DNA from: Gemmatimonadales bacterium
Lineage (GTDB): Bacteria; Gemmatimonadota; Gemmatimonadetes; Gemmatimonadales; GWC2-71-9
Assembly (NCBI GenBank): GCA_036265815.1
Contig: DATAOI010000019.1
Location: forward strand, 1-44,074
Length of the DNA: 44,074 bases
Direction of reading: 5' to 3'
The notes beneath the pieces were generated by a model, which saw nothing but the letters and a program-made list of their open reading frames with translations, was not told where the DNA came from and searched no databases. Both the position numbers and the translations under genes were made by a program. Of the stretch, positions 1-44,074 are shown piece after piece. Position 1 is the first letter of the stretch. Each line of letters opens with the position of its first letter.

Positions 1-785
1 AGCAAACACCGCATGATCAACGCGTCCAGCGCGCGCGGGCAGTCCGGGCGTTTGAGCTGGATCGGGGCCGGCGTCTGCGTGACGTGCGCCGCCATCTGCT
101 GCTGCGGCGTGGTGGCCCCGTACGGCGACCCACCCACGAGCATTTCGTATGCGACAAGCCCCAGGGCGTAGAGATCGGCCCGATGGTCGATCTGCGGATC
201 GGCGACGACCTGCTCCGGCGCCATGTAGGCCGGCGTGCCGAGCGAGACGCCGGCGGTTGTGAGGTGGTGCCGGCTGGTCGCGTCGCTCACCGCCTTGGCG
301 ACGCCGAAATCCATGACCAGAGCGTGGCCATCGGCGAGAAGGATGTTCTCCGGCTTGATGTCGCGATGCACCACCCCCGTCCTGTGGGCCTTGGCCAATG
401 CATCGGCGATCTCACCGGTCAACCGAACAACCTCGGGCACCGCCAACGGCCCGGTTCGGGCGAGTCGCTCGCGGAGCGTTTCGCCCTCGACGAAGGGCAT
501 CACGTAGTAGGGCAGTGCCGGCCCTTGCCCCTCGGTGATCACGCCCGAGTCGAGCAAGCCGAGGATGTGAGGATGCTGCAGCCGGGCGGCGACTTCGATC
601 TCCCGAGCAAAGCGCTCGGGGCCCATGGTAACCGCGAGCTCGGGGCGGAGGACCTTGAGCGCCACCTTGCGGTGGTGCTTCAGATCCTCGGCGAGGTACA
701 CCGTGGCCATACCGCCCTGGCCCAGCTCCCGCTCGATGTGGTAGCGGTCGGCGAGGCCCGCAATGAGCCTAGAGGTGTCGATCAC
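1..785 (-). CDS. Serine/threonine protein kinase, catalytic domain (cut by left edge)
   Basis: This is a Hanks-type kinase read on the minus strand; its C-terminal part lies beyond the window. The likely start is a GTG (VIDTSRLIAGLADRY); an in-frame TGA lies upstream and no better start was found. All core elements are visible: glycine loop GQGGMATVY, VALKVL lysine, HRDIKPEN catalytic loop, DFGVAK and an APE-like MAPEQ followed by DLYALG. The domain resembles those at 14832 and 37571, so the missing part probably carries a membrane helix and TPRs (inference). It is transcribed away from the hydrolase gene at 1109. Substrate and signal are unknown. Confidence 0.93.
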   Translation of the reverse strand, partial: MIDTSRLIAGLADRYHIERELGQGGMATVYLAEDLKHHRKVALKVLRPELAVTMGPERFAREIEVAARLQHPHILGLLDSGVITEGQGPALPYYVMPFVEGETLRERLARTGPLAVPEVVRLTGEIADALAKAHRTGVVHRDIKPENILLADGHALVMDFGVAKAVSDATSRHHLTTAGVSLGTPAYMAPEQVVADPQIDHRADLYALGLVAYEMLVGGSPYGATTPQQQMAAHVTQTPAPIQLKRPDCPRALDALIMRCL

Positions 786-1108
786 TGTGCCGCGTCTGGG
801 GAGCCCTGCGACTGAGGCACAGGGGCGGACTCTTCTGAACGATCATGGTTTGGTCCGGGTCGAGGATGCGGGTCCATCCCCGAGGGGAACTGGGGGTGAG
901 CCAAATATGGCCTCCGCCCACTGCACCAGCCAGCCGTCTGCCCAGCCGTGCTTACTGTTGTGTCGAGCGCGTGCCAGAGGGAAATCCATAGTTCAGCAAA
1001 CTCAGCAGTATGTGAGATCTCTGGATTTGTGTTCACAGGCGCCGGTAGGTAAAGTAGGGCCGTGACGAAACGGTCGAACTCTAGAGACGAAGGCGAAAGG
1101 GGCGCACC
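786..1108. other. Divergent intergenic region between kinase and hydrolase
   Basis: About 320 bp with no convincing gene. A 100-codon plus-strand frame spans part of it but has no recognisable protein pattern and overlaps the kinase start. A possible plus-strand promoter sits near its right end. I see no strong repeat or hairpin. Confidence 0.6.
1027..1055 (+). promoter_or_regulatory. Possible sigma70-type promoter of the hydrolase gene
   Basis: A TTGTGT -35-like box and a TAAAGT -10-like box are separated by 17 bp, about 55 nt upstream of the ATG at 1109. Both are partial matches to consensus, so this is only a candidate. Confidence 0.35.
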
Positions 1109-1825
1109 ATGTTCGAGCAGACGGCGGGAGACATTCGGAATGTCGTGCTGGTGCACGGCGGGTTCGTGGACGGATCGGGGTGGGAGGGCGTCTATCGCTC
1201 GCTCCGGCGGCAGGGCTACAACGTCACCATCACCCAGCACCCCACGACGTCCCTGACCGATGACGTCCGGGCCGTCCGGGCCGTCCTGGCGGCGCAGGAC
1301 GGTCCGGCCGTGCTCGTGGGGCACTCGTACGGCGGCGCAGTCATTACGGAGGCGGGCACCGATCCCAAGGTGGCCGCGCTGGTGTACATCGCGGCCTTCG
1401 CGCCGGACGCAGGGGAGTCGGTGGGTTCGCTCATCGCCGATCCGCCGCCGGGCGCGCCGGTCCCGCCCATCTTGCCGCCGCGCGACGGCTTCTTGCTGCT
1501 GGACCGGGAGAAGTTCGCCGCCGCGTTCGCCGCCGATGTCGAGCCGGAGCTGGCCGCATTCATGGCGGATGCGCAACTCCCCTGGGGGGTAGAGGCCCTG
1601 CAGGGCGCCATCACCCAGCCGGCGTGGAAGACGAAGCCGAGTTGGTACCTCGTGACCCGGGACGATCGGATGATCCCACCTCCCGCCCAGCGGGTGATGG
1701 CCGAGCGGGCCGGCGCCACCGTCGCCGAGTCGGCCGCCAGCCATTCCGTCTACGTGTCGCAGCCCGAGGCCGTGGCCCGGCTGATCGTGGAAGCGGCCGG
1801 GGCGGCGCATCCAGCGACCGCTTGA
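1109..1825 (+). CDS. Alpha/beta-fold hydrolase
   Basis: A 238-aa cytoplasmic-type alpha/beta hydrolase (esterase-like family). The N-terminal strand VVLVHGGF supplies the oxyanion-hole HGG. The nucleophile elbow is GHSYGG with Ser73; the acid is probably Asp185 or Asp186 in VTRDDRM; the catalytic His is His212 in SHSVY. Size and motif order fit the short hydrolases often annotated as salicylate/methyl esterase-like; the substrate cannot be read from sequence. The ATG follows a GAAAGGGG purine stretch. No signal peptide is seen. It is followed 44 bp later by the binding-protein lipoprotein on the same strand, possibly co-transcribed. Confidence 0.9.
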   Translation: MFEQTAGDIRNVVLVHGGFVDGSGWEGVYRSLRRQGYNVTITQHPTTSLTDDVRAVRAVLAAQDGPAVLVGHSYGGAVITEAGTDPKVAALVYIAAFAPDAGESVGSLIADPPPGAPVPPILPPRDGFLLLDREKFAAAFAADVEPELAAFMADAQLPWGVEALQGAITQPAWKTKPSWYLVTRDDRMIPPPAQRVMAERAGATVAESAASHSVYVSQPEAVARLIVEAAGAAHPATA

Positions 1826-1869
1826 GAAACGCGCCGAGGCGCGCATCGGTTTCCCCGGACGGAGGGCAT

Positions 1870-3099
1870 ATGAGGCGGCTGGTCGTTCTGGCGTTGGCGC
1901 TGGGCCTGGCAGCATGCGGTGACGACTCTTCGGGACCAGGCGCCGGCTCCAACCAGCTCGTCGTCGGAGCTCTGCTGTCGCTGACGGGCCCGGGTCAGAC
2001 GCTCGGCCGGACCAGCGAGGCCGCGCTCCAGCTCGCGGCCGACGACCTCAACGCCCAGCTCAGCAGCCAAGGCTCGCCGACCCGGGTCAGCGTGCGGGTC
2101 GAGGACACCGGACTCGACCCGACGCTCGCGCTGGACCGTCTCAGAGCGCTGGCGGGAGAGGGTGTGCGAATCTTCATCGGGCCCCAGTCCAGCTCCGAGG
2201 TCGGCGCGCTGAAGCCGTTCGCCGATAGCGCCGGCGTGGTCCTCATGAGCCAGGGCAGCACGGCGTCCGCCCTTTCCATCGCGGATGACAACGTGTTCCG
2301 GCTGGTGCCGGACGACTCCCAGGAAGGGCAGGCGATGGTCGCGCTCCTCGGCGGAGATGGAATCCAGACCGTCGTGCCGCTGTGGCGCGAGGACGCCGGC
2401 AACCAGGGTCTCCACGATGCGGTGGAGCGGTTGTTCCCGGAGCAGGGCGGCACGGTGACCGCAGGCGCCCACTACCCGCCGGCGACGACCGATTTCTCCG
2501 CGCAGCTCGAGGCGATCCGATCGCAGGTCGGCGATGCGGTGGCCCAGAACGGCGCCGCAACCGTGGCCGTCTACCTGGCCGCGTTCGAGGAGAGCGCCGC
2601 GATCTTCGCGCAGGCGAGCCAGGATCCCACCTTGTCCCAGGTCCAGTGGTACGGCGGAGACGGGACGGTGCAGAGCGCCGCGGTGGTGGCCGATCCCGCC
2701 GCCGCCGGGTTTGCCGCGTCGACGGCGTTCAGGGCGCCGACGTACGGTCTGGACGATGAACTGCTCCAGCAGGATGCCGAACTGATCGGCGCCATCCAGG
2801 CCAGAAGCGGTCTCTCGCCCGACGCGTTCACGCTCGCCGCATACGACGCGCTGCACGTGGCGACCCTCGCCTACGCGGAGGTCGGCCTGGGATCGATCGA
2901 GGAGTACCGGGCGGAATTGCTCCGCCAGGCCGGCACCTACACCGGAGCGACCGGGCCTACCACCCTGAATCCCGCTGGCGATCGCGCCATCGGGGACTAT
3001 GACTTCTACCAGGTCTGCGCCAGCGCGCCACCTTCCTGGAGACGAGTGGAGGCGTACCGAGCCACTCCTGGGACGGTCGTTAACGTCGGGGCATGTTGA
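1870..3099 (+). CDS. Periplasmic-binding-protein-type lipoprotein (branched-chain amino acid receptor family)
   Basis: 409 aa. The chosen ATG begins a lipoprotein signal with lipobox LAAC (Cys16) and an acidic/Gly linker; the open frame extends further upstream, but only over the hydrolase gene. The mature part has the type-1 periplasmic binding fold: VVGALLSLTG, then AALQLAADDLN, then RIFIGPQSSSEV, VVLMSQGS, and a C-terminal AYDALHVATLAYAEVG helix. Such proteins bind small ligands for ABC importers (LivJ/HAAT type), but no permease or ATPase gene lies nearby, so it may be an orphan receptor or work with transporters elsewhere. The ligand is unknown. Confidence 0.88.
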   Translation: MRRLVVLALALGLAACGDDSSGPGAGSNQLVVGALLSLTGPGQTLGRTSEAALQLAADDLNAQLSSQGSPTRVSVRVEDTGLDPTLALDRLRALAGEGVRIFIGPQSSSEVGALKPFADSAGVVLMSQGSTASALSIADDNVFRLVPDDSQEGQAMVALLGGDGIQTVVPLWREDAGNQGLHDAVERLFPEQGGTVTAGAHYPPATTDFSAQLEAIRSQVGDAVAQNGAATVAVYLAAFEESAAIFAQASQDPTLSQVQWYGGDGTVQSAAVVADPAAAGFAASTAFRAPTYGLDDELLQQDAELIGAIQARSGLSPDAFTLAAYDALHVATLAYAEVGLGSIEEYRAELLRQAGTYTGATGPTTLNPAGDRAIGDYDFYQVCASAPPSWRRVEAYRATPGTVVNVGAC

Positions 3100-3139
3100 T
3101 GGTCGTACCATCCAAATGACTTCATGAGAGGAGCTTCAA

Positions 3140-3409
3140 ATGCCGAGAGTGATCGCCACGCACGCGGTGGGCAACATGGATACCTGGCTCGCGGGGGGAA
3201 AAGAGCGCGCGGAGATCTTCAAGCAGTTCTGTAGCGCGTATCGCATCTATCGTCACCCGAAAGAGAACAAGATCGCGCTGGCCTGGGAGAATGCCGATCT
3301 CCAGAAGCTCGAGGCGGTGCTCAGCCACCCCGACACGGAGAAGGCCAAATCTCGGCATACCGTCCTCGAGCCCATCGATATCTATGTCGAGGTCGAGGGC
3401 GGCCGTTGA
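3140..3409 (+). CDS. Small ABM-like (dimeric alpha/beta barrel) protein
   Basis: 89 aa, preceded by a good AGAGGAG ribosome site 6 nt before the ATG. The pattern of an N-terminal strand (VIATHAV), a DTWL helix, a central YRIYRHP strand, IALAWE, a second helix around KLEAVL and a final IDIYVEVE strand fits the dimeric alpha/beta-barrel fold of ABM/stress-response proteins. That assignment rests on pattern only. No catalytic residues stand out. GC is lower than in neighbouring genes. The function is unknown. Confidence 0.75.
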   Translation: MPRVIATHAVGNMDTWLAGGKERAEIFKQFCSAYRIYRHPKENKIALAWENADLQKLEAVLSHPDTEKAKSRHTVLEPIDIYVEVEGGR

Positions 3410-3430
3410 GCGGGTGCGTGCAAAGGCGAG

Positions 3431-3511
3431 CTAGTGGCCGATCCCGAACAGGAACAGCAGCAGGATGATCACGCCCGGCACTCCGAGCAGCCACAGTAGA
3501 ATGAGCGCCAC
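3431..3511 (-). CDS. 26-residue single-pass membrane micropeptide
   Basis: A GTG-started 27-codon frame (VALILLWLLGVPGVIILL... ending GIGH) is almost one continuous hydrophobic helix with a central Gly-Val-Pro-Gly. It has a textbook AAAGGAG ribosome site 6 nt upstream (3518-3524). It lies 29 bp downstream of the larger minus-strand membrane protein gene at 3541-4098, so the two may form an operon. Very short hydrophobic proteins are common but hard to assign; no function is proposed. Confidence 0.6.
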   Translation of the reverse strand: MALILLWLLGVPGVIILLLFLFGIGH

Positions 3512-3540
3512 GGTAGGCTCCTTTCCGCCTCAGCGGTCGG

Positions 3541-4098
3541 TCAGGCCGCCGCGCGATCGCGCGTGCGGTGGTGGGTGAAGGTCATCGGCTCGCCGGACGC
3601 CATCCAACCGCCCAGCACCGCGCCGATGAGGCCAATAAGGAGAGCAACCGCCGTGGCCAGCGCGTTGTTGCGGACCGCGACCGCCATGTCCGCGTCGGAG
3701 AGCGGGGTCGCCCCCGCGGCGATCGCGGAGAGGCCGCCGTACCAGCCGCCGATGTGGCCAGCACTGCCAAGGGCGCCAAGCAGGAGCAGCACCGGGATCG
3801 TCACCAGCCAGACGATGGCGCCGTGGAGAATGGCGGGCTCCGAGCGGACCCGCCCCGCGATCCGCGCGGCCGCCCATCCGCCCGCCACGTAGCCGAAGAA
3901 GGCGCCGCCGACCGAGAAGATGAGCCCGATCAGGTGCAGCTTCTTCCAGTCCACATACTGGGCCGCCTCGTTGGCGCCGAGCGCGACTCCGATCAGGCCG
4001 ATCAGCAGGCCCACGGCCAGCGCCGTCAGCGCGCCGACCCAGACGGCACTCCACGCGATCGGCCAGATCACCCATTCCGGGTCTTGTCGCTGCAGCAT
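3541..4098 (-). CDS. Four-helix inner-membrane protein of unknown function
   Basis: 185 aa with hydrophobic segments at about residues 15-42, 52-78, 90-115 and 145-168, rich in Gly and Ala, and a short polar N-terminus (MLQRQDPEWVIWP). A Gly-rich stretch (GSAGHIGGWYGG) sits between helices 3 and 4. It resembles uncharacterised bacterial membrane proteins of similar size; I do not recognise a named family. AAGGGG lies just upstream of the ATG. It probably heads a two-gene unit with the 26-aa micropeptide downstream. Confidence 0.8.
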   Translation of the reverse strand: MLQRQDPEWVIWPIAWSAVWVGALTALAVGLLIGLIGVALGANEAAQYVDWKKLHLIGLIFSVGGAFFGYVAGGWAAARIAGRVRSEPAILHGAIVWLVTIPVLLLLGALGSAGHIGGWYGGLSAIAAGATPLSDADMAVAVRNNALATAVALLIGLIGAVLGGWMASGEPMTFTHHRTRDRAAA

Positions 4099-4378
4099 GG
4101 CGCCCCCTTCAGGAGAAAGCTCGCACCTCCGCCGGTGCTCGACCGCCGAAGACTCGGCGTACCGGGCTCAACCTTAGAAGGGAACGTTGCAGACCGCGGG
4201 GATGCAGGTCACTGGGACAGGACGCCTCAGAACACCTAATGCACCGTGCAGGTCCCGATGGCCCGGCGGCTATCCGGCACGCTACCTGGGGCCCATCGCT
4301 GGTTCCCGCGGTCTGGCAGGACGCGGGATGCACGACCATCTTTCCAGTGTCCATGGACGCACAGATAGGAGCGTAATG

Positions 4379-4981
4379 ATGGCCCGACTACTCGGCCTGG
4401 GCGAGCGGTTCCCGGAGTTCTCCATGCAGGCGTGCGTCTCGGTCGAGCCGGGATCGGAATTCCGCGTCATCAATGCGCACGACTTGGAGGGAACCTGGGT
4501 CGCGATCTTCTTCTGGCCCCTCGACTTCACCTTCGTCTGCCCGACCGAGCTCATCGAGTTCAACCGCGCGCTCCGGGAGTTCCGCGCCCTCGGCGCGAGG
4601 GTGTTCGGCGTCAGTGGCGATACCCACGTCGCCCATCTCGCGTGGCGCAAGGAGAACCCGGACCTTCGCAACATCCAGTTCCCGATGCTGGCGGACGATC
4701 GCAAGGAGGTCGCCGGCGAGCTCGGCATTATAGATCCGATCGAACAGGTTCCGCTTCGGGCGACCTACCTGCTCGACGCGGAGCGGAAGATTCGGTGGCT
4801 CTGCGTGAACGACTTGAGCGTGGGCCGGAACACCGGGGAAGTGCTGCGAGTACTCGCGGGCCTCCAGTGCGGGGAGTTGTGCCCGGCCAATTGGAGGCCG
4901 GGCCAGGCGACGCTCCAGCCGCCCAAGGATGGGGGAAAGTCCGCACCCTGGGAGACCAAGGAGCGGCCCGCGCTTCGCTGA
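4379..4981 (+). CDS. 2-Cys peroxiredoxin (AhpC/TSA family)
   Basis: 200 aa. Peroxiredoxins reduce H2O2 and organic peroxides using a peroxidatic cysteine. Here that is Cys54 in PLDFTFVCPTE, and the resolving cysteine is Cys168 in CGELCPANW, as in typical 2-Cys AhpC proteins. Other family marks are GVSGDTHVAHLAW and an ATYLLD strand. AGGAG at 4367-4371 precedes two adjacent ATGs (4376, 4379); the second has the better 7-nt spacing. No AhpF or thioredoxin partner lies beside it. The 280 bp upstream show no other gene or clear regulator site. Confidence 0.95.
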   Translation: MARLLGLGERFPEFSMQACVSVEPGSEFRVINAHDLEGTWVAIFFWPLDFTFVCPTELIEFNRALREFRALGARVFGVSGDTHVAHLAWRKENPDLRNIQFPMLADDRKEVAGELGIIDPIEQVPLRATYLLDAERKIRWLCVNDLSVGRNTGEVLRVLAGLQCGELCPANWRPGQATLQPPKDGGKSAPWETKERPALR

Positions 4982-5001
4982 GCGCCCGGGCATCCGCCCC
5001 T

Positions 5002-6246
5002 TCAATAGATGTGTAGCTTCTCCAGGACCGCGAAGTTGTCACCCACGGACTCGAACACGTCCTTGTTGTGTTTGATCATCCTGCTGCGCATGTACACCCT
5101 TAGCCATTGCTTGTAGACGTGCAGCTCGTAGTGGTCGAGGATGTCGCGCAGCGGGAGGTCGCGCTGCGCCAGCAGCCCCGCCAGGAACATCGCGCACTCG
5201 AAGCCCAGCGAAATCGACTGAAAGTAGGGCGACCCCAGGGCCGAATCGCCGACCAGGAACACCGGCGAACGGGCGAAGGGGTTGTCGGCGGTCACCGCCC
5301 GGCGCCACTGCCGGCTGGTGGCATGGCGAGCCCGGTACACGTCCAACGGGATCCGGACGATCTCCAGGTCGCCGACCATCTCGCCGCCGGTCTCCCGGTC
5401 GACCTTGCTGATGAAGCGGTCCATCGACTGGGCGACATGGGGGAAGTTGGTGCGCAGCCACTGGCCGTCGAAGCGTGAGGGCATATGCTCGAACTCGTCG
5501 GCGGAGATGTTGACGACGCCCGTCACGTGGCTGATGCTGCCGTCGTAGAACGTGCGGTTGACCGCCGGAATGAACTTGTAGTACGGGCTGTCGATGTTCT
5601 TGTAGTACTTGCAGTACTCGTTGCAGTCGTAGGCGCGGCCGTACAGGAAGGTGACCACGAGTGCGTGCTCGAGCCGTATCCTGAACGTATTCGCGTCGCG
5701 ATCCCCGGCTGCGGCGCCGGGCACCAGCTGATCCCGCAGCAGCGAGTTGGTCCCCGTGCAGTCGACCAGGACGTCGCCTGGCTGGAGCATCGCCATCGCG
5801 TCCTGGGGCGTGACGGCGCCCGCGGTGCGCTGCACCGGATTTGACCGGCGCGCATCGATCAGATCGCTGAGGGAGCGCTCGATGGCCTTGAGCGGGCAGA
5901 ATCCAACTACCCAGCCGCGGAGCAGCCCCATCAAGTCCGGCGCGATGGACTGCCGAAACGCGAGGCTCTCCTGGAGCTCCACGGCATCGAAGATGGCCGC
6001 GACACTCCCGCTATCGATGTAATCGGTGCAGTAGCTCGCGACCGAATCGGCCACCAGGTACGAGGCGACCTGAACCATCCGGGTCCGGGTGTACTCGGGT
6101 CGCTTTTCATAGAGGTGGACGGAGAACCCCTCAATCGATTGGAACAGGGCCGCCACCATGAGACCCACGGGGCCTGCGCCGACGACGTGCACGCGGACCG
6201 CGGGAGGCAGGGTGTCGGAGGTTGCAACGCCACTCTGGGAGGGCAT
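5002..6246 (-). CDS. FAD-dependent monooxygenase-like protein (MICAL/PHBH fold)
   Basis: 414 aa. The N-terminus has a dinucleotide-binding loop GAGPVG (residues 23-28), followed by the strand-end acidic LYEKRPEYTRTR. That EKR.xxxxRxR pattern resembles the FAD domain of MICAL/Kynurenine-monooxygenase-type enzymes. Further on are DVLVDCTG (about 160) and a FLVGDSALGSPYF second FAD motif near residue 330, where group A hydroxylases carry GD. The middle (YGRAYDCNEYCKYYK) is rich in Tyr and Cys and is not recognised. No transmembrane helix is seen. It is convergent with the peroxiredoxin gene, 20 bp apart. The substrate is unknown. Confidence 0.8.
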   Translation of the reverse strand: MPSQSGVATSDTLPPAVRVHVVGAGPVGLMVAALFQSIEGFSVHLYEKRPEYTRTRMVQVASYLVADSVASYCTDYIDSGSVAAIFDAVELQESLAFRQSIAPDLMGLLRGWVVGFCPLKAIERSLSDLIDARRSNPVQRTAGAVTPQDAMAMLQPGDVLVDCTGTNSLLRDQLVPGAAAGDRDANTFRIRLEHALVVTFLYGRAYDCNEYCKYYKNIDSPYYKFIPAVNRTFYDGSISHVTGVVNISADEFEHMPSRFDGQWLRTNFPHVAQSMDRFISKVDRETGGEMVGDLEIVRIPLDVYRARHATSRQWRRAVTADNPFARSPVFLVGDSALGSPYFQSISLGFECAMFLAGLLAQRDLPLRDILDHYELHVYKQWLRVYMRSRMIKHNKDVFESVGDNFAVLEKLHIY

Positions 6247-6440
6247 ATGACTTCTCGGTCTGAGCCGGATTGACCGTGCTCGAAGGGGGTGCGACCTGGC
6301 TGTCGCGTGGTTCTTGTCGGAGTGAGATAACGTGACATTACCGGCTTCGGCAGTGCTTTACAAGCGCGGCCATGGTGCTGCCCGAAACCCCGCTCCCTCG
6401 CCCGGCGTAGGGCCTGGAGTTCCCACTCTCAGGAGCTTCC

Positions 6441-7625
6441 GTGCCCGGCGCCATCGCGTCCCCGTCGGTTCGCGCTCGTCCGCACCGCCTCACGCGGCTG
6501 TTCATCGCCGGAACCCTCCTCGCGCCGCTGGCCGCCGCCGCTCAGTCGGCAGGGTCCCTCGCGGTGCCCCCCGACTCCTCGCGCTGGACCTTCGAGGGCC
6601 GCGCGGGCGTCGCCGAGTACTTGGGCCGCCGATGCGTCATGCTCGACGGCGGCGCGGCGACGATCAAGGACCTCGAGCTCCGGGACGGCGTGATCGACCT
6701 GGATGTCGCGACCCCCGCCACCCGCGGCTTCTTCGGGATCCAGTTCCGGACTGACAGCGTGAGTGGGGAGTTCGTCTACCTGCGGCAGCACAAGTCCGGC
6801 CTGCCCGACGCCATGCAGTACACGCCGGTGCTCAACACCGGGCTCAACTGGCAGCTCTACAGCGGGCCCGGGTTCACCGGCGCGGTGGACATCCCGCGGG
6901 ACACCTGGTTCCATGTCCGGCTCGCGATCGCCGGCGCCGCGGCCCGGCTCTACGTGCAGGACACGACCAAGCCCGCGCTCGATATGTCCGACCTCAAGAG
7001 CGGCCGCGAGCGGGGCGAGGTGGCCCTCGCCGATCTGATCGGCGCCACCTGCTTCTCCAACGTCGAGATCCGTTCCACGCCCGACGCGTCCTGGGAACGG
7101 CACCTGCCGCCGATGCCTCCCGGCACGCTGGTGCGCTGGAGTCTCTCGCCCACCTACGACGCGCTCCAGCGCGATCCCGAGCGTCCGCTCTCCGCGACGG
7201 ATCGGGCGGCGATCCGGTGGCAGGAGGTGGAGGCCGAACCGCCGGGCATCGTCGCCATCTACCGCTATCGCATGGCGCCCCACCCGCACGTCACCTTCCA
7301 GACCGACTGGTCCACCCGGCTCACGCCCCAGCCCGGCACCAAGCTGATCTACGCGCGGACCTCCATTCCGGCCGAGCGGGACGAGGTGCGGAAGCTGTAC
7401 CTCGGCTACAGCGACGAGGTCAGCGTGTTCCTCAACGGCCGCATTCTCTACCGCGGCCGCAGCGCCCAGGGCTTTCGCGACCCGGGGTTTCTGGGCATCG
7501 TGAGCGCGGACGACGACGCGCTGTACCTTCCGCTCCGGAAGGGGCCCAACGAGCTGGTGCTGGCGCTGAGCGAGCTGGGCGGCGGGTGGGGCTTCGTCGC
7601 CAAACTCGCGGACGGGGCGCGGTGA
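6441..7625 (+). CDS. Secreted protein with laminin-G/concanavalin-like domain
   Basis: 394 aa, GTG start with AGGAG 5 nt upstream. A basic N-terminus and hydrophobic stretch ending AAAAQ (about residue 35) form a Sec signal peptide. Residues about 45-205 resemble a LamG-like jelly roll (FFGIQFR, FVYLRQHKSG, GWFHVRL-type RDTWFHVRLAIAG, ARLYVQD), as in DUF1080/3-keto-disaccharide-hydrolase relatives. The rest (220-394) is another beta-rich part (GYSDEVSVFLNGRILYRGR, GPNELVLALSE) similar to accessory domains of glycoside hydrolases. No catalytic residues are recognised. A carbohydrate-binding role is inference. Confidence 0.75.
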   Translation: MPGAIASPSVRARPHRLTRLFIAGTLLAPLAAAAQSAGSLAVPPDSSRWTFEGRAGVAEYLGRRCVMLDGGAATIKDLELRDGVIDLDVATPATRGFFGIQFRTDSVSGEFVYLRQHKSGLPDAMQYTPVLNTGLNWQLYSGPGFTGAVDIPRDTWFHVRLAIAGAAARLYVQDTTKPALDMSDLKSGRERGEVALADLIGATCFSNVEIRSTPDASWERHLPPMPPGTLVRWSLSPTYDALQRDPERPLSATDRAAIRWQEVEAEPPGIVAIYRYRMAPHPHVTFQTDWSTRLTPQPGTKLIYARTSIPAERDEVRKLYLGYSDEVSVFLNGRILYRGRSAQGFRDPGFLGIVSADDDALYLPLRKGPNELVLALSELGGGWGFVAKLADGAR

Positions 7626-7670
7626 GCTGGCTCTTGTCCGGACTCGAACGTCGGGTAGGTTCTGTAGCCA

Positions 7671-8819
7671 ATGTCGCCCCAGTCAGGCCCGTCGTTGTGT
7701 CCGGATACCAAGACCGGCTCCTTCCTCCACTGGCTGGTGGGTTACCGTGTCCGTGGCTCCGGTCAGACTTCCCTGGTTGTCGCATACGTGGTGTTGGCCG
7801 CTGCCGCCTATCTGCCCGTGCTCTTCGCAGCCGTGATCTCAGGAGTTCCTCTCTGGCGGGCCAACCATGCTGCACGGTTAACATTGCTTCATGACTGGGG
7901 GCTTGCCTACGGACTCTTGATCTCCCTTCCCACACTCTTCGTGCTGTTCCTTTCCGACGAGCTTGTTCTTGCAGCCTCGTTAAGACAAATCCAGCGCGAT
8001 GGTATAGTTGACGTTGCCGACGGGGATGCGAAAACGCTCACTGAGAGCTGGGAGCGCAAGTTCCGCAAGGCGAATATCGTCAGTCAACTGGCAGGCATCA
8101 CTGCCGGCCTCTGCCTGGGTTTGGCTACGCTTCTCGCATACAGGGGGACTGCCGGCAAGACGTGGATTGTGCCCGTTTCCGGCGTTGGATTAGTGAGCTA
8201 CTCGTACGCATTTGGTATAAGCCTGCTCTACGCTATGGTCATCATCTACGTTTGGCGGTGCGTGACCATCTCGAGCTTCCTCCGAGCTTTGGTTGCTGTG
8301 GCCCCCCTCCGGCTTCTCCCCTTTCACCCCGACAAGTGCGGCGGCCTTCGCCCGGTCGGCCGACTCGGCCTTCGCAATCAATACACCCTGACCATCCTCG
8401 GTCTCAATATTGTTCTCCTCATTCTGGTGTGGGTCTTCAGCCAAGACCGAGACCAGTCCGTGCAACTGGTGCTCCTCCTGGCGTCGTTGGCCTACCTTAC
8501 CCTAGGTCCTTTGGTATTCATGGCGCCACTCCTGCCGTTCAGGGACGGAATGCTGCAGGCGAAGGCGGAATGGACCAGCCAGGTTGCTGGTCTCCTGCGG
8601 AAGGAATTCGAGCGACTCAGGGGAAGGATCACAACCGGCGAGATTACCTCGACGGACGAGGCCGCCATCGACCGGCTGAGGAAGCTTGGTGCCGTCATCG
8701 ATGAGCTGCCAGTCTGGCCGTTCGACGCCCAGACACTGCGCAAGTTCGCCACCGCCTACGTGGTGCCCCTGCTCCTACCCGTCCTCGGTAAGGTTCTACT
8801 CCTGGCCATTGGTCTCTGA
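7671..8819 (+). CDS. Polytopic membrane protein of unknown function, atypical composition
   Basis: 382 aa with about six or seven hydrophobic segments (near residues 35-58, 78-100, 140-165, 175-200, 240-258, 268-290 and the C-terminus). A loop between helices carries LPFHPDKCGGLRPVGRLGL, and a hydrophilic helical stretch with KEFERLRGRI follows the last internal helix. The family is not recognised. Its base composition is visibly lower in GC and its codon use more mixed than its neighbours, a possible sign of transfer. It ends 5 bp before the PQQ dehydrogenase gene, so they may be co-transcribed. Confidence 0.78.
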   Translation: MSPQSGPSLCPDTKTGSFLHWLVGYRVRGSGQTSLVVAYVVLAAAAYLPVLFAAVISGVPLWRANHAARLTLLHDWGLAYGLLISLPTLFVLFLSDELVLAASLRQIQRDGIVDVADGDAKTLTESWERKFRKANIVSQLAGITAGLCLGLATLLAYRGTAGKTWIVPVSGVGLVSYSYAFGISLLYAMVIIYVWRCVTISSFLRALVAVAPLRLLPFHPDKCGGLRPVGRLGLRNQYTLTILGLNIVLLILVWVFSQDRDQSVQLVLLLASLAYLTLGPLVFMAPLLPFRDGMLQAKAEWTSQVAGLLRKEFERLRGRITTGEITSTDEAAIDRLRKLGAVIDELPVWPFDAQTLRKFATAYVVPLLLPVLGKVLLLAIGL

Positions 8820-8824
8820 GGACA

Positions 8825-10783
8825 ATGCACCGCCGCCATTACGTTCGCCTTGCCACGCTGGCAACCCTGGTCGTTGGTCTCGCACGCCCCGCCCTCGCTC
8901 AGTCCCGCGCGCATCCTCTCCGCCCCCAGCTCCGCGACGCGATCTGGTCCAACTACGGCGCCGACCCCGCCGGCACGCGCTATTCCCCTGCCACCCAGAT
9001 CACCCGCGCCAACATTTCCCGGCTGGAGCCGGCCTGGACCTACCGCACCGGCGCCCTCGACGCCAAGACCGACCTGATCCGTAAGGCGGCCTTCGAGTCC
9101 ACCCCCATCCTGGCCGAGGGGAAGCTGCTGCTGACCACGCCCTACAACCACGTCATCGCGCTCGAGCCCACCACCGGGGTGAGGCTATGGGAATACGATC
9201 CGCGCGTGAACCTCGATCGGAACTACTCCGAGGTCACCTCCCGAGGCGCGGCCGCCTGGACCGATCCGAAGGCTGGCCGGGGCCATCCCTGCCGGCTCCG
9301 AATCTTCATCGGCACACTGGACGGCCGCCTCATCGCCCTCGACGGTGAGACCGGCCGTCCCTGTGCCGGCTTCGGCACTCGGGGCACAGTCGATCTCACC
9401 CGTGGGGCCGATCCCCCGTCCGACTGGACCGGCGGCTACCAGGTGACCTCCGCCCCCGCCGTGTACCGCGATCTCGTCATCACCGGCTCCTCCATCGCGG
9501 ACAACTGGAAGGTGAGCACCGGCCGCGGTATCGTCCGCGCCTTCGACGCCCGCACCGGACGGCTGCGCTGGACCTGGGACCCGATCCCCTGGGCCGCCGG
9601 CACCAAACCGCCCACCGGCGCCGGCAACGCCTGGTCCACCCTTTCCATAGATGAAGCGCACGACCTGGTGTTCGTCCCGACCAGCAGCCCGGCGCCCGAC
9701 TACTACGGCGGTCTCCGAAAAGGCGATGACCGCTGGGCCAACAGCGTCGTCGCGCTGCGCGCCTCCACCGGCAAGCTGGTGTGGGGCTTCCAGGTGGTCC
9801 ACCACGATCTGTGGGACTACGACGTGGCCGCCCAGCCCACGCTGTTCACCTGGAAGGACGGCACGCCCGCGGTCGTCATCAACACCAAGATGGGGCACGT
9901 GTTCGTGCTGAACCGGCTCACCGGCAAGCCGCTCCTGCCGATCGAAGAGCGAGCGGTGCCAGCGACCGATGTGCCGGGCGAGCAGGCCTCGCCCACCCAG
10001 CCGTTCTCCACCATCTCGCTGGTGCCGGAGAGGTTCGGACCTGATGACGCCTGGGGACCGACACCCGCGGACTCCGCCTGGTGCGCCGACAAGATCCGGC
10101 GTTCACGATCGGAAGGGATCTTCACCCCGCCGAGCCTCAAGGGCACGGTCGTGGTGCCCGGCAACGTCGGCGGCGTCAACTGGGGCGGCGCCGCATACGA
10201 TCCCGAGCGCCACCTGATGGTCGCGAACACCAACCGCCTGGTCGCCTGGGTGCGGATGATCCCGCGCGCCGAGTACCACGCCGAGACGATGAAAGACCAG
10301 GACAACCGCCTTTTCGGCGAGTTCGGCGACCAGGAGCCGGCGCCCTACGGCATCTACCGCACGTTTCTCTTCTCCCCCAGTCGCACGCCCTGCAATGCGC
10401 CGCCCTGGGGCACCACTGCGGCCGTGGATCTCTTCACCGGGAAGACGCGCTGGGAGACCCCGCTCGGCACCATGGTGCCGGGGAAGACGACCGGCTCGAT
10501 CAACCTCGGCGGGCCGATGGTGACGGCGGGCGGTCTGATGTTTACCGCCGCCGCCATCGACCCCGTCCTCAGGGCCTTCGACTCGGAGACCGGGAAGGAG
10601 CTCTGGAGCCACCCGCTTCCCGCCAGCGGCCAGGCGACGCCGATGAGCTACGCGATCCACGGCACGCAGTACGTCGTGATCGCCGCCGGCGGTCACGGCA
10701 AGCTCGGCAGCAAGCAGGGGGACTACGTCGTGGCCTTTCGGCTCGCTATGACTCGCGCCGCGCCTGCGAGGCCGTCGCGGTGA
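8825..10783 (+). CDS. Soluble periplasmic PQQ-dependent dehydrogenase (glucose dehydrogenase-like)
   Basis: 652 aa. Signal peptide ending ARPALAQ (about 26), then an eight-bladed quinoprotein propeller. Diagnostic parts are NYGADPAGTRYSPATQI, AFESTPI, the HHDLWDYDVAAQPTL active-site segment (326-340, with the Asp pair that includes the proposed catalytic base in membrane glucose dehydrogenase), VNWGGAAYDP and GGPMVTAGGLMF. These fit the Gcd-type family that oxidises sugars or polyols in the periplasm. Unlike E. coli Gcd there are no five N-terminal helices, so it is secreted and must pass electrons to a separate carrier. No PQQ synthesis gene is present here. Its 3' end overlaps the convergent DUF4142 gene by 38 bp. 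Confidence 0.92.
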   Translation: MHRRHYVRLATLATLVVGLARPALAQSRAHPLRPQLRDAIWSNYGADPAGTRYSPATQITRANISRLEPAWTYRTGALDAKTDLIRKAAFESTPILAEGKLLLTTPYNHVIALEPTTGVRLWEYDPRVNLDRNYSEVTSRGAAAWTDPKAGRGHPCRLRIFIGTLDGRLIALDGETGRPCAGFGTRGTVDLTRGADPPSDWTGGYQVTSAPAVYRDLVITGSSIADNWKVSTGRGIVRAFDARTGRLRWTWDPIPWAAGTKPPTGAGNAWSTLSIDEAHDLVFVPTSSPAPDYYGGLRKGDDRWANSVVALRASTGKLVWGFQVVHHDLWDYDVAAQPTLFTWKDGTPAVVINTKMGHVFVLNRLTGKPLLPIEERAVPATDVPGEQASPTQPFSTISLVPERFGPDDAWGPTPADSAWCADKIRRSRSEGIFTPPSLKGTVVVPGNVGGVNWGGAAYDPERHLMVANTNRLVAWVRMIPRAEYHAETMKDQDNRLFGEFGDQEPAPYGIYRTFLFSPSRTPCNAPPWGTTAAVDLFTGKTRWETPLGTMVPGKTTGSINLGGPMVTAGGLMFTAAAIDPVLRAFDSETGKELWSHPLPASGQATPMSYAIHGTQYVVIAAGGHGKLGSKQGDYVVAFRLAMTRAAPARPSR

Positions 10784-11321
10784 CGTCCGCGCCGACGGAG
10801 CGCGCCGTCTCGGTGGACAGGGCCTCGTGTTGCTCCACGACCGGCAGCAGGCTCGAGGCGAGCTGCTTCAGCGACTGCACCCGCCCATCCTTGGCCTCGT
10901 CCTGGAACAGACGGGCCGCTCCATCATGCTGGCTCATCATCTCGGCCATATAGCTCTTGTCGAAGGCAGACCGCTTCACGCCGGACAAACGGTTGTAGAT
11001 CTGCTGATGCTGTATCAGCAGGACGGGCCTGGGATAGGCAGCCTGTTTCGCTCCCGCCGCGAGCTCCTCGTTCGCCTTCGAATAGTCGGCCACCATCCGC
11101 TTGCCGAAATCCCGAACGACTTCGCTGGAGCCCTTCTCCTGCGCCAGCTTCCCCAGCTTCACCTGCAGCAGGCCAAGGCTGCCCGCCATCTGAATGAAGG
11201 CGCTGTCCGCCGCCAGCGCCGCATGCTGCTGGGCGGTCTGCGCGGCCGCTGTCGTGAGGCCAGCGGCGGCATTGAGTAACAGGCAGGTAACTCCTACGGG
11301 AGCCAGAAGTTTGCCGAACAT
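10746..11321 (-). CDS. DUF4142 periplasmic ferritin-like protein
   Basis: 191 aa. Signal peptide (MFGKLLAPVGVTCLLLNAAAG...AAAQ, about 28). The rest is helical: DSAFIQMAGSLGLLQVKLGKLA, VRDFGKRMVADYSKANEEL, FDKSYMAEMMSQHDGAARLF and LLPVVEQHEAL. This is the DUF4142 pattern, a four-helix ferritin-like fold exported to the periplasm whose role is not established. AAAGGA precedes the ATG by 8 nt. A short inverted repeat (CGCGGA ... TCCGCG) lies upstream at about 11389-11409 in the divergent spacer, significance unknown. Confidence 0.9.
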   Translation of the reverse strand: MFGKLLAPVGVTCLLLNAAAGLTTAAAQTAQQHAALAADSAFIQMAGSLGLLQVKLGKLAQEKGSSEVVRDFGKRMVADYSKANEELAAGAKQAAYPRPVLLIQHQQIYNRLSGVKRSAFDKSYMAEMMSQHDGAARLFQDEAKDGRVQSLKQLASSLLPVVEQHEALSTETARSVGADVTATASQARRES

Positions 11322-11452
11322 GCGCTGATCCTTTCAGGTTGTGTCGCGGGCGAGTTCACCCGCGCTCCAAAGTCAGACGGCCGATTTCCGCGGATGGTTT
11401 CGTCCGCGTCGTATGGCCGCTCTGATTTGATCATTCCACCCAGGGCCTCACG

Positions 11453-12630
11453 ATGTCCGCCTCTCGAAGCGTCACTCCCTCACGGCTGCTCTCCGCCGTG
11501 GCCGCCGCCGCGGCGCTCGCCTGTTCCACCGAGTCGCCCGAGGAGCCGAGCCTCAAGCCGGCTCCCACGCCCCTCGCCGTCTCCCCTGCCACGCTCCAGT
11601 TCGCCATCCCGCAGGCTACTCCGGGGACCCTGACCGTGACGACCCAGGGCTCGACGTGGCGGGAGGGCTTTACCACCGCTGCGCCCTAGACGCGGCCGGG
11701 GCAGCCTACTGCTGGGGAGTCAACGACCAGGGCCGGCTGGGCGACGGCACGACCACCGCCCGGACCTCGCCCGTGCCGGTGAGCGGCGGGGTGGTCTTTG
11801 TCAGCCTGACCGCCGGCGCCACGCACACCTGCGGGCTCGACACCGCCGGACACGCCTGGTGCTGGGGCAACAACGGCCGCAGCGCGCTCGGCGACGGCAC
11901 CACGGAGGTCGAACAGCACGTGCCCGTGCCCGTGGCCGCCCCGACCGGCGGCTCGCCGCTCACCTTCTCGCTCCTCACGGCGGGCTGGATCCACACCTGC
12001 GGTCTGGGCACCGACGGCGTCGCCTGGTGTTGGGGAGACAACACCGAGGGAGAGCTCGGCAATCTGACACCCTTGGGGTCGAACAGGCCGACGAGGGTCG
12101 CGGGTGGCCGGCTGTTCCGGGCGCTCTCCGCCGAGGCGCTCCACACCTGCGCGCTCGCAAGCGACGGCGCGGCGTACTGCTGGGGCAAGAATGACGAGGG
12201 CGAGCTCGGTACCGGCACGACGACCGCGTCGGCGACGCCGGTAGCCGTGGCCGGCGGGTTCCGATATACCGCCATCGCCGCGAGCGGTCTCGATGGGCCA
12301 GACTCCCACACCTGCGCCGCTACCACCACGGGGATGGGGTGCTGGGGCGACAATACAGCCGGACAGCTCGGCGACGGCACCACGACGGATCGGCTTACGC
12401 CGTCGGTCGTCGCCGGTACCGTGTTCGAGCGCCTGGCCGGGGGACTCCAGTTCACCTGCGGCCTGACCTCGGCCGGAACCGCCTGGTGCTGGGGGACCAA
12501 CCCGCGCGGAGAGCTCGGAAACGGCACCACCACTTCCCAGAGCTCCCCGAGCGATTCGCGGCCGAAGGCGACCGAGCCTTCGGCCGGCTCTTCCTGCTCA
12601 ACCTCGTGCTCTTCGCCATCGCCGCCGTGA
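11453..12630 (+). pseudogene. RCC1/BLIP-II repeat secreted lipoprotein, frameshifted
   Basis: The gene starts at 11453 (MSASRSVTPSR..., signal with LACST lipobox-like region, Pro-rich linker, then TLTVTTQGSTW) but that frame stops at 11689. The RCC1 part reads in another frame from about 11650 (VAGGLYHRCALD). Six repeats of the form C-A/G-L...CWG.N..G.LGDGTTT follow, each with paired cysteines, as in secreted seven-bladed RCC1/BLIP-II propellers. Homologues usually carry an Ig-like or BACON-like stretch between TLTV and the first repeat, so a deletion rather than a one-base slip may have caused the shift (inference). The C-terminus also breaks off after TSQSSP. A sequencing error cannot be excluded. 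Confidence 0.75.
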
Positions 12631-12734
12631 TTCGGGCGACCGGCTCGATCCCGCCCAGATGGCTCCTCTTCGGTGTCGATGTGTACTGGCTGAACCTCTA
12701 TCTCGTGGCGCTCGCGAAGCTCTGGCCGCGCTAG
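12546..12734 (+). pseudogene. C-terminal fragment of a small two-helix membrane protein
   Basis: In the frame ending at TAG 12732-12734 the sequence reads LPERFAAEGDRAFGRLFLL and continues into two hydrophobic segments (LVLFAIAAVIRATG; WLLFGVDVYWLNLYLVALAKLW). This is unlike RCC1 and lies in a different frame from the repeats just upstream. There is no ATG; the only internal candidate start is GTG 12606. It looks like the tail of another gene fused to the broken RCC1 gene by a deletion or recombination. It overlaps the stop of the convergent SDR gene by 4 bp. Confidence 0.5.
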
Positions 12735-13546
12735 GACCTCCGGGTCCACAATACCCGATTCACCTCCAGGGCGATGCGCCGCGGCGGCAGCTCGCCAGCG
12801 AAGGACAACAGCTTGCTCATGAGACCGGGGATGACCACCATGGAGCCCCGCAGCATCCCGGCATAGCCGGCCCGGGCCACGGCGGCGGCCGAGAGTTTCG
12901 GGAGCCGCTTGAAGAGCACGTCCGTACCGGCTCTTGCCCGATCGTCGAACTCGGTCTCGGTGGGCCCGGGGGAGAGAGCCGTCACGCTGACACCGCTGCC
13001 CCGCAGCTCCAGCGCCAGACCCCTCGAGAACGAGAGGACGTACGCCTTGCTGGCATAGTACGCCGTCATATACGGGGCGCCCGGCTGAAACCCCACCACC
13101 GACGCGAGGTTGAGAATGCGTCCCCAGCGGCGCTCGCGCATGCCCGGCAGCGCCAGGCGGGTGAGGGTGGTGAGCGCCGCCACGTTCAGTTGCACCATCC
13201 GATCCAGCTCGGCCGGATCCTGCTCCTCGAGTGCGCCGTAGAGTCCCACACCCGCGTTGTTGACCAGCACGTCGATGCTGACCCCCGTCGAGGCCAGATC
13301 GCTCCAGAGCTTCGATGCGGCGCCGGACGTCGAGAGATCCCGGGACTCGACCTGAACCCGGATCCGATGTGCCTCGCCGAGCTCGGCCGCAATCCGATCC
13401 AGCAGGTCCCGCCGGCGGCCCACCAGAATCAGATGAAAACCATCCGCGGCCAGGAGCCGCGCCAGCTCGAGCCCGATTCCGCCGGTCGCGCCCGTCACTA
13501 ATGCCGTCCGCGTCACCGCGCTCTGGGGTCGATCGTGAGCCGTCAT
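12731..13546 (-). CDS. Short-chain dehydrogenase/reductase
   Basis: 271 aa classical SDR. Cofactor loop TGATGGIG (18-25), NNAG (96-99), Ser149 in LNLASVVG and the YYASK active site (Tyr163, Lys167), then SPGPTETEF. Arg44-Arg46 after the second strand (LVGRRR) suggests NADP(H). The frame is open further upstream, but the ATG at 13546 overlaps the TGA of the upstream membrane protein gene (ATGA), which fixes the start. Similar to DltE/YqjQ-type SDRs of broad carbonyl specificity; the substrate is unknown. Third gene of the HxlR / membrane / SDR operon. Confidence 0.92.
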   Translation of the reverse strand: MTAHDRPQSAVTRTALVTGATGGIGLELARLLAADGFHLILVGRRRDLLDRIAAELGEAHRIRVQVESRDLSTSGAASKLWSDLASTGVSIDVLVNNAGVGLYGALEEQDPAELDRMVQLNVAALTTLTRLALPGMRERRWGRILNLASVVGFQPGAPYMTAYYASKAYVLSFSRGLALELRGSGVSVTALSPGPTETEFDDRARAGTDVLFKRLPKLSAAAVARAGYAGMLRGSMVVIPGLMSKLLSFAGELPPRRIALEVNRVLWTRRS

Positions 13547-14235
13547 CTTGTATGCCCTCTCAGCTGCCACAGGGAGACGAAGTGCACCATGAAGGCAAGG
13601 GGAACCAGGAATGCGGGTACCAGGCCGAGGGGAAAGCTCGTCAGCAGCTCCGGGCTCGGAGTCGTGTGGAAGACCTGCACCGGACCCGGAGTGGTCATCA
13701 TACCCAGGCCGATGGCCACGACCAGGTCCAGCAGCCCGAGCAGATTGAAGATCACGGCGCGGCGCCGGCCGCCGGGTGCATCGAGCCGCGCGGCGACCCA
13801 GAAGGCGGCGGCGCCGATCAGGACGTCGCCGGTGCCGGCGGGGATCGCCCAGAGGGGCGGAAGCTGTCCGGTGAACATGAGAGCCAGGAAGAGCGCGCCT
13901 ACCAGCCGCCAGACGTTGAGCCGGATCAGGTTCTTCTGGTCTCTGAGCAGGCCGCGCAGCGTCGGGGAGAGCCAGAGGCACGCCCCCATCACCGCCAGCG
14001 CCGCGACCAGCTGGATCCCGACCGGCGGTGGAGTCCGGGTGTCGGGAGGCTGGTAGAAGCCGGAGGACGCGAGAACGCCGGCGGCGATCGCCCACGCAGC
14101 CAGTACCAGGCCGCTCAGGATGGCGATCCACGCCGAGCGTGGCGATGTCCGTTCCCGCCACATGATGGCGAAGAGGGCGATCACCACGAGCGCCGTGGCG
14201 CTGACTACCAGGCCGACGAGGAGTTGCTGTGACAT
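13543..14235 (-). CDS. Seven-helix membrane protein of unknown function
   Basis: 230 aa with about seven predicted transmembrane segments (near 5-26, 35-57, 72-92, 108-125, 130-150, 160-180 and 198-222). Polar loops carry FYQPPDTRTPP and RLDAPGGRRRA. I do not recognise the family. It sits between an HxlR regulator (67 bp upstream) and an SDR whose start overlaps its stop by 4 nt, implying translational coupling to the SDR. A role in exporting or sensing a compound handled by the SDR is only a guess. Confidence 0.8.
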   Translation of the reverse strand: MSQQLLVGLVVSATALVVIALFAIMWRERTSPRSAWIAILSGLVLAAWAIAAGVLASSGFYQPPDTRTPPPVGIQLVAALAVMGACLWLSPTLRGLLRDQKNLIRLNVWRLVGALFLALMFTGQLPPLWAIPAGTGDVLIGAAAFWVAARLDAPGGRRRAVIFNLLGLLDLVVAIGLGMMTTPGPVQVFHTTPSPELLTSFPLGLVPAFLVPLAFMVHFVSLWQLRGHTR

Positions 14236-14302
14236 CTGCCTAGGCTAGACACAGCCCATTCGACCAGCAAGAAGGAACACCTGTGTGCCGTCGGGCGAGC
14301 GA

Positions 14303-14653
14303 TCAGACGCGGACCGTCGTCCCGTCCAGGTCGTCCGCATGGCGCTCGGTCCAATGGCAGAGAGTTTGGAGCGGCTTGGTGAGACTCCGACCCAACGGCG
14401 TCAACGCGTATTCCACGCCGGGCGGCACCGTGCGATACACTCGACGGGTGAGCAGCCCGCGCGCTTCGAGCCGGCGCAGCGTGCGGGTCAGCATGCGCTG
14501 CGACACGCCCGGCAACCCCCGCTTGAGCTCGGCGTGGCGGCGCGGCCCGGGCGAGAGCAGGTCGATGACCGGCACGGTCCACTTATCGCCCAACAGGTTC
14601 ACCAGGATGCGCACCCCCGGCCGCATGGTCTCGCGGTGCTGATCGCTCGGCAT
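14303..14653 (-). CDS. HxlR-family winged-helix transcriptional regulator
   Basis: 116 aa. Matches HxlR: LLGDKWTVPVIDLL, RRHAELKRGLPGVSQRMLTRTLRRLEARGLLTRRVY, then VEYALTPLGRSL. These act as dimers that usually repress or activate an adjacent operon in response to electrophiles or small ligands. GGAGAG lies just before the ATG. The conserved N-terminal cysteine used for thiol sensing in YodB/HypR-type members is absent; the only Cys is in TLCHW near the C-terminus. It probably controls the downstream membrane protein and SDR genes, and its own promoter, which faces the kinase gene. Confidence 0.93.
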   Translation of the reverse strand: MPSDQHRETMRPGVRILVNLLGDKWTVPVIDLLSPGPRRHAELKRGLPGVSQRMLTRTLRRLEARGLLTRRVYRTVPPGVEYALTPLGRSLTKPLQTLCHWTERHADDLDGTTVRV

Positions 14654-14831
14654 GGTTCTCTCCGTTCCGGCAGGGCCGTTCGGGTCCTTCTAATGTTACC
14701 GGGTTTCCGCCGACCGGCAGATGGCCCCCCGGGCCGGCCCCGTCGCTGGCGCCCGGCGTCTCCGCGGGTTTACTTATCCCTACCTCCAGGCCCGACACCA
14801 GGCAGTTCGTTCCTCGAACCACGGGATCCGC

Positions 14832-17495
14832 ATGGGCGCGCCGGACGGCCTGCGCGACGCACTCGCCGACCGCTACGTCATCGAGCGCGAGCTCGGGCGG
14901 GGCGGCATGGCCGTGGTCTACCTGGCCCAAGACCTCCGACATGACCGCCCGGTTGCTCTGAAAATCCTCCTCCCCGAGCTCGCCGCCACGCTCGGCCCTG
15001 AGCGGTTCCAACGCGAGATTCGACTCGCCGCCCGGCTCCAGCATCCCCACATCCTGACGGTGCACGACTCGGGGGAAACAGCCGGCCAGCTCTGGTTCAC
15101 CATGCCGTTCGTCGAGGGCGAGTCGCTGCGTGACCGGCTCCGCCGCGAGCGCCAGCTTCCCGTTGACGACGCACTCCGGATCGCGACCGAGGCCGCCCGC
15201 GCGCTCGACTACGCCCACCACCACGGCGTGGTCCACCGCGACATCAAGCCCGAGAACATCCTGCTCACTCAGGACGGGAGCACGCTCGTCGCGGATTTCG
15301 GCATCGCCCGCGCGCTCGGCGGAAACGATGGGCTCACGCAGACTGGCTTCGCGGTGGGGACGCCGGCGTACATGAGCCCGGAGCAGGCGGCGGGCGATCG
15401 CTCGCTCGATCCCCGCACCGATCTGTATTCGCTGGGGTCGGTGTTGTACGAGATGCTGGCGGGGGAGGCGCCGTTCACCGGTCCCACCGCCCAGGCGATC
15501 GCGGCCAAGCGGCTGACCGAGCCGCCGCCGAGCGTGCGGGCGGTTCGGCCGACGGTGCCGCCGGCGGTGGATGAGGCGATCCGGAAGGCCCTCGCGCCGG
15601 TGGCGGCGGACCGGTTCGCAACCGTGGGCCAGTTTGCGCAGGCGCTGCACGTCACCTCGTCCGGCGCGACGGCCGCTACCACGATCCCTTCGCCCGTCGC
15701 CGAGGCCCCGCGGCCCATGGCGGCACAAGTGCCCCGCCGCCGGCCCGTCCCGGTTGCGGCCGTCGCCCTCACCGCCGGTCTCCTGATCGGCGGCGGCCTG
15801 CTGTTCGCCTGGCGGCGGAGCGCGGCCGGGCACGAATCGCCCGGCGGCACCCGCGTGGTTGCGGTGCTCCCCTTTGACAATCTGGGCGATTCCGCCGACG
15901 CCTACTTCGCCGACGGCGTGAGCGACGAGGTGCGCACCAAGCTTGGCCAGGTCGCGGGGCTCGAGGTGATCGCCCGGGGCAGCTCGCTCGAGTACCGTCA
16001 CACGGCCAAGCGGGCGACCGAGATCGCCCACGAGCTCGGCGCCGACTACCTGCTGACCGGCACGGTGCGATGGGAGAAGGCCGGCGGCACCAGCCGAGTT
16101 CGGGTGACGCCGGAGCTGGTGGACGCGCGGCCCGGCCAGGCGGCCCGCTCCCGCTGGGGTCAGCAGTTCGACGCCTCGCTTACTGACGTCTTCCAGGTGC
16201 AGGCCGACATCGCTACCAAGGTGGCCGACGCCCTTGGCGTCGCCCTGGCCGACAGCACCCAGCGCCAGCTCACGGCCAAGCCGACCGAGAACCTCGCCGC
16301 GTACGACGAGTTCCTGAAGGGCGAGGCGGTATCGCAAGGCATGAGCGTGGTGGATCCGCTGAATCTGCGCCGGGCGATCGGCTACTACGAGCAGGCGGTG
16401 GCCCTCGATTCCACCTTTGCGGTGGCCTGGGCGCGGCTGTCCCACGCACGGTCACGCCTGTATAACAACGGTGTCCCAGACCCAGCGCTGGGGGAGCAGG
16501 CGCGGGTCGCGGCAGAGCGCGCGCAGCGGCTCAAGCCGAAGGAGCCCCTGGTCTACCGGGCCTTCGGGGCCTACTACGGCACCATCCCGCTCGATTTGGC
16601 TCGCGCACTCGCGGAGTATCAGGAGGGCATTCGGCTCGCCCCCGACAACGTCGCGCTGCTCGTGGGCCTCGCCGCGATCGAACCAGGTATCGGCCGCTGG
16701 GATAGCGCGGCGGCCCGCCTCGCGCACGCCGCGGTGCTGGATCCGCGGTCGGTCAACATCACCAGCCAACTGGCCGACCTGCATACGATGCTCCGGCACT
16801 ACGCCACGGCCGATTCGGCCGCGGACCGCGGGCTCGCGCTGGCTCCCACCAATCCTCGGACACCCTGGCAGAAGGTGATAAACCAGCTGGGCCGGGGAGA
16901 TCTGGACAGTGCCCGCGCGGTCATTCGGGCGGCGGTGCGGCACATCGATCCCGGGGCGTTCTACGCCTACCTCGCGACCTATCAGGACCTCTACTGGGTG
17001 TTGGAGGACGACGCCCAACGGCAGACGCTCCAGTTGCCGCCGAGCGCGTTCGACGACGACCGGGGGAACTGGGGAATCGTCCGCGCCCAGCTCTATTACT
17101 TGCGGGGCGATCGGGTACAGGCGGCCATCTACGCCGACTCGGCGCGGATCGCTTTCGAGGAGCAGAGCCGGGCCGCGCCCAAGGACCCCACGCGCCATGC
17201 GCTGCTCGGAGTGGCGCTGGGCTATCTCGGACGGAAGGCCGAGGCGGTGCGGGAAGGCCTACGAGCGGTGCAGATGGTGCCCGTGAGCCGGGATCAGTCT
17301 AACGGTCCCTACTACCAGCTCCAGCTCGTACGGACCTATCTGCTGGTGGGCGAGCCCGAGAAGGCGCTGGACCATCTCGAGTCGATGCTCAAGACGCCGT
17401 ACTATCTCTCGCCCGGTTGGCTCCGCATCGATCCGACCTTCGATCCGCTGCGGAACAATCCGCGGTTCCGGAAGCTGGTGGAGGGGACCGCGTAG
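14832..17495 (+). CDS. Receptor-like Ser/Thr kinase with TolB-like domain and TPRs
   Basis: 887 aa. Kinase domain 15-275: GRGGMAVVY, Lys44, Glu62, HRD (135-137), DFG (155-157), MSPEQ. A Pro/Ala linker leads to one transmembrane helix (308-327). Outside it, VVAVLPFDNLGD begins a TolB/FlgO-like domain (342-460), and TPR-type helices run to the end (EYQEGIRLAPDN, LDPRSVNITSQLADLH, ALGYLGRKAEAV). The topology is an inward kinase and an outward ligand- or protein-binding region, inferred. The ATG at 14832 starts right before the domain; an in-frame extension to 14721 lacks protein character. Closely related in layout to the protein at 37571. Phosphorylation targets are unknown. Confidence 0.93.
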   Translation: MGAPDGLRDALADRYVIERELGRGGMAVVYLAQDLRHDRPVALKILLPELAATLGPERFQREIRLAARLQHPHILTVHDSGETAGQLWFTMPFVEGESLRDRLRRERQLPVDDALRIATEAARALDYAHHHGVVHRDIKPENILLTQDGSTLVADFGIARALGGNDGLTQTGFAVGTPAYMSPEQAAGDRSLDPRTDLYSLGSVLYEMLAGEAPFTGPTAQAIAAKRLTEPPPSVRAVRPTVPPAVDEAIRKALAPVAADRFATVGQFAQALHVTSSGATAATTIPSPVAEAPRPMAAQVPRRRPVPVAAVALTAGLLIGGGLLFAWRRSAAGHESPGGTRVVAVLPFDNLGDSADAYFADGVSDEVRTKLGQVAGLEVIARGSSLEYRHTAKRATEIAHELGADYLLTGTVRWEKAGGTSRVRVTPELVDARPGQAARSRWGQQFDASLTDVFQVQADIATKVADALGVALADSTQRQLTAKPTENLAAYDEFLKGEAVSQGMSVVDPLNLRRAIGYYEQAVALDSTFAVAWARLSHARSRLYNNGVPDPALGEQARVAAERAQRLKPKEPLVYRAFGAYYGTIPLDLARALAEYQEGIRLAPDNVALLVGLAAIEPGIGRWDSAAARLAHAAVLDPRSVNITSQLADLHTMLRHYATADSAADRGLALAPTNPRTPWQKVINQLGRGDLDSARAVIRAAVRHIDPGAFYAYLATYQDLYWVLEDDAQRQTLQLPPSAFDDDRGNWGIVRAQLYYLRGDRVQAAIYADSARIAFEEQSRAAPKDPTRHALLGVALGYLGRKAEAVREGLRAVQMVPVSRDQSNGPYYQLQLVRTYLLVGEPEKALDHLESMLKTPYYLSPGWLRIDPTFDPLRNNPRFRKLVEGTA

Positions 17496-17502
17496 CGCAC
17501 TT

Positions 17503-18042
17503 TCACGGCTTCCCAGCCGGCGGAGCGCGCCATGCCGAATCGATCGGACCTGGCAGCGAATCGATCCGACTCACGAACCCAACGACCCTCCAGACATCGT
17601 CGTCGCTCATGATCTTGCTCCAGGCCGTCATGCCCGTCCGCCGGATGCCGTTGCGAACGAGGTAGAAGACCTGGTCCTCCTCCCGGCGCGTCGGATGCAG
17701 GACGAGCTGCGGCGCGGGAGGATAGAAGCCAAGACCGAATGGCGCCGGTTTCCTGTTGGCTCCGCCGTGACACCCCGCGCAATTGTTCCGGTAGATCCGC
17801 ATCCCTGCGGCGAGATTGCTATCAGACGGAGGAAACGGGTTGGCGAGGTGAGGCGCCCGCCGCGCCAGAGACGCGTTCAACGCCATCTTGGCGATGCGCG
17901 ACTCGATCCACGACGGGGTCGCATCCGCCTCCATTCGCCAGAGGCCGCCGTACAGAGTCAGGAACACCGTCACGCCGAATATCACGAGGCCGCCAACCGC
18001 GCCGGCGAGAGTCAGCCAGACGACAACCCCCTTCGCGTTCAC
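17503..18042 (-). CDS. Membrane-anchored monohaem cytochrome c
   Basis: 179 aa from the GTG at 18042 (NAKGVVVWLTL), which has an AAGG 5 nt upstream; a longer frame back to 18204 has no better start. One N-terminal helix (about 6-32) anchors the protein, and the periplasmic domain has haem motif CAGCH (88-92) and probable axial Met138 in RTGMTAW. The stretch ESRIAKMALNASLARRAPHLANP between anchor and haem is typical of these small cytochromes. It probably accepts electrons from periplasmic dehydrogenases such as the PQQ enzymes in this window, which is inference. Convergent with the kinase gene, 7 bp apart. Confidence 0.9.
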   Translation of the reverse strand: MNAKGVVVWLTLAGAVGGLVIFGVTVFLTLYGGLWRMEADATPSWIESRIAKMALNASLARRAPHLANPFPPSDSNLAAGMRIYRNNCAGCHGGANRKPAPFGLGFYPPAPQLVLHPTRREEDQVFYLVRNGIRRTGMTAWSKIMSDDDVWRVVGFVSRIDSLPGPIDSAWRAPPAGKP

Positions 18043-18278
18043 GGTCACCTTGGCCCGTGCATGCAAAGGAGCACGAGAACCGGGATCAAGAGGCGTGACA
18101 TGGACGACCTCGTCGGAGAGACGGTGCTGGGGAGGGTGATGAGTGACACGCGCAGTTGTCGAACCGCGCGAGCCGACGCTAAGACGCAACGCCCTGATCG
18201 TCAAGAGAGGGGAGGGCGGACCGAAGGCGGAGACGCGCTCCGAGTGATATTTTCATAGCAAGCGAGGAGTGTGAGGTC

Positions 18279-18929
18279 ATGAAGATCGTCATCTTCGGTG
18301 CTACCGGGAACATGGGCCAGCGCATCGCCAAAGAAGCCCTGCGCCGCGGCCACGAGGTCGTTGGCGTGGTCCGCGACCCCAAAGCCGTTGAGCCCCCCGA
18401 CCCGAGCGTGCGCCTCGTGAAAGGCGATGCCACCAGCGCCGCCGACGTCGCCCGGCTTGTGAAGGGCGCCGACGCGGTGGTGAGCGCCATCTCCCCGCGC
18501 CCGAACCCACGGGGGCTCGCCGCACCGTCACTCGCCGCCAACGCCCGCGCCCTCATCGCGGGTCTCCGCTCGGCCGGCATTAAGCGAGTGCTCTACGTGG
18601 GCGGCGCCAGCAGCCTCGAAGTCGCCCCCGGCAAGGCACTCGCCGACCAGCCCGACTTCCCGGAGATCTACAAAGCCGAAGCGCGCGAGGGACGCGAGGC
18701 GCTGGCGGTGTGGCGCAACGAAGCGGCGGGACTCGACTGGACCTACCTGAGCCCCGCCGCGGAGATCGGCCCGGGCCAGCGCACCGGCAAGTACCGCACT
18801 ACCGGCGACCAGCTCCTGGTCGACTCGTCGGGGAAGAGCTTCATCACCTTCGAGGACTACGCCGCGGCGGTGCTCGATGAACTTGAGCGCCCGCAACACA
18901 TCGGTCGGCGCTTCGGCGTGGCGTATTGA
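18279..18929 (+). CDS. NAD(P)-binding protein, atypical SDR (YwnB-like)
   Basis: 216 aa. Rossmann fold with GATGNMG (7-13), VVRDP after strand 2, GDATSAADVARLVKGADAVVSAI, then VLYVGGASSLEV and LDWTYLSPAAEIGPGQRTG near the end of the fold. This is the short NAD(P)H-binding, NmrA-like/YwnB pattern, whose members are reductases or redox sensors; no YxxxK is present. AGGAG sits 9 nt before the ATG. Stand-alone, with a 59-bp gap before the next gene on the same strand. Confidence 0.92.
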   Translation: MKIVIFGATGNMGQRIAKEALRRGHEVVGVVRDPKAVEPPDPSVRLVKGDATSAADVARLVKGADAVVSAISPRPNPRGLAAPSLAANARALIAGLRSAGIKRVLYVGGASSLEVAPGKALADQPDFPEIYKAEAREGREALAVWRNEAAGLDWTYLSPAAEIGPGQRTGKYRTTGDQLLVDSSGKSFITFEDYAAAVLDELERPQHIGRRFGVAY

Positions 18930-18988
18930 TTGTCGCGGAGCACGCGTTGATCTTGTGAGTAGATTGCTCGACTCACCCGGAGGCATCC

Positions 18989-19495
18989 ATGAAAACGACG
19001 GTACTATCTGCCTGCGCGCTCGTCGCGCTGGCCACGACCGGCGGGGCTCAAACGTCCACCGCCTTCGCCGGCAAGATCACGTGCGCCAAGCCCGACCAGA
19101 ATTACGCCGTGCCCATTGCCGATGGCCCGCATCACGCCCTGGCGCTCGCCTCGATCAAGTGTACCTGGACCGAGGGCACGCTGGGTGGGGAGCGCCTGAA
19201 GGACGAGCAGGAGACGATCTCGTCGGACGCGACGGGCGACGCCTCCAATGATCGAGGCTATGGCGTCGGCACCGTGGCCAACGGCGACAAGTATTTCGTC
19301 CACTTCAAGGGCGAGAGCAAGCTCACGGGCGGCCAGCCCACCAGCGGCGAGTGCACCTGGAAGTTCACCGGTGGGACCGGTAAGCTCAAAGACATCAAGG
19401 GGAAGGGCACCTGTAAGGGCACGTTCCGGCCGGACGGGACAGCGAGCTGGGACATCAAGGGCGATTACGTTCTCGGGGCCCCAGCCAAGAGTTGA
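18989..19495 (+). CDS. Secreted beta-rich protein of unknown function
   Basis: 168 aa. A short signal peptide (MKTTVLSACALVALATTGGAQ) is followed by a Gly- and Lys-rich beta protein with four cysteines (ITCAKPD, IKCTW, GECTWKF, KGTCKGTF). The repeated G-x-K-x-x-G spacing (TGGTGKLKDIKGKGTCKG) recalls secreted beta-barrel proteins in which a related GTGxLxGIxGxGT motif occurs; function is not known. A GGAGG precedes the ATG. Its stop is followed after one base by the ATG of a cytoplasmic kinase, so the two are almost certainly co-transcribed. Confidence 0.8.
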   Translation: MKTTVLSACALVALATTGGAQTSTAFAGKITCAKPDQNYAVPIADGPHHALALASIKCTWTEGTLGGERLKDEQETISSDATGDASNDRGYGVGTVANGDKYFVHFKGESKLTGGQPTSGECTWKFTGGTGKLKDIKGKGTCKGTFRPDGTASWDIKGDYVLGAPAKS

Positions 19496-19496
19496 G

Positions 19497-20444
<948 letters not shown>

Positions 20445-20556
20445 TCCAAACACCGACATCCTCCTGAGCTTCCAGCCGATATTTCCTCCATGGTCCCCCT
20501 CGTAAACTTGCCCTACGAATCTCAGGCAAGATCACATTCAGGGGCGGGGGGATCTT

Positions 20557-21102
20557 ATGATCAGGCGTTTTCTGGCGGCGGCCACGCTGGCAGTACTCGT
20601 GGCTTGCGGGAGTTACTCACCCACCGGCCCATCTGCCGGCGGGTCGGGGAGCGGTGGATATGGCGGCGGGGGCAGCATGGGCGGTGGGTCGACGGGGGGG
20701 AACAGCGGAGGGGGCTCCACTGGGGGGGCGACAGGCGGCTCGACCGGCGGTAGCACCGGCGGTAGCACCGGCGGCAGCACCGGGGGCAGCACCGGTGGCG
20801 GCGCGGCACCGGCCACGGCTGCCGTCATCGTCGGCAACATCTTCTTCAAGAGTGGCCACAACGGCTCCGCCAACTCGGCCGTGGACACCATCGCCGTGGG
20901 CGGCACCGTCACCTGGACTTGGACCAGCTCGGGTGCCGTCCCCCACAGCATCGAGTCGCTGGGCTCGCCCAGCTTTGCCAGCAGTGCCGTCCAGAGCGGC
21001 GACGGCAAGAAGTATCAGGTCACGTTCACCACGGCGGGTACCTACCAGTACGATTGTGCGGTTCACGGCACGATGATGTCAGGGAGGATCGTCGTCCGGT
21101 AG
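20557..21102 (+). CDS. Cupredoxin-type copper lipoprotein with Gly/Ser/Thr linker
   Basis: 181 aa. Lipobox LVAC puts the lipidated Cys at residue 17. A long flexible linker of Gly, Ser and Thr (26-82) leads to a plastocyanin/azurin-like domain (86-181). Type-1 copper ligands are visible: His130 (VPHSIES), Cys167, His170 and Met173 in the C-x2-H-x2-M pattern of YDCAVHGTM. The protein probably shuttles electrons or holds copper at the outer membrane. A strong terminator follows 40 bp downstream, so it is probably a single-gene unit. Its natural partners could be the dehydrogenase at 21288 or the oxidase at 27400 (inference). Confidence 0.92.
   Translation: MIRRFLAAATLAVLVACGSYSPTGPSAGGSGSGGYGGGGSMGGGSTGGNSGGGSTGGATGGSTGGSTGGSTGGSTGGSTGGGAAPATAAVIVGNIFFKSGHNGSANSAVDTIAVGGTVTWTWTSSGAVPHSIESLGSPSFASSAVQSGDGKKYQVTFTTAGTYQYDCAVHGTMMSGRIVVR
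20740..20799 (+). repeat. Five 12-bp tandem units encoding Ser-Thr-Gly-Gly
   Basis: Five consecutive 12-bp units of the form AGCACCGGCGGY (first unit TCGACCGGCGGT) encode (STGG)5 in the cupredoxin linker. Differences are at synonymous third positions. Such arrays can change length by slippage, altering linker reach. Confidence 0.9.
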
Positions 21103-21141
21103 CGCACGCTCGACCCTCGCGGAGCTGCAGCGGGTTGCACT

Positions 21142-21175
21142 TGCGACACGATTCCCCGGAATCGTGTCGCATTTT
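21142..21175 (+). terminator. Rho-independent terminator after the cupredoxin gene
   Basis: A perfect 14-bp stem (TGCGACACGATTCC with its complement) closes on a minimal loop and is followed by TTTT. It ends the transcript of the cupredoxin gene and insulates the GTG-started dehydrogenase gene at 21288. Confidence 0.85.
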
Positions 21176-21287
21176 CACTCCTTTTCGGCGTCTGGTTTGA
21201 GCCATACGCCTCTTCCGCCCCTCCGGAACCTCCGCCATTATCCAGATGACAGGCCGTCCTGCTGTCGTCTGATCAAGGGGAGGCGCT

Positions 21288-22760
21288 GTGCCGAGACCCC
21301 CGCTGCGCCGGCGTTCGACCGTGCTCGCCCTCTGCCACGTGCTGGTTGTTGCCGCCTGTTTTTCGGATCGCCCAGGCGGCGGCGGTGGAGATATCCAGGA
21401 GCCCGTGGTGGTCGCCACGGTCACCGTCACCGCCCCCAAGACCACCATCGATTCCGGGCAGACGGTGCAGCTCTCGGCGACAGCGAAGGACGCGGCCGGG
21501 AACGTGCTCGAGGACCGCACCGTCGAGTGGGCCACCGCCGATACCGCCGTTGCCTCAGTGTCCCCCACCGGTCTCCTGACCGGCCTCAAACCGGGTCAGG
21601 CCGAGATCCGCGCCGTCAGCGAAGGCGTCAGCGGTAGCCTCACGATCACGGTCGTCGCTGCTCCGGCCGGCCCGCCCGGTCCCCCCGGTCCGCCCGGTCC
21701 GGTGACTGTGGGACTTCAACAGGTCGCCTCCGGACTCGACTTCCCGCTCTACCTGACCTCACCAATGGGCGACGACCGGCTCTTCATCGTGGAGAAAGGC
21801 GGCGCGATCCGGGTGATCAAGGGCGGCACCGTCCTGCCCACCCCCTTCCTCGACATAACCAGCAAGGTCATGAGCGATGGCGGTGAGCTGGGCCTGCTCG
21901 GCCTCGCCTTCACTCCCGACTACGCGACGAGCGGGCGGTTCATCGTCTACTACATCGATCGATCGGGCAACAGCCGCATCTCGTCGTTCCAGGTGTCTGC
22001 CGATCCCGATGTCGCGGACCCGGCGAGCGAGACGTTGGTGCTCGGGGTCGAGCAGCCGGGTGTCGCCCACAAGGGAGGCCAGCTCCTCTTCGGGTCCGAT
22101 GGCATGCTCTACATCGGGCTCGGCGATGGCTCCGACCACGATCAGGGACGGGGCCAGTCCCTGGCGGACCTGCTCGGCTCGATCCTGCGGATCGACGTCT
22201 CCTCGGGCGCTCCCTACACGGTTCCGCCCGACAATCCGTTCGTGGGCATCTCCGGCGACCGGCCCGAGGTCTGGAGCTATGGGTTCCGTAACCCCTGGCG
22301 CTTCAGCTTCGACCCGAGCACCGGCGATCTCTACGTCGGCGATGTCGGGGAGAGCAACTGGGAGGAAGTGGATCACGCCGCTGCCGCCGACGGCGCCGGC
22401 CGCGGTGTCAACTACGGCTGGAGCGTGATGGAAGGGACACATTGCGTCCGGGCCGGCTGCGATCAGACCGGGCTCACCCTACCCGTCGTGGAGTACGCTC
22501 ACTCCGAGGGATGTGCCGTCATGAGCGGCTACGTCTACCGCGGCCCGGCAATTCCCTCGTTGCAGGGAACCTATTTCTACGCCGATTACTGCCTGGGCTG
22601 GGTGCGCAGCCTCCGGATAGAAGGCGGGATGGCAGTGGAGGAGACCGATTGGCCCGCGCTCGAGCCCGGAGGTCAGGTGACCAGCTTCGGCGAAGATGCC
22701 TCGGGCGAGCTCTACCTGGTCACCCAGCAGGGCGGCGTATTCAAGATCGTTGCGCACTGA
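21288..22760 (+). CDS. PQQ-dependent sugar dehydrogenase-like lipoprotein with BIG2 domain
   Basis: 490 aa, GTG start after AGGGGAGG. Signal with lipobox VAAC (Cys24), a Gly run, a BIG2 Ig-like domain (about 42-124), a collagen-like GPPGPPGPPGP linker (128-138) and a six-bladed sGDH-type propeller (141-490). Catalytic-domain marks are LYLTSPMGDDRLFIVEK, GLLGLAFTPDY, HKGGQLLFGSDGMLYIGLGDG (with the presumed catalytic His), YGFRNPWRFSFDP and EGCAVMSGYVYRG. This family oxidises aldose sugars with PQQ or, in some members, acts without a known substrate. The lipid anchor places it on the envelope surface or periplasmic face. Confidence 0.92.
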   Translation: MPRPPLRRRSTVLALCHVLVVAACFSDRPGGGGGDIQEPVVVATVTVTAPKTTIDSGQTVQLSATAKDAAGNVLEDRTVEWATADTAVASVSPTGLLTGLKPGQAEIRAVSEGVSGSLTITVVAAPAGPPGPPGPPGPVTVGLQQVASGLDFPLYLTSPMGDDRLFIVEKGGAIRVIKGGTVLPTPFLDITSKVMSDGGELGLLGLAFTPDYATSGRFIVYYIDRSGNSRISSFQVSADPDVADPASETLVLGVEQPGVAHKGGQLLFGSDGMLYIGLGDGSDHDQGRGQSLADLLGSILRIDVSSGAPYTVPPDNPFVGISGDRPEVWSYGFRNPWRFSFDPSTGDLYVGDVGESNWEEVDHAAAADGAGRGVNYGWSVMEGTHCVRAGCDQTGLTLPVVEYAHSEGCAVMSGYVYRGPAIPSLQGTYFYADYCLGWVRSLRIEGGMAVEETDWPALEPGGQVTSFGEDASGELYLVTQQGGVFKIVAH

Positions 22761-22802
22761 AGCGATTCTGCCTAGTCACCACTCCCACAGACTGGAGGCC
22801 GT

Positions 22803-23252
22803 ATGAACCGTCGTATCGCAGCGGGCCTTGTCACGCTCGCCCTGGCGTTGCCGCTCCCCGCGCTCGCGCAGGCCGGTGCGGACCTTCGTGCCCAAATCGG
22901 GAAGATGGACCAGGCATGGCAGACCGCCTACAACGCCGGAGACGCGGCCGCCCTCACCGCGCTCTACGCCAAGGACGCCACAGTCATGGCTCCCGGAGCC
23001 GAACCGGCCTCCGGCACCAGCGCCATTCAGGCTCTGTTTACAGCAGATCTCAAGCAAGGTGCGAAGAACACCTTGACCACGGGAGATGTCGTGGGTTTCG
23101 GCGACTTCGCCCTCGCGACCGGCGGCTGGGTGGCCAACTCCACCGACGGCAAACATCTGGACCACGGCCCCTATACGACGCTCTACAGGAAGGTGGGCGG
23201 TGGTTGGAAGATCTATCGGGACATCTGGAACAGCAGCATGGCAAAGAAGTAA
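22803..23252 (+). CDS. Secreted SnoaL/DUF4440 (NTF2-like) protein
   Basis: 149 aa. Signal peptide ends LPALAQ (about 23). The domain fits NTF2-like DUF4440/SnoaL proteins: QIGKMDQAWQTAYNAGDAAALTALYAKDATVMAPG, a G.GD..FAL-type strand (VVGFGDFALATGGW), and the closing TTLYRKVGGGWKIYRDIWN. These cone-shaped folds bind small hydrophobic ligands; most exported members have no known reaction. A GGAGG lies just before the ATG. It is 10 bp upstream of the YcxB-like gene, so probably co-transcribed with it. Confidence 0.9.
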   Translation: MNRRIAAGLVTLALALPLPALAQAGADLRAQIGKMDQAWQTAYNAGDAAALTALYAKDATVMAPGAEPASGTSAIQALFTADLKQGAKNTLTTGDVVGFGDFALATGGWVANSTDGKHLDHGPYTTLYRKVGGGWKIYRDIWNSSMAKK

Positions 23253-23262
23253 CCCAGAGCCC

Positions 23263-23829
23263 GTGGCTCCCCAGCGCGAGCTTCGCGACCGCTACGCCCT
23301 CGACTACGAGATCACCCGGGACGACCTGTTCGCCTTCCAGTGGCGAGCGGCCTTCACCTCCCCCAGGGCGCGACGCACCCGGCGCTGGGCCTACCTCGGC
23401 TGGCTCGCCGCGATCGTCCTGTTTGCGATCCTGCCCGCCATCGGCCGGGACGGCTTCGTTATCTCACGCGTGAGCTTCATCTTCATCCTGGTTGCGTTCC
23501 CCATCGTCTCCCTGGCGCAATGGTTCCTGGAGAGGCGGCTGATGCGGCGCGCCATCCGGCGACTGATTGCGGAGGAGAAGCCGGAGCGAGGTCAGGTGGG
23601 CAGGCATCGGCTGACGGTGAGCCGGGAGGGGATCGCCGAGAGCACGGCAGTCGGTGAGGCGCGCGCCTCCTGGGCCGGGGTGGATCGAATCGAGCACAAC
23701 GCCGACTACATCTTCATCTACACGTCGGCGGTCGGCGCGCACGTGGTTCCCCGGCGCGCTTTCAGAGACGCCCAGGAGGCGGAGGACTTCCACCAGCAGA
23801 TTCGAGACTGGAAGGCAGCGGGGCCATGA
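23263..23829 (+). CDS. YcxB-like membrane protein
   Basis: 188 aa from a GTG 10 bp after the preceding stop. Layout fits YcxB-like proteins: LDYEITRDDLFAFQWRA at the N-terminus, two adjacent transmembrane helices (about 45-90), then a basic amphipathic part and a small C-terminal beta domain with GIAESTAVGEARASWAGVDRIEHNADYIFIY and HVVPRRAF. YcxB-like proteins are widespread and uncharacterised. No signal peptide beyond the helices. A longer open frame upstream overlaps the SnoaL gene and is rejected. Confidence 0.88.
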   Translation: MAPQRELRDRYALDYEITRDDLFAFQWRAAFTSPRARRTRRWAYLGWLAAIVLFAILPAIGRDGFVISRVSFIFILVAFPIVSLAQWFLERRLMRRAIRRLIAEEKPERGQVGRHRLTVSREGIAESTAVGEARASWAGVDRIEHNADYIFIYTSAVGAHVVPRRAFRDAQEAEDFHQQIRDWKAAGP

Positions 23830-23886
23830 GCGGCCAGCCGGGCCAGTGCAACCGTAGCCGCGCTGGTGGCTGCCTCGTGCGCGAGG

Positions 23887-24447
23887 CTACCTCTGCTGGT
23901 AGCTGTTCACGACGATCCCGCTCGGATAGGCGGTCGACCCGATCAGCTTGAACGGCGTCTCGGCCTTGAACACCTGCAGCCCCTGCCCGATCGCCACGGG
24001 GTTGACGAAGAAGTGAAGCTCGTCGATCAACCCGGCCTGAATCAGCGACGAGACGAAGGTTGCGCCGCCGTACACGACGATGTCCTTCCCCGCCTGCCCC
24101 TTGAGCCGGCTGACCGCCTCGCGCAGATCCCCGCTCTCCACCCGGATGTTCTTACCCGGGACCTGGCTCAGCGTCTTGCTGAAGACGACCTTCGGGGTAT
24201 CGACCATCTTGCGGGCGAAAACGTGTTCCGGGCTGTCCGGCCGCGTCATCAGCGCTTCCCAGTATTGCACGAACCCTCCGGTCATCTTTCTCCCCAGCAG
24301 GATCGTGTCACTGGTGTCGGTCAGGTGGGTGATGAACCCGATGAGCCGTTCATCATTGGCCTCAGTGGTCATCCAGGACAACTGACCGGCCGGCCCCGCC
24401 ACGAAGCCGTCCACGGTGATCTGCATCTGCAGCTTCAGCTTTCGCAT
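23887..24447 (-). CDS. Dihydrofolate reductase-family protein (RibD C-terminal type)
   Basis: 186 aa. Pattern of the RibD-C/DHFR-like family: MQITVDGFVAGPAGQLSWM at the start, TILLGRKMTGGFVQYWE, PKVVFSKTL, DIVVYGGATFVSSLIQAGLIDELHFFVNPVAIGQG and a C-terminal YPSGIVVNSYQQR. Members reduce pterin- or flavin-pathway intermediates in some cases, but many stand-alone copies next to MarR regulators have no assigned substrate. Its start overlaps the MarR gene by 13 nt, so it is translated from the same mRNA. It probably is not the housekeeping FolA. Confidence 0.92.
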   Translation of the reverse strand: MRKLKLQMQITVDGFVAGPAGQLSWMTTEANDERLIGFITHLTDTSDTILLGRKMTGGFVQYWEALMTRPDSPEHVFARKMVDTPKVVFSKTLSQVPGKNIRVESGDLREAVSRLKGQAGKDIVVYGGATFVSSLIQAGLIDELHFFVNPVAIGQGLQVFKAETPFKLIGSTAYPSGIVVNSYQQR

Positions 24448-24932
24448 GACGATTCCTCGAGCTTGGTGGTCTCGGCGCGAAGCCGCTCGGCATTCCGCGC
24501 CAGGAAATCGGTGATCACGGCAAGATCGCGGGTGGAGTACTGCTCGACCAGGCGCGCGAGAGACCGGCGGGTGGAGGCGAACCGCTCGCCGGCCGCCGTG
24601 AGCCGGTCCCTGACCGGCTCGACCAGGACCCGTCTCCGGTCCGCGCTGTCCCGGGCCCGCCGCACGAACCCCTTGCGCTCGAGCCGGTCCAGCAGGTTCG
24701 TGACCGACGCGCTCGCCAACCCGGAATGCGCCGCGATCTCTCCCGCGCTCATGGGCCCGAGCCGCTCGAGAATGCCCAGCGTCTTGTAGTCGGTCGGATG
24801 CAGGTCGAGCTGGCTGGCCATGACGCCATGGAAGAGCACGGTGGCGTCGCTGTGCTCCCGTCCCACCCGGGCGAACGCCTCGAGCACCTCCGCTCGTGTG
24901 GAGGCCGGTCTCTTGCGGGGCGACGCGATCAT
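24435..24932 (-). CDS. MarR-family transcriptional regulator
   Basis: 165 aa from the ATG at 24932, which overlaps the preceding TGA by 4 nt. MarR fold: long helix ALFH-like DATVLFHGVMASQLDLHPTDYKTLGIL, then MSAGEIAAHSGLASASVTNLLDRLERKGFVRRARDSADRRRVLVE (recognition helix plus wing), then dimerisation helices with AVITDFLARNAERL. MarR proteins are ligand-sensitive repressors that usually act on their own divergent promoter. Here the operon promoter at 25436-25464 and a 39-bp dyad lie in the divergent spacer shared with the copper-oxidase operon, so both could be targets (inference). Confidence 0.93.
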   Translation of the reverse strand: MIASPRKRPASTRAEVLEAFARVGREHSDATVLFHGVMASQLDLHPTDYKTLGILERLGPMSAGEIAAHSGLASASVTNLLDRLERKGFVRRARDSADRRRVLVEPVRDRLTAAGERFASTRRSLARLVEQYSTRDLAVITDFLARNAERLRAETTKLEESSCES

Positions 24933-25390
24933 GCCGCGAGCCGGGCGGCGGCCACGAGCGCGTCCATCAGCGCAGCACAGGTCACCAGATCCAGGGGAAA
25001 CCGGCCGACGCTCCGTCGGTTCCAGCGGCGCGCGGCGTCTTCGGTGATGCTGCTCGGATCCGCGCGCTCGAACGCCAGCGCCTTGGGGATGAAGTCGAAG
25101 GCGGACCAGAGTCGCATGGCCGCATGGCTGGCGAGCGCCGCGAGCAGGGGCATCCGGACCGCCGGCTGGCCCCACGACACGATCAGCGAGGCGATCAACG
25201 ACAGCTCGAAGGTGGTGTGGGCGGGAATCCAGAAGCGCCGGCGTGACACGCCGCCGCGGGCCGGCTGGATGAGCTCCGGCCGGCGGGGCCAAGCCGGGTC
25301 CACGACCAGAAATTCGTAGAGGCCGCCACCAAGCGAGGCGAGGGCGAGGGCGGCGGTCAGGGCCACGAGGGCCAGAGGCAGAGCGAGCAC
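24929..25390 (-). CDS. Small four-helix membrane protein, first gene of the MarR operon
   Basis: 153 aa. I place the start at GTG 25390, with AAGGA 8 nt upstream; the transcript probably begins near 25428, which excludes the much longer open frame. Hydrophobic segments lie at about 1-25, 58-80, 86-103 and 130-150, with a conserved-looking middle: FWIPAHTTFELSLIASLIVSW and SHAAMRLWSAFDFIPKALAFE. The family is not named with confidence; it is similar in layout to small DUF1772-like membrane proteins. Its stop overlaps the MarR start (ATGA). Confidence 0.75.
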   Translation of the reverse strand: MLALPLALVALTAALALASLGGGLYEFLVVDPAWPRRPELIQPARGGVSRRRFWIPAHTTFELSLIASLIVSWGQPAVRMPLLAALASHAAMRLWSAFDFIPKALAFERADPSSITEDAARRWNRRSVGRFPLDLVTCAALMDALVAAARLAA

Positions 25391-25435
25391 GAGCCAGATC
25401 CTTGGCAGAGCGGGGGTCGAATGTCGGCGTCGACG

Positions 25436-25464
25436 ATAATACGGTGGACCGAAATATCTGTCAA
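25436..25464 (-). promoter_or_regulatory. Consensus sigma70-type promoter of the membrane protein/MarR/DHFR operon
   Basis: On the minus strand TTGACA (25459-25464) is followed by exactly 17 bp and TATTAT (25436-25441), giving a perfect -35 and a near-perfect -10. Transcription should start around 25428, about 38 nt before the GTG at 25390. It is the best promoter in the window. Confidence 0.85.
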
Positions 25465-25474
25465 GCCGTAATAT
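25445..25474 (+). promoter_or_regulatory. Candidate plus-strand promoter of the propeller/oxidase operon
   Basis: TGGACC (25445-25450, 4 of 6 to the -35 consensus) and TAATAT (25469-25474) are 18 bp apart. Transcription would start near 25481, with a leader of about 55 nt containing the GAGAGGAG ribosome site. It interlocks with the minus-strand promoter. Confidence 0.5.
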
Positions 25475-25535
25475 CCCCCCCACGCAGGGAGGCAGACGCC
25501 TATCTTTGCAGGCATCCACCTCGAGAGGAGCCTCG

Positions 25536-26924
25536 ATGTCCCGCCTGTTCATCTCCCTGGTCCTGCTATCTATCCCGGTTGCCGCCCTCCGGGCCCAAGA
25601 CCCGGGGGTCGCGGTGCGCCCCTTCGACCAGAAGCATGGGGGCAGCAAGTCGGTGCACATGCTCGCCCACGTCGTGACCAACCCCGCCCCGTGGAAGGCG
25701 GCGGACATCGAGATGGAGCAGGACCCCGGGCGGCCGTACGTCTACGTCTGCGGGTTCGTCAACTTCGATACCCAGATCTACGACGTGAAGGACCCCGCCC
25801 ACCCGCGCCGCGTCTTCCGCTGGCAGATTGATAATCCCGAGCTGCACCGCGGCATCGGCGCGATGGACGGGAAGTACTTCAAGATCGGCTCGAAGTATTT
25901 CTACGTGCAGTCACTCCAGTTCATGCAGGGCAGCCCCGACGCCGACCTCGGCGCCGTGGTGTTCGACGTGACCGGGCTGCCCGACTCGAGCAAGGTGAAG
26001 GAGGTGGCGCGCCTTCGCTATCCCGCGGCGCCGGGCGGCTTCCACAACATCTTTGCCTACAAGCATTCCGACGGTCGCGTGCTGCTCTTCGCCACCATCA
26101 ATGACACCAAGGCGCTGGTCTACGACCTCGGCAAGGTGGTGAGTGGCGCCGATTCGACCGGCTGGATCGTCGGCGCCGTCCCCAACCCGACCCCCTTCAA
26201 GCAGATCGGCGCCGGCGGGTATCACGACTTTTACGTCGGCTACGATCCCGCCACTCACCAGGACAAGTTCTACGGCGCCGGGCTCGGCGGGTACTCGGTA
26301 TGGGACGTGACCCATCCCGAGTCACCCACGGAGATGTTCACCCTGACCGGACTCGGCTTCGACATCGCACATACCTTCACACCGTCGCCCGATGGCCGGT
26401 GGGCGGTGACGATGACCGAATACGAATACACGCCGCTTCGGATCTGGGATCTCGGGCCCGGCCAGCGTGACTCGACCAAGAACCTCGACCTCGCCGTCAG
26501 CGCGTGGACCGCCGACTGGCGCGACCTGGCGCACAACCACGAGGTGCGGTGGCCTTACGTGTTCGTCTCCGCGTACGAAGATGGCTTCCAGGTGTTCGAC
26601 CTCAAGAACCCGAGGGCGCCCAAGACCGACGGCTGGTACTACACCTGCGGGTGCAAGCACGGGAACGGCTTCGGTGGCACTCCGGACAACGGCTGGCAGG
26701 GGACCAACAGCGTGGAGCAGGGCGCGTTCGGCATCGACGTGCGAAACCGCGACGGGCTGATCGCGATGACCGATATGCGGAGCGGCCTCTGGCTCTTCCG
26801 GCTCGACGGGTTCAAAGGCTGGAACGGCCGCGACGTCGGCATGCCCAACATCTCGAGCGTGCAGGACTACGATCGTGGGCCCGTCGCCGCAGCGGGAAGC
26901 GCCCCGAGCCGCGAGACCCGGTGA
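25536..26924 (+). CDS. Secreted LVIVD-type beta-propeller protein, first gene of the copper-oxidase operon
   Basis: 462 aa. Signal peptide MSRLFISLVLLSIPVAALRAQ (cleavage about 21) after GAGAGGAG. The repeats VCGFVNFDTQIYDVKDPAHPRRV, GAVVFDVTGLPD, GYSVWDVTHPESPTEM, FVSAYEDGFQVFDLKNPRAPK and GLWLFRLDG are the LVIVD/WD-like blades typical of secreted propellers. Several histidines sit at blade starts (GGFHNIF, GGYHDFY, DIAHTF, AHNHEVRW), and there is a CGCKH motif, so metal binding at the centre is possible, as in selenium-binding/methanethiol-oxidase-type propellers. The latter relationship is inference. The stop overlaps the next gene by 4 nt. Confidence 0.85.
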   Translation: MSRLFISLVLLSIPVAALRAQDPGVAVRPFDQKHGGSKSVHMLAHVVTNPAPWKAADIEMEQDPGRPYVYVCGFVNFDTQIYDVKDPAHPRRVFRWQIDNPELHRGIGAMDGKYFKIGSKYFYVQSLQFMQGSPDADLGAVVFDVTGLPDSSKVKEVARLRYPAAPGGFHNIFAYKHSDGRVLLFATINDTKALVYDLGKVVSGADSTGWIVGAVPNPTPFKQIGAGGYHDFYVGYDPATHQDKFYGAGLGGYSVWDVTHPESPTEMFTLTGLGFDIAHTFTPSPDGRWAVTMTEYEYTPLRIWDLGPGQRDSTKNLDLAVSAWTADWRDLAHNHEVRWPYVFVSAYEDGFQVFDLKNPRAPKTDGWYYTCGCKHGNGFGGTPDNGWQGTNSVEQGAFGIDVRNRDGLIAMTDMRSGLWLFRLDGFKGWNGRDVGMPNISSVQDYDRGPVAAAGSAPSRETR

Positions 26925-27403
26925 CCCGCACGCTCTCATGGTTGGCGACGCTGGCCGCGAGCGTGCTGGTGCTGTCCGGTGGCGGGCCGTACGACATCGC
27001 GTTGTTCCCGACACCCGTCGCCCGCGGCGCGAGCGGCGAGGCGCGGCTCATCCCTAGCGGCTCCCCCTTCGGCATCGGGGTGACAGCCGACGGGCACGCG
27101 AGCTACGACGTTCGCATCTCCGCGGCGAAGCTCCCGCGGCCGGAGAGACTGGGCAAGTTCGCCGCCTACGTCGCTTGGGCCGCCACGCCCGACCTGACCC
27201 AGTGGGTGCGGCTCGGCTCGGTCCGGAACGGCGTCTCTACCGTGGGTCCGGTCGAGCTCAACAAGTTCCTGTTGGTGATCACGGCCGAGCCCGACTCGTC
27301 TGCCGCGCGACACTCGGGCCCGACTGTCCTCCACGGCACTTCGCCCAGCGGCTGGCTCCTGTCCTTCCTGACGCATCCGCTGTTCCGCGGGATCGCTCAA
27401 TGA
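26921..27403 (+). CDS. 160-aa secreted protein of unknown function between propeller and multicopper oxidase
   Basis: GTG start overlapping the upstream TGA (GTGA), and its own stop overlapping the next ATG (ATGA). A hydrophobic N-terminus (LSWLATLAASVLVLSGGG) is a signal peptide or anchor. The rest is a compact beta-type sequence: GIGVTADGHASYDVRISAAKLPRPERLGKFAAYVAWAATPDLTQWVRLG, then VELNKFLLVITAEPD and GTSPSGWLLSF. I do not recognise a named family. Strict coupling to the oxidase suggests a chaperone, partner or assembly subunit. Confidence 0.72.
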   Translation: MTRTLSWLATLAASVLVLSGGGPYDIALFPTPVARGASGEARLIPSGSPFGIGVTADGHASYDVRISAAKLPRPERLGKFAAYVAWAATPDLTQWVRLGSVRNGVSTVGPVELNKFLLVITAEPDSSAARHSGPTVLHGTSPSGWLLSFLTHPLFRGIAQ

Positions 27404-29094
27404 GCCGCGCGGCGGTGGTACTCCTGGCGGCCGCGGCTGTCGCCGTGACCGCCAGCCGTCTCGCCGCTCAACAGCCGGCGCATCGAATGACGGACATGGA
27501 CGGCGGGAAGCACCCGGATAGTGCCATGGCGATGCCGGTGCCGATGCCACGCGGGATGGTCATGATGCCGGGGCTCGTCGGCCTGACGCCGGGCACCACG
27601 CCCTTCGTCCCCGGGCGCGGCGTCGATCCCATGACGCTGCCGCCGGCGAAGCCGGCGTCGCTCACGCGTCTCGATGACGACGATACCCTCGACCTGACGG
27701 CCGCGCTGGTCCGGCGGACGATCCGCGGCCACGCCTTCGCCATGTACGCCTTCAACGGCCAGGTGCCGGGACCGCTCATCCGGGTCGCCCAGGGCGCCGC
27801 GATCGTCGTGCGTTTCCACAACCGGATCGACCTGCCGAGCACGGTGCATTGGCATGGCGTTCGTCTCGACAACGCATCCGACGGGGCCGTCGGCGTAACC
27901 CAGGACCCGGTGGCGCCCGGCGGCGACTACACGTACACGGTCCGCTTTCCCGACGCCGGCGTCTACTGGTACCACCCGCACGTCCGGGAGGACATCGAGC
28001 AGTCCATGGGCCTGTTCGGAAACATGGTGGTCGACTCCCCCGACGCCGACTACTACTCGCCGGCCAACCGGGAGGAGGCGCTGATGCTGAGCGACCTGCT
28101 CATCCAGGCCGACAGCCTCATTCCGTTCGGGAAGGAGGCGCCGGACTTCGCGTTGATGGGGCGGGTGGGGAACGTGCTGCTGGTGAACGGCGAGCCGGAC
28201 TACGCGCTGCGCGCGCACCGGGGCGAGGTGATCCGGTTCTATCTCACCAACGCGGCCAGCTCGCGCACCTGGAACCTCTCGTTCGGCGGCGCGCCGATCA
28301 AGCTGCTCGCGTCGGACCTGAGCCGGTTCGAGCGCGAGGCCATGGTGCCGAGCGTGGTGCTGGGCCCGGCGGAGCGGTACCTCGTCGAGGTGCGCTTCGA
28401 CCGGCCGGGGGCCTATCCGCTGCTCAACATGGTGCAGGCGATCAACCACTTCCGCGGCGAGTTCCAGTCAGAGGTGGACACGCTCGGGATGGTGCGGGTG
28501 GACTCGGCGGCGGCCACGCCCGATCACGCGCCCGCGTTCGAGCGGCTGCGAGCCAATACCGCCGTCTCGAAGGACATCGAGCGCTACCGGCGGTACTTCG
28601 ACAAGGAGCCGGACAAGCGGCTGACGCTCACGGTCCGCACGGCCGGCCTCCCGCTCGCCACCGTGCAGTTCATGACCATCGATACCGCCTACTACGCGCC
28701 GGTCGAGTGGGTGGATGGGATGCCGGACATGAACTGGCTGTCGACCTCGAAGCAGGTCCGCTGGGTTCTTCGTGACGACGCGACCGGCAAAGAGAACGGG
28801 GCGATCGACTGGCACGTGAGACGCGGCTCGGTCGTGAAGCTCAGAATCGTCAACGATCCCCGCTCGTTTCATCCCATGCAGCACCCGATCCACCTGCACG
28901 GCCAACGCATGCTGGTCGTGGCGCGGGATGGCGTTCGCACCACGAACCTGGTCTGGAAGGACACCGCGCTCATCCCGGTCGGCTCTACCGTGGACCTCCT
29001 CATCGATGCCTCCAACCCCGGCGCCTGGATGCTTCACTGCCACATCGCCGAGCACCTCGGCGCGGGGATGATGGCGGTGCTGCACGTCGATTGA
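27400..29094 (+). CDS. Multicopper oxidase (CopA/CueO-like) with Met-rich N-terminus
   Basis: 564 aa. Signal peptide ends about SRLAAQ. Residues 30-56 hold eight methionines plus several His, resembling the Cu(I)-binding segment of CopA-type oxidases. Copper centres are intact: HWHG (150-153), YHPH (191-194), HPIHLHG (495-501) and HCHIAEHLGAGM (546-557, with Cys547, His552 and axial Met557). Such enzymes oxidise Cu(I), metals or phenols with O2 in the periplasm. Third gene of the trio after the propeller and the 160-aa protein, starting inside the preceding stop. Convergent with the flavoprotein gene at 29110. Confidence 0.95.
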   Translation: MSRAAVVLLAAAAVAVTASRLAAQQPAHRMTDMDGGKHPDSAMAMPVPMPRGMVMMPGLVGLTPGTTPFVPGRGVDPMTLPPAKPASLTRLDDDDTLDLTAALVRRTIRGHAFAMYAFNGQVPGPLIRVAQGAAIVVRFHNRIDLPSTVHWHGVRLDNASDGAVGVTQDPVAPGGDYTYTVRFPDAGVYWYHPHVREDIEQSMGLFGNMVVDSPDADYYSPANREEALMLSDLLIQADSLIPFGKEAPDFALMGRVGNVLLVNGEPDYALRAHRGEVIRFYLTNAASSRTWNLSFGGAPIKLLASDLSRFEREAMVPSVVLGPAERYLVEVRFDRPGAYPLLNMVQAINHFRGEFQSEVDTLGMVRVDSAAATPDHAPAFERLRANTAVSKDIERYRRYFDKEPDKRLTLTVRTAGLPLATVQFMTIDTAYYAPVEWVDGMPDMNWLSTSKQVRWVLRDDATGKENGAIDWHVRRGSVVKLRIVNDPRSFHPMQHPIHLHGQRMLVVARDGVRTTNLVWKDTALIPVGSTVDLLIDASNPGAWMLHCHIAEHLGAGMMAVLHVD

Positions 29095-29109
29095 GAGCCG
29101 ACGCGCCAC

Positions 29110-30837
29110 CTACGATACGGCAGACTGCCCGGCGCCGCCGCCCACCTCGGCTCTCTCGCCGCGTGTCTCGAGCTCGGCCAGCACATGATGCACCACGGCG
29201 ATCGCCATACTTCCCTCTCCCACGGCCGCCGAGCACCGCTTGATGGATCCGTGACGAACGTCGCCGGCGGCGAGGATGCCAGGCACGCTGGTCTCCAGGA
29301 GAAAGGGATCGCGCTCGAGCGGCCAGGTGGTCGGCGGACGCTCGCGCAGCAGATCCATGACGTCGCGACCGGTACAGATGTAGCCCCACTGATCCCGGAT
29401 CACCGCGTCGGGCAGCCAGGCGGTCTGCGCCTCGCCTCCGATGAGCACGAAGAGCGCGTCGCTCGCCCGCCGCTCCCGGCGCCGTCCCTTGTCAGACGTC
29501 ACTTCGATGGCCTCGAGGCTCTCCTTCCCCTCCACGCCGGTGACCTGGACTCCGGTCTCCACCGTGACGTTGTGCTGCTGCTCGAGTTGATCGATCAGGT
29601 AACGTGACATGCTCGCCGCAAGCGACTGTCCCCGCACCAGCATCGTCACCGATCTCGCGTAGTCGGCAAAGAGCAGGGCCGCCTGCCCGGCAGAGTTGCC
29701 TCCACCCACCAGGTGCACGTCGAGCCCCTGCATCTTGAGCGCTTCGGCCTTCGCGGCCCCGTAGTACACGCCATGCCCGACCAGTCGCTCGATCCCAGGC
29801 ACCGAGAGCCGGCGCCAGTCGACGCCGGTTGCGAGAATCACCGTCCTGGCTTGGATGCGGGTCTCGTCGTCGAGGACGATGGTATGAGACGGCCCTTCCG
29901 CCCGGGGATCGCCCGGCTCCAGCCGAGCGACCGTTCGGGGCACCAGCAGCTCGGCGCCGAAGCGGAGCGCCTGCCGGCGCGCGCGAGCGCTCAGCTCGTC
30001 ACCGCCGATGCCCACGGGGAAGCCGAGGTAGTTCTCGATCCGGGAGGAGGTGCCCGCCTGCCCCCCGTACGCCAGCCGCTCGACTGACAGCGTTCGGAGT
30101 CCTTCGGAGGCGCCATACACCGCGGCCGCCAGTCCGCCGATTCCGCCGCCGACGATCACGGCGTCGTAGGCCCGGTGCTTGGGCTGGGTCTGGAGCCCGA
30201 GTGCCTCCGCCAGCCCGCGGAAGGTGGGCGCCTCCAGCCGCCTGCCATCGGGGAGCACCACGGCCGTGGGAGTGACCCGGGCCTCCTGGTCAGCCGGAGA
30301 AGATCCGTTCGGCTCCTGCCAGACGAACGCCACACCGTTGCGCAGGAGGAAGTCACGCAGGTCGAAGCAGGCGGCATCGCGGGCGTCTCCGATCACCGTG
30401 ACCACCCCGCGCGGGTGCTCGACCTGGAACTGGCTCAGGTGCTTCACCCGAGCCGCCATCGTCTTGGTGATCTCGGAGCTCAGCACCTGGCACTGACTCA
30501 CCAGCTGCAGGAAATCCGCCCCCTCGAGCCGAAGCACGCGGCACGGCTCAGTGGCGCGGAGGTTGGCGATGGCGGGAGAGCCGAGCAGCAGCGGCACCTC
30601 GCCGAACGAGTCGCCTGGGCCATAGGTCGTGAGCCGATGTTCCTGGCCGTCGACGATCTTGAGCACGTCGATGTGGCCCTCGAGCAACCCGTAGAAGCCT
30701 GCGTTCTGGCCCTCGACGAGGAGCCACTCGTCCTTGCGCAGGCGGAGATCGGCCGCGCGGGCGGCCAGGGAGATGCGCTCGTCTTCCGGTACCTTGGAGA
30801 AGAGCGAGATATGGCGTATCAAGTCGGCAGTGATCAC
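29110..30837 (-). CDS. Cyclic-nucleotide-domain/thioredoxin-reductase-like flavoprotein lacking CxxC
   Basis: 575 aa, GTG start. Domains: cNMP-binding fold (5-125, GPGDSFGEVPLLLGS), a thioredoxin/glutaredoxin-like segment (143-215), then a TrxR-type module with FAD loop GGGIGG (230-235), NAD(P)H loop GGGNSAGQA (378-386) and closing AAGDVRHG. Two losses stand out: the cNMP pocket has PAIANLRA where CAP has RSA..RA, so the phosphate-binding Arg is missing; and GVYYGAAKAEA occupies the place of the redox CATC. The family of fused cNMP/TrxR proteins is known in databases, but its activity is not established. Probably cytosolic. Downstream of the YncE-like gene on the same strand. Confidence 0.9.
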   Translation of the reverse strand: MITADLIRHISLFSKVPEDERISLAARAADLRLRKDEWLLVEGQNAGFYGLLEGHIDVLKIVDGQEHRLTTYGPGDSFGEVPLLLGSPAIANLRATEPCRVLRLEGADFLQLVSQCQVLSSEITKTMAARVKHLSQFQVEHPRGVVTVIGDARDAACFDLRDFLLRNGVAFVWQEPNGSSPADQEARVTPTAVVLPDGRRLEAPTFRGLAEALGLQTQPKHRAYDAVIVGGGIGGLAAAVYGASEGLRTLSVERLAYGGQAGTSSRIENYLGFPVGIGGDELSARARRQALRFGAELLVPRTVARLEPGDPRAEGPSHTIVLDDETRIQARTVILATGVDWRRLSVPGIERLVGHGVYYGAAKAEALKMQGLDVHLVGGGNSAGQAALLFADYARSVTMLVRGQSLAASMSRYLIDQLEQQHNVTVETGVQVTGVEGKESLEAIEVTSDKGRRRERRASDALFVLIGGEAQTAWLPDAVIRDQWGYICTGRDVMDLLRERPPTTWPLERDPFLLETSVPGILAAGDVRHGSIKRCSAAVGEGSMAIAVVHHVLAELETRGERAEVGGGAGQSAVS

Positions 30838-30873
30838 GTTGAGTCCAATGGTCGTATCGCTTCCAGGAATCGA

Positions 30874-30894
30874 GCCGGACCTCGAGGGTCCGGC
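30874..30894 (-). terminator. GC-rich hairpin between the YncE-like and flavoprotein genes
   Basis: A perfect 8-bp stem (GCCGGACC / GGTCCGGC) with a 5-nt loop lies in the 133-bp gap on the minus strand. There is no following T-run, so it may be a weak terminator, an mRNA stabiliser or an attenuator setting the ratio of the two genes. Confidence 0.45.
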
Positions 30895-30970
30895 GGGGAC
30901 TCCGTAATCTATCGCAGCTCAGGCTCGCGCCTGCCGCATCCGCCGCCACGGAGGTGGAAGCCGAGTTTCG

Positions 30971-32020
30971 TCAGTGCTCTAGCACCAGCAGCGTGAAGGA
31001 GCCAGGAGCCAGATTGGGGCGGGGGTGCGGCTCCTCAGCCGTCGGTGCCGGCGTCTCGCCGAAGGCCGCGGTGACGGTGTACACACGGTGTGTGCGCTCA
31101 TCCAGCGCCATCGTACGCGCGCCCCGGCGCGTGGAGACGTTGGACACCAGATGGAATGTCGTGGGGCTGTCCTCGTGGACCACCGTGAGGGTGCCATCTC
31201 CGTTGGACGCAAAGGCCAGCCCGGTGCCTGCGTCGAATGCCGCGCCATCAACTCCTCCGCCGATGGGGACCTGGGCGATCTTCCGGCCCGCTGCCGCGTC
31301 GCTGATGGCCATCAACTTGTTGTGACACCCGCTGAAGAGCAGATGGTGCCCGCGGTCGATTGCCAGCCCGGTGGGCTCCTCACAGGGGCCGAGGGGCCAC
31401 CGGCGGGTGACCCGGAGGCGAGCCGGATCGATCTCCACCATCTCCGCCTTGTCCTCGAGGTTCACGTACAGTCGCCCCGTGCCGTTGCTGACGCCGAACT
31501 CGGGCTTGCCGCCGAGCCGGATAGTACCGAGGATCTGGCCGGACCCCGGGTCGATCGCTGTCGAGGAATTGGCGTCGCCGTTGAAGGTGAAGACGCGTTT
31601 GGACGCGGGATCGTACAGCACGCCGTCGGCGTCGTCGCCGGCCCGGGACCGCCGAAGGACCTTGAGCGTCTTGAGGTCGAACATGGTGACGCTGCTGTCG
31701 CGGCCGGAGGTGGCGAAGCCGTGTCCAGTCGGATAGGCCAGCGCCACGCCGTGCGCCCCGTTGAGGCCTGGGATCTCACCCAGCAGTCGGCCGGTCTCCG
31801 GATCGACGACCATGACCCGGGTCTGCCGCGCGATGAAGAGGCGGTGTCCGGCCGAGTCCAGGGTCACATAGTCCCATCGCCCCTCGCCGCCCAGCCTGAT
31901 CTCGCGCGAGACGTGATAAACCGAGTCGGTCGGCTGAGCGACGGGCGGTATAGCCTCGGTCCACAGTGCAACAGAGCCGGCCAGGATGCGGAAGAGAGAG
32001 GGCAGGGTAGTCGATATCAT
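30971..32020 (-). CDS. YncE-like seven-bladed beta-propeller protein, exported
   Basis: 349 aa. N-terminal hydrophobic stretch (LPSLFRILAGSVALWTEAIPPVAQ) acts as a signal. Propeller repeats follow the YncE/YVTN pattern: GRLFIARQTRVMVVDPETGRLLGEIPGL, GFATSGRDSSVTMFDLKTLKVLRR, KRVFTFNGDANSSTAIDPGSGQILGTI, GRLYVNLEDKAEMVEIDP. YncE binds DNA or partners poorly defined in other bacteria; YncE-like proteins are often linked to iron or copper stress. Here it is followed by the flavoprotein and diverges from the RND operon. No clear ribosome site precedes the ATG, so the start is uncertain. Confidence 0.88.
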   Translation of the reverse strand: MISTTLPSLFRILAGSVALWTEAIPPVAQPTDSVYHVSREIRLGGEGRWDYVTLDSAGHRLFIARQTRVMVVDPETGRLLGEIPGLNGAHGVALAYPTGHGFATSGRDSSVTMFDLKTLKVLRRSRAGDDADGVLYDPASKRVFTFNGDANSSTAIDPGSGQILGTIRLGGKPEFGVSNGTGRLYVNLEDKAEMVEIDPARLRVTRRWPLGPCEEPTGLAIDRGHHLLFSGCHNKLMAISDAAAGRKIAQVPIGGGVDGAAFDAGTGLAFASNGDGTLTVVHEDSPTTFHLVSNVSTRRGARTMALDERTHRVYTVTAAFGETPAPTAEEPHPRPNLAPGSFTLLVLEH

Positions 32021-32228
32021 GAGGAGACTCTAGTGTTGGGGGAGCGATTCCGTGACGCGACACCGTAGTGCTGTACGTAATGACGGACCAAGAGCGCTGG
32101 CTATCTGCCCACCCGCCGGTGGCGCGGTGGGGCATTTGCCTGCTCTCCAGGCCAGGTACACCTTCCATGCATAGACCGGCCGTCTTTCCGCCTCCACCGG
32201 AGGTTTGGCACGTGAGCCCGACGGCGGC

Positions 32229-33407
32229 ATGCTGATGATCCTGCTGGGTGTCGCCATCCTGCTCCAATCGCCGGGGGATACCATCTCCCTGGACCAGGCG
32301 CTCGACCGCGCCCGCCACGCGCGCGCCTCGGTGGTGGCTGCGGCGGCCGCCGTCGCCGAGGCGCGGTCGGCGCTGCGCACAGCCGGCGCCGTTCCCAATC
32401 CCACCATCTCCTACAGTCGCACCGAATCCGTTCCGCGCAACCACCTGCTGTTCGACCAGCCGCTCGACTGGCTGCTCCGCCGCGGCAGCGACCGCTCGGC
32501 AGCGCGGGCAGGTGTGGACCGGGCGCTGGCGGATTCGTCGCTCGCGGTGGCCGGGCTGCTGCGCGAGGTGCGCTCCGCATACTTTCGGGCGCGCGCCTCG
32601 CGTCTGGCGGAGTCGCTGGTGCGCGCCCAGGCGGCCCTGGCCGACACCGTGGCCCGGCTCTCGGCAGCGCGACTCCGGGCCGGCGACATCTCCCTCCTCG
32701 AGCAGGAGCAGGCGGCGCAGGAGGCGGCCCGCGCCCGGCAGACGGCAGCGGCGGCACGCGAGACCGCACGGGTGGACGAGGCCGACCTGGCGCGAGCGAT
32801 TGCCTGGGACGGTGTGCCGCCGACCCCAATCGGGCCCCTGGATGCGGGCCTCGACCAGCTACCCGACACTTCGGTCGACCTCGCGGCGCTTCCGGGCGTG
32901 CGCACCGCCACCGCGGATTCGGCCGCGGCCGCGGAGCAGGCGCGGAGCGCCGCGCGCGCCCGCGTGCCCCTGCCGACCGTCCAGTCCGGTGCGGAGTGGG
33001 GCGATGAGGCGCAGCCGGGCGCGCTCAGGGTCATCGGCCTCGCCCTGCCGTTCCCGCTCTGGAACCTGGGTGGGTCCAGAGTGGACGAAGCGCGAGCCCG
33101 CGCCACCCGCGCTTCGGCCCTCGCGCGCGAGGCGCGGCTCGACGCCGTCCGCCAGCTCCGGCTGGTACGCATCCATCTCGAGGAGACATCGGCGCGGGCG
33201 CGGTTCGATCGCGACTCAATCGTCCCTGGCGCCGGCGTGCTGCGGGGCCGGGCGCTGCGGGCGTACCAGGCCGGCGAGACCGGCATCCTCCCGGTGCTCG
33301 ACGCGCTGCGCGGCGAACGCGACGCATCGCTCGGTGCCTTGCAGGATCAGCTCGCGTTCCAGGAGGCGCTCGCCGACTGGTATGCCGTCGTGGGATCGGC
33401 CAAGTGA
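32229..33407 (+). CDS. Outer-membrane efflux protein (TolC/OEP family)
   Basis: 392 aa from the ATG at 32229 (MLMILLGVAILLQ...), a short signal with little room for a lipobox. Typical OEP features are ISLDQALDRARHARASVVAAAAAVAEARSALRTAGAVPNPTISY, two long Ala/Arg-rich coiled-coil helix pairs, and a repeat of the same pattern at AALPGVRTATADSAAAAEQARSAARARVPLPTV. The protein forms a trimeric channel for the adaptor and pump encoded next. Its stop overlaps the adaptor start by 4 nt. The 208 bp upstream form a divergent promoter region; no clear operator found. Confidence 0.92.
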   Translation: MLMILLGVAILLQSPGDTISLDQALDRARHARASVVAAAAAVAEARSALRTAGAVPNPTISYSRTESVPRNHLLFDQPLDWLLRRGSDRSAARAGVDRALADSSLAVAGLLREVRSAYFRARASRLAESLVRAQAALADTVARLSAARLRAGDISLLEQEQAAQEAARARQTAAAARETARVDEADLARAIAWDGVPPTPIGPLDAGLDQLPDTSVDLAALPGVRTATADSAAAAEQARSAARARVPLPTVQSGAEWGDEAQPGALRVIGLALPFPLWNLGGSRVDEARARATRASALAREARLDAVRQLRLVRIHLEETSARARFDRDSIVPGAGVLRGRALRAYQAGETGILPVLDALRGERDASLGALQDQLAFQEALADWYAVVGSAK

Positions 33408-34474
33408 CCCGCCGTTTCCTGCTGCCCGGCCTGATCGTCGTGGCCGCGTGCGGCGGCAACTCGGGCGACGAGGCCGAGGGGAGCGGGGCCACGGCGAGGG
33501 TCCCGGTTGCGCTCGGCACCATCGCGCGCGATTCCCTCGCCGAGACGCTCGTCCTGACCGGGCGTCTGGAGCCGCGACCCGGCGGTGCCGCCCTGCTCGC
33601 CGCGCCGGCAGCCGGCGTCGTCCTGGCGGTGCGCGTCCAGGTGGGCGATCGGGTCGCGCGTGGGGCAACGGTGGTCGAGCTCGAAGTGCCTGAGCTCGCG
33701 GCCGACGCCGCGCAGAAGACGGCGGCCGCCGCCCAGGCTGAGCGTGAGGCAGATCGCCAGCAGCAGCTTCTGGCCGACGGAATCACCTCGGCGCGGCAGG
33801 CCGAGGAGGCCGCCGCCAGCGCGCGACAGGCGAGGGCCGCGGCATCGGCGTCCGGCGCGCTGCTGGCCCGGACCCGGGTCGCCAGCCCTATCGCGGGCCG
33901 GCTCCAGGAAGTCATGGTCCAGCGGGGCGAGCGGGTCGACGCCGGCCGCCCGCTGGCGCAGGTGATGGCCGCCGACACGCTCGATCTGGCGGTGCCGGTG
34001 CCCGCGCCCGATCTCGCACGTCTCCGCACCGGTCTGCCGGTGGACGTCCTGCAGGATGGGGACACGGCCGTCGCGCACGGGCGGCTCGCCGCCCTCGCGC
34101 CGGGCGTGGACACGCTGACCAACGCGGGCGAGGCCGTGATCCGAGTGCCCAATTCCGCCGGACGGCTGCATCCGGGCGCGGCGGCCGTGGCGCGCATCCG
34201 GCTCGGCGTCCGGCGCGATGTGCTGGTAATCCCGGACGCCGCGCTCGCGCTGGCCGGCGACAGCACCGTGGTCTTCGTGGTCGGGCGAGACTCGGTGGCG
34301 CACGCGCGTGTCGTGGCTCGGGGGCTTCGCGCCGGCGGACGCACCGAGATCCGGGGTGACGTGCGCGAGGGCGACAGCGTCGTGACCACCGGCGCCTTCG
34401 GCCTGGAGGACGGGATGCATGTCGTCTCGACCCCGCACTCCGCTCCACCTGCGGCGGCCGGACCGCCGCGGTGA
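33404..34474 (+). CDS. RND periplasmic adaptor subunit (membrane fusion protein), lipoprotein
   Basis: 356 aa, GTG start overlapping the OEP stop. Lipobox VVAAC (Cys16). The lipoyl-like halves are GVVLAVRVQVGDRVARGATVVELE and RVASPIAGRLQEVMVQRGERVDAGRPLAQV, flanking an Ala/Gln coiled-coil hairpin (about 100-155). A beta-barrel and a membrane-proximal domain follow (VLVIPDAALALAGDSTVVFVV, VREGDSVVTTGAFGLEDGM). It links the inner-membrane pump to the outer-membrane channel. There are no CusB-like Met clusters or N-terminal metal motifs, so a copper substrate is not supported by the adaptor itself. Confidence 0.93.
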   Translation: MTRRFLLPGLIVVAACGGNSGDEAEGSGATARVPVALGTIARDSLAETLVLTGRLEPRPGGAALLAAPAAGVVLAVRVQVGDRVARGATVVELEVPELAADAAQKTAAAAQAEREADRQQQLLADGITSARQAEEAAASARQARAAASASGALLARTRVASPIAGRLQEVMVQRGERVDAGRPLAQVMAADTLDLAVPVPAPDLARLRTGLPVDVLQDGDTAVAHGRLAALAPGVDTLTNAGEAVIRVPNSAGRLHPGAAAVARIRLGVRRDVLVIPDAALALAGDSTVVFVVGRDSVAHARVVARGLRAGGRTEIRGDVREGDSVVTTGAFGLEDGMHVVSTPHSAPPAAAGPPR

Positions 34475-37400
34475 GGTTTACCGGGTTCTTCCTTCGACAC
34501 CGGGCAGCCGTCCATCTCGCCGTCGCGCTACTCGCCGCCGGCGGCGTGTGGGCGCTGCTTACTCTCCCCGCCGGTATTTATCCCGAGGTCACCTACCCGC
34601 GAATCGTGGTGCTCGCACGGGGTGGTACCTTCGAGGCCGAGCAGATGACGGTGGCGGTCACCCGCCCGCTCGAGGAGGCGTTGAGCGGAATCCTCGGCCT
34701 TCGGCGGGTCCGCACGCTCACCGTCCGCGGCTCCGCCGAGCTCAGCCTCGATTTCCGTCCCAACGCCGACATGCAGTTCGCGCTGAGTCAGGTGCAGGGC
34801 CGCCTGGCCGCCGCCCGGAGCTCGCTGCCGGAGGGGCTCGAGCTGAGCGCCGAGCGGCTCACGCCGTCGGTGTTCCCGATGCTGCAGTACGAGCTCACCG
34901 GCGCCGACCCGCTGGTGCTTCGCGACCTGGCCGAGTTCACCGTGCGGCCGCGGCTGGCCGGCCTGCCGGACGTGGGCGAGGTGGCCGTCGAGGGCGGGCG
35001 CGTCCGCGAGATCTCGGTGCAGCTCGATCCGGCCCGCCTCACGGCCAACGGGGTGAGCGTGGACCAGGTGGCGCAGGCCATCGGCGCTACCGACGTGGCT
35101 GAGGCCGCGGGTCGCACCGACCGCGATTATCGCCAGTACGCGATCGTCGTCTCCGGCCTCACCAATACCCCGGAGGCCGTGGGGCAGGTGGTGGTCCGTG
35201 AGAGCGGGCCCCGGCCGGTCCGCGTGGCCGACCTGGGCACGGTCGGGTATGGCGCCCAGGATCTCTTTCAGATCGTGGCGGGGAACGGCCGGCCTGCGGC
35301 GCTGGTCAACATCTCGCGTCAGCCGAGCGGCAATACCCTGCGGCTGCAGGCGGCGGTGCGCGCGGCCATGGATTCGATCCGGCCGCTGCTGCCGACCGGG
35401 GTCCGGCTCGAATCGGTCTACGACCAGGCGGCCCTGGTGCGCGACTCCATGCGCAGCGTGCGCGACGCGATGCTGATCGGCGGCGCCCTGGCGGTGCTCG
35501 TGCTCCTCCTCTTCCTCGGCGAATGGCGCACCACGGGCGCGGCCGCGCTGAGCCTGCCGCTCACCGTGGCGATCACCCTGCTGGGGCTCGCGCTGGCGGG
35601 TGACTCGCTGAACCTGATGAGCCTGGGCGGCCTCGCCGTGGCCATCGGGATCATCATCGACGACGCCGTGGTCGTGGTGGAGAACATCGAGCGGCGGCTG
35701 GCCCTCCATCCGGGCGAGTCGCCAGCGGAGGTGGTGCGGAGCGGTACGGACGAGATCGTCGGGCCGGTGGCGGGCTCGACGCTCACGACGGTCGTCGTGT
35801 TCGCGCCACTGGGGCTGCTGACTGGGGTGGTGGGCGAGTTCTTCCGATCGTTCGCCCTGGCGCTGGCAATAGCGGTGTTCCTGTCGCTGGTGCTGGCCAT
35901 GACCCTGATCCCCGCGATCATAGCGCCGTCCGGGCGGCGATCCGTGCCGCGGCTCTCGCTCCGGCCGCTGGAGGAGCGCTACGCTCGCGCGATCGGCTGG
36001 ATGCTGGGACACCGCGGCGCGGCCGTGGCGGCGTGCGTGGCGCTCCTGGCCCTCGGTCTCGGTCTCAGCCGGGTGATCGGGACCGGCTTCCTGCCGGAGA
36101 TGGACGAGGGTGGGTTCATTCTCGATTACTGGGCGCCGGCGGGAGCCGCGCTGTCCGAGACCGATCGCCAGGTGCACGTGATCGAAGGGATTCTGCTCGC
36201 CGACTCCGCGGTCCAGGCGTTCACCCGCCGCACCGGCAGCGAGCTCGGTTTCGCCGCGACCTCGCCCAACCGGGGCGACTTCACCGTGCTGCTCAAACCT
36301 CGACGGCGGCGTCCGTCGGTGTATCAGGTCATGGACCGGGTGCGCGTGGCGGCGGAGCAGCGCGCGCCGGCGGTGCGGGTGGAGTTCGTGCAGCTCATGC
36401 AGGATGTGATTGGCGACCTGGCCGGCGCGCCCGAACCGGTCGAGCTCAAGCTGTTCAGCCGCGATCAGGCCGCCGCCGAGCGGGCGGGGCGAGCCGTGGC
36501 GGCCGCCATCGAGCCGACGCCCGGCCTGGTGGACCTGTTCGATGGCGTGCAGGGCGTCAACCCCGAGCGGCGGGTGGACCTCGACCCGGCTCGCGTGGCC
36601 CGGCTGGGGCTCACCGCGGCCGAGGTACAGACGCAGGCGCGAGCAGCGCTGTTCGGGGCTGACGCCGGAACCGCCCGAGAGCCGGACCGCCTGGTGCCGA
36701 TCCGCGTCCGCCTGACCGACAGCCTGCGCCAGCAGGGCGACGTGCTCGCTCGAGTGCCGATCGTCGGGCCCGGCGGCTGGCTGCCGCTGGCGCAGCTCGG
36801 CCAGGTGCGGGACAGCGGCGGAGCCAGCGTACTGCTGCGGGAGAACCTGCGTCCCTATGTGGCAGTGACTGGCCGGACCAGCGGCCGGAGCCTCGGCGGC
36901 GTGATGGGCGACGTGCGGCGCGCCCTCGGCCGGGTGGTGCTGCCGGCCGGTGTCACGCTGGAGATCGGTGGGCAGTACGCCAGCCAGCAGGCCGCGTTTC
37001 GGGAGCTGTTGGGCGTGCTCGCGCTCGCGATCGGCGCCGTGCTGCTGTTGCTGGTGGCCCAGTTCGGGAGTTTCCGAGGACCGCTCGCGATCATCCTCGC
37101 GGTCCCGCTCGGGGCCACCGGTGCGCTGCTCATGCTCGGGGCCACCGGCGTGCCGTTCAACGTCTCCAGCTTCATGGGGCTCATCCTGCTGGTCGGTCTC
37201 ATCGTCAAGAACGGCATCCTGCTGCTCGACGCGGCACACCACGCGTCTGATGGGGGCGAGGATACCGCAGGGGCGCTGGCGCATGCCGGACGGGTCCGGC
37301 TGCGGCCGATCCTGATGACGACGGTTTGCACCCTCGCCGGGCTGGTGCCCCTGTCGCTCGGTCTCGGCGCGGGCGCGGAGCTGCAGCGGCCGCTGGCGCT

Positions 37401-37503
37401 TGCGGTAATCGGCGGGCTCGTGGTCTCGACCCTGGTGACGCTGCTGATCGTCCCAGTGCTGATCGAAGTGTTTGGGGAGCTCGAGCGGCGCGCGCGGGTC
37501 TGA
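34471..37503 (+). CDS. RND efflux pump permease, HAE1-like
   Basis: 1010 aa, GTG start overlapping the adaptor stop. Twelve transmembrane segments in two repeats with large periplasmic loops, as in AcrB. Family marks: TLPAGIYPEVTYPRIVV at the start, GIIIDDAVVVVENIERR in TM4 with two acids (Asp397, Asp398) and VGLIVKNGILLLDAA in TM10 (Lys913). This DD/K relay is characteristic of HAE-type drug or lipid pumps, whereas metal pumps (CusA/CzcA) have a single Asp in a different context. So despite the copper-enzyme neighbourhood, the substrate may be organic. No regulator is adjacent. Confidence 0.94.
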   Translation: MRFTGFFLRHRAAVHLAVALLAAGGVWALLTLPAGIYPEVTYPRIVVLARGGTFEAEQMTVAVTRPLEEALSGILGLRRVRTLTVRGSAELSLDFRPNADMQFALSQVQGRLAAARSSLPEGLELSAERLTPSVFPMLQYELTGADPLVLRDLAEFTVRPRLAGLPDVGEVAVEGGRVREISVQLDPARLTANGVSVDQVAQAIGATDVAEAAGRTDRDYRQYAIVVSGLTNTPEAVGQVVVRESGPRPVRVADLGTVGYGAQDLFQIVAGNGRPAALVNISRQPSGNTLRLQAAVRAAMDSIRPLLPTGVRLESVYDQAALVRDSMRSVRDAMLIGGALAVLVLLLFLGEWRTTGAAALSLPLTVAITLLGLALAGDSLNLMSLGGLAVAIGIIIDDAVVVVENIERRLALHPGESPAEVVRSGTDEIVGPVAGSTLTTVVVFAPLGLLTGVVGEFFRSFALALAIAVFLSLVLAMTLIPAIIAPSGRRSVPRLSLRPLEERYARAIGWMLGHRGAAVAACVALLALGLGLSRVIGTGFLPEMDEGGFILDYWAPAGAALSETDRQVHVIEGILLADSAVQAFTRRTGSELGFAATSPNRGDFTVLLKPRRRRPSVYQVMDRVRVAAEQRAPAVRVEFVQLMQDVIGDLAGAPEPVELKLFSRDQAAAERAGRAVAAAIEPTPGLVDLFDGVQGVNPERRVDLDPARVARLGLTAAEVQTQARAALFGADAGTAREPDRLVPIRVRLTDSLRQQGDVLARVPIVGPGGWLPLAQLGQVRDSGGASVLLRENLRPYVAVTGRTSGRSLGGVMGDVRRALGRVVLPAGVTLEIGGQYASQQAAFRELLGVLALAIGAVLLLLVAQFGSFRGPLAIILAVPLGATGALLMLGATGVPFNVSSFMGLILLVGLIVKNGILLLDAAHHASDGGEDTAGALAHAGRVRLRPILMTTVCTLAGLVPLSLGLGAGAELQRPLALAVIGGLVVSTLVTLLIVPVLIEVFGELERRARV

Positions 37504-37570
37504 TCGGGTCCTTGCTTGCCCGCCCCGCCCGCCGGCGCCACATTCTCTCCACCGGAGAAAAGGCGGCGCC

Positions 37571-39925
37571 ATGGAACTCCTCGCACGGCTGGCGACGGCG
37601 CTGGGCGATCGATACCGGGTTGAGCGCGAGCTTGGCCGGGGTGGGATGGCCATCGTCTTTCTCGCCGAGGATCTCAAGCACCACCGACCCGTCGCCATCA
37701 AACTGCTGAAGCCCGAGCTGTCGGCCATCCTCGGCAGCGACCGGTTCCTCCGTGAGATCGAGATCGCCGCGGGCCTGCAGCACCCTCACATTCTCCCGCT
37801 GTACGATTCGGGGCAGGCGGATGGCCTGCTCTACTACGTCATGCCGTTCGCCGAAGGCGAGTCGCTCCGCCAGCGGCTCGCGCGGGAACCGCAGCTTCCG
37901 CTGGACACGTCGCTTCGGATCACCCGAGAAGTCGGCAGCGCCCTGCAGTACGCCCACGAGCACGGCATCGTGCACCGGGACATCAAGCCGGAGAACATCA
38001 TGCTCTCCGGCGGCCAGGCCGTCGTCGCCGACTTCGGCATTGCGCGGGCCCTGAGCGCCGCGGGCACGGAGCAGCTCACCCAGAGCGGCATCGTCGTCGG
38101 TACGCCGCAGTACATGAGTCCGGAACAGTCCGGCGGTGCCGCGGTGGACGGTCGCAGCGATCAGTACAGCCTGGCGTGCACTCTATACGAGATGCTGATC
38201 GGTCAGCCTCCCTTCACCGGACCGTCCACCCAAGCGGTCCTCGCCCGGCACTCGCTCGAGCCCGTCCCGAGCCTGCGGGTGGTTCGCCAGACCGTGCCCC
38301 AGGCGATGGAGACGGCCATCATGCGGGCCATGGCGAAGCTGCCCGCCGACCGCTTCGACTCCATGCAGCAGTTCCTGGACGCTCTGCAGTCACCGGAGAT
38401 CGCGACAGTCCCAGCGCCGGTGCCCACCTCGCCGCGGAGCGGGCCTGCGCCGCTGGCGCGCCGAGTGGGACTGATTGCGCTCGGAGCCGGCCTGGTGCTG
38501 GCCGCAGCCATCTGGTGGTTGGTCGCACGAGCTCCTGCGGGCGGGGTCCACCCCGCCTCGAGCATGATCAGGGCGGTCGCGGTGCTCCCGTTCCAGGAGC
38601 TGGGCAGCAGTCCGGATAGCTCCTATCTCGGCGAGGGCATGACGGAAGGGCTCATCGCCGATCTGGCCGAGATCGGCTCGTTGAAGGTGATCTCGCGCTC
38701 CTCCGGCGCCGCGGCCCAGGGGACCGCCCGGCCGCTTGCCGAGCTGGCGAGGGAGCTCGGTGTCGACGCGGTCGTGAAAGGCTCGATTCGAAGGGAAGGG
38801 AATACGGTCCGGATCGGCGTCCGACTCCTCCAGGCCCGGGATAGTGCCCTCCTCTTCGCGAAAGACTATCGAGGTGGGCTCGGTGAGCTGCCGGACCTGC
38901 AACGGCGGATCACGCTCGCTCTCACCGGGTCGATCAAGGCCGACGTCAAAGGCACAGAGCGAAGCCGTCTCGATGCCCGCCGAGAAGTGGATCAGCGGGC
39001 CTACGAGGCCTACCTTCGCGGCCGCTTCTATCTGGATCGGGGCGAGCTGGAGCAGGCCCGCAAGCTGTTCGAGCATGCCGGCCACATGGCTCCGGATTGG
39101 GCGCCGCCTTACGTGGGCCTGGCCAACTATTACACCGCGCTTCCCTTCTACACCGACGTGTCACCGGTGGAGGTCCTGCCGAAAGCCCGGGCGGCGCTGG
39201 TACACGCGCTCCAACTGGACGAGACCCTGGCGGAAGCGCATGCGGCGACCGCCTACATTCGGGCCTACTACGAATGGGATTGGCGCGCCGCCGAGCAGGA
39301 GTTTCGGCGCGCGCTCGAGCTGCGGCCCAACTACGCCGACGCGTACTTCTCCTACAGCCGCTTTCTCGCGTCACGCCGCCGGCTGGATGAGGCAATCGCG
39401 CAGCTCGGCCGGGCCCTGGAGCTGGACCCGCTCTCGCTGCAGCTGCAGACCAACCGCTCCCTGCTCGACTACTTCGCGGGTCGATACGACGAGGCGGAGC
39501 ACGGGCTTCGGGAGGTCCTCAAGAGCGACTCCAGCGACGCCCTCGCCAAATGGGGGCTGGCGCTGGTAGCCGAACAACAGGGGAGACTCGACGAGGCCAT
39601 CGCGGTCCTGCAGCCGGTCGTCGGCAGCAGCCTCATGCGCGCGTCGTCCCTCGGGCACGTCTATGCGGTCGCCGGGAAGACCGCCCGTGCCCGAGGCGTG
39701 CTCGAGTCGCTTCGCAAGGCCGCGGCCGGGCAATACGTGCCCTCCTATTGGTTTGCACTGGTACACGCCGGGCTGGGAGAGCGGGAGCAGGCGCTCCGCG
39801 ACCTGGAGCGCGCCTACGAGGAACGCTCGACCGTCCTCGCCTACGTCTTGATCGATCCACGGCTCGCGCCGCTCAGGAGCGACCCACGGTTTCTCGCGCT
39901 GGCTCGACGGCTTGAAGGGGAGTGA
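37571..39925 (+). CDS. Receptor-like Ser/Thr kinase with TolB-like domain and TPRs (second complete copy)
   Basis: 784 aa. Kinase 15-275 with GRGGMAIVF, Lys44, HRD (135-137), DFG (154-156) and MSPEQ; one transmembrane helix (299-318); TolB/FlgO-like domain from VAVLPFQEL (336); TPR helices (YLRGRFYLDRGELEQARKLF, LELRPNYADAYFSYSRFLA, LGRALELDPLSL) to the end. The ATG at 37571 begins MELLARLATALGDRY, matching the start of other copies. Same architecture as the protein at 14832 but a different TPR sequence, so the sensor side has diverged while the kinase is conserved. It follows the pump gene by 67 bp; a functional link is unproven. Confidence 0.93.
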   Translation: MELLARLATALGDRYRVERELGRGGMAIVFLAEDLKHHRPVAIKLLKPELSAILGSDRFLREIEIAAGLQHPHILPLYDSGQADGLLYYVMPFAEGESLRQRLAREPQLPLDTSLRITREVGSALQYAHEHGIVHRDIKPENIMLSGGQAVVADFGIARALSAAGTEQLTQSGIVVGTPQYMSPEQSGGAAVDGRSDQYSLACTLYEMLIGQPPFTGPSTQAVLARHSLEPVPSLRVVRQTVPQAMETAIMRAMAKLPADRFDSMQQFLDALQSPEIATVPAPVPTSPRSGPAPLARRVGLIALGAGLVLAAAIWWLVARAPAGGVHPASSMIRAVAVLPFQELGSSPDSSYLGEGMTEGLIADLAEIGSLKVISRSSGAAAQGTARPLAELARELGVDAVVKGSIRREGNTVRIGVRLLQARDSALLFAKDYRGGLGELPDLQRRITLALTGSIKADVKGTERSRLDARREVDQRAYEAYLRGRFYLDRGELEQARKLFEHAGHMAPDWAPPYVGLANYYTALPFYTDVSPVEVLPKARAALVHALQLDETLAEAHAATAYIRAYYEWDWRAAEQEFRRALELRPNYADAYFSYSRFLASRRRLDEAIAQLGRALELDPLSLQLQTNRSLLDYFAGRYDEAEHGLREVLKSDSSDALAKWGLALVAEQQGRLDEAIAVLQPVVGSSLMRASSLGHVYAVAGKTARARGVLESLRKAAAGQYVPSYWFALVHAGLGEREQALRDLERAYEERSTVLAYVLIDPRLAPLRSDPRFLALARRLEGE

Positions 39926-40046
39926 GGCCGGCCGCAACAGCAGCAGATGCCGCCCTGGCCCATTCTGCCGATGCGAGCCACCCCCGGCCTCGCTAAGCTG
40001 CGAACGACAGCCCTTGCGTCCGCACTCCAGGCCGCCGGTGACGACC

Positions 40047-41252
40047 ATGCCCTTCGCCTCGACCGCTCCCCTTCGCCGTGAGATTCAGCGGCTCTTTCCC
40101 GACCGCCCCTTCGCCATCGAGCTCTGGGACGGAACCGGCGTCCCCGCCACCGACGGGGGTGGCCCCACCCTTACCATCCGGTCTCCCCGCGGCGTGGCCC
40201 ACGTGCTGCGCGCACCCGGCCAGCTCGGCCTCGGCCGCGCCTACGTGACCGGTGAGCTCGAGGTGAGTGACCTCGACGCCTTGGTGGATGTGGCCGACTC
40301 CTGGCACCCGCCCAGCTTGTCCGCCCGCCGCCGCGCCCGTCTCATGCTCGCCGCGGCACGGGCCGGCGGCGCGGTCCCCGGCGTCCCGGCACCGGCGGCC
40401 GAGCTGCGTCCCCGCGGCGTGCTCCACTCGCGGGGCCGCGATGCCCGGGCGGTCCGCCATCATTACGACGTGTCCAACGAGTTCTTCGCGTTGTTCCTCG
40501 ATCGCTCGATGACCTACAGCTGCGCCTTCTTCTCGCGCGCTCCCGACTCGCTCGAGGCGGCGCAGGAGGCCAAGCTGGAGGTCAGCTGCCGGAAGCTCGC
40601 GCTCAGACCCGGCGAGCGGGTGCTCGACGTCGGATGCGGATGGGGCGGCTTCGCCATCCATGCCGCCACGCGGCACGGCGTGGACGTCGTGGGAATCACC
40701 CTCTCCCAGCGGCAGGCGGCGTTCGCCCGCGAGCGCGTCCGCCTGGCTGGGCTGGAGAAGCGGGTCCAGATCCTGCTACTGGACTACCGCGATCTCGCCG
40801 GCGAGCGGTTCGACGCCATCGCCAGCATCGGCATGGTGGAGCACGTCGGTGGCGAGCGGATCGACCTGTACGCCAGGCGGCTGGCCGGCATGCTCCAGCC
40901 GGGCGGCAGGCTGCTCAATCACGGCATCGCGCGGCTGTACGAGGCGGCGGTGGGGGCATTCACCATGCGTTACGTGTTTCCCGACACCGACCCGCTGCCG
41001 CTCTCGCGCGTGCTGCTCGCGCTCGAGCGCGCCGGCTTCGTGTCCGAGCACGTGGAGGGATTCGGGCAGGACTACGTGGAGACGCTGCGCCACTGGGCGC
41101 GGCGGCTCGACCGGCGCCGCGCCGAGGCCGCCGGGATCGCGGGCGAAGAGCGGCTCCGGGTGTGGCGGTTGTATCTGCGGGGAGCGCGCAAGAACTTCGA
41201 GTCGGGGTTCATTTCGGTCTACCAGGTACTGTGCCGCCTGGCGCGCCGGTAG
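40047..41252 (+). CDS. cfa: Cyclopropane-fatty-acyl-phospholipid synthase
   Basis: 401 aa. The enzyme transfers a methylene from S-adenosylmethionine to unsaturated acyl chains of membrane phospholipids. N-terminal lipid-binding part (20-110), then HHYDVSNEFFALFLD (138-152), SMTYSCAFF, SAM loop VLDVGCGWGGF (192-202), VVGITLSQRQ, GMVEHVGGERIDLY (262-275) and a C-terminal helix with YVETLRHWARRL. All are characteristic of Cfa/mycolic-acid cyclopropane synthases. ATG 40047 is used; the frame is open to 39912 without protein character. It modifies membranes under acid, heat or stationary-phase stress in other bacteria; regulation is not visible here. Confidence 0.95.
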   Translation: MPFASTAPLRREIQRLFPDRPFAIELWDGTGVPATDGGGPTLTIRSPRGVAHVLRAPGQLGLGRAYVTGELEVSDLDALVDVADSWHPPSLSARRRARLMLAAARAGGAVPGVPAPAAELRPRGVLHSRGRDARAVRHHYDVSNEFFALFLDRSMTYSCAFFSRAPDSLEAAQEAKLEVSCRKLALRPGERVLDVGCGWGGFAIHAATRHGVDVVGITLSQRQAAFARERVRLAGLEKRVQILLLDYRDLAGERFDAIASIGMVEHVGGERIDLYARRLAGMLQPGGRLLNHGIARLYEAAVGAFTMRYVFPDTDPLPLSRVLLALERAGFVSEHVEGFGQDYVETLRHWARRLDRRRAEAAGIAGEERLRVWRLYLRGARKNFESGFISVYQVLCRLARR

Positions 41253-41316
41253 GCCCGACTGCTGAGGGTACGCAGCCGCCGAACCCGCCCACCCTCGGGC
41301 CGGCATACATTGAGGA

Positions 41317-41841
41317 ATGACGCCGCGCCTCTGGACGGTGGGCCACTCCACCCAGCCGTTGGACCAGTTCCTGGCATTGCTGGCAGCTCACGACATCGAG
41401 CTGGTCGCCGATGTCCGCCGATATCCTGGCAGCCGCCGATGGCCACACTTCGCCGGCGAGGCCCTTGCCAAGTCTCTCTTCGCTGCCGGCCTCGACTACG
41501 AATGGTTTCCAGAGCTCGGTGGACGGCGACAGCCGCGCGCCGACTCCGCGAACACCGCATGGCGCAGCACGGCCTTCCGCGGTTACGCTGATTACATGGC
41601 GACGCCGCCGTTTGCGGAAGGCCTGGCCCGACTCGCGGACCTGGGGTGTGGCCTCCGGACCGCCATCATGTGTGCGGAGGCCCTCTGGTGGCGGTGTCAC
41701 CGCGCCCTCATCTCTGACGGGCTGCGCTGGGCGGGCTTCGAGGTCTACCACATTCTGGGGCTCACCTCGTCCATCCCACACCCCTATACCTCGGCGGCCC
41801 GGATCACGGCGGGTCTCTTGAGCTATGCGGGGCCGAGTTGA
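41317..41841 (+). CDS. DUF488 family protein
   Basis: 174 aa. Family marks: WTVGHSTQPLDQFLALLAAHDI, the basic VRRYPGSRRWPHF (33-45), then FRGYADYM, and the paired-cysteine region MCAEALWWRCHRALI (118-132) near the C-terminus, all conserved in DUF488. The domain is predicted to bind nucleic acid or nucleotides through the Arg cluster and the CAE/CHR motif, but no activity is established. The ATG follows GAGGA directly, an unusually tight spacing. Its 3' end overlaps a candidate micropeptide. Confidence 0.93.
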   Translation: MTPRLWTVGHSTQPLDQFLALLAAHDIELVADVRRYPGSRRWPHFAGEALAKSLFAAGLDYEWFPELGGRRQPRADSANTAWRSTAFRGYADYMATPPFAEGLARLADLGCGLRTAIMCAEALWWRCHRALISDGLRWAGFEVYHILGLTSSIPHPYTSAARITAGLLSYAGPS

Positions 41842-41959
41842 GCATGAGCAAGGTGCCGGCGGTCACCCTGTCGTCCCCATCGCGTCCGCGGTGCTGCTGA
41901 TCGCCATCATCGTGGGCCTGCTTGTGTTTCCCCAGAAGCCGGCCGTCCGGAGCCATTGA
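41825..41959 (+). CDS. Candidate 44-aa single-pass membrane peptide
   Basis: ATG 41825 opens a 44-codon frame overlapping the end of the DUF488 gene by 17 nt. It starts MRGRVEHEQGAGGHPVVP, has one hydrophobic helix (IASAVLLIAIIVGLLVF) and a short basic tail (QKPAVRSH). The positive-hydrophobic-positive layout is that of a small membrane protein, but the ribosome site is weak. A short Gly-rich hairpin lies downstream near 41980-42000. Confidence 0.4.
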   Translation: MRGRVEHEQGAGGHPVVPIASAVLLIAIIVGLLVFPQKPAVRSH

Positions 41960-42066
41960 AGCGCAGGTGAGCCCTGGACGTGGCGGCGGTCACCGCCGGA
42001 CGCGGCCCTCGGCGATCATTGTGAGGGGCCCCAGCGGGGCGAACCAATGATTCGGAGAGAGAGGCC

Positions 42067-42426
42067 ATGGCACTGACCGACGAGCAGCGTCGCCATCTCG
42101 AACAGCGTCTCCAGGAGGAGCGCCAACGCGCCCTGCGGGTCATCCGCAGCTATGACGAGTCTGGCTCGAACCCCACGGGCGATGGCGACCTCACCAACTA
42201 CCCCTTTCATATGGCGGACAAGGGCACCGACAGCTTCGATCAGGAGATGTCGACTCAGCTGGCCGAGCGTGCCACCCGTGAGCTGGAAGAGATCGATGCG
42301 GCCCTGCAGCGGCTCTACGAGACTCCCGATCGGTTCGGCCTCAGCGAGTCCACCGGGCAGCCGATCCCATTCGAGCGGCTAGACATCATCCCCTGGGCAC
42401 GGACAGAGATCAGAGAGGCGCCCTAG
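42067..42426 (+). CDS. DksA/TraR-like coiled-coil protein without zinc-finger cysteines
   Basis: 119 aa after a GAGAGAGG site. The N-terminal coiled-coil (5-35 and 55-85) contains NYPFHMADKGTDSFDQEM, resembling the YteA/DksA-type HPAD motif, followed by ELEEIDAALQRLYETPDRFG. The C-terminal part SESTGQPIPFERLDIIPWA aligns with the DksA zinc domain but has no cysteines at all. DksA-type proteins enter the RNA polymerase secondary channel; whether this one does is unknown. The fold could be held without zinc, as in some zinc-independent paralogues. Confidence 0.85.
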   Translation: MALTDEQRRHLEQRLQEERQRALRVIRSYDESGSNPTGDGDLTNYPFHMADKGTDSFDQEMSTQLAERATRELEEIDAALQRLYETPDRFGLSESTGQPIPFERLDIIPWARTEIREAP

Positions 42427-42519
42427 CGGGGATTGTGACGGCCGTCCTCTCCTCGGATCCGGCGCCTGGCTATCCTGAGATCAGATCCTTGCCGATCAAC
42501 CTCTCACTTCCCGCCTCCC

Positions 42520-43590
42520 TTGCGCCTCGTCCCCCTTGCCGCGCCGCTCTGCATGGTTGCCGCCCTCGGATGCGGTGGCGCTGACCTGGTCCTTCCGGTC
42601 TCAGAGGGGCCAATGCAAGTCGTTGCCGTGCATGGAGATCGCCAGGAAGGCAAAGTCGGCGAGCCGCTGGACGACTCGCTGGTCGTGAGAGTCGTGGATA
42701 CGACCGGCGTCGGAATCTCCGGCCGCGAGGTCACTTGGGCGGTGACCATCGGTGGAGGAACGTTGGTCCCGGAGAGGGACACCAGTGACGCCGATGGCCT
42801 CGCTTCCGCGAAGTGGACCCTGGGCCCGGAACCCGGTGCCAACGCGGCCCGAGCCACCATCTCCGGTATCAGCTTCGTCACCTTCACGGCCGTCAGCACC
42901 GGCGGGGGCGATGGCGGCGGCAACGGCGGGGATTCTACGCCGAGCGCTAGCCGCTCCAGCCTTTCGGCGGACCCGGCCTCCATTGTCGCGGGTGCCGGGA
43001 GCTCGACGATCACGGTGACCGTCCGAAATGATCGGGGAGATCCGATCGAGGGCGCCACCGTGTCGCTCGAGGCCAGCGGTACCGGCGTCACAGTGACGCA
43101 GCCCGATGGCGCGACTGAATCGGATGGCACCGCCACCGGCACGGTGGCCGGCGCCGCGCCGGGAACGATCGTCGTCTCGGCCACCGTAAACGGCTCGATA
43201 CGACTGGCGCAGACCGCCGATGTGACGGTCACCGAGGTTCCGGAGACCCAGGTCGATCACTTCGTCTTTCGGCTTCAGCCCCACGACGTACGCAAGAACG
43301 AGCGATTCCGGGTCGAGGTCGCCATGGCGGATGCGGATGGCAATCTGGTTCCTCTCGCCGGAATCCTGCTGTATCTCGGGTTGTTCCCGGTAGGGAGTGA
43401 TTCGCCGACCAACACTCGGCTGCTGGGCAATCGCTTCAGGGAGACTGAGGACGGGGTGGCCGTGTTCGACGATCTGGCGGTCGACAAGAAGGGACACTAC
43501 CGGTTGCGGGTTCTGTCCGATCAGCTGCCCGAGCTGGGGCCCCACGGGCCGGAGCCGTACCTGTTCAGTCTGCCGTTCGAAGTGAAATGA
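42520..43590 (+). CDS. Lipoprotein with bacterial Ig-like (invasin/BIG1-type) domains
   Basis: 356 aa with an apparent TTG start (LRLVPLAAPLCMVAALGC); the lipidated Cys is residue 18. An ATG at 42553 would leave too short a signal. Ig-like domains: 1 (about 33-126, LDDSLVVRVVDTTGVGISGREVTWAV), a Gly/Asp linker (127-142), 2 (about 145-238, ITVTVRNDRGDPIEGATVSLEASG), and a beta-rich C-terminal part (244-356, FRLQPHDVRKNERFRVEVAMADADGNLVPLAG). Such modules extend from the cell surface and act in adhesion or scaffolding. No catalytic region. Confidence 0.85.
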   Translation: MRLVPLAAPLCMVAALGCGGADLVLPVSEGPMQVVAVHGDRQEGKVGEPLDDSLVVRVVDTTGVGISGREVTWAVTIGGGTLVPERDTSDADGLASAKWTLGPEPGANAARATISGISFVTFTAVSTGGGDGGGNGGDSTPSASRSSLSADPASIVAGAGSSTITVTVRNDRGDPIEGATVSLEASGTGVTVTQPDGATESDGTATGTVAGAAPGTIVVSATVNGSIRLAQTADVTVTEVPETQVDHFVFRLQPHDVRKNERFRVEVAMADADGNLVPLAGILLYLGLFPVGSDSPTNTRLLGNRFRETEDGVAVFDDLAVDKKGHYRLRVLSDQLPELGPHGPEPYLFSLPFEVK

Positions 43591-43594
43591 CGCT

Positions 43595-43622
43595 GCCGCC
43601 GAGAGCTCGAGCTCTCGGCGGC
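43595..43622 (+). terminator. Perfect 14-bp palindromic hairpin after the Ig-like lipoprotein gene
   Basis: GCCGCCGAGAGCTC is followed directly by its exact inverted copy, 4 bp after the stop codon, then a C/T-rich stretch with TTTT. Probably a terminator; since the outer-membrane fragment on the minus strand ends at 43657, it may serve both directions. Confidence 0.7.
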
Positions 43623-43656
43623 GGTTCCACATTCCCTTTTCGCTCCACTCCCTGGC

Positions 43657-43835
43657 TCAGGGATACCAGTTCGCCCCGAACCTGATCCGGGTCGTGGTGG
43701 TGTTGTTGGGCGTCCCCCAGTCCTGCCGCTGCCCGTCCACCTTGATGTTCCTCAACTTCCCCACACCCACGCTGAGCCCGCCGTCCAGCGCGAGCTTCGG
43801 CGACACGAAGAGCTGCACTCCGCCGGACGCGCGCC
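43657..43835 (-). pseudogene. C-terminal tail of an outer-membrane beta-barrel protein
   Basis: The minus-strand frame reads AWRASGGVQLFVSPKLALDGG, then LSVGVGKLRNIKVDG and ends TTRIRFGANWYP before TGA 43659-43657. Alternating hydrophobic residues and an aromatic close to the C-terminus are typical of the last strands of an outer-membrane barrel. The reading loses protein character beyond about 43840, where a kinase TPR sequence begins on the other strand, so this is a truncated gene. An alternative is a chimeric assembly join. Confidence 0.6.
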
Positions 43836-44074
43836 ATGCGGCTGGACCCGCGCTCGCCCACCGTGGCGCGGCGGGTCGCCACCGTGCACATCTTCCTCCG
43901 GCAGTACGACAGCGCCGACGCCGCCATAGACCGCGCCATCACTCTCGCGCCGACCAGCCCGCAGATGGTGCTGCTCAAAGTGCTCGTCGCGCTGGGCCGG
44001 GGCGATCTCGGCAGCGCCCGCACGGCGGTCCGCGGTGCCGCGGATCGGATCGACGCGACCGCGCTCGTTGCCTT
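43821..44074 (+). pseudogene. TPR region of another receptor kinase, 5' truncated, cut by right edge
   Basis: The plus frame through ATG 43836 reads MRLDPRSPTVARRVATVHIF, then YDSADAAIDRAITLAPTSP and ALGRGDLGSARTAVRGAADRID. This aligns clearly with residues of the kinase at 14832 (VLDPRSVNITSQLADLHTML, ADRGLALAPTNPR, QLGRGDLDSARAVIRAAVRHID). There is no kinase or membrane part upstream, since a barrel-protein tail lies there on the opposite strand. So this copy is a 5' truncated remnant, or a join artefact. It continues beyond the window. Confidence 0.65.

Follow-up and report, generated by a model that had tools for sequence, protein, structure and literature searches.

A candidate MarR autorepression site within the E. 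coli-like promoter of a probably acquired P2-MarR-RibD_C operon in a Gemmatimonadales bacterium

Genes and features of the locus

The window, meaning the whole 44,074-nucleotide stretch of Gemmatimonadales DNA that was analyzed, contains two three-gene operons transcribed away from each other. Their genes and the sites considered below are listed in Table 1.

Table 1. Positions of genes, promoter elements, and proposed binding sites in the window
Feature	Positions	Strand	Remarks
RibD_C-domain (dihydrofolate-reductase-like) protein	23887..24447	-	Pfam PF01872, 1.6e-23; overlaps end of marR
MarR-family regulator P0001	24435..24932	-	Pfam PF01047, 2.8e-16; start overlaps P2 stop
P2, small 4-helix, probably membrane protein; first gene of operon	24929..25390	-	GTG start; 21 homologues
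Proposed MarR operator, 24-bp palindrome GATAATACGG-TGGA-CCGAAATATC	25435..25458		Half-sites H1 and H2
Half-site H1, GATAATACGG	25435..25444		
-10 box TATTAT of P2-MarR-RibD_C operon	25436..25441	-	Within proposed operator; register as in Marinobacter halodurans locus L117
Plus-strand promoter TGGACC-18-TAATAT of the sequence-only reading	25445..25474	+	TGGACC 25445-25450, 18 bp, TAATAT 25469-25474; weak, 8/12; -35 is the operator core
Half-site H2, CCGAAATATC	25449..25458		Between both arms of the 39-bp dyad
-35 box TTGACA of P2-MarR-RibD_C operon	25459..25464	-	Sole TTGACA-16..18-TATWAT in genome
Orphan half-site H3, CCGTAATATC	25466..25475		Direct repeat of H2 at 17 bp; right arm of dyad
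Candidate resident -10 box TATCTT of propeller operon	25501..25506	+	Common to L036 and L037; 24-29 nt from ATG
Propeller-like (LVIVD/choice-anchor type) secreted protein; first gene of divergent operon	25536..26924	+	86% orthologue in congener
Middle gene of divergent operon, no known family	26921..27403	+	
Multicopper oxidase	27400..29094	+	Pfam Cu-oxidase_3/_2

The three minus-strand genes overlap in the order P2, MarR, and RibD_C. P0001 is a member of the MarR family, its winged-helix domain scoring 59.6 bits with PF01047 against a curated cut-off of 24.6. P2, whose GTG start is preceded by a directly visible AAGGA, had no match in Pfam or NCBIfam. An AlphaFold2 model of moderate confidence (mean pLDDT 77.7) gave a four-helix bundle, and a fold search of P2 against the PDB returned no significant match. 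One scan of a genome collection found P2 homologues at 21 loci with alignable identities of 59-73%; the nearest relatives were in Proteobacteria and Mycobacterium, and pairing of P2 with MarR recurred at 9 of the 21 loci. No description of a P2-MarR-RibD_C operon type was found in a limited literature search. The P2 family is widespread, being present in Alpha-, Beta-, and Gammaproteobacteria, Mycobacterium, and Acidobacteriota; its members have strongly conserved W, H, and E residues and often adjoin a MarR gene.

The first protein of the plus-strand operon had no Pfam match, and its NCBIfam matches (choice_anch_B and methanethiol oxidase) were weak and below cut-off. Orthologues of this gene with 69-86% identity were present in numerous genomes across the phylum, and the other two genes of the operon accompanied most of them. 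At least 15 genomes preserve the three-gene arrangement, and 2 of its 3 proteins lack a Pfam match.

A strong minus-strand promoter and a chance-level dyad

An earlier reading made from the letters of the sequence alone (the sequence-only reading) had described two interlocked divergent promoters with a 39-bp dyad covering both -10 boxes. The minus-strand promoter was exactly as described. TTGACA (25464-25459), a 17-bp spacer, and TATTAT (25441-25436) match the consensus at 11 of 12 positions, a score that never appeared when the 143-bp spacer between the operons was dinucleotide-shuffled 1000 times. Genome-wide counts were obtained by pattern search, and TTGACA-N16..18-TATWAT had a single occurrence in the 4.59-Mb genome, namely this promoter. 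Positions 25436-25464 of the minus strand therefore have the look of a real promoter for the operon of P2, MarR, and RibD_C.

The dyad fared differently. Its arms, H1 and H3, exist (8 of 9 bp matching, extendable to 9 of 10) and are 21 bp apart, but a pair of 9/10 arms at any spacing from 0 to 30 bp was obtained in 75 of 1000 dinucleotide shuffles (7.5%). Since the minus promoter was never matched by shuffling and is unique in the genome, whereas the dyad lies within chance, the significant feature of the spacer is the strong minus promoter and not the dyad. The 39-bp dyad was rejected as an operator unit because of this chance level and because its right arm is not conserved at L117, the locus in M. 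halodurans described below. The proposed plus-strand promoter was likewise present in its letters, but it is weak as a promoter and its -35 box coincides with the core of the proposed operator.

A 24-bp palindrome within the minus promoter

The sequence-only reading had itself doubted that a 21-bp arm spacing would suit a MarR protein, rightly, and the better unit is a compact palindrome of H1 and H2. H2 was absent from that reading, as were the P2 gene and the alternative -10-like TATCTT. H1 and H2 pair imperfectly, either as 10-4-10 with 8 of 10 matches or as 11-2-11 with 9 of 11. The resulting 24-bp palindrome extends across the -35/-10 spacer of the minus promoter and its -10 box; it has the 20-24 bp size expected of an autoregulatory MarR site and overlaps the operon's promoter. 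It is single-copy in its own genome at up to 3 mismatches. A scan of the phylum at 3 mismatches gave scattered matches with 2-3 mismatches in 36 of 298 genomes, including its own, counted irrespective of gene context; the motif had no match in viral contigs.

H3 agrees with H2 at 9 of 10 positions as a direct repeat and with H1 at 9 of 10 as an inverted repeat. Three related half-sites were found in 16 of 300 shuffles, making the significance of H3 marginal. These counts, like the 7.5% obtained for the arm pair, would suit another explanation, in which the dyad is a by-product of two opposed, AT-rich, -10-like boxes in a GC-rich spacer, with arms arising by chance and no protein bound. We consider this very unlikely given how the H1/H2 palindrome behaves in another phylum.

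Recurrence of the palindrome at a Marinobacter locus

The closest MarR homologue found, P0005 of M. halodurans (L117), is 58% identical to the window MarR and is encoded divergently from a P2 homologue of 67-70% identity. The 69-bp gap between the two genes contains AATATTACGGTCTACCGAGATATA, which matches the window palindrome at 18 of 24 positions, a score reached in 5 of 20000 shuffles. AATATTACGGTCTACCGAGATATA lies inside TTGCCA-17-TAATAT, a promoter reading into marR, and its register relative to the -35 and -10 boxes is that of the window. This return of the palindrome in an unchanged promoter register, next to the closest MarR homologue found and across a phylum boundary, argues against a by-product, as does its near-absence from the rest of either genome. 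The Marinobacter genome has one clear copy, the only further match being one site with 3 mismatches. A site present once in the genome of the window and near-unique in Marinobacter fits a dedicated local regulator.

The two loci share the MarR, P2, the palindrome core, and the promoter register; they differ in that MarR and P2 at L117 are divergent rather than in one operon and that H3, by inspection, is absent. No RibD_C match was found in the 8.4 kb of L117 sequence searched. This operator type was found in the window and at one other locus, L117, and its consensus is drawn from these two sites themselves. Conservation of the dyad arms in relatives had been proposed as a check; no relative found keeps the gene order of the window, and L117, which shares MarR and P2, lacks the right arm.

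Other homologues were more distant. Across the searches run, L117 supplied the one MarR homologue exceeding 50% identity; the family-wide search gave none above 42%, plasmid MarRs were all below 43% identity to P0001, 274 genomes of the class of Marinobacter yielded no further MarR orthologue, and P0001 had no match in viral contigs. MarR homologues of 34-50% identity in the same phylum (L094-L100) have other upstream sequences and so provide no test of the site.

Operators and recognition helices at other P2 loci

Most proteobacterial P2 loci have a different palindrome, TATCTTnATnATnAAGATA, just upstream of P2. It scored 12-16 of 16 at 12 proteobacterial loci and at the Bryobacteraceae (acidobacterial) locus L120, with the weakest of them, L121, equal to the background maximum. 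TATCTTnATnATnAAGATA was observed upstream of P2 at L107, L109, L110, L112, L114, L115, L116, L119, L120, L122, L123, and L126. It is likely to be the operator of the MarR proteins of those loci. In the P2-MarR(-RibD_C) operons (L107, L109, L115, L116, L120, L121, L123, and L126), P2 is followed by MarR as in the window, and L115 and L120 also have RibD_C. These operons of Alphaproteobacteria and others mostly carry a palindrome just upstream as well, but it is of the TATCTTnATnATnAAGATA type, and wherever a MarR is recognizable at the other P2 loci it is only 28-40% identical to the window MarR. The MarRs of TATCTTnATnATnAAGATA-type loci also differ in recognition helix (GLTSGAVTALIDRL versus GLASASVTNLLDRL). 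Site and recognition helix therefore change together, as they should if each site is read by the MarR encoded beside it.

Because the motif recurs beside the closest homologue found and because helix and operator type change together, the linked MarR is the best candidate for the protein reading the palindrome. The suggestion of a regulatory site overlapping a strong promoter, with MarR as the foremost candidate, thus gains support from comparison of these loci. The site could instead belong to a regulator whose gene lies elsewhere; this is highly improbable, since among the loci compared the motif was found only beside this MarR type, a single-copy site leaves such a regulator no regulon, and the palindromes upstream of other MarR homologues are different ones.

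The propeller operon and joint control

Divergent promoters are frequent targets of MarR proteins, and the sequence-only reading had proposed that one repressor could switch both operons, in which case H3 would be an additional half-site close to the plus-strand -10 box. H3 does overlap the plus-strand TAATAT, the palindrome is within 80 bp of both genes, and a single intergenic region of Streptomyces coelicolor contains two sites for the MarR protein SCO3205 (PMC3737563). Comparison with relatives did not support the proposal. A MarR, P2, or RibD match adjoined the propeller gene in 0 of 29 orthologues or homologues examined, so the propeller operon is conserved without these neighbors, and a palindrome above background was found in 0 of 17 upstream regions of propeller orthologues. 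DNA homology with the congener G002 runs from 25498 to 29091 at 79% identity; it begins downstream of all of the half-sites, which lie outside the DNA common to the two genomes, and it includes TATCTT, a box that two congeners have as well. Together with the weak plus promoter, its -35 box in the operator core, and the absence of H3 from L117, these data make joint control unlikely.

The homology with G002 ends sharply at 25498, which likely marks where an insertion or rearrangement separated the MarR operon's DNA from that of the propeller operon. The propeller operon's own promoter region probably starts near this position; no convincing -35 box was seen for TATCTT. Alternatively, the resident DNA upstream of 25498 was replaced and TAATAT is now used, with MarR and H3 repressing in both directions from a 41-bp element, a scenario that we regard as quite unlikely.

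Proposed mechanism

We think it rather likely, overall, that an acquired P2-MarR-RibD_C operon is autorepressed by a dimer of its own MarR at the palindrome of H1 and H2. Each half-site would receive one recognition helix, with the wings on the AT-rich ends. Bound MarR would mask the spacer and the -10 box and so deny RNA polymerase access, resulting in negative autoregulation, and release of MarR by a ligand would derepress the operon. The ligands of many MarRs are phenolic, quinone, or oxidant. Horizontal acquisition of the operon is probable given its lone E. coli-like promoter, the failure of the family-wide search to find a close MarR homologue, and the occurrence of the closest P2 relatives in Proteobacteria and Mycobacterium. 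The acquired operon, with its E. coli-like promoter, would then sit head-to-head with a resident propeller/multicopper-oxidase operon.

E. coli MarR is an autorepressor with a palindromic operator at its own promoter. In the crystal structure of SCO3205 with DNA, the recognition helices occupy successive major grooves of a 22-bp pseudopalindrome, a site located upstream of the protein's own gene (PMC3737563). The geometry in the window resembles this complex. As in MarR autorepressors such as SCO3205, the operon of a PF01047 protein has a pseudopalindromic site of 20-24 bp at its promoter, and negative autoregulation would be expected. The window differs from them in that AT-rich flanks surround an operator core of CGGT-NN-ACCG and that a gene of an unnamed family heads the operon. 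Most likely, then, the arrangement is ordinary MarR autorepression, with the operator and the gene list corrected relative to the sequence-only reading.

The palindrome provides a concrete operator candidate for a previously unlinked MarR subfamily and for P2, its unnamed membrane-protein partner. An apparently imported operon can, it seems, retain the E. coli-like promoter it came with even though its GC-rich host is otherwise without such promoters. The separation of the two operons also corrects a tempting but unsupported account of a multicopper oxidase under joint control.

Additional observations

Another palindrome type, TTCGgtCGAA / TTCGTTCGAGCGAA, is located near the MarR start at L094 and L095. 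In the window, positions 29110-30837 of the minus strand encode a cyclic-nucleotide-binding domain fused to a thioredoxin-reductase-like flavoprotein.
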